In this document: positions 1-64,000 of the stretch, piece by piece | How positions within the stretch are numbered: the first letter of the stretch is position 1 | Layout: each line of letters starts with the position of its first letter | Source: Trueperaceae bacterium | GTDB lineage: Bacteria > Deinococcota > Deinococci > Deinococcales > Trueperaceae | Length of the DNA stretch: 64,000 nt | Direction of reading: 5' to 3' | Assembly: GCA_020354625.1 (NCBI GenBank) | Contig: CP070651.1 | Span: forward strand, 1,834,595-1,898,594 | Program-made: the position numbers and the translations under genes | The notes under the pieces: model-generated | Seen by the model: the letters and a program-made list of their open reading frames with translations, nothing else | What the model was told of the DNA's origin: nothing | Database searches by the model: none

Positions 1-44
1 AAGTTATGTTTGCAGAATTGGACCGCGGCCGCCCGCGGTCCATA

Positions 45-103
45 CTCGCTCTGCTCGCCTTAAGTTTGAGATACCATCTCAAACTTAAGTTGGAGCTCCT
101 TAA
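45..103. repeat. palindromic intergenic repeat, copy A
   Basis: A dispersed repeat with a central palindrome, TTAAGTTTGAG paired with CTCAAACTTAA around a short loop. It is preceded by CTCGCTCTGCTCG and followed by TTGGAG. The same order of blocks recurs at 1383-1437. Just upstream, 21-40 forms a separate inverted repeat, GACCGCGG and CCGCGGTC with a 4-nt loop. No coding function is apparent. Confidence 0.7.
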
Positions 104-153
104 CTACAGTCCTTCTTCGCCAAAGGAAACGCCGCCAATCTTGAGATCCATTA

Positions 154-254
154 AAGCAGGTATCATCTGGTCATGGACAAAGTCGGTGGGCGAAAACCCG
201 ACCTGTAGACAGCTTCTTGGATGATACCTGCTTACGTAATGATGGCAACCGCTT
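154..254 (-). mobile_element. 101-bp TA-flanked MITE-like element, copy 1
   Basis: An inverted copy of the elements at 5611-5711 and 32487-32587, all exactly 101 bp. About 91 of 101 positions match copy 3 by eye. It is bounded by TA on both sides (152-153 and 255-256), as expected for a TA target duplication. The termini read AAGC(A/G)G inward, and an internal AAGCAGGTATCATC pairs with the opposite end, so the RNA or single strand could fold into a long hairpin. It encodes no protein. TA duplication and small size suggest a non-autonomous IS630/mariner-type element. No transposase is present in the window. Confidence 0.75.
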
Positions 255-301
255 TATTGCCGCTATTCTGCAGAGGAGAACTCAACCGTCAACCTGGAGG
301 C

Positions 302-1120
302 CTATTCGCCCTCTCCCTCGGCCTCCACGATACGGCGCGCCAACCGCAACACGGGGGCATCGACGAGCTCGCCGTCGAACACGTGCACTGCCACCCCTTG
401 GCGCTGCATCCGCTCGTTAGCCTGCAACATCGAGCGGGCTCGCTCGATCTCGGCCCGATTCGGTGAGAATGCAGTTCGGACGGGATCCACCTGGCGCGGG
501 TGGACCACGAGTTTTCCCGCGAATCCCAATCGCATCGCTTTTTGGGAGTCTGACGTCAAGCCATCGAGATCTTCGAGTAGGGGATAGATTCCGTCGATCG
601 GAGCTGCCAGGCCTGCGGCACGGCTCGCGATGGAGATGCGTGTCCGGGCATAAGAGAGAAGCGGGTTATCGCCATCCCACCAGACGCCGATATCCGCGAA
701 GAAGTCCAGGGACCCAAAGGCGATGCGTTCGACGTTATATATAGAAGAGACGATGTCTTGCACTCGCTCCAGCCCATGGGCGTTTTCGATCAGTGGAACG
801 AGCGGCAGCCCGAGCCGGTCGAACGCCTCGAGCCGGGTAGCGTCGTCACACTTGGGAACCATGATTCCATCGATCGGGAGGTCGGCCAGCAGCTCCAACT
901 CAGCGGTGGTCGACGAGCTACCGACGGCGTTGACGCGTACCAGCACCCGCTGCGACGTCCGCGTCTGGGTGAGAACGTCCGCTGTCGTGTTACGCGCTTC
1001 GCGTTTTTTCGAGCTGTCGACGGCGTCTTCCCAGTCGATAACGACCACATCGGCCTGTGTGTGTAGGGCCTTCTCGAGCTTGTTGGCGTCGTGGCCCGGA
1101 CAGAAGAGCCAGGCCTTCAC
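302..1120 (-). CDS. HpcH/HpaI aldolase/citrate lyase (CitE-like) family protein
   Basis: A 272-residue TIM-barrel lyase of the CitE/malyl-CoA lyase group. Members cleave or hydrolyse CoA-thioester or keto-acid substrates using Mg2+. Visible motifs are DWED (29-32), VRVN (61-64), MVPK (87-90), the metal-ligand region IEN (Glu112) and GSLDF (Asp139). The length suits stand-alone CitE-like proteins rather than a full citrate lyase complex, and no CitD or CitF genes are nearby. The start is GTG, overlapping the stop of the DUF433 gene as GTGA, which implies translational coupling. The exact substrate is not predictable from sequence alone. Confidence 0.85.
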   Translation of the reverse strand: MKAWLFCPGHDANKLEKALHTQADVVVIDWEDAVDSSKKREARNTTADVLTQTRTSQRVLVRVNAVGSSSTTAELELLADLPIDGIMVPKCDDATRLEAFDRLGLPLVPLIENAHGLERVQDIVSSIYNVERIAFGSLDFFADIGVWWDGDNPLLSYARTRISIASRAAGLAAPIDGIYPLLEDLDGLTSDSQKAMRLGFAGKLVVHPRQVDPVRTAFSPNRAEIERARSMLQANERMQRQGVAVHVFDGELVDAPVLRLARRIVEAEGEGE

Positions 1121-1341
1121 GAGACCTTTTCGATTGCGACGTGATGCCCCGCGAGCCTAGAGGCGTACTGCGAACAGGTGAGCACATCTTCACGCCTCAG
1201 GGGAGGGGAGGCCTCGAGGAGGTCCTCGGCGGCGTCGCCGCTTCCGAGGAAGTCGAGCACAGCCTGAGCCGAAGTGTGGGTGCCTTCGATCATAGGACGA
1301 CCGTTCTCGATATACGGATCGATCGTGATCATTGCCGGCAC
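1117..1341 (-). CDS. DUF433 family protein
   Basis: A 74-residue protein matching the pattern of DUF433 proteins: an N-terminal segment with GRPMIEGTHTSAQAVLDFL and a predicted helix-turn-helix-like middle. Members of this family often act as VapB-like antitoxins next to a toxin gene. Here no toxin follows; the stop overlaps the start of the CitE-like gene by four bases. It may be a small DNA-binding regulator or an orphan antitoxin. Function is inferred from family resemblance only. Confidence 0.65.
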   Translation of the reverse strand: MPAMITIDPYIENGRPMIEGTHTSAQAVLDFLGSGDAAEDLLEASPPLRREDVLTCSQYASRLAGHHVAIEKVS

Positions 1342-1382
1342 GGGCTCATTATAAACTTCTTGGCTGGGTTAGCGGTTTAAAC

Positions 1383-1437
1383 CTCGCTCTGCTCGTAAGT
1401 TTGAGGCATTGCCTCAAACTCAAATTGGAGGTTCTTA
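1383..1437. repeat. palindromic intergenic repeat, copy B
   Basis: The second copy of the repeat at 45-103: CTCGCTCTGCTCG, then TAAGTTTGAGGC paired with GCCTCAAACT, then ATTGGAGGTTCTTA. Its right edge contains the stop codon (1435-1437, complement) of the dimethylformamidase-like gene. The element therefore abuts or supplies the end of that gene. It could act as a bidirectional transcript-end hairpin, but there is no clear T-run. Confidence 0.7.
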
Positions 1438-2979
1438 GCGCAGCAACCTCTCCACCACGTTGGCCGTCACCTTCGAAGTACCCGCGTCCACCGGCAGCGA
1501 TAGCGGCCAGCACAGCGACCCAACAGCGAACACCACTCCGCCGCTCGGCGTTTCGAAACAGACCAGATCGGCCCCGGTGTCGTCGGGATTCTCTCCCTTG
1601 GCCAAGTGGTGGAGGTGCTCGGGTGAATCCGCGGAGAGCTTGTCGAGCTCGTGACCGGAAGCCCCCCCGGGGCAATGCTCGTGCAGGCTCTCGAAGCCGA
1701 ACCGGTCCCCGCGCTTGAGGCCCACATCGGCGAACACCCAGTGCCGGTCGTCGAGCACTCGGTAAGGCGCGGCGGTCTTGTAGCCCACGTGGGTGTATTC
1801 GATCCCCAGCAACTTGGCCGCGGACTCCTGGCGCAGATCGCGGCGGCCCTCGCGCCGGCACAAGACCGTGTCGTCATCGACGAACTCGATCTCGGCGTAG
1901 AAAGCGCAGCCGCCCAAATACATGAGCCGTCCGCCCCGCTCGAAGACCCACCGCTTGACCCGGTCATACATCTCTTTCGACCAGTACTCGGGGTGGTTGT
2001 TGAGGATCAGCACCCGGTACTGGTCCAGGTCGAGGGTACCGAAGTGGAGGCTGGTCTCGGAGTAGAGGTCGTAGCGGAAGCCTTGGCGCTCGAGCCAGCC
2101 GAGTAAGCGCCACTCGCCCGGAGCCAGCGGCTGGGCACGGCGGCCCTCGATCGGGTCGGTGAGAGCGGCCCCTTCGGGGACGAAATTGAACGGTTCCGGC
2201 CGGTCGAAAGAGAGCGGCGCCGCTGTCTCCTGATAGGGCCAGGTGTCGGGCTGGGTGAAGCGCCACAGATCCTGGCGGGCGTTCACGGTGGGCTGCTCGG
2301 GGAGGCCGGCCTGATTGACGTAGTTGCTGCGGCCCCCGAAGTTGTTGACTGCGGTCCAGGTCAGGTTCGAGGTGAGGACGGCGATGTCGGCCTGAGGACT
2401 TTCCGGCTCGACGATCCAAGGGAAGGAGAAGAAATCCCCCGAGGCGGTTTTTGCCTCGAAGAAGTAGAGGCCCGAGCGAGATGGCGCTTCGACCCGCTGC
2501 TGATGCCACCGTAGGCCGTAGCCCTGTCGGTTCCAGTGGATGCCGGTCTGGGTGTAGTCCCCGTCCGGAGTGATCTGGATCGTGGTTCGTGGCCCGTGTT
2601 CGTCGTGCCAGCCGAAGCTGCGGACGAACTCGCGATGCTCCCCGTAGCGCCACAGCCCCAGCTTGTAGGGTTCGGGAGAGTGGACCCGGTATTCGGCCGA
2701 CTCACCCCCCCGGGCCCACTTTGGCCAGGCGTAGCCGAGCAGCCGGTCGGAGAGAAGCCGGAATGCGAAAGGTTGCCCTTCCGCAACGACGATGTCGACC
2801 CTTTTGGCACCGTATCCGGGCTTGGAGAGCGTCACCCGGGCCGGCCCCGGCGGCACCTCGGCGTAGATTGCGCCGCTGGCGCGCGAGCGGGCCGCGACCG
2901 AGCCCACCGTAGTCTCTATCTCGAGAATGACATCAGGCAGGGCCTGGTAGCTTTCGTCACTCACGTGTCCGATGAGCAT
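1435..2979 (-). CDS. N,N-dimethylformamidase large-subunit-like protein
   Basis: A 514-residue protein. The first 75 residues resemble a carboxypeptidase-regulatory/beta-sandwich domain (APGPA..V..SKPGYG-type turns). The rest resembles the C-terminal region of the N,N-dimethylformamidase beta subunit: many aromatic residues, SFPWIVEP, a WTAVNNFGGRSNY segment near 205-220, LNNHPEYWS near 320 and a glutamine-amidotransferase-like GGRLMYLGGCAFY strand. Known DMFase hydrolyses small amides using an iron site. The small alpha subunit is absent here, so the natural substrate is unknown. It is co-directional with the SDR upstream. Confidence 0.65.
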   Translation of the reverse strand: MLIGHVSDESYQALPDVILEIETTVGSVAARSRASGAIYAEVPPGPARVTLSKPGYGAKRVDIVVAEGQPFAFRLLSDRLLGYAWPKWARGGESAEYRVHSPEPYKLGLWRYGEHREFVRSFGWHDEHGPRTTIQITPDGDYTQTGIHWNRQGYGLRWHQQRVEAPSRSGLYFFEAKTASGDFFSFPWIVEPESPQADIAVLTSNLTWTAVNNFGGRSNYVNQAGLPEQPTVNARQDLWRFTQPDTWPYQETAAPLSFDRPEPFNFVPEGAALTDPIEGRRAQPLAPGEWRLLGWLERQGFRYDLYSETSLHFGTLDLDQYRVLILNNHPEYWSKEMYDRVKRWVFERGGRLMYLGGCAFYAEIEFVDDDTVLCRREGRRDLRQESAAKLLGIEYTHVGYKTAAPYRVLDDRHWVFADVGLKRGDRFGFESLHEHCPGGASGHELDKLSADSPEHLHHLAKGENPDDTGADLVCFETPSGGVVFAVGSLCWPLSLPVDAGTSKVTANVVERLLR

Positions 2980-3227
2980 CGCTGTCTCCTCACCGGGAAC
3001 CTGGGTTCCCGCCTCAGTCTATCCTCGTGTTGGGGCCAAATACGACCGGTTATCCGGCTCAGATTTCGAAACCACCATTTGGGGGGATTGCGACCGACCT
3101 ACGATCAACAGATCAAGTGCCGATATCGCCCAATCGGGCTGGTGGACGACGCTCGGTGGCAACCGCTCCGGCACAACAAAACCGCTCGAGTACCTGAGAC
3201 CGCATGCACAAGCGTATCTCTTTTGGG

Positions 3228-4022
3228 TCAATCCACCATGAGGATTCCGCCGTTGACATGGATGGTTTGGCCGGTAACATAGGCGCTGGCATCCGACGCC
3301 AGGAAGACTGCTGTTCCGGCGAGATCCTCGGCAACTTGCATCCGCCCTACCGGGATATACTTTTCGTACTCGAACAGATAATCACGGTGATGGGCGTGCA
3401 TGGGTGTGTCGACCGCACCGGGCGCGATGGCGTTGACCCGTATGCCGTGCGGCGCGACGTCTTGCGCCGCAGCCCGGGTCAGCGATTGCAAGGCCGCCTT
3501 GGCCGAGCAGTAGTCCACGCCACCACCGTCTTGGTTGAACACAGAGGCCCGTGAAGACCAGGAGCTGCCGATGTTGATGACGCTGCCACGCCCCGCTCTG
3601 ACCATCTCTTGCAATACGGCGCGCATGATTCGCATGGGGGCGCGGAGATTCACTCCGTACATATGGTCCCACTGATCGTCCGTGACGGTGAGCATGTCGG
3701 CATAGCCCATGATGCCGGCGTTATTGATGAGCACGTCGATCCGGCTGCTCAACTCTTTGGCCGCCCCGACGAGTCTTTCCGGTGCATCTTCAGCCGTGAC
3801 ATCGGTCGAGACGGTGGCGACGTTGCGGCCGATCACGCGGATCTCCTCGGCGGCTCTTTGCAGCTTTTCTGCGTTTTGGTCGACCAAGACCAGATCGCTG
3901 CCGCTGTAGGCCAGACCCTTCGAGAGGGCGAGGCCGATGCCCTGCCCGGCTCCGGTCACGATGCTGCAGTAGCCGCCAAGGTCGAAGAGATTTTTGGAGA
4001 TGTTCGGTACGTCCAGTGCCAT
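3228..4022 (-). CDS. SDR family NAD(P)-dependent oxidoreductase
   Basis: A 264-residue classical short-chain dehydrogenase. The cofactor motif TGAGQGIG is at 23-30, NNAG at 100-103, the catalytic serine region IGSSWSS at 151-157, and the Tyr171/Lys175 pair in YCSAK. The C-terminal PGAVDTPM and the terminal VNGGILMVD are typical. It oxidises or reduces a hydroxyl/keto group in the cytoplasm; the substrate is not evident. It lies upstream of the dimethylformamidase-like gene on the same strand, 248 bp away, so co-transcription is possible but not certain. Confidence 0.9.
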   Translation of the reverse strand: MALDVPNISKNLFDLGGYCSIVTGAGQGIGLALSKGLAYSGSDLVLVDQNAEKLQRAAEEIRVIGRNVATVSTDVTAEDAPERLVGAAKELSSRIDVLINNAGIMGYADMLTVTDDQWDHMYGVNLRAPMRIMRAVLQEMVRAGRGSVINIGSSWSSRASVFNQDGGGVDYCSAKAALQSLTRAAAQDVAPHGIRVNAIAPGAVDTPMHAHHRDYLFEYEKYIPVGRMQVAEDLAGTAVFLASDASAYVTGQTIHVNGGILMVD

Positions 4023-4765
4023 ACGTTCCCCCTCACGAAATTTCGTTGGCTGATAAAGGGTGGTGATGCCCTCTAGGACAGAGACAAGCTGTATCCTGAG
4101 AGGCGAAGTGGGCTCTGAGCTGACGAAGGATACAGGCTCGGTCGAGTATAGCGGTTGATATCCCGAATAGACACAAACGCAGCCATGCCGCTGCCCGAAC
4201 CGAGCTTGTTTTCAGTACCGTTTGAACGAAGAGCGTCTGATCTCAACGAGCGAGCGTTGACCCCAACCTCCGTACCGGAGCGGTCTCGGGGGTCTCAGGC
4301 GCGAAGTTTCCGCCTGCGAATGTCTGCCGGGTGCCAGGTGGTGGCGGCATCCGGGTTTCTTATCCGAATCCCGGCACCGCTCTTTTTCCAACGACGGTTC
4401 CTCCAGCGATCGACTTGCATTTCGATCAGGTCGTGTAGGGCCACAAGCGCGCATCCCAGCACGGAAACTGCTAGAAATAGTACCAGAACGCCGAATGCCA
4501 TATAGATATTGTACCTAAATAAATGAGTGGATCTTGTAGGAGTGTGTATGGTGCCCCGGACGTATTTGTGCGATACTGAAATCTTCCGTTCGTAGAAGAG
4601 TGTCGTCGATCTCTGGCGACTCCGGAACGCTTGCCCGGTAGCGCTCAAGTCGCTGGAAGAAATCACTCAGGCCGCGGAATGTAACCGCGATGGAACCAGC
4701 CCCATATCACCGTCCTCTCGAGGTGCGAAAAGAGTTCTCGTTTCAAGGTAGAAGGGAGACGTTGC
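4023..4765. other. intergenic region with inverted repeat and a weak small ORF
   Basis: A 743-bp stretch between the divergent SDR and GNAT genes. A perfect 9-bp inverted repeat (CTGTATCCT at 4089-4097, AGGATACAG at 4127-4135) could be a hairpin or operator for either gene. Apart from the doubtful membrane ORF at 4295-4501, I see no coding signal. Confidence 0.5.
4295..4501 (-). CDS. possible small single-pass membrane protein
   Basis: A possible 68-residue protein starting at the ATG complementary to 4499-4501. Residues 1-22 (MAFGVLVLFLAVSVLGCALV) form one hydrophobic helix, followed by an acidic turn and a strongly basic tail (RWRNRRWKK). The frame is open further upstream, but that part does not look protein-like. 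No good ribosome-binding site is visible and I recognise no family. It could be spurious. Confidence 0.3.
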   Translation of the reverse strand: MAFGVLVLFLAVSVLGCALVALHDLIEMQVDRWRNRRWKKSGAGIRIRNPDAATTWHPADIRRRKLRA

Positions 4766-5560
4766 GTGGGTGCTCAGTTGAGCGACGAACGGTTGCAGAA
4801 CGCGATCGAGACGAGCGATATCGACATCCCGGAAATTCCCGGCCAGATCACGCATCTGAAGATCCCCGGGGTGAGAGGGTACTGCTCTCCCTCACGTAAC
4901 GCCACTTTGAATCGCGTGGGTGGGGCGCGACTGAAGATCGACCAGGTGGATGGAGTGATCGCGCGCGTGCGAGAGTTCTTCGCCCAAAGGCGGTCCGGTT
5001 TTACCTGGATGGTCGGTCCGAACACGGTACCCACTGACTTGGGTGAGCGGTTGCTCGCAGCGGGTTTGACCAAGGATGCCGAGAGTGCCGGCATGGCCTT
5101 GACCGACCTGACACATCCCATCCCGGCCACCGCACCGGTCCTGGTAAGAGAAGTCTCTGACGATGCATACCGGGCGGCTTCAGGGATGATCGCTCGAGCC
5201 TTCGACCTGACGGAGCCGGTGGTCGGGAAGCTGATCGATTCGCAGCTCGTCATGCGAAACCGGATCGCCCAACATCACTACCTCGCCTATCTCGATACCG
5301 GTCAACCGGTAGCCTACGGCAGCATCATGTACTTGCCGTCATTACCGGTCGCTCTTTTGGGGGGTGCTGCAACGCTGATAGAACACCGAGGCAAAGGGAT
5401 CTACACCACGCTTTTGGCAGTGCGGATCGCCCGCGCGCACGCCGACGGCAGGGCGGCTACCATCGTACAAGCGGACCGGGCGACTTCGGCGCCGATCTGC
5501 GCCAAGTACGGGTTTCGGGAGCTCTGCCACTTGACGGCGTACAGCTACCCTGCAGAATAG
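4766..5560 (+). CDS. GNAT family N-acetyltransferase
   Basis: A 264-residue protein with a C-terminal GNAT fold. The acetyl-CoA pyrophosphate loop lies in HRGKGIYTTLL (207-217), and KYGF (247-250) is the usual late motif. The N-terminal 120 residues form an extra domain without clear motifs, as in two-domain GNATs. It transfers an acetyl group from acetyl-CoA to an unknown amine. The start is GTG with a purine-rich AGAAGGGAGA upstream. Its stop codon lies inside the left end of the repeat element at 5557-5763. Confidence 0.8.
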   Translation: MGAQLSDERLQNAIETSDIDIPEIPGQITHLKIPGVRGYCSPSRNATLNRVGGARLKIDQVDGVIARVREFFAQRRSGFTWMVGPNTVPTDLGERLLAAGLTKDAESAGMALTDLTHPIPATAPVLVREVSDDAYRAASGMIARAFDLTEPVVGKLIDSQLVMRNRIAQHHYLAYLDTGQPVAYGSIMYLPSLPVALLGGAATLIEHRGKGIYTTLLAVRIARAHADGRAATIVQADRATSAPICAKYGFRELCHLTAYSYPAE

Positions 5561-5763
5561 GTATTCTTGTTGTTTGACCCGGCGCAACCAGGTCAAAAAA
5601 GAGCGCATTAAAGCGGTTGCCAAAATCATGTAAGCAGGTATCATCCAAGAAACGGGCTACAGGACAGTTTTTCACCCACTGACTTTGTCTATGACCAGAT
5701 GACACCTGCTTTACACGAAAGAAAAAACAGTCGGAAACCGGATTGACCAACAGGATTTCATAT
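5557..5763. repeat. approximately 105-bp inverted-repeat element interrupted by MITE copy 2
   Basis: The left part (5557-5610) and right part (5712-5763) match, in order, the uninterrupted element at 45796-45900. Shared landmarks are TTGTTGTTTG(A/G)CCCGG, TACACGAAAGAA and CAACAGGATTTCATAT. In between lies the 101-bp TA-flanked element at 5611-5711. Removing that insert plus one TA leaves 104 bp, against 105 bp in the intact copy. Confidence 0.8.
5611..5711 (+). mobile_element. 101-bp TA-flanked MITE-like element, copy 2
   Basis: An exact-length copy of the TA-flanked element. It differs from copy 3 at four positions by eye. TA lies at 5609-5610 and 5712-5713. Because the empty counterpart of the host repeat at 45796-45900 has a single TA here, this copy is direct evidence for insertion with TA duplication. 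Confidence 0.8.
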
Positions 5764-5779
5764 CAGAGAGAGGCTCTAC

Positions 5780-5953
5780 CTAGCGATCTCCCCGACCGCT
5801 GCCACCGCTGAGCACCATGAGAGCGACCAGGGCCACGATGCCTAGAACCAACAAGAGGGTTTCATCGCCCCGCCAGTCGTTGCCATGAGCCGAAGCGATC
5901 GGGAAGACACCGAAAGCCAGGAGTGTGATTAGCCTGTACAGAACGGGGAACAC
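5780..5953 (-). CDS. small secreted or membrane-anchored protein, 57 aa
   Basis: A 57-residue ORF starting at GTG (complement of 5951-5953), directly after the stop codon of the cNMP-binding membrane protein. Residues 1-22 look like a signal peptide ending in IASA. There follows a short HGNDWRGDE linker, a second hydrophobic segment (about 31-45) and a Gly/Ser/Arg tail. The two-segment pattern and tight spacing suggest a third member of the same operon. There is no recognised family. An in-frame stop immediately precedes the GTG, so this is the most upstream start possible. Confidence 0.5.
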   Translation of the reverse strand: MFPVLYRLITLLAFGVFPIASAHGNDWRGDETLLLVLGIVALVALMVLSGGSGRGDR

Positions 5954-7297
5954 CTACGCTGGGGGTTCAGCTTCGTCGATTTTGGTGAGGCGGGTACGCA
6001 TGAGCTGATCCACCACATTCCGGCTCATCTCGGCCCCGTCCATCAGTTCGGAGAACGTGTTTCGATCGAGCGCGATCAGCTCGACGTCGGAGAGTGCCCG
6101 GACGGTCGCTGTTCGCCGCGAGTTTTGCATGAGTCCGATCTCGCCGAAGAACTCCCCTGGTACGCGCCGGTCGATCACCTGCTCGCCTTCGGGTCTCTCC
6201 AGCACGACCTCCAGCTCACCTCTGACCACGATATAGAACTTATCGGCTACGTCTCCTTGGCGGATAACGATCTCTCCTGCGGGCACCCGAACGCTCTCGA
6301 GTTTGGGTGTCGTCTGGACGAGCTGCTCTTCGCTCAGGCCGGGGAGGGCTCTGGCGAGGTAGATATCGTAGACGTGACGGACCTGGACGACGAAGCCGAT
6401 CACGGTGGGCACGGTGATGAGCGTGTTGTAGCCCAGGTGAAGTACCGCTCTGCCTGGGAGCCTCTCGACCCCTAGCAGCGTGGAGACGAGACCGCCGGCG
6501 CCGAAGATACCGTTCTTGCCTCCTGCCTCGTAGAAGTTGGCCAGGACAATCTCTTTCCCTACCGGATGGGCGGTCACGATGTTCCCTTCGGCCGTGGTGG
6601 CCCAGAGCTGGCGCGTCACCTCGAAAACGAAGTTCTTGTCGAAGAAGAAGAGCCAAGAGATAAAGAGGTGCTCCACGGCGTGAACGCTCAAGAAGACCAC
6701 CGCTACCCAGAGCCAGAGGTTTCTCGGGTACTTGGCGACCAACCAGAGGGTGGCGAACCACCCCAGAAGTTCCCACACCAGGTGGACGATTTCGAGGTCG
6801 AGCTGGCCGAGAATACCGCAGGCGGCAGGACCGCGGATGGGGTTTCCGTTCGCGTCGAGAGACGGAAAACCTTGTTCGTTTGGCAGGTTGACCCACTGGC
6901 TCGAGAGCCCGGTCGCCCCATCTGTGGGAGAGCGCAAACCGGCTTGGACCGCGCGCTCCACGTTCACACCGGTATCGACGGGGGGTGGACAGGCGAGCGT
7001 TCCGGGGAGCACCCTGAGTTGAACCACTTGGGTGATGTGCTCCCCGAGGTGCCCGATCTGCAGCATCGCGACGATGACGAACACCGCCATCCAGCCGTAG
7101 TGCTCATACTTCCAGAGCACTTCGAAAAAGAGGACGGGCACCCAGGGCACCAGGGTGAACAGCACGATGATGTAGAGCGGTTGCCCTTGGATGATAGCGC
7201 CGATTTGCAGCACATACGAAGCGAGAGCCGTGATCAGAACGACTTTCAGCGGGATGCGTCTGAACGATGCGAAGTTTTCTAGGATGCGTGGGAACAT
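5954..7297 (-). CDS. polytopic membrane protein with C-terminal cyclic-nucleotide-binding domain
   Basis: A 447-residue protein with about six hydrophobic segments (roughly 17-35, 40-60, 68-88, 167-189, 194-218, 285-303) and a cNMP-binding beta-roll at 330-437. The phosphate-binding cassette GEFFGEIGLMQ..RRTATV (381-399) is well preserved, so real cAMP/cGMP binding is plausible. Histidines cluster in the membrane part: HLGEH (83-87), His172, HAVEH (206-210) and His287. That pattern is unlike the S1-S6 voltage-sensor channels and could bind haem or metal. A long extracytoplasmic loop (about 95-165) contains two cysteines. It probably senses a nucleotide and alters a membrane activity; the activity is unknown. 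Confidence 0.7.
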   Translation of the reverse strand: MFPRILENFASFRRIPLKVVLITALASYVLQIGAIIQGQPLYIIVLFTLVPWVPVLFFEVLWKYEHYGWMAVFVIVAMLQIGHLGEHITQVVQLRVLPGTLACPPPVDTGVNVERAVQAGLRSPTDGATGLSSQWVNLPNEQGFPSLDANGNPIRGPAACGILGQLDLEIVHLVWELLGWFATLWLVAKYPRNLWLWVAVVFLSVHAVEHLFISWLFFFDKNFVFEVTRQLWATTAEGNIVTAHPVGKEIVLANFYEAGGKNGIFGAGGLVSTLLGVERLPGRAVLHLGYNTLITVPTVIGFVVQVRHVYDIYLARALPGLSEEQLVQTTPKLESVRVPAGEIVIRQGDVADKFYIVVRGELEVVLERPEGEQVIDRRVPGEFFGEIGLMQNSRRTATVRALSDVELIALDRNTFSELMDGAEMSRNVVDQLMRTRLTKIDEAEPPA

Positions 7298-7319
7298 GCG
7301 CCTGGCCTACACGCGTTTC

Positions 7320-7580
7320 TTAGGAGTTTGACGCCGGCGTTCTTTGACGCCGGTTGCGGACGATGGCTGCGATGGTGAGCCCGTCGATGACGAGCACGAG
7401 CAGCGTCATCGTGACGGCGAGGGGCACGCGCGAAACCCAGTCGGTCCGGGTAACGGTGCGTCCAGGCACACCGTCCGCCCCAACGGTTCGGGTAACTTCC
7501 TGCGCTGCCCAGGCCGGGTTTTCTACAAGTAAGAACGAACCAACAGCGATTGCAATTACCACGACAGCGATCCTCGCCAT
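7320..7580 (-). CDS. small membrane protein of the cNMP-domain operon
   Basis: An 86-residue protein with an N-terminal signal-like helix (residues 4-25, ending PAWA), a hydrophilic Thr/Val-rich stretch and a second transmembrane helix (about 52-74) followed by a basic tail (RNRRQR). It ends 22 bp before the cNMP-binding membrane protein on the same strand, so the two are probably co-transcribed. No family is recognised. Likely topology is an extracytoplasmic loop between a cleavable or anchoring N-terminal helix and a C-terminal anchor. Confidence 0.6.
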   Translation of the reverse strand: MARIAVVVIAIAVGSFLLVENPAWAAQEVTRTVGADGVPGRTVTRTDWVSRVPLAVTMTLLVLVIDGLTIAAIVRNRRQRTPASNS

Positions 7581-7697
7581 CGATCAATACCTCTCTTCGT
7601 AGACTGCATCGTGCATGGCCAGCTCATGTTACCGACATGCGCCGGGTGGTGCGCTCCCAGTCACGAGGCGTTAGGGAATGGTACCACTTGGCTGCGT

Positions 7698-10600
7698 TTA
7701 GCAGCTCGATTCCTTTCCTGGCAACGCTGAAAGCCCCATCTCGCATCGGGTCGTTGCGATCCAGCTATCTCCTACCCGATCGAGCTCACCGTGAAAGGTC
7801 CGCTTGAGCATCTCATCGAGCGTTTTCAGAACGGCCTGGTTGATGAGTTGGTGCGCTAGCACGCACCGGTGCCACAGCTCTCCCTCGACGCTCTCGTCGG
7901 GCACCTCTGTAATGACCGTGAGCCAGCGGGCGGAGGTGTGGGTGGACGGGGTGTCTTCGGCGTTGCGAACGTGGATCGTGAAGGGAAATGGGCCGGTGAA
8001 GTGAAACGGGAGCTCCTTCTTCGTGCGATAGCGGAGGTTGCGCTCCACTTGCGCCGCAGTGGTTGAGGCCAAGGGAGCGTTTTCTCCGAGAGCCGCTGCG
8101 ATGGCTTGCATGAGAGGGTGGCCTATGGTTTCGACGTCGGGCTCGAGGATCAGGATCGACAGGTAGCCAAATGGGAGCGACCAGTCTTCGAAATGGGCGG
8201 GCACGTAGCCGCTGTGAGGTCGCGTCCACTCGTGGGCCGGGTAGCCGTGGTTGTTCAGGTGTAAGAGCGGCGACCAGCGTCTTTGGACTTCTTCGAGGAG
8301 CTGGCGCTCCGGTAGGGTTCGCCCACCTGTGGTGACCGTCGCTTGCACGCTGGCTCCGAGGCTGGTGTAGCGAGCGGCATGGTGCATGTGGCTTGGAGAG
8401 AGCCGGAGGAGCGCCTGGTAGAGCCTGGCTCCGTCGGGGTTCTCCAAGGGGTGAAAGACGAGGTTGAAGCGGTTGAGAAGATTTTGTTCCTGCAGCGCTT
8501 GGGTCAGCCACAAGAAGTCGGCGTTGGTGCTGGTCGGCTCGTTGGCGTGTTGCCGGGCCGAGATCAAGACGGTGGGTTTCCAACGAGAGAGCCGTGCGCG
8601 AGACGCTGCCGGGACGGGAGGAGAGCTCGCCTCGAGGCTGATGAGCGGGGTTCCCAAACGCGTTTCGCGCAGCGGGCGGAGATGGACTGCCGGGTGGTCT
8701 TGGGCGAAAGCCCTGGCTTGTTCGAGAACCTCCATCGGTCCTAGCGGAACCGTCTTTTTCAGGTTGCGCTTTTTCGTTCTGCGTCTGTCGATAGCAGATA
8801 GCGTCAGCTGCGCAAGATGTCCGGCTTCCGTCGAAATGTTGACCTCGAGGTGTACGCCAGAGGGGAGTGGTGCGGCGAAGTCGAGCGCCGGCAGGTTGCG
8901 CTGGAGCCAGCGTAGTTTCCGCTCGAAGAAGGCTGCGGCTTCTTCGGAGTCGACGCGAACATCGAGGGACAGGTGTGGGACGCCTTTCTGGTCGAGCCTG
9001 AGCGTGCGAACGCCGACCTCGGCTCGGTGGTCCGGCGCTTCATGAAAGACGCCCTGAACATCCTCGATGCCGAGGCGGTTGCTACCGAGGCCACGCATCT
9101 CCACCCGGATGTCGGTGTCTTGCCCCGGTCTGTTTCTACAAAATGGGAGGATCCAGCCGGGTGCGATGGCCCGGTCGCGAAGCGAGCGACCTACTCGCTG
9201 GTTGAGCGCTTCGAGCGTTCCGAAGTAGAACTCCTCGTGCATCGCCTCCACCGCCGAACAGGTTTCGTGGTCGATGCCCAGGTCGTGCTCGGGTTCGCTG
9301 GCCGAGAAGTCGATCGCCAGGTCGGTGAAGAAGGGACCGTCGCCATCACCTGTCGCCAGTTCCGGCAGGATGGTGGTGGTGTACCAGTCCCAGGCGAGGT
9401 CGCGGTCGGTGGGCAGGAGGATTTCCGTCCACAAGGTACCGTTTTCAAAGACCTGCAACGCCCCTGTGGTCGGGTTCGTTCTCGGTCCATCCGCTAGGCC
9501 GAGGTAAGGTTTCTCGGCTGTCGGTGGATACAAGGTTAGCTCGAGCAAGACCTCCCTCTCAGCGCTCCTGGCAAGGGCCAGATAGGTTCTTTCCTGCTGT
9601 TCGTTGATGGATAGCTCGACCTGGAGGCCTGGGTGCTCGGACTCGAGCACTTCGGCTGCCGGGTAGAGTTCGCGCAGCCAGCGATCCGCTACCTCGACGC
9701 CGTGTGCATGCGTGGCACAGCGCAGCTCGATCGATGCGGCCCCGAGGGAGACGGCTTGTGGGGCCACGTGTTCCAAGAGCCAGTGCAGCCCAGGCTTATA
9801 GGCGCAGTGGATCGCTACCTCGGCCGTGGTTCCGCGTTCGGAGAAGGTGGTTTCGATGTCTGCGGCGAGCCTCTCTCTGATGGTTTGGTCCTCGCTCAAG
9901 AAGGCGACGACTTGCACTTCTTCGGGGCAATCCGGACCCAAGTTTGCCACGGCGTCGAGGAGCCGCGCTCCTTCCCAGCGAAAGGTTGTTTGCCAGCGCG
10001 TGCGTTCGCCGTCGCGCACGGTGTTTCTCACGGGGAGGCCCAGGAGCTTTGGCGAAGAGGGTGGCGGGGAGGGTAGCAGGGCAAAGCGGCCTTGTGTCGG
10101 GAGCACGGCGTGTAGCGCAGCGACGCTCGCCAAGCGGCCCAAACGCGTGCGGCCATCGAGAAAATCCTTCAGGTTCTCTTCCAGTTCGCTCAAGAAGGTG
10201 CTGCCTGGAAGCTTCGGAAACGATTTGGAAAAATACCTGGCGGCGTGGGCGAGGCCCGCTTCATCGCCGCCGGCAATTTCTAGGTAGCTGCTCCGCTCTC
10301 GGGGTGAGACGCGGATTTCGCCTATGCCGGACGCAAGTGTATCGTCGAGCGTCAGCCCAACGCAGCTCTCCGAGGATGCTCCGGTGAGCGGCAGGCGGGT
10401 GTTGAGCCCTTCGGTGCTCAACCTGGCGGCGACGGTGACGGCTTCGGGTAGGGGGTGGCAGAGGTGGAGGTTGCCCCTGAGCACTTCTGGATGAGCGCTC
10501 GAGCCCGTGTAGAGCCCACCCCCTTGGAGCGCGGTGCCGAGAGAGAAGGAGGTGGACGTGGGCTCGGGGACCGATACCCCTTGCGCAGTTGTAGCGCTTT

Positions 10601-11126
10601 TTGTGTTCGGTGCGTGCCGGCAGGCATGTGGTCGCAGGTAGGACGTTCCGGCGGCTTCGATCTCGGCCAGGTCCGCCGGCATGGCCGGCCAGTCAGGCTC
10701 GGGAATCTCGTGCGCGAACTCGAGCCGCACCTTTCCTTCTCGCCATAGGAGTTTCGAAGGGAGCGCACTCAACAGAGGGGTGAAGAGGTACGCCGAGACG
10801 GCAAGCCAGCGGCAGCCCTGGAGCAGTTCCCCTTCCGAGCGGGCACACACTGCAATCCCTCTTTTGCGCATTACTACTTCGAAACCTTCTGGGGTGGGTA
10901 GGCTTCGAGGAGGATAACGGCCTAGGTAAAAGCCTGGAATGTCCAGGTGCCAGCTGGTGGTGGTAGGTGACAAGACGACAGCGCGGCTCGCGAGGCGGGC
11001 GATCACTTCCGAGGCAGCACACACCGTGTCGATGCCGGCGCCCTCGGGCAAGAACACCTTACCGTTCAGGTGATCCCAAAGGCTGTCGCCGTCGCGGTCG
11101 CTCAGCAGGAGATCGAACAGATCCAC
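7698..11126 (-). CDS. very large M14-type (zinc carboxypeptidase-like) metallopeptidase
   Basis: A 1142-residue protein. The C-terminal third is an M14 domain: zinc motif HANE (His860, Glu863), the conserved HPLENPDGA near 892, a late histidine in HLNNHG (956-960) and a candidate catalytic glutamate in ITEVPD (about 1074). The first roughly 780 residues have no motif I recognise and contain no clear signal peptide, so the enzyme may be cytoplasmic or non-classically exported. Typical M14 enzymes have 300-450 residues. The start is GTG with a weak ribosome-binding site. It lies 45 bp downstream of a HAD gene on the same strand, a possible operon. Confidence 0.75.
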   Translation of the reverse strand: MDLFDLLLSDRDGDSLWDHLNGKVFLPEGAGIDTVCAASEVIARLASRAVVLSPTTTSWHLDIPGFYLGRYPPRSLPTPEGFEVVMRKRGIAVCARSEGELLQGCRWLAVSAYLFTPLLSALPSKLLWREGKVRLEFAHEIPEPDWPAMPADLAEIEAAGTSYLRPHACRHAPNTKSATTAQGVSVPEPTSTSFSLGTALQGGGLYTGSSAHPEVLRGNLHLCHPLPEAVTVAARLSTEGLNTRLPLTGASSESCVGLTLDDTLASGIGEIRVSPRERSSYLEIAGGDEAGLAHAARYFSKSFPKLPGSTFLSELEENLKDFLDGRTRLGRLASVAALHAVLPTQGRFALLPSPPPSSPKLLGLPVRNTVRDGERTRWQTTFRWEGARLLDAVANLGPDCPEEVQVVAFLSEDQTIRERLAADIETTFSERGTTAEVAIHCAYKPGLHWLLEHVAPQAVSLGAASIELRCATHAHGVEVADRWLRELYPAAEVLESEHPGLQVELSINEQQERTYLALARSAEREVLLELTLYPPTAEKPYLGLADGPRTNPTTGALQVFENGTLWTEILLPTDRDLAWDWYTTTILPELATGDGDGPFFTDLAIDFSASEPEHDLGIDHETCSAVEAMHEEFYFGTLEALNQRVGRSLRDRAIAPGWILPFCRNRPGQDTDIRVEMRGLGSNRLGIEDVQGVFHEAPDHRAEVGVRTLRLDQKGVPHLSLDVRVDSEEAAAFFERKLRWLQRNLPALDFAAPLPSGVHLEVNISTEAGHLAQLTLSAIDRRRTKKRNLKKTVPLGPMEVLEQARAFAQDHPAVHLRPLRETRLGTPLISLEASSPPVPAASRARLSRWKPTVLISARQHANEPTSTNADFLWLTQALQEQNLLNRFNLVFHPLENPDGARLYQALLRLSPSHMHHAARYTSLGASVQATVTTGGRTLPERQLLEEVQRRWSPLLHLNNHGYPAHEWTRPHSGYVPAHFEDWSLPFGYLSILILEPDVETIGHPLMQAIAAALGENAPLASTTAAQVERNLRYRTKKELPFHFTGPFPFTIHVRNAEDTPSTHTSARWLTVITEVPDESVEGELWHRCVLAHQLINQAVLKTLDEMLKRTFHGELDRVGDSWIATTRCEMGLSALPGKESSC

Positions 11127-11171
11127 GTTATCTCGGCAACCGGCAACGGCTCATTGCCTCTTCAAGAGGGC

Positions 11172-11888
11172 TCACCGACTCTGGCGGTGCGCTTCCGCCA
11201 TCTCGGCCATGCTGTCGAAGCGAAAGTCGTAGCGCGGCATGTCGCCCGGGTTCATGGTGGCGCCGAAGCCCTCTTGCTCGTGCCGCCGGAAGATCCAGCA
11301 CGAGGCGAGCCTGTGGCGGTTGGCCGGGGCGTGATCGTGGAACAGGCTCTCGGCGGTGTGCAAGATCTCGGTCTTTTTGACTCCCATCGAGGCGAGCATC
11401 TCGATCATGTACTCGAAATTGGCGTCGGCGGGTTTGTAGCTGCCGATGTCTTGGGCCGTGAAGACAGCGTCGAAATCCACTCCGAGTTTTTTGTTGCTGG
11501 CGGCAAAACTCTCGTTGTCGACGTTGGACAGGATGACGAGTTTGTAGTGTTTCTTCAGGTAGCGTAACGCCTCAGGTGAGTCGGGAAAAGCGGGCCAATC
11601 CTTCACCGAGTGCCCGTAGCACAGGCACTCCTCCCAGGAAGCGGGCTGCCCCCACTCCTCAGAGAGGCGTTTGTAGACGGTGGCCAAGAGCTCGGGATAG
11701 CGTTTGGCCGGCGTCTGCCTTTGTTGACGCGATTCGTGGCGCGCGTGTGCTTCGAGGATCTCGTTGCGGTCGAGAGGCGGGTCGAGCCGGTCTATCAAGG
11801 GCGCGAGCCCCTGCAAGATACCGCTCTCCCAATCGATAAGCGTGCCGTAACAGTCGAAGGTGAGGACCTTGAAGTCGGTAAGCTCCAT
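11172..11888 (-). CDS. HAD-IA hydrolase, haloacid dehalogenase type II-like
   Basis: A 238-residue HAD superfamily protein. Motif I is FDCYGTL with the nucleophile Asp12, motif II is LSNVDN (Ser121), motif III is Lys152 in SYKPAD. Helical cap residues between motifs I and II fit subclass IA and the L-2-haloacid dehalogenase-like group. These enzymes hydrolyse C-halide or phosphate bonds through an aspartyl intermediate. The C-terminal motif IV is less typical (ESLFHDHAPA). Physiological substrate unknown. Upstream neighbour of the M14 gene on the same strand. Confidence 0.85.
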   Translation of the reverse strand: MELTDFKVLTFDCYGTLIDWESGILQGLAPLIDRLDPPLDRNEILEAHARHESRQQRQTPAKRYPELLATVYKRLSEEWGQPASWEECLCYGHSVKDWPAFPDSPEALRYLKKHYKLVILSNVDNESFAASNKKLGVDFDAVFTAQDIGSYKPADANFEYMIEMLASMGVKKTEILHTAESLFHDHAPANRHRLASCWIFRRHEQEGFGATMNPGDMPRYDFRFDSMAEMAEAHRQSR

Positions 11889-12042
11889 GCCGACTCATTA
11901 TATGGCACGTCCCCCACACCGGCTTAATGGGTGTGTGGTGCGAGTTGATTTCAAAAGATCGTGATGCGGCTACGGTAGGGCGGATCGGTTGCGTTGGGCC
12001 GATCACCCAAGTTCATGAGAATGGTTCGTAGCGCTAGGACAG

Positions 12043-12399
12043 CTACGAGATGTCTTTTTGGGTGGTGTACCGGTTCTGTTGGTCGAACCGCCGTTGCACG
12101 CTCGTGCGGTGCATCAGCCGGAGCTGGCGGCTGAGCTGTGGGGGCGGGAAGTGACTCTCTTGGTCGTTCTGTTCGACCGTCACCGGTTGGATTTCGATGA
12201 ACCAGGCGTCGTCGCCTTCGAAAATTCGTTGCTGGAAGGTCTCGTAGTGTCCGAAATCGACCGCCCGGTTTACGAAGAGCTCGGCGACATTACGTCCGGA
12301 AAAGGGGCCGACGATGCAGTCTGTCTCGCCGGTCCACTGGTTTGGAAGAATGGGCTGGCGAGGCTGAGCGCTCGAGGTATCTTTCGGGTAGGGGCCCAT
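12043..12399 (-). CDS. conserved-looking small protein, paralogue of a degenerate ORF at 13322-13450
   Basis: A 118-residue soluble protein with a good ribosome-binding site (TAGGAGAAAGCG before ATG). The core (about residues 27-72) contains VGPFSGRNVAELFVNRAVDFGHY and a DAWFIEIQ strand. The same core recurs in a nearby ORF on the same strand at 13322-13450. The last 40 residues are rich in Gln and Arg. I do not recognise the family. The internal paralogy argues that the reading frame is real. Confidence 0.6.
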   Translation of the reverse strand: MGPYPKDTSSAQPRQPILPNQWTGETDCIVGPFSGRNVAELFVNRAVDFGHYETFQQRIFEGDDAWFIEIQPVTVEQNDQESHFPPPQLSRQLRLMHRTSVQRRFDQQNRYTTQKDIS

Positions 12400-12761
12400 C
12401 GCTTTCTCCTAACTCGTTCACTTGACAGGTCTCGGCACGTGATTCGGCGGGGTGAGAGAAGGCGGTCACAATCGGTGCGTTTCCCGATCTATTATGTGAA
12501 GTTTAGCAAAAATCGAGCTGGATTTTGGAAAAATGTCAAATATCCCACACAAATGTGCCGAAGTGATGGCTCGAAGTGCAAAAAACCACGGTTTTTTGGC
12601 GGTTTGGTCATGAATGCCGTTTCGTCCCGGTCGTGTGGTTTGAGGTGGAAACAGGCCGGTTGGGTTTTCGCCCAACCCTGTTGGCAGTATGGCTTGACCG
12701 ATAATGATGCATGACGACTCGTCCTACCAGCTAGGGTGGTGGATGAGGAGAGGAGAAGATC
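12400..12761. other. intergenic region, AT-richer, with hairpin
   Basis: A 362-bp stretch between two divergent genes. It contains a perfect 7-bp stem-loop (GGTTGGG at 12658-12664, CCCAACC at 12671-12677) and an A6/T6 inverted pair near 12580-12596. The segment 12490-12600 is noticeably A/T-rich for this window and probably holds promoters. No convincing coding frame. Confidence 0.5.
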
Positions 12762-13289
12762 GTGAGCGATCTGCGCTACCCCATTGGCAAGTTTGCATTT
12801 GAGGCCCCCAGCACGGAGGAACAGAGACAGGGATGGATCGATGATATCGCCGGCTTGCCCGCTCTTGTGCGAGCTGCGGTGAACGGTCTGGACGATGCGC
12901 AACTGGATACGCCCTACCGTCCGGGCGGCTGGACGGTGCGGCAGGTCGTCCACCATCTGCCCGACAGCCATCTAAACAGCTACCTGCGCTTTCGCAAGGC
13001 GCTGACCGAAGACAGGCCTACCATCAGCGCCTACGACGAAGCCGCTTGGGCAGAACTCACCGATGCTCGAGCCGCGCCGGTGGCCTTGTCGCTCACGCTC
13101 CTCGAGGGCCTGCACGCCCGTTGGGTGGTGCTGTTGAGGTCGCTCAGGCCGCAGGATTATTCATGCACCTTCGTGCACCCTGAGAGCGGGCGTGAGGTCG
13201 AGCTCGAGCGCAATCTTGCCCTCTACGCCTGGCACGGCAGACACCACCTGGCGCACATCACCGCGCTCAAGGATCGGATGGGTTGGTGA
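12762..13289 (+). CDS. YfiT/DinB-family putative metal-dependent hydrolase
   Basis: A 175-residue four-helix-bundle protein of the YfiT/BstA type. His64/His65 and His70 lie in VVHHLPDSH, and the C-terminal WHGRHHLAHI carries His158, 161, 162 and 165, which together form the expected metal site. Family members include thiol transferases that use bacillithiol (BstA), a thiol used in Deinococcus relatives; that role here is inference. The start is GTG behind GAGGAGAGGAG. Its 3' end overlaps a degenerate ORF on the other strand. Confidence 0.85.
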   Translation: MSDLRYPIGKFAFEAPSTEEQRQGWIDDIAGLPALVRAAVNGLDDAQLDTPYRPGGWTVRQVVHHLPDSHLNSYLRFRKALTEDRPTISAYDEAAWAELTDARAAPVALSLTLLEGLHARWVVLLRSLRPQDYSCTFVHPESGREVELERNLALYAWHGRHHLAHITALKDRMGW

Positions 13290-13321
13290 CGGGTTGGGAG
13301 CCGGCTCGGCTTAGGCCCCGC

Positions 13322-13450
13322 TCGAACCTCGATGAACCAGGCATTTTCCCCCTGGAAGATGAGCTGGCGGTAGGGTTCGTACTGCCCAAAATCGACCACC
13401 CGGTTGGCAAAGTGCTCGGCTACGCGCTCGGCCGTGAAGGGACCGAGCAC
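13322..13450 (-). pseudogene. degenerate paralogue of the 12043-12399 protein
   Basis: A 43-residue segment, VLGPFTAERVAEHF...ENAWFIEVR, aligns without gaps to residues 29-71 of the protein at 12043-12399. The open frame spans 13223-13528. No ribosome-binding site precedes a plausible start, and the C-terminal part runs antisense into the end of the YfiT gene. A 13-bp direct repeat (CTTTTGACACCTG at 13462-13474 and 13478-13490) lies just upstream. The simplest reading is a decayed duplicate; a short functional protein cannot be excluded. Confidence 0.45.
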
Positions 13451-13633
13451 GCAGCCGCAAACTTTTGACACCTGGCGCTTTTGACACCTGACGTTCCGTC
13501 GGCTACACTGACGTGCGCGAAAGCCCACCCAAATTATGTGGATCGTCGAGACCCATACCCGACTCGCGATCTTGGGTTACACTTGTTCTTCGAGACAGCC
13601 AATCTTTAGGGTGTAGAGGCGAGGAGGAAGCGT

Positions 13634-14389
13634 GTGAAAATCCAGTACCTGGTGCCCGGCCCCATGTCCAAAGGGCCGATGGGCAAGAAAGAGGTGTTGA
13701 GGCGCCAAGCGCTTTTAAACCAGTGGGCCTTTCCGGGCACCGAGGTCACGGTGGTCGACGTGCCCGAAGGCCCGGCCTCGATCGAGTCGGCCTATGAGGA
13801 GTTGATGGCCGTCCCCGCAACGCTCAAAGGAATCCAGGAAGCCGAGCGTGACGGCTTCGACGCGGTGATCATCGGCTGTTTCGGCGACCCGGGTTTGGAA
13901 GCGGCTCGTGAGCTGGTCGAGATTCCGGTGATCGGCCCCGGGGAATCGTCGCTGCTGCTGGCAGCCGGCCTGGGGCACCACTTCTCGGTGATCACCGTGC
14001 TCGACTCGCTCGTCGCCCCGCAAGAGCAGCAGGCCTTTCGGGCCGGGGTGCTGGCCAAACTGGCCTCGGTGCGGGTCGCCGAGATCCCGGTCTTGGAGCT
14101 CATGAACGATATAGACGCCTCGCGCAGGCGCGTCGAGGCGGTCGGTGCGGAAGCGGTGGAGCGCGACCGGGCCGACGTGCTCTTGCTCGGCTGCATGACC
14201 ATGTCGTTTTTGGGCATTTCCGACGAGGTCTCGAACCGGCTCGGCGTACCGGTCATCAATGCGGGCCGGGCGGCCTTGAAGGCTGCCGAGGGGCTTGTCG
14301 CCCAAGGGCTTACTCACAGCAAGAAGGCGTTCCCAACGCCACCCAAACTGCGTAAGAAGCAGAGTCAACCTGAGGAGGTACTGGCATGA
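13634..14389 (+). CDS. aspartate/glutamate/hydantoin racemase family protein
   Basis: A 251-residue protein of the Asp/Glu/hydantoin racemase superfamily. The two catalytic cysteines are Cys82 (IIGCFGDPG) and Cys187 (LLGCMTMSF). The pattern is closest to hydantoin racemase/AroM-type members. It would invert the alpha carbon of an amino acid or hydantoin. The start is GTG behind GAGGAGGAAG. Its last four bases (ATGA) overlap the start of the peptide-binding protein, so it is the first gene of the transporter operon. This context suggests uptake and epimerisation of peptide- or hydantoin-type substrates. Confidence 0.85.
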   Translation: MKIQYLVPGPMSKGPMGKKEVLRRQALLNQWAFPGTEVTVVDVPEGPASIESAYEELMAVPATLKGIQEAERDGFDAVIIGCFGDPGLEAARELVEIPVIGPGESSLLLAAGLGHHFSVITVLDSLVAPQEQQAFRAGVLAKLASVRVAEIPVLELMNDIDASRRRVEAVGAEAVERDRADVLLLGCMTMSFLGISDEVSNRLGVPVINAGRAALKAAEGLVAQGLTHSKKAFPTPPKLRKKQSQPEEVLA

Positions 14390-16032
14390 AGAAGTTCGTT
14401 TTTGCTCTCGTCGCGATGATGTTGGCGGCAGCCGTCTGGGCGGAGGGGGACCAGATCCGTTCTTTCGAGCTGCTGTCGCGCACCCAGGCGGAGGACCCCA
14501 CCGAGTTCCAGGCGGCGCAGCTGGTTGCCCAGGAGTGGCGCAAGCTCGGCCTCGACGTCGAGCACAAGGCCATCCCCTGGGAGCAGCTGGCCCAGGTGGT
14601 CTGGTTCGATAGGGATCCGCCCGATTGGGACATGACCATGTGGCGCATGGTCGGCCGGCCTGAGCGGAGCGATCCGGATGAGCTGATCTACAACCTGTTC
14701 CACTCGAGCACCGCCGATGCAGGTTACAACTTCATCGCCTACAGCAACCCCGAATACGACGCCGTGGTCGAGGCGCAGCGCGTCGAAACCGATCCCGACG
14801 CCCGCCAGGCGCTCATCATCCAGGCCCAAGAGATCCTGGACCGCGACCAGCCGAACGCCTTCTTGGTCCACCCGCAGCAGGCCTACGCCTACCGCTCGGA
14901 TATCTGGGACCCCGCCACCGTCGTCGAGCAGAGCGGCATCGGCATCAAGAACTTCTGGACCTTCGTCGACGCGGCGCCGCTCACCGATCAGCGCGACATG
15001 ATTCTCAACAGCGGGGTAGTGGTCCAAGCGATCAACCCGCTCTACATCAGCGGCGCCACCGACTCCTGGATCACCGAGTTGATCTGGGACCGGCTCTTGC
15101 GGATCAGCCCCGAAGGTTTGGCCGAGCCGTGGGCAGCGGAGAGCTACAACTGGGTCGACGACACCACCATCGACGTGACCTTACGCAGCGGCATGACGTG
15201 GCACGACGGGGAGCCTGTCACTGTAGAAGATGTGGTGTTCTCCTTCCAGGCGCCGCAGGGTGATGAGTCACCCATGTACAAGCCGTTCGTCTCGGGTATC
15301 GCCGACATCGCCGCGCTCGACGAGAACACGGTGCGCTTCACGCTCAGCCAACCCTCGGCGGCCTTCCTGACCGCGACCCTGGCCAAGATCAACTTGGTGC
15401 CGCTCCACATCTGGGGCCCCATCCTCGATGACCTCTCTACCAAAGACGAGAACGCCGAGAGCTATCAAGAAGAGATCCCCATCGGCTCCGGCCCCTTCAA
15501 GTACGTCAATTGGCTCCGTTCGCAAGAGGTGGTCTTGGAGGCCAACACCGAACACTTCTCGGCCCCCGAGATCGACCGCTGGATCCTCCGCATCATCCCC
15601 AACGCCGAAGCCTCCTTGGGCATGCTCCGCAGCGGTGAGCTGAACTTCCTGAGCGGCTACCTGGGCGACCCGCAGGTGTTGGTCCAGACCTCTGAGGGGC
15701 AGCCGATCGATGTCGTTGCCTCCACCGAGGTCGGCTTCCGCTACGTCGCCTTCAACCACCGTGCGGCGCCCTTCGACGATCCCGCCTTCCGGCGTGCCCT
15801 GTCGCTGGCGTTGAACCGCAACTTCTTCGTCCAGGCTGCCTACAAAGGCTTTGCTGTGCCCTCCAACTCGCCGGTTTCGACCGCGCTCGGTTTCTGGACC
15901 GCTCCCGGTATCACCGATTTGGAGACTGGTATCGAGCTGGCCAAGGGGATTTTGGCCGAAGCCGGCTACACGCTCGACGGTCGGGGGAGGTTGCACTACC
16001 CCGACGGCGTCACCGAACAGCACGGGAACTGA
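14386..16032 (+). CDS. ABC transporter substrate-binding protein (SBP_bac_5 type), circularly permuted
   Basis: A 548-residue extracytoplasmic binding protein with a signal peptide (1-19, cut near AVWA). Residues 24-192 resemble the C-terminal part of DppA/OppA-type proteins: FQAAQLVAQEWRKLGLDVE, LFHSS, YSNPEYDAVVEA, AQEILDRDQPNAFL. Residues 203-530 resemble the usual N-terminal part: INPLYISG, GLAEPWAAESYNW, LRSGMTWHDGEPVTVEDVVFS, then IGSGPF, ending at the AKGILAEAGY..DG.G.L.YPDG segment that normally precedes the C-terminal block. The two halves are therefore in swapped order. It is expected to bind peptides or a related solute for the permeases downstream. Confidence 0.85.
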   Translation: MKKFVFALVAMMLAAAVWAEGDQIRSFELLSRTQAEDPTEFQAAQLVAQEWRKLGLDVEHKAIPWEQLAQVVWFDRDPPDWDMTMWRMVGRPERSDPDELIYNLFHSSTADAGYNFIAYSNPEYDAVVEAQRVETDPDARQALIIQAQEILDRDQPNAFLVHPQQAYAYRSDIWDPATVVEQSGIGIKNFWTFVDAAPLTDQRDMILNSGVVVQAINPLYISGATDSWITELIWDRLLRISPEGLAEPWAAESYNWVDDTTIDVTLRSGMTWHDGEPVTVEDVVFSFQAPQGDESPMYKPFVSGIADIAALDENTVRFTLSQPSAAFLTATLAKINLVPLHIWGPILDDLSTKDENAESYQEEIPIGSGPFKYVNWLRSQEVVLEANTEHFSAPEIDRWILRIIPNAEASLGMLRSGELNFLSGYLGDPQVLVQTSEGQPIDVVASTEVGFRYVAFNHRAAPFDDPAFRRALSLALNRNFFVQAAYKGFAVPSNSPVSTALGFWTAPGITDLETGIELAKGILAEAGYTLDGRGRLHYPDGVTEQHGN

Positions 16033-16040
16033 ATTCTGAG

Positions 16041-16071
16041 TCGAGTGGCTGCCGCTGCGGCAGCCACTCGA
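16041..16071. other. intra-operon stem-loop after the binding protein gene
   Basis: A perfect 13-bp inverted repeat (TCGAGTGGCTGCC and GGCAGCCACTCGA) with a 5-nt loop, 9 nt after the stop codon and 24 nt before the next start. There is no T-run, so it is more likely an mRNA-stabilising or attenuating hairpin that gives the binding protein a higher expression level than the permeases. Confidence 0.7.
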
Positions 16072-16094
16072 GACTCTATTCGTAGTGAGTTGAT

Positions 16095-17084
16095 ATGACA
16101 GGTATTTCCCGTTTTGGCCGACGCTTCCTGCAGATGGTTTTCGTCTTGTGGGCGGTGGCCACCATCTTATTTTTTCTCTTTCGGCTGGCTCCCGGCTCGC
16201 CGCTGGCGGCCTATATCGAGCCGACTTTTACCCAGGAGCAGCAGGAGTCGATCCTGCGGCGCTTCGGCCTGGATCGTCCCGTGCACGTGCAGTACGGCAT
16301 CTATCTGCTGAACCTCCTCAAAGGCGACTTGGGGGACTCTTTTCACCTCAGCGGCTCGGTAGCCTCGATCGTCCGCGACGTGTTCCCCTACACCATCGCT
16401 CTCACCCTGGTATCGCTCATCATCGCCTACATTATCGGGGTGCTGGCCGGCGCGTTTTTAGCCTGGCGGCGGGGGAGCGTGTTCGAGGGGATCACCATCC
16501 CCCTGGTGCTCACCACCCGCGCCGCGCCCGAGTTCTGGCTCGGCATGATCTTGCTGGCCTTTTTCAGCTTCAAGCTGGGTTGGTTCCCGGCGGGGGGTGC
16601 GCTCAGCCCCGGGGCGGAATTCCCGAACAACTTCGCCCGCTTCTTTTCGTTCGACTTCTTGCGGCACCTGTTTCTACCCGGGCTTACCTTGGCCATCTAC
16701 CTGCACGGTTTGCCGCTCCTCTTGATGCTCTCGAACATGCTCGAGATCATGCAAGACGACTTCGTGACCATGGCCGAGATGAAGGGGTTGTCGACCTGGA
16801 CGATCCTGGTGCGCCACGCCGCCCGCAACGCCCTATTGCCGGTGGTCACTGCGTTCGCCCTGGGAGTCGGCTACTCGATCGGCGGCAACGTGGTGGTCGA
16901 GACGGTCTTTAGTTGGCCCGGTCTGGGGCGGGTTCTGGTGCGGGCGGTGGCCTCCAGCGACTACCCGTTGGCGCAGGGCGCGTTCTTTGTGATCGCGGTG
17001 GTGATGATCTTTATGAACTTTATCGCCGATCTCCTCTACAGCTCGCTCGACCCGAGGGTATCAAGTGGCGACGCCAAACACTAG
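16095..17084 (+). CDS. peptide-type ABC transporter permease (DppB/OppB-like)
   Basis: A 329-residue inner-membrane permease. The first helix and FRLAPGSP motif are typical of DppB/OppB. The coupling EAA loop appears as MAEMKGLSTWTILVRHAARNALLPV near 222-247. About six membrane helices are visible. It pairs with the DppC-like permease whose start overlaps its end by 20 bp. The transported solute is probably a peptide or similar small molecule, inferred from family and neighbours. Confidence 0.9.
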   Translation: MTGISRFGRRFLQMVFVLWAVATILFFLFRLAPGSPLAAYIEPTFTQEQQESILRRFGLDRPVHVQYGIYLLNLLKGDLGDSFHLSGSVASIVRDVFPYTIALTLVSLIIAYIIGVLAGAFLAWRRGSVFEGITIPLVLTTRAAPEFWLGMILLAFFSFKLGWFPAGGALSPGAEFPNNFARFFSFDFLRHLFLPGLTLAIYLHGLPLLLMLSNMLEIMQDDFVTMAEMKGLSTWTILVRHAARNALLPVVTAFALGVGYSIGGNVVVETVFSWPGLGRVLVRAVASSDYPLAQGAFFVIAVVMIFMNFIADLLYSSLDPRVSSGDAKH

Positions 17085-17988
17085 CTTACGGACCGCCCGG
17101 CCGTCTCGCTGGCGGCTCTTCGTCCGCTCTCTGGCCGGCACCGGTGCCTTGCTGTTGCGCGACCCGTATGCGCTCTTCGGCACGGTGGTCTATGCGCTTT
17201 TTGTGTTGATCGCGCTTTTCGCCGAGCAGCTGGCGCCCTTCGACCCTCTGGAGATCCTTTTTACCCCCGAAGGTAACTTGGCGGCCGATCTGAGGCCGAG
17301 CCGGGAGCACCCGCTCGGCACCACCAGCCTGGCGCGCGACGTCTACTCCCAACTCCTCTACGGCACCCGTAGCGCCCTGTTGGTGGGGGTCACCGCGGCT
17401 TTTTGCGTGGTCGCCATCGGTACGGTGGTGGGTCTGGTGGCCGGTTACTTCGGCGGCCTGGTGGACACCGTGCTCATGCGTCTGGCCGATATCGCCTTCG
17501 GCATCCCGTTCCTGCCCTTCGTGATCGTGTTGGCCGCCTTTTTGGAGCCGAGCGTCTGGAACGTGGTGCTGGCGATGGCGCTGATCTTGTGGCGCGATAC
17601 CGGCCGGGTGATCCGCAGCCAGGTACTGACCGTGCGCGAGCGTTCGTATGTGGAGGCCGCGCGGGTGACGGGCTCGAGCACGCCGCGCATCATCTTCTTG
17701 CACATCGCCCCCAACATATTGCCGCTCTCGTTCCTTTACGGTTCGATCGCGGTGGGTTGGGCGATCCTCACCGAGGCCAGCATCAGCTTCCTCGGTTTCG
17801 GTGACTCCAACGTAATCTCGTGGGGCTATATGTTGCAAGATGCGTTTGTTTCCCAAGCGCTTTCGCGCGGTTCCTATTACTGGTTCGTGCCGCCGGGAAT
17901 AGCGATCGTGCTGGTGGTGACGGCCGGCTTTTTCATCAGCCGGGGCTACGAAGAGCTGCTCTTTCCGAGGTTGAGAGAGGAAGATTAG
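17065..17988 (+). CDS. peptide-type ABC transporter permease (DppC/OppC-like)
   Basis: A 307-residue permease starting at GTG within the 3' end of the dppB-like gene. The N-terminal helix is followed by the characteristic HPLGTTSLARDVYSQLLYGTR segment (about 80-100). The EAA loop lies in SYVEAARVTGSSTPRIIFLHIAPN (about 192-215). Six helices fit the DppC/OppC fold. It forms the second half of the membrane channel. Confidence 0.9.
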   Translation: MATPNTSLRTARPSRWRLFVRSLAGTGALLLRDPYALFGTVVYALFVLIALFAEQLAPFDPLEILFTPEGNLAADLRPSREHPLGTTSLARDVYSQLLYGTRSALLVGVTAAFCVVAIGTVVGLVAGYFGGLVDTVLMRLADIAFGIPFLPFVIVLAAFLEPSVWNVVLAMALILWRDTGRVIRSQVLTVRERSYVEAARVTGSSTPRIIFLHIAPNILPLSFLYGSIAVGWAILTEASISFLGFGDSNVISWGYMLQDAFVSQALSRGSYYWFVPPGIAIVLVVTAGFFISRGYEELLFPRLREED

Positions 17989-18083
17989 CGAGGGGTTTCG
18001 GTGCAGACAGGGATGATGGCGAGGGTGAGGTTCGAGGGGGCGATGTTGTCAAAAGATACTAGATTCGTGAGGGGTCTGCGGTC

Positions 18084-19085
18084 TTGATCCTCACCATCGA
18101 AGATCTCAAGGTTCACTACCGTTCCCGGCGGGGCGCCGTCCAGGCGGTCGATGGTGCCGACTTGTCCGTGCCCAAAGGGCAGATCATGGGTCTGGTGGGC
18201 GAGTCCGGCTGCGGTAAGACCACCCTGGCCAGGGCGATCATGGGGGTGTTGCCCAGAAACGGTCTTTTGGCTGGAGGCAAGATTCACTTCGACGGCCGGG
18301 AGTTGCGGGCTCGAGACGAGAGCGCCCTGCGAGCGCTTCGTTGGCGCGATATCTCCTTCATCCCCCAGAGTGCCATGAACTCGCTCGACCCCGTCTACCG
18401 GGTCGGCGACCAGCTCAAAGAGGTGCTGGTGCAGCGCGGCGGCTATGCCCGCGAGCGGGCGACGGAACGGTCGGTGGAGCTCTTTGGGTTGGTGGGTCTC
18501 GATCCGGCGCGGCTCCGCGACTACCCGCACCAGTTCTCGGGCGGGATGCGCCAGCGGGCGGCTATCGCCCTCGCTCTGGCGCTCGACCCCAAGCTGATCA
18601 TCGCCGATGAGCCGGTAACGGCCCTCGACGTGATCGTGCAGCGCCAGATTCTCGATACCCTCAAAGAGCTGCAGCGCCAGCTCCGCTTATCGGTGTTGCT
18701 GGTGACCCACGATATCAGCGTGGTGGCCTACGTTTGCGATCAGGTGGCGGTGATGTACGCCGGGCGGGTGGTCGAGTCGGGTCCGGCGCAGGTGGTCCTG
18801 ACCCGGCCCTTCCACCCCTATACCATGGGCCTCTATAACGCTTTTCCCGACCTCGAGCGCGCCACCGGCGAGCTGACCCCGATCGAGGGCAGCCCTCCGG
18901 ACCTGCGAACCCCACCCGAGGGGTGCCGCTTCGAAGCGCGTTGCCCCTTCGCTGTCAGCGATTGTGGCAAGGCTCCTGCCCTCGAGGAGATCGAGCAGGG
19001 GCACCAGGTGGCTTGTTGGCGTGCCGGCGAAGCGGTCCAACTCAGGGAACAGGCTGCGGAGGTGAGTACGTGGCAGCGCTCGTAG
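18084..19085 (+). CDS. peptide-type ABC transporter ATP-binding protein (DppD/OppD-like)
   Basis: A 333-residue ATPase. Walker A is GESGCGKTT (about 39-47), the Q-loop is in FIPQSAMNSLDP, the signature is FSGGMRQR and Walker B is LIIADEPVTALD. The C-terminal oligopeptide-transporter extension is present with its conserved cysteines (GCRFEARCP, a later Cys and the final CW). The start appears to be TTG at 18084, 95 bp after the permease gene; no ATG fits the conserved N-terminus. It energises import with the partner ATPase downstream. Confidence 0.9.
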   Translation: MILTIEDLKVHYRSRRGAVQAVDGADLSVPKGQIMGLVGESGCGKTTLARAIMGVLPRNGLLAGGKIHFDGRELRARDESALRALRWRDISFIPQSAMNSLDPVYRVGDQLKEVLVQRGGYARERATERSVELFGLVGLDPARLRDYPHQFSGGMRQRAAIALALALDPKLIIADEPVTALDVIVQRQILDTLKELQRQLRLSVLLVTHDISVVAYVCDQVAVMYAGRVVESGPAQVVLTRPFHPYTMGLYNAFPDLERATGELTPIEGSPPDLRTPPEGCRFEARCPFAVSDCGKAPALEEIEQGHQVACWRAGEAVQLREQAAEVSTWQRS

Positions 19086-20047
19086 AAGTCGACGGCCTCA
19101 AGAAGCACTTCCCGGTCAAAGGAACGATCCTCGAGTCGCTAAGAGGCCAGCGGCAAGTAGTCCGTGCCGTGGACGGGGTCAGCTTTCGCCTCGAGCAAGG
19201 CGAAAGCGTCGGTTTGGTCGGTGAGTCGGGTTGCGGCAAGACGACGACCGGACGCCTACTCCTCAAGTTGCTCGAGCCGACCGAGGGGAGCATCCGCTTC
19301 GACTCCCAAGAGGTCGGAGCCCTGGAAGGGCCGGAGCTCAAAGCGTTCCGGCGCCAGGTGCAGCTGATCTTCCAGAACCCTTTCGAGGCCCTCAACCCGC
19401 GCTTTACCGTCTACCGTTCGCTGGCCGAACCGCTGGTGAACGCGGGCATCCCCAAAGATGAACACCCCGAGCGGATGCACAGGGCGATGGAGCATGTGCA
19501 TCTGCACGACACCGACCTCTACTACGACAAATTCCCACACCAACTTTCAGGTGGACAGCTTCAACGCGTGGTGCTGGCCCGGGCGCTGGTGCTCGAGCCG
19601 AGCTTCGTCGTCGCCGATGAGCCGGTGTCGATGCTCGATGTGAGCGTCAGGGCGGGGATCCTCAACGTCATGCGTGAGGCGCGCGACACCCTCGGCCTTA
19701 CGGCTGTATATATCTCTCACGACCTGGCGCTGGTGCGCTACGTGTGCGAGCGCACCATCGTCATGTATCTCGGCAAGGTCATGGAGGATGGCCCCACCGA
19801 AACGGTCATCAAGGAGCCGGCCCACCCCTACACTCAGGCGCTGGTGCAGGCGGTGCCCACTCCCCACCCCGATCAGTCGCACGACCCTCTGCCGATCCAC
19901 GGCGGGGTTCCCGACGCCAAGGCTCCCCCGTCGGGATGCCGCTTTCGAGACCGCTGCCCGCATGCCTTCGAGCGGTGTGCCCTCGAGGAGCCGAAGGCGC
20001 GTGAACTCGCTCCCGGGCATGTCGTCTACTGCCATTTGCACGATTGA
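19070..20047 (+). CDS. peptide-type ABC transporter ATP-binding protein (DppF/OppF-like)
   Basis: A 325-residue ATPase. I place the start at GTG 19070, behind GCGGAGGTGAG and overlapping the preceding gene by 16 bp. The frame is open further upstream, but the family N-terminus (LVEVDGLKKHFPVKG) begins here. Walker A is GESGCGKTT, the Q-loop LIFQNPFEALNPR, the signature LSGGQLQR, Walker B FVVADEPVSMLD. The C-terminal Cys-rich extension GCRFRDRCP..C is present. It completes the transporter. Confidence 0.9.
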   Translation: MAALVEVDGLKKHFPVKGTILESLRGQRQVVRAVDGVSFRLEQGESVGLVGESGCGKTTTGRLLLKLLEPTEGSIRFDSQEVGALEGPELKAFRRQVQLIFQNPFEALNPRFTVYRSLAEPLVNAGIPKDEHPERMHRAMEHVHLHDTDLYYDKFPHQLSGGQLQRVVLARALVLEPSFVVADEPVSMLDVSVRAGILNVMREARDTLGLTAVYISHDLALVRYVCERTIVMYLGKVMEDGPTETVIKEPAHPYTQALVQAVPTPHPDQSHDPLPIHGGVPDAKAPPSGCRFRDRCPHAFERCALEEPKARELAPGHVVYCHLHD

Positions 20048-20054
20048 TGGGACG

Positions 20055-20081
20055 TTTCGATCTGGCGTAGCCAGATCGAAA
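20055..20081. other. perfect stem-loop downstream of the transporter genes
   Basis: A 12-bp perfect stem (TTTCGATCTGGC and GCCAGATCGAAA) with a 3-nt loop, 7 nt after the last ATPase gene. On the plus strand the stem is followed by A-rich rather than T-rich sequence. It is therefore not a standard intrinsic terminator, but it may block 3' exonucleases. Confidence 0.6.
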
Positions 20082-20174
20082 AGAACAGGAACTCATGCGA
20101 GGTCAGGTTGTGGTCGTCGGTAGACGGTTCTCGTAGACAGACTTCGGTTGGGCTGAGCAGGGAGAGGAGGAGAG

Positions 20175-21350
20175 ATGCTGACCCTCGTTTTTGCCAAGGG
20201 GATCGTCGATGGAACCGGCACGGGGTTCCACCCTGAGAAGGCGCTTTTAGTCGAGGAGGGACGGATCGTCGAGGTGGCGCCGGTTGAAAAGCTGCGGCCG
20301 CGTGCCGATGAGGTGCTCGACCTCGGCGATACCGTCCTGCTGCCCGGCTTTATCGATGCCCACACCCACATCACCGTCCGGCCCGGCGAAGGGGATCAGC
20401 ACGGTCAACTGGCTAAGCCGGTCGTCTGGCAGGCGCTGCGCGGTGTAGAAAACGTACGTAGGATGCTGTTGTCGGGGGTTACTACGGCTCGGATCATGGG
20501 GGAGCGGGCCGGCATCGACTTCGCCTTCAAGCAGGCCACGCGCAGCCAAGAGGTGTTGGGTCCCCGTCTGCGCGTCTCCGGCACGGCGCTCAGCGCTTCG
20601 CACGGGCACGGGGCGGCTCTGGGCGTCGCCGACGGCGTCGACGAGATCCGTAAGGTGGTGAGGGAAAACCTCCGCAACGGGGCCGATCACATCAAGCTGT
20701 TCGTGACCGGTGGGGTGTCGAGCTCCGGTACCGATGTCTACGCCTACCACTATTCCCGGGAGGAGATTCGGGCGGCGGTGGAGGAGGCGCACCGGGCCGG
20801 CCTTCGGGTGGCGGTGCACGCACACGGGGGCGAGGGCGTGGATCTCTGCGTCGAAGAGGGGGTCGACTCGATCGAACATGGGGGGCTCCTGACCGCGGGA
20901 AACATCGAAAAGATGACTTCTGCCGGTAGCTGGCTGGTACTAACCAACACCATCGCCTTTCATCCGTCTGGAATCGAACAGGGGGACGCCCAGAACCCGG
21001 GCATCATCTCCAAGTTGAAGCGGGTGCGCGAGATCAGGGAGGTGACCTTCCAAGAGATCCTCGAGGCGAAGGTGCCGTACGCGCTCGGGACCGATTCGAT
21101 GCACGGCCTCTTCGGTTATGAGATCGAGTGGCTGGTGGAGCACGGTGTTTCGCCGGAGGATGCGATTCAGGCTGCCACCCGGCGTGGTGCAGAGGTGCTC
21201 GGCTTGGAGAATGAGCTCGGTACGCTCGAGCCGGGTAAAGCAGCCGATATCGTGGCGGTAGCGGGGAACCCGTTAGAGGACATCCACGCCGTCTTCCGCG
21301 TGGCTGCCGTATTAAAAGGAGGACGACTCTTGTGGATCGGTGGGAGGTAG
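20175..21350 (+). CDS. metal-dependent amidohydrolase family protein
   Basis: A 391-residue amidohydrolase close to the Xaa-Pro dipeptidase/imidazolonepropionase-like group. The metal residues are present: HTH (His63, His65), the candidate carboxylated Lys174 in HIKLF, His215 and His217 in VHAHGG, His235 in SIEHGG and Asp307 in GTDS. The terminal LEPGKAADIVAVAGNPLEDI is the usual beta-sandwich closure. It hydrolyses an amide bond, plausibly in a dipeptide imported by the transporter just upstream. It has a strong ribosome-binding site (GGAGAGGAGGAG). Confidence 0.88.
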   Translation: MLTLVFAKGIVDGTGTGFHPEKALLVEEGRIVEVAPVEKLRPRADEVLDLGDTVLLPGFIDAHTHITVRPGEGDQHGQLAKPVVWQALRGVENVRRMLLSGVTTARIMGERAGIDFAFKQATRSQEVLGPRLRVSGTALSASHGHGAALGVADGVDEIRKVVRENLRNGADHIKLFVTGGVSSSGTDVYAYHYSREEIRAAVEEAHRAGLRVAVHAHGGEGVDLCVEEGVDSIEHGGLLTAGNIEKMTSAGSWLVLTNTIAFHPSGIEQGDAQNPGIISKLKRVREIREVTFQEILEAKVPYALGTDSMHGLFGYEIEWLVEHGVSPEDAIQAATRRGAEVLGLENELGTLEPGKAADIVAVAGNPLEDIHAVFRVAAVLKGGRLLWIGGR

Positions 21351-21355
21351 CTTGA

Positions 21356-22414
21356 GTGGCGACGATGCGAGCTGCGGTGGTGCGCGAGCACGGTGGGTAT
21401 GACAAGGTGCGTGTCGAACGCATCCCAAGGCCTGAGTTGGAAGCGCCGGATGAAGCCATTGTGCGGGTAGCCGCCTGCGCGCTCAACCGGCTCGATCTGT
21501 TTGCGCGCAGAGGTCTCACGGGTCCGGGCGTTCGCGGGGTGCATTTGCCGAGCATCACCGGCGTCGACGTGGCCGGGGAGGTGGACGAGGTCGGATCTGC
21601 CGTAGAGAACGTCGCGCCCGGGGACCGGGTGGTGATCTACCCGTCGCTGAGCTGCGGTGTCTGCGAGGCGTGTGAGCGCGGTGAGCAGACGATGTGCCGC
21701 CGCTACCGCATCTTTGGTGAGGATACCGATGGGGGGTTGGCCGAATACTGCCGGATTCCCGCCCGCAATTTGGAGCGGTTGCCCGAGTCGGTCTCGTTCG
21801 TCGATGCCGCGGCGGTACCGGTGGCGGCCACCACCACCTGGCGGATGCTCAAGGTCGCCGGTCTCAAGCCGACCGACCGAGTGTTGGTGCTCGGTGCCGG
21901 TGGCGGTGTGGGTAGCGCCGCAGTACAGTTGGCCCACGCGTGTGGTGCGGTCGTCTTTGCCGTTACACGAGGGCAGATGAGAGTGGATGCGCTGCGCCGA
22001 CTCGGTGCCCAGCGGGTAATCGACCGCGCTCGGGAAGCGTTCGAGGCGGTGGTCGCATCCGAGACGGACGGACGAGGAGTAGACATCATCATCAACCCCG
22101 TCGGCGGCAACACCTGGCGAAGCGCCATCAAGAGTCTGGCCATGGGCGGCCGGATGGCGATCTGCGGCGCCACCATCGGGGACACCCCGGAACTCAGCAT
22201 TCGTGAAATCTACCAGTCACACCGCCAGATTCTCGGGGCCCCCATGGGCAACCGGGCGGATTTCAGAGAAGTTCTCGACCTCCTCTACCGCGGGGCATTC
22301 AAACCGGCTGTCCACGCGGTTTTGCCGCTCGAAGAGATTGCTGAGGCCCACCGCCTGCTCGAAGAGGGGGAAGCTTTTGGCAAGGTGGTGATCGGTGTCT
22401 CGGAGGCCGGCTGA
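21356..22414 (+). CDS. zinc-binding dehydrogenase (medium-chain alcohol dehydrogenase family)
   Basis: A 352-residue MDR protein. The structural zinc lobe carries Cys100, 103, 106 and 114. The catalytic-site Cys41 is in AACALNRLD. The Rossmann motif GAGGGVGSAA is near 177-186. It oxidises an alcohol or reduces a carbonyl or enone with NAD(P); the lack of a conventional CGSDxH motif leaves the subfamily open. The start is GTG behind GGTGGGAGG, 5 bp after the amidohydrolase stop, so the two are co-transcribed. It ends convergently with the second racemase gene. Confidence 0.88.
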   Translation: MATMRAAVVREHGGYDKVRVERIPRPELEAPDEAIVRVAACALNRLDLFARRGLTGPGVRGVHLPSITGVDVAGEVDEVGSAVENVAPGDRVVIYPSLSCGVCEACERGEQTMCRRYRIFGEDTDGGLAEYCRIPARNLERLPESVSFVDAAAVPVAATTTWRMLKVAGLKPTDRVLVLGAGGGVGSAAVQLAHACGAVVFAVTRGQMRVDALRRLGAQRVIDRAREAFEAVVASETDGRGVDIIINPVGGNTWRSAIKSLAMGGRMAICGATIGDTPELSIREIYQSHRQILGAPMGNRADFREVLDLLYRGAFKPAVHAVLPLEEIAEAHRLLEEGEAFGKVVIGVSEAG

Positions 22415-22429
22415 GGTCTGAGATTCGCC

Positions 22430-23134
22430 TTAGCTCACCGCCAACTTACGCGGGCTTGGGAAGGTCACGGGGCTGTGTGTGAGGCCGGACCCGACCAGCA
22501 TCTCGGCGGCCCGCAGCGAGAGCAGCACCGAGTTGATGACGGGTACGCCCACACCTGCCTCGATCTGAGGGGCGAGGAGCGACATGCTGGCACAGCCGAA
22601 GACGAGCAGTTCGGCGCCGTCATCCTGCACGCAGGTGCGACCCAACGAGATCAGGGTGTCTACGGTGTTCTGGTCGGCTTGCCGGAAGGCCTCGACCGGC
22701 AAGTCGAGCGAGCGTATAGAGGCCACGAACGGGGTCATACCGGTCTTGTGAACCTGTTCTCTGGCCAGCGGGACCGTCTCTTTCAGGGGCGTGAGCACCG
22801 AGAAGTGGTGCGCCAGCATGCGTGCGGTCAGCAGGGCGGTCTCGCCCGGCGCGATCACCGGGATGCGCACCAGCTCGCGCGCCGTCTCGACGCCTGGGTC
22901 GCCGAAACAGCCGGTGATCACCCCGTCGAAACCGCGGCGCTCGGCCGCCTGGCAGCGTTCCACCACCCAGTAGGCCAGCTCGAGCTCTTCGAGCCGCGAT
23001 TCGATGCTGGAGGGTTTGTCGCGCGTTCCCTTGAAGTCGGATAGGTTGTCGAGGGTTACGCCGGGGCTGGCGTGCTGCTGCAAGTATGAAAGCCGTGCGT
23101 CGTTTCCGAGAAAGCAGAGTTTCACCGCCACCAC
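22430..23134 (-). CDS. aspartate/glutamate/hydantoin racemase family protein, second copy
   Basis: A 234-residue homologue of the racemase at 13634-14389. The two cysteines are Cys76 (ITGCFGDPG) and Cys181 (VFGCASMS). Similarity between the two runs along the whole length, including the PVI(G/A)PGE motif and the SGLTHS C-terminus. Its GTG start overlaps the end of the M19 dipeptidase gene by 13 bp, so the two are translationally coupled. Racemase plus dipeptidase fits processing of peptides with D-residues, an inference from context. Confidence 0.83.
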   Translation of the reverse strand: MVAVKLCFLGNDARLSYLQQHASPGVTLDNLSDFKGTRDKPSSIESRLEELELAYWVVERCQAAERRGFDGVITGCFGDPGVETARELVRIPVIAPGETALLTARMLAHHFSVLTPLKETVPLAREQVHKTGMTPFVASIRSLDLPVEAFRQADQNTVDTLISLGRTCVQDDGAELLVFGCASMSLLAPQIEAGVGVPVINSVLLSLRAAEMLVGSGLTHSPVTFPSPRKLAVS

Positions 23135-24324
23135 ACCTCTTTGAGGGCCCGCATGATGTTGCCGCCGATGATCTTGGCGATGTCACCGTCGCTGTAGCCG
23201 TGTGTGACGAGCCAGCGCACGATGTTGGGGAAGGCCTCGGCGGGGTTCTCGAGGCCCTCGACGTACTCGACCCGCTCGTACTCGACGCCGGCGTGGGACT
23301 TGCCGATCGAAAGTGGTCCGGCGAGCAGGCGGTGCAGGCCGACGTGATCGCCGAAGAGAACGTCGGGGCCCAAGGCCACGTGGTCGATGCCGACCAGGTC
23401 GGCTACGTATTCGACGTGCTCCATAAAGGGTTCGATCGAGTGCCGGGTGTTTTTTGGGGTCAGGGTGGTATGGGGCGCGGCCTCGATGCCGATGACGCCT
23501 CCCTTTTCGGCGCAGGCTTTGATGACCTCATCGGGCTTCAGCCGCCGGGTATTCCAAAGCGCCCGCGCGCCGGCGTGGGTGATGAACACCGGTCGGTCGC
23601 TGGCCTCGATGGTGTCGAGTGCGGTCTGATCGCCCGAGTGCGAGATGTCGATGGCGATGCCGAGCTTGTTCATGCGCTTCACGGCCTCGCGCCCGAATTG
23701 GGTCAGGCCCCCGTCGCCCGCCTCGCGCAAGCCGGCACCGAGCGAGTTCCCCTCGCTGTAGGCGATGCCCATCGAGCGCACACCGATGCCGTAGAGGATG
23801 TCGATCCGGTCGAGTTCGTTTTCGATCATGCTCGAGGACTCGAGCGAGACGATGAAGCCGATCTGACCGTTCGCTTTGGCGCGCTCGATATCCTCGGTGG
23901 TCAGCGCCAGCACCACCATGTCCTGGTGGGCGATGTCGCTGAGCCTGAGCCCGATGTCGGTGATGATGTCGTCCCACTTCCAGCCGGCCTTGGAGGTGAT
24001 CATGGCGGTGCCGTCCATCATGGCATCGAACACCGCGTCGAGGCCTGAGTGGCTCAAGCCCTCGTAGCCGGTCCAGTCGCGCCCCTGGCGGCGGAACTCG
24101 AAGAAGTCCTCCAAGTTCTTCGGGGCGACGAAACAGTGATCGTGGAGCGAGATCACGATGTTCTCTTCGAAGAGGCGCTCGACGCGGGCCTCTTGCGCCT
24201 CGGAGACCGGGTAGGTAAAGGGTTCGACCCGGCCGATCTCGTCTACCAGCTCGAACGCCTTGTAGTCGACGCCTGCTTCGAGATACTGGTAGGATTTGTA
24301 GCCCTTGTAGTTCTTCTTTTGCAT
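23122..24324 (-). CDS. membrane dipeptidase (peptidase M19, renal dipeptidase-like)
   Basis: A 400-residue M19 protein. The zinc residues are recognisable: His61 and His63 of SLHDHC, Glu162 in VSLESSS, His229 in DISHSGD and His250 in ITHAGAR. The catalytic-site Asp321 is in GIDHVALGPD. No signal peptide is visible, so it is probably cytoplasmic, as in many bacterial homologues. M19 enzymes cleave dipeptides and tolerate D-residues at the C-terminal position, which suits the neighbouring racemase and transporter. Confidence 0.9.
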   Translation of the reverse strand: MQKKNYKGYKSYQYLEAGVDYKAFELVDEIGRVEPFTYPVSEAQEARVERLFEENIVISLHDHCFVAPKNLEDFFEFRRQGRDWTGYEGLSHSGLDAVFDAMMDGTAMITSKAGWKWDDIITDIGLRLSDIAHQDMVVLALTTEDIERAKANGQIGFIVSLESSSMIENELDRIDILYGIGVRSMGIAYSEGNSLGAGLREAGDGGLTQFGREAVKRMNKLGIAIDISHSGDQTALDTIEASDRPVFITHAGARALWNTRRLKPDEVIKACAEKGGVIGIEAAPHTTLTPKNTRHSIEPFMEHVEYVADLVGIDHVALGPDVLFGDHVGLHRLLAGPLSIGKSHAGVEYERVEYVEGLENPAEAFPNIVRWLVTHGYSDGDIAKIIGGNIMRALKEVWWR

Positions 24325-24355
24325 AGATTGATGGCCCTTTCTGCCTAGGCTGCGT

Positions 24356-26098
24356 TTACGTTCCGGTCGTTTGGGTCAGCGCCGATGCGATGCGGCGCGT
24401 GGCGTGCCGGAGCGCAGACACGACCCGGTTTTGCCCGCGCATGAGTTCGGTCTGCGCGAACCCCAAAAGGTCGCCGGGATACTCGTCGAGCTCAGTCGCC
24501 ACGGCCAGGTCGGGAAGTGGTGGAATGGTGAGGGCCGGGTCGTGGTAGAACCTCGGGGCGCGGGTGTAGTTGATCGGCACCAGGGTGCGGGCGAGCTCGA
24601 GGATGACAGCGTTCGCTTCGCGCGCGCTCAGCGTGGTCGCTTCGACGGCTTGGTAGAAGGTCGCCAGCGCCTCGTCGAGTTCGCTCGCAGCCTCACGCGC
24701 TGCGTTCAGATCGAAGCGGTCTCCGGCCGCCTGTTGGTAGCGGTCGATCGTCGCCAGGAACTCCCCGGTCGTCGCCCGCCAGTCGAAGGGCAGAACCTCG
24801 GCGTTGGCGTTGCGCAGGGCGGCGAGCAGGTAGATCTTGATGTCGTCTAAGAGCACGTCTTTGTCGGCGATTTCGAGCCGGTCGTTTTCGGTGTGCCAGG
24901 CGATGTTGCCCCCACAACCTCCGACGCCGTAGTAGCCTTTTTCCTTGCGGAGATCGTCGGGCATGGTGGAGAGCAGCATGAAGTAGCTGCTGATGCCGAT
25001 GTTGTTGAACGAGTAGTCCCCGGCTTGGGCCGGCCTTTCGGCATGGAGTGCTTTCCCGGTCACATCGGCGATGATGCCGGCGGCAAAGGCCTCGGTTTCG
25101 GGCATGAGCGAGACGTCTTTGTATTCGGTCGCCCAACGGCACCCCGGGGAGTCGCAGTTGACTTGGGCGACGCAGTTCTCGTCTAAGTCGATGGCGAAGC
25201 GGTCGACGAACCAGGTGCTCCCCGCGTAGCGTCCGGTCGAGTGACCCGGCCACCAGGCGATCTTCACCGAACGCTTCAACTTGTCGCGGTGCTTGTAGAG
25301 GATGCGGGCCAGCTCGAGTAGGGTTGCGTTTCCGGTGGCGTTGTCGCCGATGCCGATATCCCAGGAGTCGTAGTGTCCGTGGAGCAAGACGAACTTTTCC
25401 GGTTCTTCTCGGCCGGGGATCTCGACGACCGGTACCTTGGAAGGGTACCAGCCCTCTTCCATGCGTGTGAATACGGTAACGCGTTTGCCCGCTTCCGCCA
25501 GGGCCTTGAGCGCCTCGCCATCGGGCCTGTTGACCGACAGCGCCGGGATGGTCGGTTTTCTCGGCAAGTCCCTCAGGTCGGGAACGCCCCAGATGGTGGT
25601 GCAGATGCCCCAGTGGATGTCTTCTCCTGGGTTGATGGCGATCAGGCCGACCGCGCCGCGACGCTCGAACTCGGAGACGTTGGCGGGCATGGCAAAGCCG
25701 TTTGTCAGCACGATCTTGCCCTGCACGTCGGTGCTCTTGAGCGCCTCTTTGTTGAGGGTGTCGAAGACATCGTCCGAGCCGCGGGCAAACTGGGCGGGCA
25801 CGTAGACCAGCTCAGCTTCGAGTCCTCCGCCGGCGTCCGCGCTGTAGGCGGGCGGCTTGGCGCGAAACGTCTGCCCTTCGGCGTGAACTTCGGCACCGAG
25901 CGGGATGCTGAGGTAGAGCGTGGGCTCATGCATAGTGACCGGGACCCCGTTTCGCTGCAGCCGCGCAGCGAGCAGGTCAGCGGCCCGGTTGACCTCGTTC
26001 GGATGCTCGCGAACGATCCCCGCAAAGGTTTCGATCAGCGACCAGGGCTCGTCGAGAGATACCTCGGAGAGTAGCTCGCGTTCCAGCTCATTCATCAT
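24356..26098 (-). CDS. M28-family peptidase homologue with altered catalytic motif
   Basis: A 580-residue protein with a PA-like insert (about 85-215) and an M28 core. Candidate zinc ligands His242/Asp244 (HGHYDSW), Asp252 (GDNATG), Asp316 (VNCDSPG) and His402 (WHTENDR) are present. The usual EE pair before GLxGS is replaced: the local sequence is GHSTGRYAGS (285-294). The first Glu of that pair is the catalytic base and the second a metal ligand in known M28 enzymes, so activity may be lost or changed. It lies 31 bp upstream of the M19 dipeptidase gene in one operon, so it probably acts on peptides or a related amide. Confidence 0.8.
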   Translation of the reverse strand: MMNELERELLSEVSLDEPWSLIETFAGIVREHPNEVNRAADLLAARLQRNGVPVTMHEPTLYLSIPLGAEVHAEGQTFRAKPPAYSADAGGGLEAELVYVPAQFARGSDDVFDTLNKEALKSTDVQGKIVLTNGFAMPANVSEFERRGAVGLIAINPGEDIHWGICTTIWGVPDLRDLPRKPTIPALSVNRPDGEALKALAEAGKRVTVFTRMEEGWYPSKVPVVEIPGREEPEKFVLLHGHYDSWDIGIGDNATGNATLLELARILYKHRDKLKRSVKIAWWPGHSTGRYAGSTWFVDRFAIDLDENCVAQVNCDSPGCRWATEYKDVSLMPETEAFAAGIIADVTGKALHAERPAQAGDYSFNNIGISSYFMLLSTMPDDLRKEKGYYGVGGCGGNIAWHTENDRLEIADKDVLLDDIKIYLLAALRNANAEVLPFDWRATTGEFLATIDRYQQAAGDRFDLNAAREAASELDEALATFYQAVEATTLSAREANAVILELARTLVPINYTRAPRFYHDPALTIPPLPDLAVATELDEYPGDLLGFAQTELMRGQNRVVSALRHATRRIASALTQTTGT

Positions 26099-26325
26099 GA
26101 ACCTCCACAGTGTGCCGAACGGTCAGGTCGGCGGCACCTTTGTTGCTGTTGTCGGAGTTTGGTTTCGACGTGACCACCGGTATGGTAAACCAAAAAAGGG
26201 AGGGGCGACAAGGTGAAAGGTGGCGGGCGCACCGATCGATTTGAATGAAGGTATGATGCAGCGCCACGATACCTCTGCGACTTCAAGGTGTGGTTGTATG
26301 CGTTAAAAGACAGGTGAGGGAGACG

Positions 26326-27453
26326 ATGAAAGAGACGGAACGTGCGAACAGCATTACCATCGCGGCGGTAGGGGACCTCATGTTGCGGCGGCCATTCACC
26401 ACGCCGCTGCCGGGGCAAGCGTTGCAGACGGCCGATTTACGGGTAGCCAACCTCGAAGCGCCCATCACCGACCGCGGCGTCCCGGCCGATAAGCTCATCA
26501 CCATGCGCATGCCGCCGCCGGCTGCGTCTTGGGTGAAGGAGCTGGGCTTCGAGGTCGTCTCGCTGGCCAACAACCATACCCTCGACTACGGCACCATCGG
26601 GCTCAGCGACACCATGAGTGCTCTCGAGCGAGTTGGGATCGCCTATGCCGGCGCCGGCAACGACATCGCCGGGGCGCTGCGGCCGGATGTCCGCGAGGTC
26701 AAGGGCGTGAAGATCGCCACCGTCGCCTTGGCGGCCACCGTCCCTACCGGTTCGGCAGCTGGGATAGACCGACCGGGGATCGCCCCGTTACGGGTGCGCG
26801 TCTCGTTCGCTTCCGACGGCGCTGTCAACGACGAGCAGCCCGGTACGCCACCTTGGGTCCACACCGAAGTGGTGGCTGAGGATCTCGAGCGTGCACTCTC
26901 GGTCGTCCGGCAGGCGCGTGAGCTGGCAGATATCGTGCTGGTTCAGATGCACTGGGGCGTTCCGCCCGAGTGGAGTTCTCCTTTCCAAGGCGACCTGGCC
27001 GAGTACCAGCGGCCGCTGGCGTACGCTCTCGTCGAGGTGGGGGCCTCCGTTATTTTGGGTCATCACCCGCATGCGCTCCACGGCGTCGAGCGCTACCGGG
27101 GGGCAGGCATCCTCTACAGCCTGGGGAACTTCATCTTTCACCCGCAAACCAAGCTCAAACGCCTCGAGCTGCAGCGGCCGGCTCCCCCATATAAGCCGGT
27201 TTATAGTGAACGCAACCGGCAGAGCCTCATCGCCAACCTGCGCTTTCACCGAGCTGGTGGTGGCTGGCAACTTCGAGGGATCGAACTCATCCCTTGCCGC
27301 CTCGACGACCGAGGAGAAGCCCGGGCAGTGACCCAAGAGCAAGCCAAAGCCGTTCTCGAGGTGGTGAAGGGTTCAGATGCCACCCGCGGGGTGGCGTTCG
27401 AGGTGCACGGTGGCAGGGCGCACCTCGATTTTTCGGATGAGGACGTCGCTTGA
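26326..27453 (+). CDS. CapA family protein (PGA_cap metallophosphatase-like fold)
   Basis: A 375-residue protein with the CapA/PgsA pattern: AVGDLMLRR near the N-terminus, VANLEAPI, SLANNHTLDYG and VILGHHPHALHG. I chose ATG 26326 behind GTGAGGGAGA over an upstream in-frame start. CapA proteins take part in poly-gamma-glutamate capsule or related envelope work in Bacillus, but most homologues are uncharacterised. No signal peptide is apparent, so a capsule role is unsafe. No capBC genes are nearby. Confidence 0.82.
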   Translation: MKETERANSITIAAVGDLMLRRPFTTPLPGQALQTADLRVANLEAPITDRGVPADKLITMRMPPPAASWVKELGFEVVSLANNHTLDYGTIGLSDTMSALERVGIAYAGAGNDIAGALRPDVREVKGVKIATVALAATVPTGSAAGIDRPGIAPLRVRVSFASDGAVNDEQPGTPPWVHTEVVAEDLERALSVVRQARELADIVLVQMHWGVPPEWSSPFQGDLAEYQRPLAYALVEVGASVILGHHPHALHGVERYRGAGILYSLGNFIFHPQTKLKRLELQRPAPPYKPVYSERNRQSLIANLRFHRAGGGWQLRGIELIPCRLDDRGEARAVTQEQAKAVLEVVKGSDATRGVAFEVHGGRAHLDFSDEDVA

Positions 27454-27516
27454 TTCATGGCTTCGAGGCCGTTGCGTAGCCTCAAGCAGCACGACGACGA
27501 AGAGCGAGAGCTGCGG

Positions 27517-28080
27517 TTAGGCTGCAGGAAACCCATCTCGTTCCGTTACCGCCTTCGCTTGGCGGTAGTGCCGCTCCATATGCGTCACCAAGATAATGAC
27601 GGCGTCTTTGAGGCTATAGGTCATGAAACGTGCCACCGGCGAGGTGAGGATGACCTTCTCGTGATCGACGTGGTCGGTGGCTGTAATGAGATCGATCAGC
27701 TCGCGATGGTGCGCCTTAAAGTCGCTGACGATCGTTTCGGGTAAATTGCTAGCCGAAGGTTCGAACACCGCAAATGTCTTGTTCTTTCTCTGGCTGTCGG
27801 GGTGAACCGCTTTGCGGATAAAGCTTCCCCAGAACCGTGGTAGCAAGGGTATGGCTTCCCAGAAGCTCGAGGCTTTCTCACCGCCGGCGATGGCCTTTAA
27901 CTGCGAAAAATACTCCTCATCCGAGCTGATGAGGTGGTCCAGGCATTGGCCTACGCTCCAGACCTCCGCGGAGGGTTTCCAGTTCAGCTGAGCTCCGCTC
28001 AGAGCGCCGAAAGCCGCTTCGATCCTTTGTAGGGTAGCGTCGGCATCCTCAAACGTGGAGGTGAGATAGGTATTTTTCAT
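27517..28080 (-). CDS. DinB family protein
   Basis: A 187-residue four-helix DinB/YfiT-type protein. The first histidine is in SVGQCLDHL, a second near HHRELID, and the C-terminal HMERHYRQ supplies the rest of a possible metal triad. It has only weak similarity to the YfiT protein at 12762. The biochemical role is unknown; relatives include damage-inducible proteins and thiol transferases. It converges with the CapA gene, with 63 bp between the stops. Confidence 0.8.
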   Translation of the reverse strand: MKNTYLTSTFEDADATLQRIEAAFGALSGAQLNWKPSAEVWSVGQCLDHLISSDEEYFSQLKAIAGGEKASSFWEAIPLLPRFWGSFIRKAVHPDSQRKNKTFAVFEPSASNLPETIVSDFKAHHRELIDLITATDHVDHEKVILTSPVARFMTYSLKDAVIILVTHMERHYRQAKAVTERDGFPAA

Positions 28081-28467
28081 ATGTACCTATACCGTACACC
28101 ATCGAGTTCTTCTCTTGGCTGTTGCCGAGATTCGCGGTCGCCAAGGCGAGCTGGACGCGACATCGATCTTTGGTCGCTGAAGGTGCGTTGCCTATCGATT
28201 ACGCCTTTGGGCAACCAAATTCCGAGCGGAAACGAGGTTCAATTTCTTGGCATTGCGGTTCTCAAACAGTATTCTGTTTGAGAGGCTCTGCAAGATCTGC
28301 GTTGCGGCGCACGATCGTAGTCCCGATCTTTTTCGTCGTCTCCAACGTAATCCGGAAAATCCCCCTCGCCTCAACGATTTTCTAAACTGACGTTTAACTG
28401 GAACGGTGCTCGTTGACTCTATCCGTTGCGGCCTTTGGAGAATCTTACCTCTAGGAGGGAATGAGGA
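28081..28467. other. intergenic region with promoters only
   Basis: A 387-bp gap between divergent genes. I see no coding frame, repeat or strong hairpin. A TTGACT hexamer at 28413-28418, about 55 bp before the TTG start of the TVP38-like gene, could be a -35 box, but no clear -10 follows. Confidence 0.4.
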
Positions 28468-29157
28468 TTGCGCCGCCTGGCTCCACTCATGAATACCGCA
28501 AATGCGATCGCAGCCACGATGCTGCTCGGAACGCTCGGGGCAGTCCTCTGGTTGCGAAGCCACCTCGGGGTGGACGTGTTTAGTGCGGACGGCCTCAGGC
28601 AAGTTCTCAATTCCCTTGGCTGGCGCGGTCCCCTGCTCTACATCATCGTGGTCGCCATCGCGGTCGTGGTCAGCCAGCTTCCCGGCCTCCCCCTGATCAT
28701 CGTTGCTGGTGCTCTGTGGGGACCGTTGGCTGCCTGCCTCTATAGCGTGATCGGTGGCACGGTTGGGGCGCTGATCGCCTATGCGCTCGGTCGAACCTTG
28801 GGCCGCAGCGTGATGAAAGCCCTCACCGGCAGGGTTATGATCTTTACCTCCGACCGGGGGGAACGCTACCTGGCCGTTCTCATCTTCGGGAGCCGCCTCA
28901 TCCCCCTCATGCCGTTCGACATCATCAGCTATGCGGCCGGGGTGAGCGGGCTATCGGCAGCCACCTACGCCGTTGCGACCTTTTTTGGGATGATCCCTTC
29001 CACCCTCCTGTTGACCTATCTCGGTGCCTCTCTCTCGGTCGACATGAGTGGAGGACTGGTCATTTCGGGTATTGCCACCGTCGCGCTCCTGTTCCTCCCG
29101 TGGCTCATCAACCGCTATAACTGGTTCAATCTGAGAGGCAGCTTCGAGTTTGTATAG
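28468..29157 (+). CDS. TVP38/TMEM64 family inner-membrane protein
   Basis: A 229-residue membrane protein with about five hydrophobic segments and the TVP38/DedA core: PGLPLIIVAGALWGPLAACLYSVIGGTVGALIAY and FGSRLIPLMPFDIISYAAG. Relatives may act in lipid scrambling or transport; the bacterial role is unclear. The start is TTG at 28468, eight bases after AGGAGGG. The ATG at 28461 is in another frame. Confidence 0.85.
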   Translation: MRRLAPLMNTANAIAATMLLGTLGAVLWLRSHLGVDVFSADGLRQVLNSLGWRGPLLYIIVVAIAVVVSQLPGLPLIIVAGALWGPLAACLYSVIGGTVGALIAYALGRTLGRSVMKALTGRVMIFTSDRGERYLAVLIFGSRLIPLMPFDIISYAAGVSGLSAATYAVATFFGMIPSTLLLTYLGASLSVDMSGGLVISGIATVALLFLPWLINRYNWFNLRGSFEFV

Positions 29158-29431
29158 CTGAGCTACCGAGCTCGTTTTTCCGATTCTCGGCCCACGGCTT
29201 CTGAAAGCGGGTGCTGCCCGAACGCGGCTCTAGAGCTGAAGATGCGCTTCGAGTGGTCTTCAGGTCCCCTTTGGCAGCCGGATATCGGATCAGCTGCCGA
29301 GGTTGGCCACGATGGATGTTGTATTTTTGGGGATCAGCCCCCCTCCAATAGAGAGGTGGGTGCCACCGTCATACGAGTCAAAGCAGCAAGCCCGTTGTGT
29401 TGCGGTACACTGGTGACCTGGAGGTAACAGT

Positions 29432-30967
29432 ATGGCGGAGCGGAACTCGGTTTTTACTCGGCTACTCGTTGTGTTGGTTCTTTTTTCGGTCGGTGTTTGG
29501 AGTCTGGCGAGCTCACTGACGGTGCTCGCGCTCTCCGAGCAGCACGGAGCCGTGTTGCCCGATGGTGATGGGGTCGGTGGCCTGGCTCAGGTGGCAGCGC
29601 TGGTCGATCAGGTGCGTGAGGAGACCGGTGGCAATGTAGTGGTCGTCAGCTCTGGTGACATCCTCGTCGGCACGGTCATGTCGAGTGCCTTTCGAGGGGT
29701 TGTCGATATAGAGGCTATGAACCTGATCGGGTTCGATGCCCTGACGCTTGGGAACCACGAGTTCGATTTTGGTATCGCTCATATGGACATGCTCGAGGAT
29801 CTGGCCAACTTCCCCTTCGTATCGACCAACCTGGTGGGTGTGGGGCATCTCGGGGTGGTGTCGGCGGTGATCAAGCAGGTGGGTGACGTCGACGTAGCGA
29901 TCTTCGGCATAACCAATCCATCTCTTTATGAAGTGACGAGTGCCGAAACCCGGCGTCTGACGGTCGTCGATACCATGGAGATCGCCCAGGAAGCAGTGGA
30001 TGTGGTGCGGGACCAAGTCGACGTAGTCATCTTTGTAACCCACCAAGATACCAGCGAGGACTTCGCCTTGCTGCAGGGCGTCGAAGGGGTCGATCTGGTC
30101 GTCGGTGGCCATACCGAGGGTTTTGACGGGATGTACCTTGCGAGTGGCAGCTTCGATCCCAGCCTTCCGGCCGGTGTGCCCGAGGTTCGGAATCCCAGAG
30201 GCGTCTTCGTGAAGCCGGCGGGTGCCACCGAGGAGGTGTCGCGTGTCGACCTCGAGATCGAGAACGGTAAGGTCGTCATGGCCCGGGCGCAGAATATCGC
30301 GGTCCAGGGTTTTGAACCCGACCCCGAGGTCTCGGAACTGCTGGCCAGCTTCGAGGCGCAGTTGAGCGAACGGCTGGGCGTGGTCATCGGCACCGCTGCG
30401 GTGACGCTCGACGGTGAGCGTGGAGACGTAAGGACCCGAGAGACCAACCTCGGCAACTTGATTACCGACGGGCTCTTGTCCTCCTTCCCAGAAGCGGATA
30501 TCGCCTTCGCCAACGGTGGCGGCATCCGCAAGACCATCGAGGCCGGCGACATCACGCTCGGCGATGTGATCGAAGTCCACCCCTTCGGCAACACCATCGT
30601 GACCTTCGACTTGACGGGCGTACAGGTGCTCGAAGCCTTGGAGAACGCCGTGTCACAGGTGGAGGACGTTTCCGGACGCTTCCTGCAGGTGTCTGGGTTG
30701 AACTACACCTGGAACTCGGGGCGTCCTGCCGGTGAGCGGGTGATGTCGGTCGAAGTGGCGGGAGCACCGCTCGATCTGGGTGCGAGCTACACCATCGTGA
30801 CCAACAACTTCATCGCCGCCGGCGGTGACGGTTATGAGGTCTTCACGCAGGGCCAAAACTACTATGATAGCCAACAGCTCGATGCCGACACGCTCGGAGC
30901 CTATATCCGCGGCCTCGGTACGGTGGCGCCGGCGATGGAAGGCCGTATCGTCGATCTGGGTAACTGA
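29432..30967 (+). CDS. 5'-nucleotidase/UshA-like periplasmic metallophosphatase homologue
   Basis: A 511-residue protein with a signal peptide (about 7-27), an N-terminal calcineurin-like domain and a C-terminal 5'-nucleotidase domain (TRETNLGNLITDGLL, ANGGGIRK, VTNNFIAAGGDGY). The metal-site motifs are partly altered: SEQHG (Glu36, His38) replaces NDxHG, and GGHTE (Glu229) replaces GGHSH/GGHSQ, while GD (Asp76), GNHEFD and TH (His204) are kept. Family members hydrolyse nucleotides or UDP-sugars outside the membrane. Ribosome-binding site GGAGG; an intrinsic terminator follows. Confidence 0.85.
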   Translation: MAERNSVFTRLLVVLVLFSVGVWSLASSLTVLALSEQHGAVLPDGDGVGGLAQVAALVDQVREETGGNVVVVSSGDILVGTVMSSAFRGVVDIEAMNLIGFDALTLGNHEFDFGIAHMDMLEDLANFPFVSTNLVGVGHLGVVSAVIKQVGDVDVAIFGITNPSLYEVTSAETRRLTVVDTMEIAQEAVDVVRDQVDVVIFVTHQDTSEDFALLQGVEGVDLVVGGHTEGFDGMYLASGSFDPSLPAGVPEVRNPRGVFVKPAGATEEVSRVDLEIENGKVVMARAQNIAVQGFEPDPEVSELLASFEAQLSERLGVVIGTAAVTLDGERGDVRTRETNLGNLITDGLLSSFPEADIAFANGGGIRKTIEAGDITLGDVIEVHPFGNTIVTFDLTGVQVLEALENAVSQVEDVSGRFLQVSGLNYTWNSGRPAGERVMSVEVAGAPLDLGASYTIVTNNFIAAGGDGYEVFTQGQNYYDSQQLDADTLGAYIRGLGTVAPAMEGRIVDLGN

Positions 30968-30990
30968 CCGAAGAGTATCGTTTCAAGCTG

Positions 30991-31016
30991 AGAGCGGGGG
31001 AGACCCCGCTCTTTTT
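30991..31016 (+). terminator. intrinsic terminator of the 5'-nucleotidase gene
   Basis: A perfect 9-bp stem (AGAGCGGGG and CCCCGCTCT), a 4-nt GAGA loop and a run of five T, 23 nt after the stop codon. Confidence 0.92.
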
Positions 31017-31054
31017 GGTTGTATCGGATTTCCTCGGTGTACCATACGTGGGTG

Positions 31055-32467
31055 ATGACGCCAGAAGAGTTCCGGCGCCTCGGGTACAGACTGATCGACC
31101 GGATCGCCGACTACCGCTCGCACGTGGGAGAGTACCCGGTCATGTCGCAGCTCGAGCCCGGAGACGTGCGCAAGCGCCTGCCGGCCGCGCCACCCGAGCA
31201 GGGCCATGATCTTTCAAAGCTGATCGATGAAATCGACGCTATCTTGGGTCCGGGTCTGACGCACTTCCAACACCCTCGCTTCTTCGGTTACTTTCCGGCC
31301 AACGCCGAGCTCTCCTCGGTGCTCGGAGATCTGCTCAGTTCGGGGCTGGGCCAACTGGGGATCAACTGGCAGGCCAGCCCGGCGCTGACAGAAGTCGAGG
31401 AGCACATGACTGATTGGATGCGGCAGCTCATCGGGTTGCCTGAAAGCTTTCAAGGAGTCATTCAGGACACCGCTTCGACCTCGAACCTGTTGGCGTTGAT
31501 CTGCGCGCGCGAGAGGGTGACGGCTCACGGACAGGAGGGCGGAGGCCTGCAGGTGGAAGAGGTACCACTTACGGTCTATACTTCGGAACAGAGCCATAGT
31601 TCCATCGAAAAGGCGGCGCTCTTGGCCGGGTTCGGCCGCGACAACGTGCGTTCTATTGCGACTGACGAGGCCTATGCGCTCCGCGTAGAAGCGCTCGAGC
31701 AGGCCATCGAAGACGATCTCGCAGCCGGACGAAAGCCCTGCGCGCTGGTGGCGACCGTGGGAACGACTGCTACCACGGCGCTCGATCCGGTCGGCGAGAT
31801 GGCGCGCCTGGCGGAGCGTTTCGGTCTCTGGCTACACGTCGATGGCGCTTTGGCGGGCTCGGCCATGATCTTGCCCGAGTGCCGCTGGATGTGGCGGGGG
31901 ATCGAGCGGGTCGACTCGCTGGTGCTGAACCCCCACAAGTGGTTGGGGGCGGTGTTCGACTGCTCGCTCTTTTATGTCGGGGATGCCCCTCACCTGGTAC
32001 GGGTGATGTCTACCGATCCGAGCTATCTCAAGACATCGGTCGATGCCGAGGCAAAAAACTACCGGGATTGGGGGATCCCCTTAGGACGCCGCTTTCGGGC
32101 GCTCAAACTCTGGTTCCTGCTCTATTCCGAGGGTGCAGAAGGCCTGAGGGCGCGCCTGCGGCGCGACATAGCCAACGCTCAGTGGCTCAAAGAGCAGGTC
32201 GATGCCGCTCCAGGTTGGGAACGTCTCACCCCGGTACCGCTGCAGACTGTTTGTGTCAGACATGTGCTGCCGGGGCTGACATCGGAGGAGTTGGACGCTC
32301 ACACCCTAGACTGGGCGCATCGCATCAACGCCTCAGGTGAGGCCTACCTCACCCCGGCCAAGCTGGATGGGCGATGGATGGTGCGGGTGTCGATCGGCTC
32401 GCTCCTCACCGAGCGGGAGGATGTCGCGGCGCTCTGGGAGCTGATGAAAAAGGTGGTAAGCAGTTAG
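31055..32467 (+). CDS. pyridoxal-phosphate-dependent group II decarboxylase (aromatic amino acid decarboxylase type)
   Basis: A 470-residue PLP enzyme of the AADC/Dopa-decarboxylase group. The Schiff-base lysine is Lys295 in NPHKW. The cofactor-stacking His181 is in SEQSHSS, and the Asp263 that contacts the pyridine nitrogen is in HVDGAL. The N-terminal HFQHPRFFGYFPA matches the family. It would decarboxylate an aromatic amino acid (Trp, Tyr or Phe) to an amine. The start is ATG 31055, with an alternative GTG three bases earlier; a longer frame runs into the terminator and is unlikely. Confidence 0.9.
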   Translation: MTPEEFRRLGYRLIDRIADYRSHVGEYPVMSQLEPGDVRKRLPAAPPEQGHDLSKLIDEIDAILGPGLTHFQHPRFFGYFPANAELSSVLGDLLSSGLGQLGINWQASPALTEVEEHMTDWMRQLIGLPESFQGVIQDTASTSNLLALICARERVTAHGQEGGGLQVEEVPLTVYTSEQSHSSIEKAALLAGFGRDNVRSIATDEAYALRVEALEQAIEDDLAAGRKPCALVATVGTTATTALDPVGEMARLAERFGLWLHVDGALAGSAMILPECRWMWRGIERVDSLVLNPHKWLGAVFDCSLFYVGDAPHLVRVMSTDPSYLKTSVDAEAKNYRDWGIPLGRRFRALKLWFLLYSEGAEGLRARLRRDIANAQWLKEQVDAAPGWERLTPVPLQTVCVRHVLPGLTSEELDAHTLDWAHRINASGEAYLTPAKLDGRWMVRVSIGSLLTEREDVAALWELMKKVVSS

Positions 32468-32486
32468 CCAGGGTGGTTGAAAGTTA

Positions 32487-32587
32487 AAGCGGTTGCCAAA
32501 ATTATGTAAGCAGGTATCATCCAAGAAACGGTCTACAGGACAGGTTTTCACCCACTGACTTTGTCTATGACCAGATGATACCTGCTT
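32487..32587 (+). mobile_element. 101-bp TA-flanked MITE-like element, copy 3
   Basis: The third copy of the 101-bp element, 19 nt after the decarboxylase stop. TA flanks lie at 32485-32486 and 32588-32589. Its internal AAGCAGGTATCATC pairs with the right-end GATGATACCTGCTT, so a readthrough transcript would form a long hairpin at the end of the decarboxylase mRNA. Confidence 0.8.
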
Positions 32588-32699
32588 TAATAGCGATGCC
32601 GACCGGGCGACGCGGGGGTTGGGGTCGTTGGCTAGCGCTGCGGCATGTGCCAGGAACCGGTTTGGAGCCGAGGCTGGCCACATTGTGATGATCGTCCTC

Positions 32700-33010
32700 G
32701 TATAAATCATGCGCGGGGTTTAGAGTAGGCTTGACGCACGGGAGACAATTCAGAACCGGGAGCGGTAGATCACAAGTCGCCACAGCTGTCCTTGTTAAGG
32801 ACGCTGAAGGAGGTGAACTGTAGCTGGGCTGAGCATACGGGACCTACCGAAAGGCTAGAGAGCCGAGAGCGATACGCTACTCCGTTCTCAGGTGAGCAGA
32901 CCGGCGCTCGGAGTGGTCCGGGCAGGCGTGTGCGGAACCCGTATGTCGAAACGCGGTGTGGTGCCAACAGGGGAAACATTCCTGGTAAAGGATGTACGCA
33001 TTGAGCTCTT
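32700..33010 (+). other. structured non-coding block, possible RNA
   Basis: A stretch between 32590 and 33158 without a convincing gene. Several local stems occur in series: AGC(T)GTCCTT/AAGGACGCT (32783-32803), GGCT/AGCC (32853-32864), AGCG/CGCT around ATA, GACC/GGTC (32899-32918) and CAGG/CCTG (32968-32984), ending in GAGCTC and a run of six T (33003-33013). The purine-rich GCTGAAGGAGGTGAACTG and GTGGTCCGGGCAGG segments recall bacterial group II intron RNA, but I see no clear domain V and no maturase. It may be a regulatory RNA or an intron remnant. Confidence 0.35.
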
Positions 33011-33158
33011 TTTTCAACGATATCGATAATCTGGCCGCAAGAGGTCCGGCTGATCGCCGATCACGTGAGGCTAGAAAGGAGGTTGGCGCGTCGCCATAAG
33101 GTTGCTGACCCATCATCTCTTACGTTTTCGACCCTCAGCAACAAGAGAGGACTGTTTC

Positions 33159-33902
33159 ATGCTCAAACGCACACTTTCTTTGGTAGGAACCCTGGCGCTT
33201 CTGGTCAGTGCCCTATCCTACGCTCAGACGCTCACTTTCTACACCGACGAAGCCTCCTTCCCGGGCCTTCCCTATATGGAGGACTTCGAAGAAGGAGACG
33301 TTCCAACGCCCTTTGGACTGCAGTGTCCGTCTCCGCTGAACGAGTGGAGCAACAACGAGTGCTTTGCAGAAGGGACCATCACGACAAGCGTCTCGTTCTC
33401 CGACTATCCGGGACCGGACGCCTCGGGTCTTTTTCTCTGTGACAAGGCTTGTTTGAACTTATTCAACAACCCCTCAAAAAACGTAGCTGCTGACACGAAC
33501 GATGATGCGTTTGCGATCACCTTTTCGGGGGATGGTGTGAATGCAGTCGGCTTGGACCTGGTGTGCTACGGGTTTACAGCCTCGGGCACGGCTACCGTCC
33601 AGATTTTCGGTGCCGGTGGTCTGCTCGGAGAGGCGGTGGCAGAATGTAGCCCGGCCGGTACCTTCTTTGGCGTAATTTCCAATCAAATCATTACACAGAT
33701 CGTCATCCAGTCGTTCAGCAACCCCTTGGAGGGCGCGGACAACGTCTCGTTTGGCAATCTGCTTCAGGTAGAAGAAAGTGGCAAGACGACGCTTTGCCAC
33801 GTTTCCCCTGGGAAGCCGAGCCAAGTACGCACCATCACCGTCTCGAGCAACGCGGTGGATGCTCACCTGGACCACGGCGATACGGTGGGAGCTTGTCCGT
33901 AG
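33159..33902 (+). CDS. secreted protein with C-terminal CH...HLDHGD motif
   Basis: A 247-residue secreted protein. The signal peptide covers residues 1-22 (MLKRTLSLVGTLALLVSALS, then YAQT). The middle is a beta-rich, Gly/Asn/Asp-containing domain with four or more cysteines. The last 40 residues hold TLCHVSPGKPSQVRTITV, then AHLDHGDTVGAC. That ending is a motif I recall from many secreted bacterial proteins, where Cys and His residues may form a small metal or disulphide-stabilised module. The start is ATG 33159 behind AAGAGAGG. Role unknown. Confidence 0.8.
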   Translation: MLKRTLSLVGTLALLVSALSYAQTLTFYTDEASFPGLPYMEDFEEGDVPTPFGLQCPSPLNEWSNNECFAEGTITTSVSFSDYPGPDASGLFLCDKACLNLFNNPSKNVAADTNDDAFAITFSGDGVNAVGLDLVCYGFTASGTATVQIFGAGGLLGEAVAECSPAGTFFGVISNQIITQIVIQSFSNPLEGADNVSFGNLLQVEESGKTTLCHVSPGKPSQVRTITVSSNAVDAHLDHGDTVGACP

Positions 33903-33929
33903 ATCACGCATTCATCCTTTGATCTTTCC

Positions 33930-33965
33930 GCTGCGGCCCGCCTTCAGGAGGGCCGCAGCTTTTTG
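33930..33965 (+). terminator. intrinsic terminator of the secreted protein gene
   Basis: A perfect 10-bp stem (GCTGCGGCCC and GGGCCGCAGC) with a 10-nt loop and a run of five or more T, 28 nt after the stop. Confidence 0.92.
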
Positions 33966-34144
33966 TCGAACCGAGTTTGAGCATTCTTTTTTGCTCCAAC
34001 TTTTTGGTGATGAAGGATGAGTGGGGTGGACGAGATCATAATGGGAAATGGATAGGTTCACAGCGAAAGGAAAATGGGCTTGGAACTCTGCCTCGAAAGT
34101 GCAAAAGCTGGTTCAGACTGGCCCACATAACAAACGTTCGCAAC

Positions 34145-34183
34145 ACCCATTACCCATCACTCATCACCCATCACCCATCACCT
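34145..34183. repeat. short degenerate tandem repeat (CCCATTACCCATCAC type)
   Basis: About five imperfect 7-8-bp units of the form CCCATTA/CCCATCA/CTCATCA in a row. The same units recur at 46006-46085 and, on both strands, at 50260-50370. It lies in a 292-bp gap before the CDF gene in which I otherwise see only the promoter region. Confidence 0.75.
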
Positions 34184-34258
34184 TTCTTGACCCTCCGGTC
34201 ACAACGAGACCGCATCTTTAGAACAGCGATGTAGAGTTTCTAAACTTATTAGAGCGGT

Positions 34259-35176
34259 ATGCTATTTGTAATGAGCGCCATTGCGGCTTTACGCCTGGCC
34301 CTGGTGGTCGGCATCGTCATCTTGGGCCTCAAACTCGTGGCTTACTGGGTGACGGGGTCGGTGGCGCTCTTGTCGGATGGGCTCGAGTCGATCGTCAATA
34401 TCGTTGCAGCGCTTGTTGCACTGTTCACCGTCCAGATGGCAGCGCGTCCCCCCGATGTGGATCACCCTTTTGGTCACAGCAAGTTCGAGTACCTCGCTGC
34501 GGTGCTCGAGGGAGTTCTGATCGTTCTGGCGGCCGTGACGATCACTCGCAGCGCCTGGATCAGGCTTCAGGCCCCGTTAGCGATATCGGGCTTGGCGGTT
34601 GGTGGGGCTGTGTCCCTGTTGGCCTCAGGCCTCAATGCAGGTTTGGCCCGTTACCTCGTTGCGGTGGGCAGACGGGTCCGGTCTCCGGCCCTGGTTGCGG
34701 ATGGACTCCACTTGTGGACGGACGTGATGACCTCTGTCGGAGTGGTGCTCGGCGTAGGGTTGGCGTGGCTTACCGGTTGGTGGGTGCTCGATCCCCTCTT
34801 GGCGATGCTGGTGGCGATCAACGTGCTTCGGGTGGGCTGGAAATTGATCCGCGACTCGGTGGGGGGGTTGGTCGATGAGGGTCTACCGCAACAAGATGTA
34901 CAGCAGATCCAGCAGGCGATTCGTACCAGCATGGCTGGAGCGCAAGAGGTCCACGACCTGAAGACGCGCCTGGCGGGGCGTCATACCTTTGTGGACTTTC
35001 ATCTGGTGGTGCCCAGCGAGATGTCGGTGGCGGAGGCCCACGCTATCTGCGACCGGCTCGAGGCAGCGGTAGAGCGAACCGTTCCTGGAAGCCTGGTAAC
35101 AATACACGTCGAGCCGGAATACAAGGCGAAACACGAGGGATATGTGGTGCGTGCTGGAACAAGTCGGAAACGCTGA
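34259..35176 (+). CDS. cation diffusion facilitator family transporter
   Basis: A 305-residue CDF protein: membrane segments in the first 190 residues and a C-terminal ferredoxin-like domain (VHDLKTRLAGRHTFVDFHLVVP). Metal-site residues include Asp40 in LLSDGLES, the HPFGHSK loop motif and the His and Asp in ADGLHLWTDV. It exports a divalent metal (Zn, Fe or Mn) in exchange for protons. It is convergent with the DtxR-family regulator, which may control metal homeostasis together with it. Confidence 0.88.
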   Translation: MLFVMSAIAALRLALVVGIVILGLKLVAYWVTGSVALLSDGLESIVNIVAALVALFTVQMAARPPDVDHPFGHSKFEYLAAVLEGVLIVLAAVTITRSAWIRLQAPLAISGLAVGGAVSLLASGLNAGLARYLVAVGRRVRSPALVADGLHLWTDVMTSVGVVLGVGLAWLTGWWVLDPLLAMLVAINVLRVGWKLIRDSVGGLVDEGLPQQDVQQIQQAIRTSMAGAQEVHDLKTRLAGRHTFVDFHLVVPSEMSVAEAHAICDRLEAAVERTVPGSLVTIHVEPEYKAKHEGYVVRAGTSRKR

Positions 35177-35192
35177 ACGCTCTTTGGGGCGT

Positions 35193-35864
35193 TCAGCCGA
35201 TCGTTCGCCCTTCGATGAGGAGCGCCAACTCCCTCGATAGGGCGTTCTCTGTCCCATCGATCTTTACGTGCAAGAGACCGCCGACCGGTTCTCTTACCGT
35301 GACCTCGATCTCTGTTCCGGGGTTGATGCCGAGTTCGGCAAGATAGGTGAGTGCCTCTGAGCTTTGTGACAGGAGTCTGGCCACTTCGAGCGTCTGTCCG
35401 GGCTCGAGTTTGGCGAGAGGCGTGTTGGGGGTATCGGGTAGGGAACCGTCGGTGTTGGGGATCGGATCTCCATGAGGGTCGTGACTCGGGTGGTCGAGAA
35501 GGTTGGCTAGGCGCTCTGTGAAACGCTCGCTGAGGGCGTGCTCGAGCGTCTCCGCCTCCTCGTGAACCTCGTCCCAACTGTAGTCGAGGTGTGTGATCAT
35601 GAAGGTTTCCAAGAGGCGGTGGCGCCGTACCAGCCGCAGAGCCTCTCGGCGACCCTTGGCGCTGAGGCGAGCTCCCCGGTAGCGTTGGTAATGAACCAGA
35701 CCACTACCTTTCAGCTTGGCCAGCATGCTGGAGACCGAGGCTGAGGAGATGCCGAGCCTCTCGGCGAGATCGTTGGTGGAAACGCTCTCGTCTTTGCCGA
35801 TCGACCAGAGCGCCTTGAGGTAGTCGCCCACCGAAGGGGAGAGGGCGGTACTGGTATTAGGCAT
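35193..35864 (-). CDS. DtxR/MntR-family metal-dependent transcriptional regulator
   Basis: A 223-residue regulator. An N-terminal winged helix (about 10-65: YLKALW, VSTNDLAERLGISSASVSSMLAKLKGSGLV, YRGARLSAKGRREAL) is followed by the metal-binding dimerisation domain (RHRLLETFM, DEVHEEAETLEHALS) and a C-terminal SH3-like FeoA domain (about 150-220). It represses metal-uptake or activates efflux genes when bound to Mn or Fe. Its ATG lies within an inverted repeat and only 11 nt after a -10 box, which suggests autoregulation and a nearly leaderless mRNA. Confidence 0.9.
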   Translation of the reverse strand: MPNTSTALSPSVGDYLKALWSIGKDESVSTNDLAERLGISSASVSSMLAKLKGSGLVHYQRYRGARLSAKGRREALRLVRRHRLLETFMITHLDYSWDEVHEEAETLEHALSERFTERLANLLDHPSHDPHGDPIPNTDGSLPDTPNTPLAKLEPGQTLEVARLLSQSSEALTYLAELGINPGTEIEVTVREPVGGLLHVKIDGTENALSRELALLIEGRTIG

Positions 35865-35904
35865 GTCTAAATAAAATTCTAGTTAACATAAAAGTTGTTG
35901 TCAA
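35856..35904 (-). promoter_or_regulatory. promoter and DtxR-type operator of the regulator gene
   Basis: On the minus strand: -35 TTGACA (35899-35904), 17-bp spacer, -10 TAGAAT (35876-35881), then the ATG at 35862-35864. The 14-bp inverted repeat TTAGACATGCCTAA (35857-35870) has one mismatched pair and covers the likely transcription start and start codon. This arrangement fits an autorepressor site; the match to DtxR-family operators is from memory of the family. Confidence 0.75.
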
Positions 35905-35946
35905 GTCGAAATAGACAATCAGATCTACGCGCAAAAGAGATTTATC

Positions 35947-36741
35947 TTAGTAGGGTCCCTTTGCGTCTCCCGGTGGACGCTCGTCTCCCTTGAAGGCCTT
36001 CACCACCTCTTGAGCTTGGGCCTTCATCATCGCCAGGTCGGATTGGACGGTGACGAACTGATATCCCTTGGCGAGCATTTTTTGAGCGTAGCGACTCGAG
36101 AGAGTGTGGATTCCGGCAGCGATTCCGTTGCGCCTTGCGGCAGCGAGGATCTGCTCGAGCGCTCCCACTACCGGTCCCTCCTCGAAGTCGGCGCCCGGAG
36201 CACCGCCCAGGCCCTGGCTGAGATCGGCCGGGCCGACGTAGACCGCGTCGAGGCCGGGGACGCTCATGATGGCGTCGAGATTCTCCATCGCCTCGGCTGT
36301 TTCGATCATGGCGATGGCGAGTACGGTGTCGTTCGCCTTGGCGCCGTAGTCCGGTCCGGCGTAGAGCAGGACCCGGTTGGGGCCGTAGCTCCGGTAACCG
36401 GCCGGGGGGTAGCGGCAGGCTCCCACGAACGCTTCCGCCTCCTGGCGGTTGTTGATCATCGGGCAGATAATGCCGTAGCAACCCACATCGAGCATCTTCA
36501 TAATGATGCCGGGCTCGTTCCAAGGGACGCGGCACAGCGGCACGGTGTCGGTGGTGGAGATCGCCTGCAACATCGGCAGAGCGGATTCGAAGTATACGGG
36601 TCCGTGTTGCAGATCGATGGTGAGGCTGTCGAATCCCTGGTGGGCCATCGCCTCGGCGCTATATGAGGAAGGGATGTGCAGCCAGCCGTTCAGAACCGAA
36701 TCACCGCGCTCTAGTATTTCTTTGAGGGGGTTAGCGCGCAT
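35947..36741 (-). CDS. HpcH/HpaI aldolase family protein
   Basis: A 264-residue class II pyruvate-type aldolase (HpaI/GarL group). The active-site His46 is in DLQHGP, in place of the more usual D(M/T)EHG. The metal ligands are in MIETAEA and GPADLS. It cleaves a 2-keto-3-deoxy or 4-hydroxy-2-oxo acid to pyruvate and an aldehyde. It lies downstream of the LacI-controlled sugar transporter genes on the same strand, 258 bp after the last permease, so it may catabolise the imported compound. Confidence 0.87.
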   Translation of the reverse strand: MRANPLKEILERGDSVLNGWLHIPSSYSAEAMAHQGFDSLTIDLQHGPVYFESALPMLQAISTTDTVPLCRVPWNEPGIIMKMLDVGCYGIICPMINNRQEAEAFVGACRYPPAGYRSYGPNRVLLYAGPDYGAKANDTVLAIAMIETAEAMENLDAIMSVPGLDAVYVGPADLSQGLGGAPGADFEEGPVVGALEQILAAARRNGIAAGIHTLSSRYAQKMLAKGYQFVTVQSDLAMMKAQAQEVVKAFKGDERPPGDAKGPY

Positions 36742-36999
36742 ATGACCTCTTGAAGACGCTGTTGCCTGATGAGGCTCCGTGCGCCGTTTTATGGCTCCGG
36801 CTCCTATTCGTGTTCACCATGTGTATCATCCCTTCTTCAAAGATCACCGGTAGCGAATGAGGGGCGTTGCATGTACACACCGACGTCCATCTTATTACGA
36901 CTTCCCGAGTGGGCGCTTTGGCAACGCACGTGCATGGTATCCGATAGGCTCGGTCTGAACGCTACCGTAGCAGGGATTTGGGCGCAAGCGGGAAACCCG

Positions 37000-38085
37000 C
37001 TACTTTTCGACCCCGGTGACCACCACGCCCCGCATGAAGAATCGCTGGGCCATAAAGAAGAGAATCACCGGCAAGACCATGCCGAGCAAGGCGGTGGCTT
37101 GGATGAGGTGCGGCTGCTGGTTGAATCGGAAGTTGAACTGCTGGATGCCGACGGCGATGGGCTGGATCTCGGGCTTACCCAGTGTGTAGATGAGCGGCTC
37201 GAAGTAGTCGTTCCAGGCGAAGACGAGGTGGAATAGGGCTACGGCGACGATGACTGGCCACGACTGTGGGATGATGACCGAGAGCAAGATCCGTAGTGGC
37301 CCCGCGCCGTCGATCATGGCGGCCTCGTCGAGCTCTCTCGGCAGCTGTAGGAAATACTGCCGCAACAAAAAGACGTTGTAGGCGTTGGCGAAGAAGTGGG
37401 GCACGATCAAGGGCAGCCAGGTTCCCACCCAGCCGATGGCGCTGAAAAAAGCGAAGGTCGGGACCAACATGACCTGACGGGGCAGGATGATGGTGGCGAT
37501 CAAGACCATGAACAGGATCGGCTTGCCCGGGATGGGGAAGCGGGCAAAGGCGTAGGCCACGGCGATGCACGATAACAGCGTCCCGATCAGACCGGTGACG
37601 GCGATGAAGGTGGTGTTAAAGAGCAGGCGGGGGAAGTTGATGCCGTCCCAAGCCGCCTTGAAGTTGCCGTACCGTGGGGAGAACTGTATGACCGGCTCGA
37701 GGGTCCGCCACCGGCCCTCCCAGACGATCGGCTCGGCATCCGGGTTCTCCGGGTCGACGAAGCTGCTTTCGCTACGCCCCTTTTTCAGGAGAGCGAGTTG
37801 ACGGACCCCTTCGGGGAAGGGGACTTTGAACACCTCGAGCACCTCACCCTGGTAGTTCAACGTGATGGGATCCATCGGCAAGATGGGGCCCTTGGCGCCC
37901 GCGATGATCTGCGCTTTGTCCTTGAAAGAGGTCACCAGCATGTAGCTGAACGGCATCAGGTAGACGCCCAGGATCATAAAGGCAAATAGCGTGGTGAGCG
38001 CCACTGCCGTGAACTGCTTGAGTTGCCTTCCGTAGTACGGTGAGGTGTTGACCGTGTTCTGGACGGCTGTTCGCGTCGCTGCCAT
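37000..38085 (-). CDS. carbohydrate ABC transporter permease (MalG-like)
   Basis: A 361-residue permease with an EAA loop ELDEAAMIDGAGPLRILLSVIIPQSWP (about 252-278) and six helices. Between helix 1 and helix 2 (about 60-150) there is a longer extracytoplasmic loop than in MalG, with QLALLKKGR.., PIVWEGRW and SPRYGNF. It pairs with the MalF-like protein; the genes overlap by one base (TGATG). Confidence 0.9.
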   Translation of the reverse strand: MAATRTAVQNTVNTSPYYGRQLKQFTAVALTTLFAFMILGVYLMPFSYMLVTSFKDKAQIIAGAKGPILPMDPITLNYQGEVLEVFKVPFPEGVRQLALLKKGRSESSFVDPENPDAEPIVWEGRWRTLEPVIQFSPRYGNFKAAWDGINFPRLLFNTTFIAVTGLIGTLLSCIAVAYAFARFPIPGKPILFMVLIATIILPRQVMLVPTFAFFSAIGWVGTWLPLIVPHFFANAYNVFLLRQYFLQLPRELDEAAMIDGAGPLRILLSVIIPQSWPVIVAVALFHLVFAWNDYFEPLIYTLGKPEIQPIAVGIQQFNFRFNQQPHLIQATALLGMVLPVILFFMAQRFFMRGVVVTGVEK

Positions 38086-39023
38086 CAGCTACTGTCCCCG
38101 CTGGCGTAGTAGACCCAGTAGCGGGCGCTGGCGAAGAGAACGAGCGTCACAGCCAGGGTGATCAAAAAGAGCAACCAGGCCAGGGTCGAACCGTAGCCCA
38201 TGTCGAGAAAGACGAAGGTCGTCTTGTAGAAGTGGATATTGAAAAACATGGTCGAGCTGCCCGGGTAGCCGGTCCCCTGTTTCAGAATAAAGGGGATTTC
38301 GAAGTAGCGGAACAGGCCGATGATGGTCAGTATCAGGTTGTAGAAGATGACAGGGGAGATCATGGGTAAGGTGACGTGCCTGAAACGGTGCCAGCCGTTG
38401 GCGCCGTCGACGCGTGCCGCCTCGTAGTACTCGGTAGGCACGCTCTGCATCCCGGCCAGGGTGATCAGGTAGGCGTTTCCCAAGCCCCAGAGGCCGATGA
38501 TGACCAGCGCGGGGTAGATCCACACCACGCTGTTGAGCCAGTCGGGCCCAGAGATCCCCAAGAGCCCGAAGAGCCGGTTTAGCCAGCCCGTTTCGGTGTT
38601 GAGCACACCCTGCCAGATATAGACGGCAGAGACGACCGGGACGATATAGGGCATATAAAAGAGAGTTCGTAGAACCCGCTTGCCGCGCAGGTGTTTGCTG
38701 TTGAGTAGCGATGCCAGCGCGATCGGCAAGGCGACCGCGATCGGCAATGAGAGGAGCGCGAACTTCAGGGTGACCCACAAGGAGACGCTCACCAGCGGGT
38801 CTTTGAAGAGCTGAACATAGTTTTGAAACCCTACGAACTCGATCTCTTCGGGTTTGTTCAAAGCAAAATCGGTAAACGAGAAGATGAGCGAGGCCAGGAT
38901 CGGTAGGGCGGTAAAGGCGAAAAAGCCGATGATCCAGGGGGACAAAAAGATCCAGCCCCAACGCTGTTGCTGGCGCATCAGCCTACCTGCTTGAGGTTTA
39001 TTCATCTCCGCTGTTGCCATCAT
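38085..39023 (-). CDS. carbohydrate ABC transporter permease (MalF/UgpA-like)
   Basis: A 312-residue permease with six helices. The N-terminal WGWIFLSPWIIGFFAF motif is typical. The EAA loop is EYYEAARVDGANGWHRFRHVTLPMISP (about 207-233). It forms the transmembrane channel with the MalG-like protein. No ATPase gene lies in the operon, so a shared ATPase (MsmK/UgpC type) encoded elsewhere probably energises it. Confidence 0.9.
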   Translation of the reverse strand: MMATAEMNKPQAGRLMRQQQRWGWIFLSPWIIGFFAFTALPILASLIFSFTDFALNKPEEIEFVGFQNYVQLFKDPLVSVSLWVTLKFALLSLPIAVALPIALASLLNSKHLRGKRVLRTLFYMPYIVPVVSAVYIWQGVLNTETGWLNRLFGLLGISGPDWLNSVVWIYPALVIIGLWGLGNAYLITLAGMQSVPTEYYEAARVDGANGWHRFRHVTLPMISPVIFYNLILTIIGLFRYFEIPFILKQGTGYPGSSTMFFNIHFYKTTFVFLDMGYGSTLAWLLFLITLAVTLVLFASARYWVYYASGDSS

Positions 39024-39057
39024 CGAAGCTCCTGGGTTCTACCGTGCCGTAGTCTTC

Positions 39058-39087
39058 AGACCGTCCCCCGGATCCGGGGGACGGTCT
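39058..39087. other. 30-bp perfect palindrome between binding protein and permease genes
   Basis: A perfect 15+15-bp palindrome centred on GGATCC, with C5/G5 arms, 20 nt after the solute-binding protein stop and before the permease start. It has no T-run. It resembles the stabilising hairpins often placed after abundant binding-protein genes, and parallels the stem-loop at 16041-16071. Confidence 0.75.
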
Positions 39088-39107
39088 GGCGGGCAAGCTA
39101 GACGCTC

Positions 39108-40472
39108 TTAACGCCCTTCTTCCGCGTAATACTCCTCGTAGATCGCCTGCAGATCAGCGATCATCTTGTCGATCTCCGCATCGACGTCCACCCCCGGTTC
39201 GCTGGTGAGCAGCGAGCGGAGGGCATCGATGCGGTCGTTGGTCTTGTTGTTGTTGGGCAACCAGGCCTCGTGGGTGGGAATGTCGGGGAAGTTCAGGCTC
39301 TCTCGTACTACCTCCCAGTTGACACCCTGTGGGTACTTTTCGTCCAGCCGGGCAAAGAATTGCGGCTGATCGTCGGGGCGGGCCGGCATGCCGCCGTAGA
39401 CCGAGAGGAGGTCGAGCGACGCTTCGCCGGTCAGGTAGGCCAAGACCTCGAAGGCCTCTGCCGGGTGCTCGGTGGTGTTCAGGATGCGGAAGGTGTCGGC
39501 GTGGAGCCGAGCGGTCGCCTGGCCGTTGTAAGACGGTAGGGCTGCAGCGTCCCAACCGTCGTCAGCCAAGCAGCAGGTGTACCACAGGTGGGACTGCGCC
39601 ATCGAGAGGTTGCCCGACGAGAAGGCGTTATCGTTGGCGAGCTGGTCGCTGGCGTTCTGGGCTTCGGTGGGGATGAAGTGATCTTCCCAGATGCCTTGGT
39701 GCAACCAGTTGAAGGCGGCGCGCCAGTGCTCGGGCATGAAGGCGTTTCCGTCCTCATCGACGAGGTGGCCGGAGCCGAACAAGGTAGCGTGCTGCCGCAT
39801 GGCGCCGGGACCTGCCCACTGGTTCATGAAGCCCCACTGCACGATGTTTTCGGGATCGAACTCATCCATGGTGGCGTCGTTACCGTTGGCGTCCACAGTG
39901 AGGATTTTAGCGATCTCGGTCATGGTGTCGACGTCCCACTCGACCTCCTCGCCGTCGAGGATGTAGGGGTCGCCGTAGCTGGCGGGGGGGTACTCGAGCC
40001 CGGCCTCGTCGAAGTGCTCCGGCCGGTAGTAGAGGAAGGCTGGGAAGTTGGCTAGCGGCAGGCCGAGAAGGCCTTCCTCAGTGCGCTGGAACTCGACGGC
40101 GGCCTCGGGGAACTGGCTGAGGTCGTAACCGCTGGCGTCGACGTAGGGTTGGATGTCGAGGAAGTTGCCTTTGAATGCGTTCGAACCCGCGAAGCCGACC
40201 GGACCGACGATGTCGGGGGCTTCACCGGTGGCGATCAGAGTCGATAACGTTTCGACGGAGACTTGGTTTATGACGAACACTACTTTGAGCGTGATGTCGT
40301 CTTGCATGGCGTTGAAGGCTTCCACCACGGCCTCTTGAACCCCTTGTTGTGCGGGATCCGCCCCTGTGCCGAGGCCCACGAACCAGGTGATGGTGACGCC
40401 CTGGGCGGCAGCTACCAATAGCGTGCTGAGAAGCAGCGTAACGGTCGATTTGACGATGAGGCTTCGAATCAT
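39108..40472 (-). CDS. extracellular solute-binding protein family 1 (sugar ABC transporter)
   Basis: A 454-residue binding protein. I place the start at ATG 40470-40472, eight bases after AAGGAGG; a longer frame upstream lacks a signal sequence. The signal peptide is residues 1-24 (LLLSTLLVAAAQG). Family 1 features include VVEAFNAMQDDITLKVVF, ATGEAPDIVGPVG and the later TFRILNTTEHPAEAFEVLAYL. It delivers a carbohydrate-like solute to the two permeases downstream. Confidence 0.9.
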   Translation of the reverse strand: MIRSLIVKSTVTLLLSTLLVAAAQGVTITWFVGLGTGADPAQQGVQEAVVEAFNAMQDDITLKVVFVINQVSVETLSTLIATGEAPDIVGPVGFAGSNAFKGNFLDIQPYVDASGYDLSQFPEAAVEFQRTEEGLLGLPLANFPAFLYYRPEHFDEAGLEYPPASYGDPYILDGEEVEWDVDTMTEIAKILTVDANGNDATMDEFDPENIVQWGFMNQWAGPGAMRQHATLFGSGHLVDEDGNAFMPEHWRAAFNWLHQGIWEDHFIPTEAQNASDQLANDNAFSSGNLSMAQSHLWYTCCLADDGWDAAALPSYNGQATARLHADTFRILNTTEHPAEAFEVLAYLTGEASLDLLSVYGGMPARPDDQPQFFARLDEKYPQGVNWEVVRESLNFPDIPTHEAWLPNNNKTNDRIDALRSLLTSEPGVDVDAEIDKMIADLQAIYEEYYAEEGR

Positions 40473-40552
40473 ACGTTTATCCTCCTTGAACGTTTCTTTC
40501 GTCGATTGCGTAGAATACCCTGTTCGATCGCTTTCTCGCTGGGTTGCCGGCG

Positions 40553-41557
40553 TTACTCGGGACATTGGACCGACTCCCTTTCGATCAGCTCTGGTTCAAA
40601 CTTGTGTCTCACCTCCGCCCTTTTGCCTGCTAGCGCTTTGAATGCGATTTCTGCCACCGCCCGGCCCATCTCGAACAAGGGTTGCCGGATGGTGGTGAGC
40701 GAAGGGTAGAGATAGCGCGCTAGTGGGATATCGTCGTAACCGATGATCGAAACGTCTTCAGGGACCCTGATGCCGGCCTCGCGAAGCGCCTGCAGCGCAC
40801 CCGCAGCCATCTGATCGTTGGAGCAGAAGATCGCGCTGAGATCGCACGTTCGCTCGAGCAGGTGCCGGGTGGCTCGGTAGCCGCCGGCTTCAAGATAGTC
40901 TGCCTCGATCACCCAGCCCCGGTTGTACGGGGTGCCGGCTCCTTCCAAGGCCCTGCGATACCCCTGAAGCCGTGCCCGGCTGTCGGCGATGGTGAGAGGC
41001 CCGGCGATATGACCGATGCGGCTGTGGCCACAATCGATGAGATGCTGGGTAGCGAGAAAACCACCTTGCTCGTTGTCGAGGTAGATGCAGCGCTCACCGA
41101 GCTCGGTGATGTGGCGACCGAAGACGATGGTGGGTATTTTGTGAGCGGCAAGCTCGAGCAGCTCGGGATCCGAGGTCCCGTCGACTTGGATGATCATGGC
41201 GTCGGGGAGGCGCTGCCGCAAAAAGTGGATGGCTTTCGACTCCCTTTTGGCATCGGCGTGACCGCTGGCCACGATCATGTGCATGCCTTGGGCTTCGACC
41301 TCGGCTTCGATGCCATCGAGAATAGAGCCGAAAAAGGGGCTGGTGAGATCGTTGACGATCACGCCGATGCCACCTGAGCGTTTGGTGATGAGTCCTCGGG
41401 CAAGGACGTTCGGCGTGTAGTCGAGTTCTTCGATGGCCTTCAGGACGCGGTGCCTGGTCTTCTCAGCCACGGGGGCGGTTCCGTTGACCACGCGTGAAAC
41501 GGTAGAAATCGATACCTTGGCTCGGCGTGATACTTCGCGGATAGTAGGCAATTCCAA
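40553..41557 (-). CDS. LacI family transcriptional regulator
   Basis: A 334-residue LacI/PurR-type repressor. The helix-turn-helix TIREVSRRAKVSISTVSRVVNG occupies residues 5-26, followed by the hinge helix VLARGLITKRSGGIGV and a periplasmic-binding-like ligand domain (CSNDQMAAGALQAL, DVSIIGYDDIPLARYLYPSLTTIRQP). The start is TTG. It is the first gene of the sugar transporter operon, and three tandem palindromes at its promoter indicate autoregulation of the whole operon by the imported sugar or a metabolite. Confidence 0.9.
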   Translation of the reverse strand: MELPTIREVSRRAKVSISTVSRVVNGTAPVAEKTRHRVLKAIEELDYTPNVLARGLITKRSGGIGVIVNDLTSPFFGSILDGIEAEVEAQGMHMIVASGHADAKRESKAIHFLRQRLPDAMIIQVDGTSDPELLELAAHKIPTIVFGRHITELGERCIYLDNEQGGFLATQHLIDCGHSRIGHIAGPLTIADSRARLQGYRRALEGAGTPYNRGWVIEADYLEAGGYRATRHLLERTCDLSAIFCSNDQMAAGALQALREAGIRVPEDVSIIGYDDIPLARYLYPSLTTIRQPLFEMGRAVAEIAFKALAGKRAEVRHKFEPELIERESVQCPE

Positions 41558-41566
41558 CCTCGGGTC

Positions 41567-41639
41567 TGAAAACCTTTTCTGAAAACCTTTTCTGAAAACC
41601 TTTTCATCAAAGATAGCAAGTGAGTTTGGTCCTTGTCAA
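41567..41639 (-). promoter_or_regulatory. promoter with three tandem LacI-type operators
   Basis: On the minus strand: -35 TTGACA (41634-41639), 18-bp spacer, -10 TATCTT (41610-41615). Immediately downstream lie three head-to-tail 13-bp copies of a palindromic GAAAAGGTTTTC unit (41567-41605), occupying the transcription start and 5' leader up to the TTG start of lacI. The palindrome resembles known LacI-family half-sites (GAAAAC..GTTTTC). Confidence 0.85.
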
Positions 41640-41726
41640 CACAGCCGAATCGGCGTATCCCAGTGCCTGATCTCGATAATGAGGGTATTAGGGAGCATGG
41701 CTTGGGTATGCGATAATCGGCTCAAC

Positions 41727-44033
41727 GTGAAAAACGAACCTGCCACCCATCATGAAGGCCATCAGCACTTGGGGAAAGCGCGTAAGCTTATCGAGGGCAG
41801 AGAGAAGGTGACGGGCGGAGCACGCTACGCAGCTGACGTGGTGTTGCCCGGCATGTTGCATCTCAGGCCCGTTCTCAGCCCACACGCGCACGCCGTGATC
41901 GAGTCGATCGACAAGAGCGAGGCGGAGGCGGTGCCCGGTGTGGTGGCCGTCCTGACGGCTGAAGATCTGCCGACCCGCGACCGGATGATCTCTTCTCGCA
42001 ACAGTGCGATTCTAGCCAAGGAGAAGGTACTCTTTGTAGGGCAACCCGTGGTAGCAGTCGTGGCGGAGACCGAAGCGGCTGCTCAAGATGCAGCCGATCG
42101 GGTACGAGTCCGCTACCGACCGTTACCGGCCGCGGTGTTGCTCGAGGAGGCCGCCCGGGAGGATGCCACCGTCGTGTGGCCCGGCGGCCTGCCGCTCGAC
42201 GAGGTCGATCTGGCGGCCATGCATGCGGCGGTGGACAAGGATGTCGAGGAGATCGAGAACGCGCCGACCAATATCCACGCCGAAAACCACTATGTGCGCG
42301 GCGACGTCGCCCAAGGGTTCGAAGAGGCCGATGTGGTCATCGAGCGTACCTACCGCGCTTCGACCGTCTACCAAGCCTATTTGGAGCCCCTTTCGGCAGT
42401 GGCCGATCCGGGGCCGACTGGGGATCGCCTGACGATTTACACCAGTACCCAAGGTCAGTTCAGCGTGCGTGACGAAGTAGCCCGTCTGCTCTCGTTGCCT
42501 CGGAGCAAGGTTCGCGTCGTGCCGATGACGGTCGGTGGTGGCTTTGGGGCCAAGTACGGCATCGTGGAGCCGCTGGTAGGTGCGGTTGCGCTCACGCTCA
42601 AGCGGCCGGTCCAACTGGTTTTGTCCCGTTCCGAGGATTTCCAGACGACGACGCCCTCGCCGGCTTGCACCATCGAACTCAAGACCGGAGCGCAACGGGA
42701 CGGGACCTTGACGGCCATTCAGGCACGTGTCTACTTGGACAACGGTATCTTCTCCTTTGAGTTGGGCGGTCTGGTAGCCATTTTGCTCGGGAGCTACTAC
42801 AGGTTTCCCCATTTGCAGATCGACTGCTTTGAGGTAGTCACCAACAAAGCGCAATCTGGGGCCTACCGTGCCCCTGGTGCTCCCCAAGCGACCTTCGCCA
42901 TCGAATCGAACATGGACGATATGGCGAGGGCCCTTGATCTCGACCCGCTCGAGTTTCGGCTCAACAACGCCAGTGAGACAGGCGATTTGATGAGCAACGG
43001 CAAGCCCTGGCCCAGCCTCGGTCTTAAGGCCTGCCTGGAACGGTTGCGCGATCACCCCGCTTGGCGCGAACAGGCCAAGGGGGAGGATGAGGGGATCGGC
43101 ATCGCAGTAGGGGGATGGCCGGGTGCCAACTCGCCGGCTTCTTCCGTCTGCCGGCTCGAGCGGGACGGTACCGTCAAGGTTCAGGTGGGTTCGATCGACG
43201 TGTCGGGCGCCCATAGTAGCTTGGCCTTGGTTGCGGCCGAGGTGTTGGGTGTCTCTCCCGACCAGGTCGAGTTTGTTCAGGGAGATACCGATACGGGCCC
43301 CTTCTCGCCTCCCAGCGGTGGGAGTCAGATTACCTACAGCCTCGCCGGCGCGGTGGCGAAGGCAGCGCAAGAGGTGAAAGACAAACTCTTGGCTTTGGCG
43401 AGTGATCACCTCGAAGCGCGCCGTGAAGATCTCGAGCTGATCGAGGGTAAGGTGCAGGTCAAAGGGGTACCCGCCCGGGCGGTTTCGATCGGGGAGCTCG
43501 CTAGGGTAGGGGAGACCGAAGCGGGTGGACACGGTCCGATCATTGGGGATGGGCGTGCATCTGCCGAGAAGAATGCCCCTGCCTTCGTCGTTCACCTGGT
43601 AAGGCTCAGGGTCGATCGAGATACCGGTCAGGTGATGCCCAAAGCGTACGTTGCCGTGCAAGACGTCGGCTATGCGCTCAACCCGCTTATGGTCGAAGGC
43701 CAGATCCACGGTGGGGTGGCACAGGGGATCGGCTGGGGGTTGCACGAGGCCATGCTCTTTGATGAATCCGGGCAACTCCAAACGGGAAGTTTCATGGACT
43801 ACGATGTACCCAAGGCAGATACATTGCCTTCGATCGAAACGGTGCTGGTGCAAAATCCATCTCCCTACGGACCTTTTGGGGCACGCGGCGTAGGTGAACC
43901 GCCGATTACCGCTGGCGCCGCAGCCATCGCAAACGCGATTTACGATGCCACCGGTGTCCGTGTGGATCGCCTCCCCGTTCGTCCTGAAACGCTCTGGCGG
44001 GCCTTGCAGGAGGGCGATCAGTCCTTAAGGTAA
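41727..44033 (+). CDS. xanthine dehydrogenase family molybdopterin-binding subunit
   Basis: A molybdenum hydroxylase large subunit of about 768 residues. The N-terminal a/b-hammerhead domain starts KLIEGREKVTGGARYAAD. Mo-cofactor motifs follow: GGGFGAKYG, GAYRAPGAPQ, and the catalytic glutamate in ARGVGEPP near the end. It oxidises an aldehyde, purine or N-heterocycle. I favour GTG 41727, which lies nine bases after a GATAAT -10 box; the frame is open 16 codons further. Small [2Fe-2S] and FAD subunits are not adjacent. The gene diverges from lacI. Confidence 0.87.
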   Translation: MKNEPATHHEGHQHLGKARKLIEGREKVTGGARYAADVVLPGMLHLRPVLSPHAHAVIESIDKSEAEAVPGVVAVLTAEDLPTRDRMISSRNSAILAKEKVLFVGQPVVAVVAETEAAAQDAADRVRVRYRPLPAAVLLEEAAREDATVVWPGGLPLDEVDLAAMHAAVDKDVEEIENAPTNIHAENHYVRGDVAQGFEEADVVIERTYRASTVYQAYLEPLSAVADPGPTGDRLTIYTSTQGQFSVRDEVARLLSLPRSKVRVVPMTVGGGFGAKYGIVEPLVGAVALTLKRPVQLVLSRSEDFQTTTPSPACTIELKTGAQRDGTLTAIQARVYLDNGIFSFELGGLVAILLGSYYRFPHLQIDCFEVVTNKAQSGAYRAPGAPQATFAIESNMDDMARALDLDPLEFRLNNASETGDLMSNGKPWPSLGLKACLERLRDHPAWREQAKGEDEGIGIAVGGWPGANSPASSVCRLERDGTVKVQVGSIDVSGAHSSLALVAAEVLGVSPDQVEFVQGDTDTGPFSPPSGGSQITYSLAGAVAKAAQEVKDKLLALASDHLEARREDLELIEGKVQVKGVPARAVSIGELARVGETEAGGHGPIIGDGRASAEKNAPAFVVHLVRLRVDRDTGQVMPKAYVAVQDVGYALNPLMVEGQIHGGVAQGIGWGLHEAMLFDESGQLQTGSFMDYDVPKADTLPSIETVLVQNPSPYGPFGARGVGEPPITAGAAAIANAIYDATGVRVDRLPVRPETLWRALQEGDQSLR

Positions 44034-44084
44034 CGGCTGCTGGTTTGTAGGAGACGTGACGCTTCAAGGCGTACAATCGAGAGT

Positions 44085-45716
44085 GTGAACACCCGCTGGC
44101 AGCGCTACCGTCCCATCGTGACCCAGGTGTGGCAGTTGGGATTGCCCGTCATTTTCACCAATCTTCTCATGACGCTCGTCAATGTGGTGGACGTCTTTAT
44201 GGTCGGACGTCTGGGGCCGATCGAGATCGCTGCGGTAGGTATGGGACAGACGATCCGTATGCTGGTCTTGATCGCGGTGCTGTCGGTGACGGCGGGATCG
44301 ATGGCCTTGGCCGCTCAGGCCAAAGGAGCCCGTGACCCACAGAGGCTTAGCTTCGTCGCTCGGCAGTCTCTCTCCCTGACGGTTTTGCTCGGCCTGGTTC
44401 TGAGCGTGCTCGGTTTTGTCGGGGCCAAACCGCTACTCACGTTTTTGAATAGCGGTGGCGATCCCGAGGTGGTGGCGATCGGCACAACCTATCTCCGCAT
44501 CCTCTTTCTCGGCACCGTCTTTTTGAATCTCAATTTCGTGATCAACAGCCTGATGCAAGGGGCGGGTGACACGCTCACGCCGCTCTATCTGGTGGGAGGC
44601 GTGAACGTTCTTAACGTAGGCCTGAATTACGCCTTGATCTTCGGACTCGGGCCGATACCCGCCATGGGCGTTTCCGGTGCCGCCATCGGTACCATTTCTT
44701 CACGTGTGGTAGGAGGTGTGATAGGCATCATCATCCTCTACTCCGGGAAGAATGTAGTGAGGTTGCTTGCAGGGAGCTTCAGGCCTGACTGGTCGATGTT
44801 TAGAGACCTCCTCGGTATCGGCGTGCCGTCTGGGTTGCAAGGGATATTCCGCAACACAGGTCAGCTGCTGGTTTTACGTATTATCAGCTCCACGGCGGCG
44901 GGCACCTACGGCATCACCGCACTCGCCATCGGTTTTCAGATTGCATCCCTGTCATTTATGCCTGGGTTGGCCATGAGCGTTGCTGCTACGAGCCTGGTGG
45001 GCCAAGCACTAGGTGCCTGGCAGGTCAAGGAGGCTCATCTAAGGGGTACGATCGCCATCGTTTTGGGGATCGTCGTGATGTCGAGCATCGCCGTGCCCTT
45101 GATCGTTTTTGCTCGCCAGCTTGTCTTGCTTTTTGAGCCCAGTGCCCACCCGACCGTGGTGGCAGCCGGAACCTCTTATCTGCGGATCGTCTCTATCGCC
45201 CAGCCGATTCTTGCGATTGCCATGGTAACGAACGGTACGCTCAGGGGTGCGGGTGACACGCGCCCGGGACTCATCGGTACCTTTGTGGGTCGCTGGCTGA
45301 TCGTCGTCCCCCTGGCGTATGTCTTGGCGCTTACGTTGGATCTGGGGGTTGTCGGCGTCTGGTGGGCGTTGGTTGCCGGCACGGTGTTTCAAGCAGGCTA
45401 CGTGCTGCTTCGCTGGCAGAGTCGGCGCTGGGTGAGGATAGCTCTCCATAAGACCGAGATCTACAGACGTCATCTTCATGCGCTGAACGACGGTGTGAGG
45501 GAGCGTTATTTGAGTGAAGTGAGAGCCCGGCTGATGGCGCAGCCTTTGGTGAGCGAGCACGTCACCCCTGATGGGGTCACCTACCAGACGAAGCAAGGGG
45601 ATGTCTCAGTGAGATTTTCGGATGGTCACTATCTGGTAACGGGTGCTTTTCCGGGTGCACCACAAGGCGAAAAGGGGCTAGGTCGCAATCACCCTCGTGC
45701 TCGAGCGGCAGACTGA
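44085..45716 (+). CDS. MATE family efflux transporter
   Basis: A 543-residue multidrug/toxin extrusion protein with about twelve membrane helices. The N-terminal GLPVIFTNLLMTLVNVVDVFMVGRLGP is a typical MATE signature and repeats in the second half. It exports cationic compounds using a Na+ or H+ gradient. The cytoplasmic tail of about 90 residues is longer than usual. The start is GTG 44085, seven bases after TACAAT (44072-44077), so the mRNA is probably leaderless. Confidence 0.9.
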   Translation: MNTRWQRYRPIVTQVWQLGLPVIFTNLLMTLVNVVDVFMVGRLGPIEIAAVGMGQTIRMLVLIAVLSVTAGSMALAAQAKGARDPQRLSFVARQSLSLTVLLGLVLSVLGFVGAKPLLTFLNSGGDPEVVAIGTTYLRILFLGTVFLNLNFVINSLMQGAGDTLTPLYLVGGVNVLNVGLNYALIFGLGPIPAMGVSGAAIGTISSRVVGGVIGIIILYSGKNVVRLLAGSFRPDWSMFRDLLGIGVPSGLQGIFRNTGQLLVLRIISSTAAGTYGITALAIGFQIASLSFMPGLAMSVAATSLVGQALGAWQVKEAHLRGTIAIVLGIVVMSSIAVPLIVFARQLVLLFEPSAHPTVVAAGTSYLRIVSIAQPILAIAMVTNGTLRGAGDTRPGLIGTFVGRWLIVVPLAYVLALTLDLGVVGVWWALVAGTVFQAGYVLLRWQSRRWVRIALHKTEIYRRHLHALNDGVRERYLSEVRARLMAQPLVSEHVTPDGVTYQTKQGDVSVRFSDGHYLVTGAFPGAPQGEKGLGRNHPRARAAD

Positions 45717-45795
45717 CACGGTTTCCTGTTGGCGAACGAATAACGAGCCTTAGAAATCCTGTCGTTAGAACCCCTTTGGTAACGGGTGATGAATG

Positions 45796-45900
45796 ATATG
45801 ACTTCCTGTTGTTTGGCCCGGCTCAGCCGGGCCAAACAATCAGCGTTGTACACGAAAGAAGTGATGGTCAGAAACCCGATTGATCAACAGGATTTCATAT
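45796..45900. repeat. 105-bp inverted-repeat element, intact copy
   Basis: Terminal inverted repeats: left ATATGACTTCCTGTTG, right end complementary to ATATGAAATCCTGTTG (two mismatches in 16). An internal perfect hairpin TTTGGCCCGGC..GCCGGGCCAAA follows the left end. The same element, interrupted, is at 5557-5763. It encodes no protein and looks like a MITE or other small palindromic repeat family. Confidence 0.8.
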
Positions 45901-46005
45901 GATGGGTGTTGCGAAAGGTTGCGGCTGCGCCCGACTGCTTTGACGGTTGCATCTTTGTAGAAAACGATTTCCAACTTCGCCTTACCTTCGCAGGTTTCCC
46001 CACGC

Positions 46006-46085
46006 ATTACCCATCACCCATTTCCCATTACCCTCCTGACGCTTTCCACTCATCACTCATAACTGCTTACTCATCACTCATAACC
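46006..46085. repeat. short degenerate tandem repeats (CCCATTACCC/CTCATCACTCATAAC type)
   Basis: Two patches of 7-9-bp units: CATTACCCATCACCCATTTCCCATTACCC (in parts) and then ACTCATCACTCATAACTGCTTACTCATCACTCATAAC (in parts). They resemble the patches at 34145-34183 and 50260-50370. Together with the element at 45796-45900 they fill most of the 379-bp gap between the MATE and transglycosylase genes. Confidence 0.75.
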
Positions 46086-46095
46086 GTCTTGCCCG

Positions 46096-47886
46096 TCACC
46101 TCGACGCTTCGGCGGTCTGTTGCGTCTCCCCTTGATAGAGCGCTTTGTAGAGTCGGTAGTTGACGACGACTTTTTGAAGGTACTCGCGCGTCTCCAGCGC
46201 ATCGATTTCGCGGTAGAACTCATCCTTATCGCGGTTGACGATAGGACCTTCGAACAACCTGCGGATATACCCTTGTCCCCGGTTGTACGAAGTGATGATC
46301 AGCTCCAGATCGCCCGAGTGGTAGTTGTGCAGCCAAGCCAGGTAGTGTGCTCCGTAGCGGATGTTTTCACTCGGTTCGAAAGGGTCGCCTGGCGCTTCGC
46401 GTTGTAACTCAGCCAGCCAATCCCAGGTAGAGGGGATGACCTGCATCAGCCCTTGGGCGTTGGAACGGGATAGGGCTTCGGGATAGAAAGCGGACTCTTG
46501 GCGCATGATAGCCCAGATCAGTTCGGGCTCGAGCTGTCGCTTGGCTGCCTCGGGCTCGACAAATTGTGGATACGCCCGTGGGTAGGCGAGTCGCCAGGTG
46601 CGAAGGTTTTGGCTGCCCTGTGACAGATACACCTGGGCGGCCACCTGGCTCTGCCGGTATTCCCCCAGGGATTGGAGCAGCTCGGCGATCGCCACAGCCG
46701 TGGCCTCATCGGGCGTATCACGGAGCGCGAAGAGCAGCTCGCCGATCGCAGCGTCTCTGTTACCCGCTCTGGCCAGGGCGGTGGCGAGCTCGAGGACAGG
46801 GTGCTGTTCGTCGGCCAGCTGAGAGCCGCTCGGTAATTCCGGCAGGTTTCCGAGCTTGAGGGCGAAAAATGATCCGGAGGGGATGAGCGTCTCCGCTTGC
46901 AAGAACCCCGCTTCATCGTTAAAACGTTTCGAAAGCACCAGAGCGCGGTAGGCGGCATCATCGGCATAGACCGAGTCGGTCTGCGCGAGCTGAAGATAGA
47001 CGGGAATGGCGTCTTGGTACCTGTCCTTGGCTTCCAAGAGTCCACTGGCGAGCCAGAGATGAGAGGCTCGGCCACTCTGCTGAAGGAGGCTGACAGCCCG
47101 GTCCAACTCACCTGTTCGGTTGGCGATGAGTGCGCGTCCATAAAGGGCACTGGAACCTTGTAGGCCGGCAAAGAGACGCTCGGCGGTATCGAGATTCCCA
47201 AGGTAGAAGTGCGACCATGCCTCACCGAAGCGGGCGTCGAGGTCGTCCGGCGCTTCGGCCAGCCACCGTTCGTAGGCATCGAGAGCAGCCTGGTGTTCCC
47301 CAAGCGCCCTGTAAGCAGGCGCTTCGATGGAAGGCGCCGTTCTTCCGTCTAGTGCGTTCAGTGCTGCACGGTTGAGCCGGGCTTTGAACAGGGTGTTGGA
47401 GAGCCGGTAGGGATTGTCCTGAAGGCGCTCCAGGCTATCGAGAGCTCGAGGGTGGGGCAGGGCCTCTTCGTAAGCGGCCAGCGCCTGTTGGATATAACCG
47501 TTGACCTCGGCGGTAAGGGCGACCTCCAGATAGAGCTCCTGGCGCTCAGCTCGGGCGAGCGGGTCGTCCACCCGCAGCTCGAGTACCTGACTGTAATGCT
47601 CGAGCCTCTTTACGGCCGTGATCTCCGGGTGGCGGGCGAGTGCGAAGTGGGCGCGAAACGCCAGATAGCCCGATTCGTTATCGGCGAGTTCGGCCAGTAT
47701 GAACAGGTCGTCGTTGAGAAGGGCGTCGCGGAGTCGGCGGTACGGTTCGAGAACCTCGTTTGCATAGGGGTCGACCAGGCTTATGGTAAAGGCGGGTTGG
47801 GGAATGGTGCTGCTGCGCGGCATGAAGTAGAGACCTACCGATGCTACGACGAGTGCTATGGCCGTAAACCGCAGGAGAATCCTCAT
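46096..47886 (-). CDS. lytic transglycosylase with TPR-like superhelix (Slt-like)
   Basis: A 596-residue envelope enzyme. The N-terminal hydrophobic segment (about 5-24) is a signal peptide or anchor. Residues 60-440 are helical repeats rich in Ala/Leu, like the Slt70 U-domain. The C-terminal SLT domain has the catalytic Glu464 in MRQESAFYPEA, then SNAQGLMQVIPSTW, NIRYGAHYL and SYNRGQGYI. It cleaves peptidoglycan glycan strands to anhydro-muropeptides in the periplasm. Confidence 0.9.
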   Translation of the reverse strand: MRILLRFTAIALVVASVGLYFMPRSSTIPQPAFTISLVDPYANEVLEPYRRLRDALLNDDLFILAELADNESGYLAFRAHFALARHPEITAVKRLEHYSQVLELRVDDPLARAERQELYLEVALTAEVNGYIQQALAAYEEALPHPRALDSLERLQDNPYRLSNTLFKARLNRAALNALDGRTAPSIEAPAYRALGEHQAALDAYERWLAEAPDDLDARFGEAWSHFYLGNLDTAERLFAGLQGSSALYGRALIANRTGELDRAVSLLQQSGRASHLWLASGLLEAKDRYQDAIPVYLQLAQTDSVYADDAAYRALVLSKRFNDEAGFLQAETLIPSGSFFALKLGNLPELPSGSQLADEQHPVLELATALARAGNRDAAIGELLFALRDTPDEATAVAIAELLQSLGEYRQSQVAAQVYLSQGSQNLRTWRLAYPRAYPQFVEPEAAKRQLEPELIWAIMRQESAFYPEALSRSNAQGLMQVIPSTWDWLAELQREAPGDPFEPSENIRYGAHYLAWLHNYHSGDLELIITSYNRGQGYIRRLFEGPIVNRDKDEFYREIDALETREYLQKVVVNYRLYKALYQGETQQTAEASR

Positions 47887-48158
47887 CTGCCCACCAGTGT
47901 ATTGGGTTCAGGTGATGAGCTGCTGAGAGGCGGGCAATGGACCGACAAGAGCCGCTCGTTTGGGGTCCGCCAGGGCCTTTCAACACGTGTATCGGAGATT
48001 TTTGTTAAGTTTTTCACTTCTCTCGGTATGAGGGGTTGCATCTGGGTTCGCACCTCGCCCACCATCCCGGGCATCGTGCTACACTGTAGCCAAAGAAAGA
48101 CGATGATTTGCTTGCCTTCTCACTCGGGGGCAAGCTGCTTCACATTGCGGAGGAAGAG

Positions 48159-48632
48159 ATGCCAAGACGACAGGTGCGGTTGACACAGGAAGGTTATGAC
48201 AGGTTGCAGGCCACGCTCGCGCACGAGTATGAACGACTCGAGGAAGCCACCAAGATTCTCCAGGAGCTGACCGGCTCATCGGACGATTACGACGATTCGG
48301 GTCTAGAAGATGCCAAACGGGAGAAGGCGCGCATCGAAGAGCGGATCGATAACCTGGAAGATCAGCTGAACAGGGCGACCATCATCGAAGAGCACGAGGT
48401 AGATCACGTCGATCTCGGGACGGTGGTGACGCTACAGGAAGCGGTGTCCAAAGAAGCTTTCGAGGTCCAGATCGTTTCTCCGGTGGAGGCAGGGGTGCTC
48501 GAGGGAGATATCCCCAAGGTTTCCGATGAATCGCCTCTAGGAAAGGCTCTGATGGGCCGTAGGCCGGGTGAGACTTTCAAGGTGGTGGTCGATGACCGGA
48601 CCACCGAGTACATCTTGATGTCGATTACTTGA
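48159..48632 (+). CDS. gfh1: Gfh1, GreA-like transcription inhibitor
   Basis: A 157-residue GreA/GreB-fold protein: N-terminal coiled coil and C-terminal FKBP-like domain (SPLGKALMGRRPGETFKVVVDD). The coiled-coil tip reads SSDDYDDSGLE (Asp42, 43, 45, 46). This four-aspartate tip, and the preceding EATKILQEL, are what I know from Thermus Gfh1. Gfh1 inserts into the RNA polymerase secondary channel and inhibits catalysis, while GreA stimulates transcript cleavage. I start at ATG 48159 behind GGAGGAAGAG. It is the best phylum marker in the window. Confidence 0.85.
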   Translation: MPRRQVRLTQEGYDRLQATLAHEYERLEEATKILQELTGSSDDYDDSGLEDAKREKARIEERIDNLEDQLNRATIIEEHEVDHVDLGTVVTLQEAVSKEAFEVQIVSPVEAGVLEGDIPKVSDESPLGKALMGRRPGETFKVVVDDRTTEYILMSIT

Positions 48633-48761
48633 GGTCGTTGTCGGTTGCGGGGTGATCTCGAGGTATGTTCACATCCCGGAAGACGGGCTGTGAACGTGGG
48701 GATGGGATCGGTACGTTGAGAGCTCGTTGCCGAAGGCGGAATTGGCGTACACTGATCTGTC

Positions 48762-50249
48762 ATGTCACAAAAGTCCCTGCAAGAACAACGTGAGCAGCGT
48801 CTGCGTAACCTCCGCAGTTTAGAGGAGCGCGGTTTTGAAGCGTATCCCTTCGATTTCAGCGCCAGCCACAGCGCTGCTGGGTTGCAGGAAAAGTACGGCG
48901 GGTCGAAACCGGGTGACACCTACCCCGATGAAGCGGTGACGGTTGCCGGCAGAGCCATGACGGTCCGCGTCATGGGCAAGGTCACCTTTGCCACCTTGCA
49001 AGATGCCACGGGGAGAATCCAGGCCTACTTTCAGAAAGGCGCGCTAGAGCACTATAACGCCCTCAAAAAGATCGATTTGGGGGATTGGCTCGAGGTGAGT
49101 GGAACTCTTTTCGTAACCAGAACCGGTGAGCTGACCATCGAGGTTACGGATTTCAGATTGCTAGTCAAGTCGCTACGGCCGCTGCCGGATAAGTTCCACG
49201 GCCTGACCGACAAAGAACAGCGCTACCGGCAACGTCATCTCGATCTGATGGTCAACCCCGAAGTCAAACGGGCGTTCATCCTCCGCTCTAGAGCCATCGC
49301 CTTTATCCGGCGCTACCTCGACGACTTGGGTTTCGTTGAGGTGGAGACGCCGGTGTTGCAGAGCGTACCGGGAGGGGCTGAAGCGAGACCATTTCTCACG
49401 CATCACAACGCGCTCGATTACGACTTTCATCTGCGTATTAGTTTGGAGCTGTACCTGAAACGACTCATCATCGGAGGGTTCGATGCGGTCTACGAGATCG
49501 GTCGCAACTTTCGCAACGAAGGCATCTCCTACAAACACAACCCCGAGTACACCATGCTCGAGCTCTACTGGGCCGGCAGGGATTACCTCGATATTCTGGA
49601 GTTGGTGGAGCAGATGTACAGTCGGCTCGTTCTGGAACTGACCGGTTCCATGACGCTCTCCTACCAGGGACAGACGCTCGACTTCGCCCCCCCCTGGCCT
49701 AGGGTTGATTACAGCACGGAGCTCGCCAAGCGCGCCGGGATCGACTTCGATCTCTTAGATGAAGAGCGCTTACGTGCTTGGGTCGCCGATCATCATCCAT
49801 CCCATGAGGGTGAGGAGCCGTTGCAAGCGAGCCCCATCAACCACATTTTCGACAAGCTCTACGACCTCTACCTCGAACCTCATCTCGTCCAACCAACGTT
49901 TGTGATGGACCACCCCCAAGCGATCAGCCCGCTGGCCAAGAAACACCGGACGCGTCCCGGGCTCGTGGAGCGTTTCGAGCCCGTGGCGGTTGGGATGGAG
50001 CTCGGCAACGCCTTTTCCGAACTCAACGATCCCATCGACCAGCGTCAGCGTTTCGAGCTGCAGCAACAACTGAGGGAGGCTGGTGATGAGGAGGCGCCCC
50101 CACTCGATGAGGATTTTCTCGTCGCCCTCGAGTTCGGCATGCCACCGACGGGTGGCTTGGGCTTGGGGATCGACCGTTTGGCGATGTTGCTGGCCGATGT
50201 GCCGAGCATCCGCGATGTGATCCTATTCCCCCTGCTGCGACCTGAGTAG
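48762..50249 (+). CDS. lysS: lysine--tRNA ligase, class II
   Basis: A 495-residue class II lysyl-tRNA synthetase. The N-terminal OB-fold anticodon-binding domain (VAGRAMTVRVMGKVTFATLQD, about 61-82) is followed by the catalytic core: motif 1 near FVEVETPVLQ, motif 2 FRNEGISYKHNPEYTMLE, motif 3 GLGLGIDRLAM. It charges tRNA-Lys using ATP. TACACT at 48748-48753 ends eight bases before the ATG, which suggests a leaderless transcript. Confidence 0.97.
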   Translation: MSQKSLQEQREQRLRNLRSLEERGFEAYPFDFSASHSAAGLQEKYGGSKPGDTYPDEAVTVAGRAMTVRVMGKVTFATLQDATGRIQAYFQKGALEHYNALKKIDLGDWLEVSGTLFVTRTGELTIEVTDFRLLVKSLRPLPDKFHGLTDKEQRYRQRHLDLMVNPEVKRAFILRSRAIAFIRRYLDDLGFVEVETPVLQSVPGGAEARPFLTHHNALDYDFHLRISLELYLKRLIIGGFDAVYEIGRNFRNEGISYKHNPEYTMLELYWAGRDYLDILELVEQMYSRLVLELTGSMTLSYQGQTLDFAPPWPRVDYSTELAKRAGIDFDLLDEERLRAWVADHHPSHEGEEPLQASPINHIFDKLYDLYLEPHLVQPTFVMDHPQAISPLAKKHRTRPGLVERFEPVAVGMELGNAFSELNDPIDQRQRFELQQQLREAGDEEAPPLDEDFLVALEFGMPPTGGLGLGIDRLAMLLADVPSIRDVILFPLLRPE

Positions 50250-50259
50250 CTGAAAAACC

Positions 50260-50370
50260 GTAATGAGTGATGGGTGATGGGTAATGCGTGGTTGGCGGGC
50301 TAACGGCTAGGTTGAACCTCTGCCTTTCTAAGCACCCAACACCATAACCCATAACCCATTACCCATTACC
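50260..50370. repeat. short repeats in inverted arrangement after lysS
   Basis: The left arm (50260-50287) consists of GTAATGAGTGATGGGTGATG-type units. The right arm (50339-50370) consists of the complementary CATAACCCATTACCC units. The two could fold into a long imperfect hairpin 11 bp after the lysS stop. The units belong to the same family as at 34145 and 46006. The rest of the 378-bp gap holds the nos promoter region. Confidence 0.75.
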
Positions 50371-50428
50371 TTGAATCGCAAGCGTTGACCCACACGAGCT
50401 CGCGCGCATAGGGGACCACCCATTCAAT

Positions 50429-50444
50429 TGTGGTTTTTTTCACA
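50429..50444. promoter_or_regulatory. CRP/FNR-type operator candidate upstream of the nos genes
   Basis: TGTGG-N6-TCACA, 16 bp, one mismatch from the CRP consensus TGTGA-N6-TCACA; the spacer is all T. It lies about 200 bp upstream of the first cytochrome gene and 85 bp upstream of the ATG of the short ORF at 50512. A Crp/Fnr-family regulator would fit oxygen- or nitrogen-oxide-controlled denitrification genes, but a chance match is possible. Confidence 0.4.
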
Positions 50445-50511
50445 CTCCATCTACGATGACCCGGGACGTTTGCCCCTAGGAGGATTCCTAGAGCCCCGAT
50501 AAACTCGGACT

Positions 50512-50631
50512 ATGAGATCCAAGTTTCTCGTCGAACTGTGGCGCAACCCTGCCGAAACATCCTCGTGGGGGCGCTCAGTCGTTGATCACTACGGGTTTCA
50601 ACCCCTGTGCTCGAGGAGGTATGTCGGATGA
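50512..50631 (+). CDS. possible 39-codon leader ORF coupled to the cytochrome gene
   Basis: ATG at 50512, 39 codons, stop TGA overlapping the cytochrome ATG as ATGA. The peptide begins MRSKFLVELWRNPAETSSW and ends CSRRYVG. A TAAACT hexamer lies six bases before the ATG, which would fit a leaderless start. There is no recognised family. It could be a translational coupling leader or a chance frame. Confidence 0.3.
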   Translation: MRSKFLVELWRNPAETSSWGRSVVDHYGFQPLCSRRYVG

Positions 50632-51101
50632 ACGCACCACCACCTTTCAATTTTGCGGGAAGAATGTTGCTCGTGACCGTCGCCACGGTCAGTTTTCTGG
50701 CGCTGCTGCTTTTGCTCGTGCCGGCTTTAGCTCAGGACGAGGGCGAAGCGTTATCCAAGGGGATCGGTCCGATCGAGAGTGTCGAACTCGGCCCGATCGA
50801 CGAAACGCTGGTGGCGGCCGGCAAAGAGACCTTCGAACTCCTTTGCACGGCTTGTCACAAGTTCGAGGAGCGTTATGTCGGTCCTCCTCTACATCGAGTT
50901 ACCGAGCGCCGCTCCCCAGAGTGGATCATGAATATGATTCTGAACCCCACGCAGATGGCGATGGAGGATCCGATCGCATTCGACCTCCTCGCGGAATATA
51001 TGACGCCGATGGCAGATCAGAGTGTAACTGAAGAGCAAGCCCGAGCGATTCTGGAGTACTTCCGTTCGATCGATGCCGAACTGCCTGATGAGACACCCTA
51101 A
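50628..51101 (+). CDS. monohaem cytochrome c of the nos cluster
   Basis: A 157-residue secreted or membrane-anchored c-type cytochrome. Residues 13-35 form a signal/anchor ending ALAQ. The haem-binding CTACH is at 73-77. A methionine ligand candidate is in AEYMTPMADQ (about 131-134). The start is ATG 50628, eight bases after AGGAGG. It is first in the nos cluster, 70 bp before nosZ, so it probably donates electrons to nitrous oxide reductase. Confidence 0.88.
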   Translation: MNAPPPFNFAGRMLLVTVATVSFLALLLLLVPALAQDEGEALSKGIGPIESVELGPIDETLVAAGKETFELLCTACHKFEERYVGPPLHRVTERRSPEWIMNMILNPTQMAMEDPIAFDLLAEYMTPMADQSVTEEQARAILEYFRSIDAELPDETP

Positions 51102-51171
51102 CGAGCTGGTCGGAATCACCCCGATAGAGGGGTGTGAAGTGGTAGCAGAACCTTTTATAGGAGGTGCCTAG

Positions 51172-53127
51172 ATGTCAAAGGCTTCATGGTTGCGGTTGAT
51201 CGTAGCAGCTCTCGTCATCACCCTGGGGGTTGTCGTCGTACAAGCCCAGAGGACCCAGGTCCGTGTGGCCGATGACGCTGCTGAGCATACGCATGTCGCT
51301 CCAGGCGAACACGACGATTTCTACGCGTTTTTATCTGGAGGCTATAGCGGTCAGATCAGCGTTGTGGGCTTGCCCTCGGGGCGCACACTGAGAACGATCC
51401 CCGTGTTCTCGCAGTGGGCGGAGAACGGCTATGGGTATACCGAAGAGACAAAACCGCTGCTCATGACGTCCCAGGGATTCCTCGCCTGGGATGACAGTCA
51501 CCACTCGCAACTGTCCCAGACCGACGGGGTAACGGATGGTCGCTGGGTCTTCATCAACGGGAACAACACGCCGAGAATCGCTCGTATCGACCTTTCGACC
51601 TTTGAAACCAAAGAGATCATCGAGATCCCCAACACAGGCGGAAACCACGCCTCTCCATTCACGACCGAGAACAGTGAATATCTGGTCTCTGCTACTCGCT
51701 TCAGTATCCCCTACCCGCAACAAGACATACCCATCGCCGACTACGAGGGCAATTTCAAGGGGATGATCAGTTTCATCGCCGTCGAACCAGACACGGGTGA
51801 GATGTCCGTCGACTTCCAACTCCTCATGCCCGGTTTCGACTACGATGTGTCTCACTGCGGCCGTGGTCCGTCCCACGGTTGGTGTTTCTTCAGCTCCTAC
51901 AACACCGAGGAAGCCCACACGCTGCTCGAGGTCAATGCTTCCCAGAGAGACAAGGATTTCGTGGCGGCCGTGAACTGGCAGCGGGCCAACGAGTGCCTGG
52001 CTGACGGCGCCGGCGAATCCGTGGCGGCCAGATACGCGCACAATATGATCGACGAGTCGTCGGGCATCGCTTCTCACGAGATGCTGGAAGAAGTGACGCT
52101 GTTGACGCCTGAGGCTTGTAGCGGCGTGGTGTACTTCTTGCCTACGCCCAAGTCACCTCACGGCGTCGACGTCGATCCCTCGGGTGAATATATCGTCCCC
52201 GGTGGCAAGCTCTCGGCGACCATCGCCGTTCACTCCTTTAGCCGTATGCTGGAAGCCATCGAAAATGGGGCGGTGAGCGGTGATGCCTACGGTGTACCGA
52301 TTCTGGAGTTCGAATCGGTGCTCGCCGGCGAGGTCGAGAGAGCTTGTCTAGGCCCTCTGCACAACGAGTTCGATACCAAGGGCAACGTTTACACCTCCTG
52401 CTTCCTCACTTCCGAGATCATCAAATGGAAGCTGGGGACCTGGGAAATCGTCGACCGCATTCCGACCTTCTACTCCATCGGCCACCTGTTGGTTCCCGGC
52501 GGTGACTCGGCTCAGCCCTGGGATACCTACGTTGTAGCGCTCAACAAGATCACCAAGGATCGCTATCTGCCTACGGGCCCTGAACTGGCTCACTCCGCCC
52601 AACTCATCGATATCAGCGGTGACAGGATGCAGATGTTGCTGGATTTCCCGACCCAAGGGGAACCCCATTACGGTCAGGCGCTGCCGGCAGAGCTGGTTTC
52701 CGAGAACTCGCTCAGAATCTTCCCGCTGGCCGAGAACACCCACCCCTTTGCCGCCAAGACTGAGGACGAGACGAGAGTCGAGAGAGACGGCAGCGACGTG
52801 CACGTCTATATGACGGCCATCCGCTCCCACTTCGCCCCCGATGTGATCGAAGGCGTGAAGCTGGGAGATACGGTCTACTTCCACGTCACCAACCTCGAGC
52901 AGGATTGGGATATCCCTCACGGCTTTGCCACCTATGGGATGGAGGGGGCAAACGCCCTTATCATGCCGGGCCAGACGCTGACCGTGAAGTGGACACCCCA
53001 AGATGTGGGTGTATTCCCCTTCTACTGCACGGACTTCTGCTCGGCACTTCACCAGGAGATGCAGGGGTATATCCGCGTGTCTCCTGCCGATTCGGATCTG
53101 GCCCTGAGTTGGAGCGTGGGAGAGTAA
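51172..53127 (+). CDS. nosZ: nitrous-oxide reductase (Sec-dependent, clade II type)
   Basis: A 651-residue NosZ that reduces N2O to N2 in the periplasm. The N-terminal signal (about 6-25) has no twin arginine, so export is Sec-dependent as in clade II enzymes. The beta-propeller carries the CuZ histidines, beginning with His110-His111 in DDSHHSQ and continuing in SHCGRGPSHGW, SPHGVD and HNEF. The C-terminal cupredoxin domain carries CuA ligands Cys619, Cys623, His627 and Met630 in CTDFCSALHQEM. It is followed by accessory genes in clade II order. Confidence 0.97.
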   Translation: MSKASWLRLIVAALVITLGVVVVQAQRTQVRVADDAAEHTHVAPGEHDDFYAFLSGGYSGQISVVGLPSGRTLRTIPVFSQWAENGYGYTEETKPLLMTSQGFLAWDDSHHSQLSQTDGVTDGRWVFINGNNTPRIARIDLSTFETKEIIEIPNTGGNHASPFTTENSEYLVSATRFSIPYPQQDIPIADYEGNFKGMISFIAVEPDTGEMSVDFQLLMPGFDYDVSHCGRGPSHGWCFFSSYNTEEAHTLLEVNASQRDKDFVAAVNWQRANECLADGAGESVAARYAHNMIDESSGIASHEMLEEVTLLTPEACSGVVYFLPTPKSPHGVDVDPSGEYIVPGGKLSATIAVHSFSRMLEAIENGAVSGDAYGVPILEFESVLAGEVERACLGPLHNEFDTKGNVYTSCFLTSEIIKWKLGTWEIVDRIPTFYSIGHLLVPGGDSAQPWDTYVVALNKITKDRYLPTGPELAHSAQLIDISGDRMQMLLDFPTQGEPHYGQALPAELVSENSLRIFPLAENTHPFAAKTEDETRVERDGSDVHVYMTAIRSHFAPDVIEGVKLGDTVYFHVTNLEQDWDIPHGFATYGMEGANALIMPGQTLTVKWTPQDVGVFPFYCTDFCSALHQEMQGYIRVSPADSDLALSWSVGE

Positions 53128-53138
53128 ACGATAGCTGT

Positions 53139-53166
53139 TGAGGGGGTGGGGTCTACCACCCCCTCA
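53139..53166 (+). other. stem-loop after nosZ
   Basis: A perfect 11-bp stem (TGAGGGGGTGG and CCACCCCCTCA) with a 6-nt loop, 11 nt after the nosZ stop. It has no T-run, so it is more likely an mRNA stabiliser or a processing point separating abundant nosZ mRNA from the accessory genes. Confidence 0.7.
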
Positions 53167-53213
53167 CTACACCCTTAACACCCTCTTGTCAGTAGAGAAG
53201 GAAGAAGAACGAT

Positions 53214-53831
53214 ATGACCAGCACCAGAAAACCCCTCAGATGGCCATTCAGAGTCCTCATCTTGGTGGCGGCACTCTTACCCCTGGCCAGCTTCTTCTTT
53301 CCCCTGTGGCACTACGATTTCGAAGCCCCTCAGTATCCTGAGGGGCTGGCTATGAGTATTTGGGCCTATAAGCTCGGGGGCAGGGTCGACCTCATCAACG
53401 GTCTCAATCACTATGTGGGATTCATGGCCTTGGATGAGAGCGAGTTCATCGAGTTCAAAGTGCTGCCGGTGCTGATCGGTCTTGTGGTGCTGACCGGTCT
53501 GGGCGTGGTGGTGAGCGGCTCCTTTAGATGGCTCCGCGCCTGGGTCGTAGGCTTTACGGTGTTCGGGGTTGTTGCCCTAGTCGACTTTTATCGTTGGCTC
53601 TATACCTTCGGTCATACTACCGATCCCAGGGCCATTATCGAGATCGAGGAGTACACCCCCCCGATCATCGGTGAGAGTGCCTTTATGAACTTCTACATCA
53701 CCGCCTTTCCGGGTATAGGCGCTGTAGCGTTGATCGCTGCGCTGGTCTTGGGAATCATCGTTCTCGCCCTGGTATGGATCCGCCTGCCGGGGAGAGAGGC
53801 CCTCGCTAAAACCCGAGCCGTGGTGATATAG
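53214..53831 (+). CDS. four-helix membrane protein of the nos cluster (NosB-like position)
   Basis: A 205-residue integral membrane protein. Hydrophobic segments lie at about 13-31, 83-101, 107-127 and 165-192, with an extracytoplasmic loop after the first (LWHYDFEAPQYPEG). In clade II nos clusters a hydrophobic protein called NosB commonly follows nosZ. Position and topology agree, but I cannot confirm homology by eye. It may assist NosZ maturation or electron transfer. It has a good ribosome-binding site (GAAGGAAGAA). Confidence 0.65.
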   Translation: MTSTRKPLRWPFRVLILVAALLPLASFFFPLWHYDFEAPQYPEGLAMSIWAYKLGGRVDLINGLNHYVGFMALDESEFIEFKVLPVLIGLVVLTGLGVVVSGSFRWLRAWVVGFTVFGVVALVDFYRWLYTFGHTTDPRAIIEIEEYTPPIIGESAFMNFYITAFPGIGAVALIAALVLGIIVLALVWIRLPGREALAKTRAVVI

Positions 53832-53853
53832 CATTCGGGGCTGGAGGCGTGTC

Positions 53854-54438
53854 GTGACCGAGATCGATGCTCAGCGAATGGTTCACCGAGTTGCGGCAGG
53901 TCGCCGTGTGCTGGCGGCTATCGGTGCAGGGGTGCTGGTGTTTCTGGCGCTCATCCTCTTCACCAGCTACGAACGTGTCGGGCCCGATCCGATTCGCTAC
54001 GGCCAGGACGTGGGTGCTTACTGCGGTATGATCATCACCGATAAGCGCTATGGTACAGAGATCGTGAGCAACAGGGGGAAGGTATATAAGTTCGACTCGC
54101 TCGAGTGTCTGGCCGGGTTCCTGCTTGAGGGAGAGGTGGCGCAGGAAGATATCCGCGACATTTGGGTAACCGACTTTGCCAATCCTGGCACGCTCATCTC
54201 TGTTGAAGAGGCGTTCTTTTTTCAATCTCCTATCTTGAGAAGTCCGATGGCGGCAGGCTTGACGGCGTTTGCCAACAGAGACGATCTGGAAGAAGCGAAG
54301 GCCCGCTATGGTGGCTTCGAGCTGGGGTTTGATGATGTGGTGAACCTGGTTGCCAAGGCCGGTTTCCGTGATCACCGCCAGCCGTCTGATCGCTGGGAGC
54401 AGGTGCAGTTTTCGTCCACCCAAGGGGCGCAACAGTGA
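53854..54438 (+). CDS. nosL: NosL-like copper chaperone, membrane-anchored
   Basis: A 194-residue protein. A transmembrane helix (about 18-37) is followed by a NosL-type domain: AYCGMIITDKRYGTEIV with Cys57 and Met59, then FDSLECLAGF (Cys85) and the VTDF/ISVEEAFFF elements. NosL delivers Cu(I) for the NosZ CuZ site. Most NosL proteins are lipoproteins; this one has no lipobox and appears anchored by the N-terminal helix. It starts at GTG and overlaps nosD (GTGA). Confidence 0.85.
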   Translation: MTEIDAQRMVHRVAAGRRVLAAIGAGVLVFLALILFTSYERVGPDPIRYGQDVGAYCGMIITDKRYGTEIVSNRGKVYKFDSLECLAGFLLEGEVAQEDIRDIWVTDFANPGTLISVEEAFFFQSPILRSPMAAGLTAFANRDDLEEAKARYGGFELGFDDVVNLVAKAGFRDHRQPSDRWEQVQFSSTQGAQQ

Positions 54439-55679
54439 GATTTGCTGGGAGAGTCGCCGTCTCCCTATACCTGCTCGTCGTGTCTCTCGGTCTAGCCGTA
54501 GGGCAGCGTTCGCTCGAGGTCTGCTCGGGGTGCGAGTTCACCAGCCTTCACGCGGCCGTTCAGCAAGCTGCCCCTGGTGACCGGATCCTGGTGCGCGGTG
54601 GCGTCTACCGTGAGGGACGGCTCTTGGTAGACAAACCACTTTCGCTTTTAGGAGAGAACTGGCCCGTGCTCGACGGTGGTGGAGAGGTCGAGATCCTCAC
54701 GATTACCGCAGACGACGTGCAGGTGAGAGGCTTCGTTTTTCAGAACTCCGGAGTAAGCCACATCGAGGATCTGGCGGCGCTCAAAGCAGACAACGTTTCA
54801 GGGTGCGTGGTAGAGGGAAACCGATTCTCGAACAACTTCTTCGCCATCTACCTGGCGGGTTCGGAGCACTGCTCGGTTCGAAACAACGAGGTGACCGGAG
54901 CCGCCACTTCCGAAGCGTTCTCCGGCAACGCCATCCACCTATGGAACTCTTCTTCGATTCGCGTTGAGGGGAACCACCTTTCAGGCCATCGTGACGGTAT
55001 CTACCTAGAGTTCGTTCAGGACAGCTCGGTCACGGATAACATCAGTGAGGATCATCTCCGCTACGGACTGCACTTCATGTTCTCCTCAGGCAACGAGTTT
55101 CGGCGCAACACCTTTCAACGCAGTGGGGCCGGTGTGGCGGTGATGTATTCCAAAGAGACGGTCATGGTGAATAACCGCTTCGCAGATAATTGGGGCAGTG
55201 CAGCCTACGGCCTGCTCCTCAAAGAGATCAACGACAGCACAGTGGCAGACAACACCTTTTTTCGCAACACGGTGGCGATCTATAGCGACGGTTCCAACCG
55301 GATCGAGGTGACCGGAAACGAATTTCTCCGTAATGGGCATGCGGTGCGGCTGTTGGCAACTTCGATGTCCATGCATTTCACCCACAACACCTTCACCGGC
55401 AACACCTTCGATGTAACCACCACCACGAGCCGTTCCTACAACGACTTTGCCGAGAACTACTGGGACAACTACCGGGGCTTCGATCTCGACCGCGATAACA
55501 TCGGCGACGTCCCCTATCGCCCCGTACGACTCTTTTCCATGACCGTAGAAAACTACCCGCAGACGATGATCTTGCTCCGAAGCCCCTTGGAACAGTTTCT
55601 CGATTATGCCGAGAGGTTGCTGCCGGTGTTCACACCCAGAGCGATCGAGGATGACAGGCCGGTGATTGGGAAGCCGTGA
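54435..55679 (+). CDS. nosD: NosD, periplasmic copper-site assembly protein
   Basis: A 414-residue periplasmic beta-helix protein. A signal peptide (about 1-23) precedes a long series of right-handed parallel beta-helix turns with repeated NxF/GN motifs (VEGNRFSNN, VRNNEVTGA, VEGNHLSGH, VTGNEFLRNGH). The ending EDNYWDNYRGFDLDRDNIGD-type signature (here AENYWDNYRGFDL) is diagnostic of NosD. It works with NosF and NosY in copper or sulfur insertion into NosZ. GTG start, four-base overlap with nosL. Confidence 0.92.
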   Translation: MRFAGRVAVSLYLLVVSLGLAVGQRSLEVCSGCEFTSLHAAVQQAAPGDRILVRGGVYREGRLLVDKPLSLLGENWPVLDGGGEVEILTITADDVQVRGFVFQNSGVSHIEDLAALKADNVSGCVVEGNRFSNNFFAIYLAGSEHCSVRNNEVTGAATSEAFSGNAIHLWNSSSIRVEGNHLSGHRDGIYLEFVQDSSVTDNISEDHLRYGLHFMFSSGNEFRRNTFQRSGAGVAVMYSKETVMVNNRFADNWGSAAYGLLLKEINDSTVADNTFFRNTVAIYSDGSNRIEVTGNEFLRNGHAVRLLATSMSMHFTHNTFTGNTFDVTTTTSRSYNDFAENYWDNYRGFDLDRDNIGDVPYRPVRLFSMTVENYPQTMILLRSPLEQFLDYAERLLPVFTPRAIEDDRPVIGKP

Positions 55680-56389
55680 TGGTCGAGGTGGCGTCGGTCG
55701 AAAAGCGCTTTGGCAAGCTCGACATCTTGCGAGGAGTCGACGCCGGCTTCGAGGGGGGAAAGATCACAGCCGTGGTCGGCCCGAATGCTTCGGGCAAGAC
55801 CACCCTGATGAAATGTATCCTCGGTTTGGTTCTGCCAGATGCCGGTGAGGTTCGCGTCGGTGGGGAGTCGGTTCGGCGGAATCCGAAGACGCGTGCACAG
55901 ATCGGTTATATGCCTCAAAAAGCTCAATTTCCGGAAAATCTTCGCCCCAAGGAGTTGTTCGATTGGATTCAGGACTTGCGGGGGGAGAAGAGTTCTCTCA
56001 CCCGGTCTCTGATCGACTATTTCGAGCTCGAGCCCTTTCTTGGGAAACCGCTGCGAGTCCTCTCGGGCGGCACGAGGCAGAAGGTCAGTGCGGTATTGGC
56101 TTTTTTATTCGATCCGCCCGTTCTCATGCTGGATGAACCGACCGCTGGCTTGGACCCGCTCGCCAGCAGCCGCTTGAAAGATCGGATGTTCGAGGAAAGG
56201 GCGAGGGGGAAAACGATCATTTTGACCTCTCATGTAATGAGCGAGCTCGAGGAATTTACAGACGAGGTGAAGTTTCTCTTGGAAGGGAAAATCGTTTTCC
56301 AAGGGAGTTTGGATGAAGTGCGTCAACGCACCGGGGAAGAGAGGCTGGAGCGTGCCATCGCCCGCATGATGGAAGGTGGCAGCTTGTGA
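55679..56389 (+). CDS. nosF: NosF, ABC transporter ATPase for NosZ maturation
   Basis: A 236-residue ABC ATPase. Walker A is GPNASGKTT (about 34-42), the signature LSGGTRQKV, Walker B PVLMLDEPTAGLD, and the switch His is in LTSHV. I favour ATG 55679, which overlaps the nosD stop as TGATG; a GTG three bases earlier is also possible. It pairs with the NosY permease and energises the NosDFY complex. Confidence 0.93.
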   Translation: MVEVASVEKRFGKLDILRGVDAGFEGGKITAVVGPNASGKTTLMKCILGLVLPDAGEVRVGGESVRRNPKTRAQIGYMPQKAQFPENLRPKELFDWIQDLRGEKSSLTRSLIDYFELEPFLGKPLRVLSGGTRQKVSAVLAFLFDPPVLMLDEPTAGLDPLASSRLKDRMFEERARGKTIILTSHVMSELEEFTDEVKFLLEGKIVFQGSLDEVRQRTGEERLERAIARMMEGGSL

Positions 56390-57177
56390 ACGAGGCTGTC
56401 AAAGTGATGAAGTACGGCTTTTTCGATCTGCTGAGAAGCCGTTGGATCTTTGTATACACGGTATTCTTCCTGCTGATTACCGGTGGTCTTCTCACCTTTG
56501 GCGGCGATCCCAATCAAGCGGTGTTGAGCGCATTGAACCTCGTCTTGCTCGTCATCCCCTTGGTCAGCCTTATGTTAGGACTCAGCTACTACTATTACAC
56601 CCGCGATTTTGTCGAGCTTATCTTGACGCAACCCGTATCTAGACCCGCGGTTTTTTTGGGTCACTATGCCGGCATCGCCCTCCCTTTGGCGCTCTCTTTC
56701 TTGATCGGTACGGGGCTGCCGTTTGCCGTCTATCGCGCCGGCAACGAAACCGACGCCCCCGTCGTTTTCAGCCTGCTGCTAGCGGGTCTGCTGGTAAACC
56801 TGGTGTTCTCGGCGCTCGCCTTCTGGATCGGTCTGGCGAACGAGGAACGGGTGAGGGCGCTCGTGATCGCTCTCGGCGTATGGCTCGGGCTTACCATGGT
56901 CTATGATGGCTTGTTGATGGGGTTTATCGTTCTCATGCAGAGCTATCCGATCGAGCGCAGTTTGATCGCTCTTAGCCTGTTGAACCCGATCGATCTGTCT
57001 CGTATCGTTGTACTGCTCCAGCTCGATATTGCTGCGCTTCTCGGCTACACCGGCGCGGTCTTTCAAAGGTTTATCGGAACGGCCTGGGGGGTTGCGATGA
57101 GTTTGTCTTCGCTGGTGGTTTGGATTGTGCTTCCGCTATTGCTGGCGCTTCGCACCTTTAGGCGTAAGGATTTCTAG
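56386..57177 (+). CDS. nosY: NosY, ABC transporter permease for NosZ maturation
   Basis: A 263-residue membrane protein with six helices (first about 20-38, last 238-257) and the motif YYYYTRDFVELILTQPVSR near 64-82, typical of NosY/ABC-2 permeases. It starts at GTG and overlaps nosF by four bases. Its 3' end (the last 12 codons plus 33 bp) is tandemly repeated downstream. Confidence 0.9.
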   Translation: MNEAVKVMKYGFFDLLRSRWIFVYTVFFLLITGGLLTFGGDPNQAVLSALNLVLLVIPLVSLMLGLSYYYYTRDFVELILTQPVSRPAVFLGHYAGIALPLALSFLIGTGLPFAVYRAGNETDAPVVFSLLLAGLLVNLVFSALAFWIGLANEERVRALVIALGVWLGLTMVYDGLLMGFIVLMQSYPIERSLIALSLLNPIDLSRIVVLLQLDIAALLGYTGAVFQRFIGTAWGVAMSLSSLVVWIVLPLLLALRTFRRKDF

Positions 57178-57322
57178 CCAACCGGCCTCCGGCCGGTCGC
57201 TGGGATCATGCTGGCACTTCTCACCTTTAGGCGTAAGGATTTCTAGCCAACCGGCCTCCGGCCGGTCGCTGGGATCATGCTGGCACTTCTCACCTTATAG
57301 GCGTAAGGATTTCTAGCCAACC
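57141..57322 (+). repeat. 69-bp tandem duplication of the nosY 3' end
   Basis: Two full 69-bp units (57141-57209, 57210-57278) and a partial third (57279-57322). Each begins GCTGGC(G/A)CTTC(G/T)CACC and contains GGCGTAAGGATTTCTAGCC. The first unit includes the nosY stop codon, and each full unit carries a hairpin ACCGGCC/GGCCGGT. The third unit has one extra base (CCTTATAG). The tandem copies put three nosY-like C-termini in a row, but only the first is translated. Confidence 0.9.
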
Positions 57323-57345
57323 GTTGAAAAGGTTGAATGACACCT

Positions 57346-57912
57346 TCACTTGAGTTGGGCAAGATACCCATCGAGGCTCATCTCGGTGAGCTCGCCGAGG
57401 TGGGTGGCGACCAGCTCACCGCGGGCGTTGAAAAAGAGGGTGGTCGGCATGCCCTTGCTTTGGAAGGCTTGGGACGCCCGGCTTTCTGGATCGAGCAGTA
57501 CCCCCTCGAGCCCGAGCTCCCTCTCGGTGAGAAAATCCTGAACTCGGTCCCGGTTTTCACCTTGATCGATGAAGAGAAAGCGAACTCCTCTTCTCGTGTT
57601 GGCGGCATGTTCCAACAAGGGGAGTTCCTGCCGGCAAGGTGGGCACCAGGTGGCCCATAGGTTGACTACCAGCGGATGCCCCGTAGCGTCTTGCAAGCGG
57701 AAAGGCTCTCCGTTGAGGTGCTCCAGCGTCAAGTCAGGGAGGGAGGGAACATCTGATGATGGGGGTGAGGGTGTGAAGATCTGCCATCCCGACCAAGCGA
57801 GCAGGGTTGTCGATGCGAAGAGGAGCGCCCAGCGGAGAATCGGGTGTCTCTTCCCTGCATTGGGACTTCGGTTTTGCTGATCCGCTGTCTCGTGCCGGAT
57901 CGACATCGGCAT
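57346..57912 (-). CDS. TlpA/ResA-like membrane-anchored thioredoxin
   Basis: A 188-residue protein. A hydrophobic anchor (about 26-46) is followed by a thioredoxin-like domain with the redox motif WCPPC (Cys90, Cys93) and the cis-proline loop GMPTTLF. It acts outside the membrane as a thiol-disulphide reductant, for example in cytochrome c maturation or for the CuA cysteines of NosZ. It lies on the opposite strand between nosY and the second cytochrome gene. Confidence 0.9.
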   Translation of the reverse strand: MPMSIRHETADQQNRSPNAGKRHPILRWALLFASTTLLAWSGWQIFTPSPPSSDVPSLPDLTLEHLNGEPFRLQDATGHPLVVNLWATWCPPCRQELPLLEHAANTRRGVRFLFIDQGENRDRVQDFLTERELGLEGVLLDPESRASQAFQSKGMPTTLFFNARGELVATHLGELTEMSLDGYLAQLK

Positions 57913-58158
57913 TTGTTCTCACCGCCCTACGTGTGAGCTTTGATGGCTTCCCATCGCCCCCTTGGAGTGATAAACTTGGACGAAGGCGTCCAACTTGATC
58001 ATACGGTTGATCGAGAGATCTGGATAGTGGCGAATGTCCCGGACGCGTGAATACCGACCACACGAGGAGGTGACTATCTGAGCAGGATTCTATACTCGAG
58101 AGAGTGCGTAGACCCTGGGTTTCAAGCTGCCGATCCGACCTATCTTGAAAGGACGCTC

Positions 58159-58641
58159 ATGAGCATCGCTGACCGCTTACTCATCACGTTCGTTTTCATC
58201 ACCCTCCTTCTTGTTACTGCTCCGGTATTCGCACAAGGTGCTGTTGCGACGGGTGAAGGGGAGATGGTTTACGCCAACAACTGCATAGCTTGCCACCAAC
58301 TAGAAGGTCAGGGGATCCCCACTGCCTTTCCACCGCTCGCTGGTCATGTCCCTGCACTCGTTGCTGCTGAAGGGGGCCGGGAGTATCTGGTCAAAGAGGT
58401 TCTCTACGGCTTGCAGGGGGAGATCGTGATCGCAGGCGAGGTCTATAACGGTATCATGCCCCCTTGGGGTCAACTGACCGATCAAGAGATTGCCGACGTG
58501 CTCAATTACGTTAGCACCGCCTGGGGCAATGAGGCTTCGTTGCCCGAAGGCTTTACCGCCTTTACAGCCGAAGAGGTCGCTGCTCAACGTGGTTTGGAAT
58601 TGACGGGTGAGCAAGTCCTCGAAACCCGCCCCGGATTGTAG
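58159..58641 (+). CDS. monohaem cytochrome c
   Basis: A 160-residue secreted c-type cytochrome. Signal peptide 1-26 (ends VFAQ). The haem motif CIACH is at 42-46, with a methionine ligand in NGIMPPWG (about 99). The C-terminal half (ADVLNYVSTAWGN) is typical of class I cytochromes. It is probably an electron carrier for the nos system or another terminal reductase. The 246-bp gap upstream contains a GAGGAGG stretch but no other gene I can support. Confidence 0.9.
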   Translation: MSIADRLLITFVFITLLLVTAPVFAQGAVATGEGEMVYANNCIACHQLEGQGIPTAFPPLAGHVPALVAAEGGREYLVKEVLYGLQGEIVIAGEVYNGIMPPWGQLTDQEIADVLNYVSTAWGNEASLPEGFTAFTAEEVAAQRGLELTGEQVLETRPGL

Positions 58642-58799
58642 TGTGAGCTATCCTTCGCTAAGAGTTCTGAGCTGAGCCTTAAACGGCCGGTGCCCGAACG
58701 ATGTTGGAGAATAGGGTAGTGTGTCGAGCTGGTAATTCTCGATGGCAAGTGGACCTGTGAGGCTCAAGATACTGGGGATCGTCTGGTACCGAGTTGCTC

Positions 58800-59009
58800 T
58801 TACGGTTTCTGGCCGATCCCCAATTCGCGCTGCGCCAGGCTCCAGATGAGCCGATAGATCTCTTGCAGCAAGGCTTTGCGTTCTTTTTCCTCAAGATCCC
58901 CATCCCACTTCACTTCGAAAAGCATCTTGTCGAGGTCGTCGATACGCCAGTCGTGGTGGTGGGTTACCCGGTGATTGTACTCTTGGTACGTCGGCACGTC
59001 ATTCTCCAC
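58800..59009 (-). CDS. small acidic helical protein, unknown
   Basis: A 69-residue protein rich in Asp, Glu, Lys and Leu (DDLDKMLFEVKWDGDLEEKERKALLQEIYRLIW in parts), with HHH at 17-19. The amphipathic pattern is protein-like. The ribosome-binding site (GTGGAG close to the ATG) is poor. It lies alone on the minus strand between the cytochrome and Rrf2 genes. I do not recognise a family. Confidence 0.45.
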   Translation of the reverse strand: MENDVPTYQEYNHRVTHHHDWRIDDLDKMLFEVKWDGDLEEKERKALLQEIYRLIWSLAQRELGIGQKP

Positions 59010-59187
59010 TCTACGGAAGTCCTGGTTGGTTCTGGAAAGGATGGCGTATGAAAAAAGTCGTACGACATATGACGAAACACACGACGAGCGAGGGTGCGAC
59101 GTCGACCATCATCTTCCGATTCTAGGTCAGGAGATCGAAAGGCTACCAGGGGCAGATGTCCCGTTTCAAAGGGTGCTTTGTTGAGCT
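59010..59187 (+). other. leader region of the Rrf2 gene with two overlapping tiny ORFs
   Basis: Two short frames compete here. ATG 59041 gives 47 codons ending three bases before the Rrf2 ATG. ATG 59048, with GGAAAGG seven bases upstream, gives 25 codons starting MKKVVRHMTKH. Either could be a leader peptide; neither is firmly supported. Confidence 0.25.
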
Positions 59188-59610
59188 ATGGCTAGAAATT
59201 TACTCAAGCGTGAAGAGAGCTACGCTGTTCATGCGTTGCTCAACATAGCTGAAAATCCGGGGACTACTGCCGCTGAGATCTCCAGCCAACTGGAGATGCC
59301 AGCGGCGTTTATGGCCAAGGTACTTCGCAAGTTGGTCAATGCGGGTTTTATCGAGAGCAAGATGGGTCGTGGCGGTGGAGTGGTGCTCAGGGTAGAACCA
59401 GAAGAGGTTACCTTGCTCGACGTCATCGAAGGTGTGTCCGGCCCTGTTGTGCTCGATGCGTGTCAACTAAAACAGGCGTGTGTGACCCAGCGCCGCAAGG
59501 GCCACTGTAACTTGAAGGTTGCCTGGATCAGCGCCACCCTCGACATACGAGAACGCTTGGCTTCTGTGAGCTTGGCCCAGCTCAGTGACGCTCCGCCGGG
59601 AGATCGCTGA
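59188..59610 (+). CDS. Rrf2 family transcriptional regulator (NsrR/IscR-like)
   Basis: A 140-residue Rrf2 protein. The winged helix (SYAVHALLNIAENPGTTAAEISSQLEMPAAFMAKVLRKLVNAGFI in parts, about 11-55, then GRGGGVVL) is followed by three cysteines, Cys92, Cys98 and Cys107. In NsrR and IscR such cysteines bind an Fe-S cluster; the spacing here (C-x5-C-x8-C) is slightly longer than usual. Next to the nos cluster, an NO-sensing repressor role is a reasonable inference. Confidence 0.85.
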   Translation: MARNLLKREESYAVHALLNIAENPGTTAAEISSQLEMPAAFMAKVLRKLVNAGFIESKMGRGGGVVLRVEPEEVTLLDVIEGVSGPVVLDACQLKQACVTQRRKGHCNLKVAWISATLDIRERLASVSLAQLSDAPPGDR

Positions 59611-59734
59611 CGCTATCTGGCTTGTAGAATCTTGCGAGCGCAGGCTGTGGATCTTGCTAAACATCTACACTTTGCAGCACATCCTTCAGCCTGGCGAGTC
59701 ATTATAGTTCGAAGATGGTATCTGGGTGTGCCCA

Positions 59735-60571
59735 TCAAACAACGGTAGGTAACAGTTCTAGCACACTCAATTCAGGGGGACAGTTGAAGCGGATCGGTAG
59801 CATGCTCGTTCCCAACCCCCTAGAAACATAAGCAGGGGCTGCAGCTTCGACCCACCCCTCTGCGAACCGTTTGCCGTAACGTGATGATGTGAGCGGTGGA
59901 CCGATCAGGGGGAGTTTGATCTGTCCGCCGTGGGTGTGCCCGCAGAGCGTCAGTCCGACCGAGGCCGGTACTTGGGGGAGCAAGTCGGGGTTGTGGGACA
60001 AAAGGATGCAGGCTGCGTCAGTAGGTCTAGCACCGAGCGCCAGCTCGAGATCCGGCCTACCATTGTGAAAGTCGTCGACTCCAGCCAGGAAGAGGTCGTT
60101 TCGTAGTAAGACGCCGCGATTGTTGAGAATCTTTATACCGCTCCGATCAAGAACCTGCTCGAGCGTCTGAATGTGTGGGGCACGGCTCCGATCGTGGTTT
60201 CCCCAAACGCCCCACACACCTAGGGGAGCCCTAAGTTTTTTCAATGCAGATGCGAGCGGCTCTAAATCGGCCCCGGATAGGTGATCGATAAAATCACCGG
60301 TAACGACGATGACTTCAGGCGCTTCGGCCAAGGTCGCGTCTACCCAGGCATCTAACGACTTGCGTTGGTGAAAAGGACCGAAGTGCAAATCGCTTAGCTG
60401 AACGAGCTTGAGGGGGTGCGTGAGACGGTCGGTCGGTACGCGGTGGCGCGTGATGCCAAACCGGTAGGCACCTCCTACGAGCGTTTTTGAAAAGAGCTGA
60501 CCCACCTTCATGGCGATTGGGATGAGGACACGTTTGCGTGTGGTTGGGAGGGTCATCTCTGTAGGGTTCAT
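59735..60571 (-). CDS. metallophosphoesterase (calcineurin-like)
   Basis: A 278-residue protein. Motifs in order: SDLHFG, TGDFID, WGNHD, SHNP and GHTHGGQ, which give the full dinuclear-metal site of YkuE/YaeI-like phosphoesterases. An amphipathic N-terminal segment without a clear twin-arginine motif precedes the domain. I start at ATG 60571 behind GGAAGG, not four codons earlier. It may act on envelope phospholipid headgroups such as UDP-diacylglucosamine, known for YaeI-type enzymes. Confidence 0.88.
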   Translation of the reverse strand: MNPTEMTLPTTRKRVLIPIAMKVGQLFSKTLVGGAYRFGITRHRVPTDRLTHPLKLVQLSDLHFGPFHQRKSLDAWVDATLAEAPEVIVVTGDFIDHLSGADLEPLASALKKLRAPLGVWGVWGNHDRSRAPHIQTLEQVLDRSGIKILNNRGVLLRNDLFLAGVDDFHNGRPDLELALGARPTDAACILLSHNPDLLPQVPASVGLTLCGHTHGGQIKLPLIGPPLTSSRYGKRFAEGWVEAAAPAYVSRGLGTSMLPIRFNCPPELSVLELLPTVV

Positions 60572-60614
60572 ATAACCTTCCAACGGGAGGAGAAGTCGGG
60601 TTTACCCGTTCAGG

Positions 60615-60970
60615 TTAACGGATCGGACGGTACTGCAGCAGTACCAGGGTGAGATCGTCCTCAACATGCCACCCTTCTAGCGCTTTTAAAAGCCTTTGTA
60701 CAGCGGCTTCGGCATGATGCTGTTGGGTCAAGATGGATTTCATGCGTTTCATCCCGAACAGTTCTCGCTTTCCGTCTGTGCCTGTTCGTTGTGCCTCGCT
60801 GAGGCCATCGGAGTAAAGGCAGAGCATATCACCGGGTTGGAGTTGCACCTGGCGCATCGGATACGATCCCTGCGGAAATGTGCCGATGGGGGGTGCGGTT
60901 CTATTTGGAGGTACTTGCGTAAAAACTCGAGGCTGGCGGGATCGTCTTCGACGACGAGAATTTTCGGCAC
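60615..60970 (-). pseudogene. remnant of a response-regulator/SpoIIE-type phosphatase gene
   Basis: A GTG at 60970 (behind AAGGAG) begins MPKILVVEDDPASLEFLRKYL, the start of a receiver domain. After about 20 codons that frame loses similarity. In the +1-shifted frame, 60615 to about 60880 encodes PPIGTFPQGSY...GDMLCLYSDGLSEAQ...EDDLTLVLLQY, the C-terminal end of a PP2C/SpoIIE phosphatase. Nearly all of the receiver and the front half of the phosphatase are missing. An internal deletion with frameshift explains this. Confidence 0.75.
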
Positions 60971-61063
60971 GGTGCAGCTCCTTACCCAAGGTATAGCGGT
61001 TCGAACCCTGCTGTGCTGACCATACCTTAAAGTCACTCCCGTGTGCGAGCTACAATGGCGGTC

Positions 61064-62521
61064 ATGACTTCGATGGAGATGCACACCCCGGATTGGGTGA
61101 GAGACGCTGTTTTCTACCAGATCTTCCCCGATCGGTTTGCCAAAAGCGAACGTGTAGAAAGACCGGGGAATGTCGAGCCTTGGGATAGTCTTCCGACCAC
61201 ACACGGCTACAAAGGGGGCGATCTTCTGGGTGTCGTCGAGAAACTCGATTATCTGGAGGATCTTGGGGTTAACGCACTGTACTTCAACCCCATCTTTCAG
61301 TCGGCGTCGAACCACCGTTACCACACCCACGACTACGATCGAGTCGATCCGATGTTGGGTGGGAATCTGGCTCTGGCGGAGCTTCTGAAGGAGGCACGTG
61401 CTCGAGGGATGAAAGTGGTTCTAGACGGGGTATTCAATCATGCCAGCCGGGGTTTCTTTCAGTTCAGCGATATCCTTGAAAACGGTCAGAAGAGTCCCTA
61501 TCTCGACTGGTTTCACATTCAAAAATTTCCATTGAATGCCTACGGACAAGGGGAACTCGGCTACGCCGCCTGGTGGAATCTCCCGGCCTTGCCAAAGTTC
61601 AACACGGACACGGAGATGGTGCGCGAGTTCTTATGGCGGGTGGGCACCAAGTGGCTCGAGTTTGGAATCGATGGTTGGCGCTTGGATGTGCCCGGTGAAA
61701 TCGATGACGACGATTTCTGGAGGGAGTTCAGGCGCCGTTGCCGGAATGTCGACCCCGACTGCTATCTCGTTGGTGAGATTTGGGATGATGCCCAAAGGTG
61801 GTTGAGAGGGGATCAGTTCGATGCTGTGATGAACTACCCTCTGACCCGTGCCGTCTTCGGGTTTGTGGCAAAGAGTTTGAATGAGGAGCAGATCAAACGT
61901 TGTGGTTACCGACACGTCCCGAGGCTCAGTGCCAAGGCGTTCGCTGCCGAGGTGGAAGCGATACGGTTAAGGTATCGCCCGGAGGTTGAAGGAGTGCAGC
62001 TCAACTTGCTCGGTAGCCACGATACCCCCCGGGTTCATACCGTTCTCAACGGTGACGAGGCTGCCGTGCGCATGGCGTTTTTGCTGCAGATGACCTTACC
62101 CGGAGCGCCCTGCATCTATTACGGAGATGAGATCGGCTTGAGCGGTAATAACGACCCTTACTGCAGGCAAGGGATGCCGTGGTCGCATCGGGAGGTGTGG
62201 AACCTCGACTTGTACACATATCTCAAAGATCTCATCCGTCTGCGCCAAGAAAACCGAGCGCTTCGCCGTGGTCTTTTCAAGACGGTCTTTGCCAGAGGGA
62301 GCCTGCTCATCTACGCACGAAAAGATGGGCAGACCACGTTCTTGGTGGTGATCAACACCTCGAGTAAGCAGCGAAAGCTGGCCATCAATCTCGATTCGGA
62401 CGTGATCCCGGAAGGTTTCTACCAGAGCGTACGTGGACCTCTGCACCTCGAGCTAAAGGGGCGTCATCTCACCGGGCTCGATATACCTGCGCGCGAAGGG
62501 GTTCTCTACAGTTTGGTGTAA
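61064..62521 (+). CDS. GH13 alpha-glucanase (neopullulanase/cyclomaltodextrinase-like)
   Basis: A 485-residue GH13 enzyme. Catalytic residues: nucleophile Asp208 in GWRLDVPGEI, acid/base Glu238 in VGEIWDD, Asp320 in GSHDTPR. VLDGVFNH and MPWSHREVW are typical of the GH13_20-like subgroup. It hydrolyses alpha-1,4 (and possibly alpha-1,6) glucans. There is no signal peptide, so it is intracellular. The N-terminal CBM34 found in many neopullulanases is missing. The start is ATG 61064, seven bases after TACAAT (61051-61056). Confidence 0.92.
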   Translation: MTSMEMHTPDWVRDAVFYQIFPDRFAKSERVERPGNVEPWDSLPTTHGYKGGDLLGVVEKLDYLEDLGVNALYFNPIFQSASNHRYHTHDYDRVDPMLGGNLALAELLKEARARGMKVVLDGVFNHASRGFFQFSDILENGQKSPYLDWFHIQKFPLNAYGQGELGYAAWWNLPALPKFNTDTEMVREFLWRVGTKWLEFGIDGWRLDVPGEIDDDDFWREFRRRCRNVDPDCYLVGEIWDDAQRWLRGDQFDAVMNYPLTRAVFGFVAKSLNEEQIKRCGYRHVPRLSAKAFAAEVEAIRLRYRPEVEGVQLNLLGSHDTPRVHTVLNGDEAAVRMAFLLQMTLPGAPCIYYGDEIGLSGNNDPYCRQGMPWSHREVWNLDLYTYLKDLIRLRQENRALRRGLFKTVFARGSLLIYARKDGQTTFLVVINTSSKQRKLAINLDSDVIPEGFYQSVRGPLHLELKGRHLTGLDIPAREGVLYSLV

Positions 62522-62776
62522 GGCCACCCACCTTTGTTCGTGCCGTCGGGGTGGTGCGCGGCCTCTACAAATGTAGACCGCCCTTCACGTCCGAGGGTGA
62601 GGTGAGAGTGGACTGTAAAACCGTTCCCACAATTGCTCTTTCTAAAAGTCTTTGTCAATTCGATACTGTCACTCAATAATTGAAAACTTGTAGACAAATT
62701 GATTGACATAAAGCAGATATATGATAAGAAATAGCGATTGTGTAGTTGGTAATTTGGTAAGGCGATCCTTTTTTAT

Positions 62777-62806
62777 TTGACAATACGAAATCTCCTATGC
62801 TACTTT
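62777..62806 (+). promoter_or_regulatory. sigma-70-type promoter of the ammonium transporter gene
   Basis: TTGACA (62777-62782), 18-bp spacer, extended -10 TGC-TACTTT (62801-62806), about 49 bp before the ATG. The 62635-62810 stretch is far more A/T-rich than the rest of the window and contains a second TTGACA at 62703-62708. The remainder of the 333-bp gap from 62522 holds no gene I can support. Confidence 0.65.
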
Positions 62807-62854
62807 ACAAGCTCGATGTCGTGGTACATGGGTCACGACACGGGAGGATAGAAC

Positions 62855-64000
62855 ATGAAAAAAGTGCTCGCTCCTTTAGGACTCGCAATTCTGGGGCACG
62901 GCTTTGCACAGGAAACGCTCGATCCGGCTGCTATCTCTTGGCTTTTGGTGTCCACTGCTTTCGTCTTTTTCATGGTGATCGGCCTGGCCTTTTTCTATGG
63001 GGGCCTGGTTCGCCGCAAGAATGCCCTCAACACCATGATGATGAGCTTTGTATCGCTCGGGATCGTGGGTATCACCTGGGCGGTGATCGGTTATAGCTTG
63101 GCCTATGCCGAAGGTGGACGTTTTATTGGCGGCCTCGGTTACTTTCTGCTGAACAATGTGGGGCTCGACGGTGAGGGCGTACCCACCGTGCTCGATTTCG
63201 CCTTTCAGGGGGCGTTTGCCATCATCACCGCTGCACTCATTTCCGGCGCGATCGTAGAGCGGATGCGCTTTGGGGCCTACATGCTCTTTATCACGATCTG
63301 GAGTGTGGTGATCTACGCACCCATGGCCAAATGGGTCTGGGGCGGGGGATTTTTCGACAACCTGCTAGGTAACAGCGCCATCGATTTTGCGGGTGGCACG
63401 GTTGTACACATCAACGCGGGCATCGCTGCCCTGGTACTGACTTTGGTGATCGGTAACCGGAAGGATTTTGGCAACCGAGCCATGCTCCCCCACCAAGTCC
63501 CTTTCACGCTGCTCGGGGCTGGAATCCTCTGGTTTGGATGGTTCGGTTTCAACGGTGGAAGTGCTTATGCGGCCGACAGCCTGGCTGCCTTGGCCATGAC
63601 CAACACGCTCCTGGCTCCGGCTGCGACCATCGTCGTTTGGGCCATCATCGATCTCCTGCGCACCGGTAAGGTGACCGCGGTGGGGTTGGCGACGGCAGTT
63701 GTGGTCGGTTTGGTCGCGATCACCCCTGCTGCTGGAGTCGTTTCACCACTATCGGCTATCCTCATTGGGGTGATCGCTACTTTCCCATCCTACTTCATCA
63801 TCACGTGGCGCGCTTCGAGCGGTTTGGACGACTCTCTCGACGTCTTCGGTGCCCACGGTGTCGGTGGAATCACAGGCGCCCTCTTGACGGGTCTTTTTGT
63901 GAGTACTGCGTGGGGTGGCGATGTAAACGGAAGCGTTGGCCAAGTTCTCACTCAATTCGTAGCGGTAGCCATCGCCATCCTCTACAGCGGTGTTGGATCG
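62855..64000 (+). CDS. amt: ammonium transporter, Amt family (3' end beyond window)
   Basis: 382 codons are present and the frame is open to the window edge. After a signal-like N-terminus (1-18) come at least ten membrane helices. Conserved Amt features: FFYGGLVRRKNALN (47-60), the pore histidines His185 (GGTVVHINAG) and His334 (VFGAHGVGG), and FGWFGFNGGS. It conducts ammonium across the inner membrane under nitrogen limitation. It has a strong ribosome-binding site, CGGGAGGA. Whether a glnK gene follows cannot be seen. Confidence 0.95.
   Translation, partial: MKKVLAPLGLAILGHGFAQETLDPAAISWLLVSTAFVFFMVIGLAFFYGGLVRRKNALNTMMMSFVSLGIVGITWAVIGYSLAYAEGGRFIGGLGYFLLNNVGLDGEGVPTVLDFAFQGAFAIITAALISGAIVERMRFGAYMLFITIWSVVIYAPMAKWVWGGGFFDNLLGNSAIDFAGGTVVHINAGIAALVLTLVIGNRKDFGNRAMLPHQVPFTLLGAGILWFGWFGFNGGSAYAADSLAALAMTNTLLAPAATIVVWAIIDLLRTGKVTAVGLATAVVVGLVAITPAAGVVSPLSAILIGVIATFPSYFIITWRASSGLDDSLDVFGAHGVGGITGALLTGLFVSTAWGGDVNGSVGQVLTQFVAVAIAILYSGVGS

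Follow-up and report, generated by a model that had tools for sequence, protein, structure and literature searches.

In OppA and DppA, lobe I is built from both ends of the polypeptide chain, with lobe II (domain III) inserted. The gene at 14386-16032 (+) of the window, i.e. the whole 64,000-nucleotide stretch of a Trueperaceae bacterium genome analysed here, raises the question of whether a peptide-binding protein of this family can occur naturally with its two sequence segments in reversed order and, if so, whether the reversal is confined to this locus or is inherited, and how often it has arisen.

Segment order in the window protein

The gene encodes 548 residues in one frame, with an ATG start and no internal stops; the initial annotation had likewise described a single open frame. 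The domain order is signal peptide, C-terminal third of SBP_bac_5, N-terminal two thirds, and the chain terminates at the point where the canonical C-terminal block would begin. The Sec-type signal peptide comprises residues 1-19 (14386..14442, +; MKKFVFALVAMMLAAAVWA followed by EG), both its N-terminal MKKFVFALVAMMLAAAVWAEG and its cleavage site being judged by eye from the translation, and no lipobox cysteine is found in it on inspection. The C-terminal third (C-block) follows at residues about 26-176 (14461..14913, +) and corresponds to positions 272-365 of the Pfam profile, 351-504 of a canonical HMM and 364-494 of AppA. The native C-terminus is joined to the native N-terminus through residues 177-212 (14914..15021, +), 36 amino acids lying between HMM positions 504 and 53; since these are the counterparts of the canonical chain ends, no extra linker domain is needed. 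The N-terminal two thirds (N-block) occupies residues 213-541 (15022..16008, +; Pfam 3-283, canonical HMM 53-360), and the aligned ends of permuted proteins delimit a new C-terminal tail after EAGY528 (15970..16029, +) that derives from the cut loop of the canonical chain. This short tail after the cut-loop helix, dGrLhYPDGvtE, is kept in window-type proteins. The domain layout first proposed, with blocks at residues 24-192 and 203-530, is correct to within a few residues; what it omitted is the tail YTLDGRGRLHYPDGVTEQHGN beyond the last N-block helix.

The order is reversed against three independent references. The Pfam family PF00496 scores 249 bits against a cut-off of 32.4, with both segments covered and each above the cut-off by itself: profile positions 3-283 (of 368) match residues 247-533, and residues 1-202 searched alone match positions 272-365 with an E value of 1.1e-9, which likewise passes the curated cut-off. 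The split-profile check that had been proposed beforehand thus yields two SBP_bac_5 matches in reversed order. A canonical SBP_5 HMM of 521 positions, made from 20 canonical proteins encoded in this genome and in related ones, places hmm 351-504 first (E 1e-27, residues about 12-176) and hmm 53-360 second (E 5e-73, residues about 213-541); as controls, all 53 canonical proteins of the N- and C-block trees were scanned with this HMM and display the normal order. Among PDB chains, AppA and DppA match the protein in two pieces in reversed order, the AppA chain (1xoc) aligning by phmmer as two swapped pieces with E values of 1.7e-27 and 4.1e-9. Pfam, the canonical HMM and the PDB chain agree that the canonical N-to-C order is absent, so that the protein is a permuted variant and not a canonical SBP_bac_5 member, and the circular permutation suggested by the initial annotation is borne out. 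AlphaFold2 applied to a 4-row alignment (the window protein with L001-L003) gave a pLDDT of 41, and a scan of viral contigs for additional homologue rows found none.

Two other origins of such a sequence have to be weighed. Fusion of the C-terminal block of one SBP lineage ahead of the N-block of another would be consistent with the differing rates of evolution of the two blocks, and a C-block donor cannot be fixed because the C-block tree is poorly resolved. However, the two blocks cover the family once with ends that match at the cut, and in both permuted clades described below the C-block and the N-block have one and the same set of permuted proteins as their nearest neighbours; such a chimera is accordingly quite improbable. 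GC and GC3 are similar in the C-block (0.649/0.89) and the N-block (0.627/0.85), and a recent graft is therefore not indicated. As to an artefact of assembly or scaffolding, or a pseudogene in decay, runs of N at about 2400-2670 of L062 and about 1800-1900 of L063 reveal the single-contig assembly to be a gapped scaffold in which two other SBP genes are cut. The window, in contrast, contains no N, and intact frames of the same order occur in many independent assemblies, including complete plasmids, which leaves an artefact scarcely credible. The "split" SBP halves in these two loci were themselves discarded as scaffold gaps cutting genes rather than real splits, and in-frame TGA or TAA codons in G020, G023, G030 and G015, considered as recoding or decay, have the coordinates of the terminal stop. 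Because both blocks are SBP_bac_5, together give full family coverage, are cut in a loop, and keep their order in about 40 proteins, the arrangement is taken as permuted rather than chimeric or accidental: the window protein is very probably a naturally circularly permuted solute-binding protein (SBP) of family 5 (type II / cluster C).

Operon context and distribution of permuted relatives

The permuted gene lies in an operon whose context is intact, as had been claimed for it. A gene of the Asp/Glu/hydantoin racemase family (13634..14389, +; PF01177) overlaps the SBP start, its stop and the SBP start sharing ATGA, and a ribosome-binding-like GAGGAGG (14372..14378, +) is present upstream of the ATG. 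Downstream on the same strand, family profile searches identify a DppB/OppB-type permease (16095..17084), a DppC/OppC-type permease (17065..17988), a DppD/OppD-type ATPase with oligo_HPY (18084..19085) and a DppF/OppF-type ATPase (18923..20047) whose true start is probably inside the listed frame, near 19070; i.e. two BPD_transp_1 permeases and two oligo_HPY ATPases are encoded with the permuted SBP. Then come an amidohydrolase resembling Xaa-Pro dipeptidase (20175..21350, +; PF01979; NF051886 at 277 bits, below the cut-off of 500) and, on the other strand, a second racemase family gene (22430..23134, -; PF01177) and an M19 membrane dipeptidase (23122..24324, -; PF01244). Elsewhere in the window, 7698-11126 (-) encodes a 1142-residue protein that resembles M14 zinc carboxypeptidases only weakly, and only around residues 805-905.

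The rearrangement itself, as first described, is upheld; its restriction to this locus is not, for it belongs to an inherited and widespread family to which a second, probably independent, permuted clade must be added. Full-length collinear homologues in swapped order are found in genomes of the same family (72, 71 and 64% identity), in two Roseomonas-type genomes (59 and 58%) and in a Chloroflexia MAG (57%). Others are plasmid-borne, in Nitratireductor (62%), Microvirga (60%), Neorhizobium (58%) and Ketogulonicigenium (53%), as well as in Roseomonas, and in many haloarchaea and Maritalea at 24-33%. Overall, identities are 52-72% in the same family, Alphaproteobacteria and the Chloroflexia MAG, and 24-36% in haloarchaea and others. 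In about 40 distinct permuted proteins checked with the canonical HMM the cut loop is identical, after the helix ending ...LLxEAGY, and in all permuted proteins checked the moved block begins at the strand or helix next after that helix. On sequence comparison the permutation is therefore an old, inherited and conserved feature common to bacteria and haloarchaea, and not a local accident. All annotated records that were opened name the permuted protein just "ABC transporter substrate-binding protein"; no permuted SBP_5 was found named in NCBIfam or in the literature searched, a weak negative given incomplete literature coverage.

The gene neighbourhood is retained along with the protein. Close relatives preserve the whole row, from the racemase gene through the permuted SBP to both permeases and both ATPases, in synteny, with the racemase gene directly upstream of the permuted SBP also in L034, L048, L049, L050 and L059, and most of the distant relatives keep SBP, permeases and ATPases together. 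Permuted homologues without a Dpp-type permease alongside are rare. Permeases of main-clade haloarchaea and of distant loci in the same phylum are 41-52% identical to those of the window (41-51% for the haloarchaea), at least as close as the best paralogue in its own genome (42%, among 40-odd paralogues), so the importer lineage goes with the permuted receptor. This arrangement bears on a further alternative, that the exported protein is no longer a transporter receptor and serves, e.g., as a sensor or chaperone. Some haloarchaeal permuted members do stand beside a PAP2 phosphatase gene with no permease genes nearby, but the window protein and most members adjoin DppB, DppC and two ATPases in order, and loss of the receptor role is very unlikely. 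From its long conservation and gene context, we infer that the permuted receptor is functional.

Among the haloarchaeal loci, permuted SBP genes in L054, L116 and L117 form pairs with a gene for either a PAP2 phosphatase or an inositol phosphorylceramide synthase, with no permease nearby, and in Natronorubrum the pair of permuted SBP and phosphatase-type genes is duplicated in tandem.

Number of origins

A second permuted clade (P0002 type) is known from six genomes (L043, 555-2171; also L042, L044, L045, L085 and L087). Its members share 66-70% identity and the same cut loop, and lie beside DppB/DppC-type permeases of another lineage, only 32-37% identical to those of the window. The N-block of this clade is 44% identical to canonical SBPs as against 25% to the window protein, and outside its own phylum its best matches (on plasmids) are canonical two-piece alignments. 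In a tree of sequences first rearranged into canonical order, the clade is sister to a canonical protein with support of 100/92; the permuted state requires four changes on this tree, at least three of them forced by the starred branches. Constraining all permuted proteins to one clade costs 107 log units (AU p 0.00036), or 81 log units (AU p 0.0039) when the very long Salipiger row is left out. A tree of the N-block alone gives the same picture as the full tree. With its 144 columns, the C-block by itself yields a tree that lacks the strength to demand a second origin.

A single ancient permutation, with the second clade and a canonical-order Cytobacillus SBP (L060, 2884-4680) misplaced or reverted, would account for the cut loop common to all permuted proteins, and it accords with the C-block tree and with the presence of long branches. 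Against it are the rejection of one clade by the AU test with or without the Salipiger row, the well-supported canonical sister of the second clade, the canonical two-piece form of that clade's best matches beyond the phylum, and its permeases of another lineage; a single origin is on balance unlikely. Given the AU rejection of one clade and the canonical sister of the second, the permutation quite probably arose at least two times, each time at the same loop after ...LLxEAGY. The route may have been tandem duplication followed by trimming, or some other rearrangement; no duplicated or tandem intermediate was found among the proteins examined.

Three further sequences touch on this history. 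The unconstrained tree places L060 within the main permuted clade, but a tree that excludes it is not rejected (p 0.136), so the main clade may itself be a single one; this Cytobacillus protein may be sister to the ancestor that preceded permutation, or may have reverted. Salipiger L055 (5896-7632) and its homologue in Neorhizobium sp. NCHU2750 (CP030829) are very divergent permuted SBPs. L055 was dropped as a clear third origin, its full-length collinear matches outside its own type being main-clade permuted proteins; this type may have arisen by a third permutation, or may belong to the main clade and have evolved fast. A second-type permuted SBP also occurs in G075, a genome of the same order and probably of Thermaceae, with its C-block at 1423-1944 of L127 and its N-block at 80-880 of L088, the two blocks being truncated at the ends of two contigs (C78 and C103); the gene is probably broken between contigs and decayed.

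Putative working, precedents and significance

The chain would fold into the usual two lobes, its old termini meeting in lobe I and its new ones lying in lobe II. With the native ends united and a lobe II loop opened instead, lobe I would become continuous and lobe II would be built from the two chain ends, the reverse of OppA and DppA, and the strands crossing the hinge would still be two, so that the Venus-flytrap motion can be kept. After export by Sec, the protein is proposed to hold a peptide-like or cyclic amide ligand in its cleft and to dock on the adjacent DppBC-like permease. The first permutation would predate the spread of the main clade among Deinococcota, Alphaproteobacteria, Chloroflexota and haloarchaea, presumably by horizontal transfer, and another permutation would have taken place in the separate clade of the window's own family.

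In DppA, Arg355 and Asp408 are taken here to bind the ligand carboxylate and amine, respectively, i.e. the two ends of a dipeptide. This pair is absent from the window protein: in a profile alignment with E. coli DppA (8z1y_F), Arg355 is replaced by Gln34 (14485..14487, +) and, after a two-residue insertion, Asp408 by Glu93 (14662..14664, +) in MVGRPERSDPDE. These replacements suggest that the ligand is unlikely to be a plain dipeptide bound in the manner of DppA, and the NCBIfam DppA model scores 99 bits against a cut-off of 1005. Permuted SBPs elsewhere neighbour M28 and M20 peptidases and hydantoinase/oxoprolinase A and B; together with the racemases, the Xaa-Pro-like amidohydrolase and the M19 enzyme, these neighbours suggest, as the predicted nutrients, peptides or cyclic amides of the hydantoin or oxoproline type.

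AppA (1xoc), DppA (1dpp) and OppA resemble the window protein in that both segments are homologous, the protein is exported and importer genes are of DppBCDF type; they differ in that their segments are not swapped and that neither terminus lies in the loop following the LLxEAGY helix. The only natural precedent for a permuted ABC binding protein found in the literature searched is the cluster B protein TpMglB-2 (Tp0684) of Treponema pallidum ("type Ic / cluster Bc"), which is permuted yet still encoded with importer genes, binds glucose and changes shape (PMC4990184), and by analogy indicates that a permuted receptor can function. Unlike the window protein, TpMglB-2 has the cluster B sugar-binding fold, is cut in the N lobe, belongs to another sequence family and is poorly conserved in sequence in its moved part, which in the window protein is clearly homologous (PMC4990184); a Pfam search of the latter matched only SBP_bac_5, with no homology to MglB or cluster B. 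The cpRAS GTPases are another natural circular permutation (PMC2430557), the same type of event, with native ends joined and new ends in a loop, in a fold and function that are unrelated.

The kind of event is thus already known; what is added is a permuted branch of SBP family 5 that is widespread, has gone unrecognised and probably originated more than once. It is fairly likely that cluster C SBPs have been permuted repeatedly and independently at one loop, forming a hidden class, "cluster Cc", spread between bacteria and archaea with its own importers. In database annotation, permuted SBPs pass for ordinary binding proteins, and tools that expect a collinear order overlook them or cut them in half; they also constitute evolved permutants of peptide-binding proteins, ready for biosensor design. 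Natural circular permutations are seldom caught recurring, and here one seems to have done so at least two times in a large and well-studied receptor family. This recurrence makes it testable why the cut loop is tolerated, and whether termini in lobe II alter opening, docking or tethering. If repeated permutation at the same loop is true, lobe II would be a favoured site for the chain ends and the importer would be indifferent to their position.
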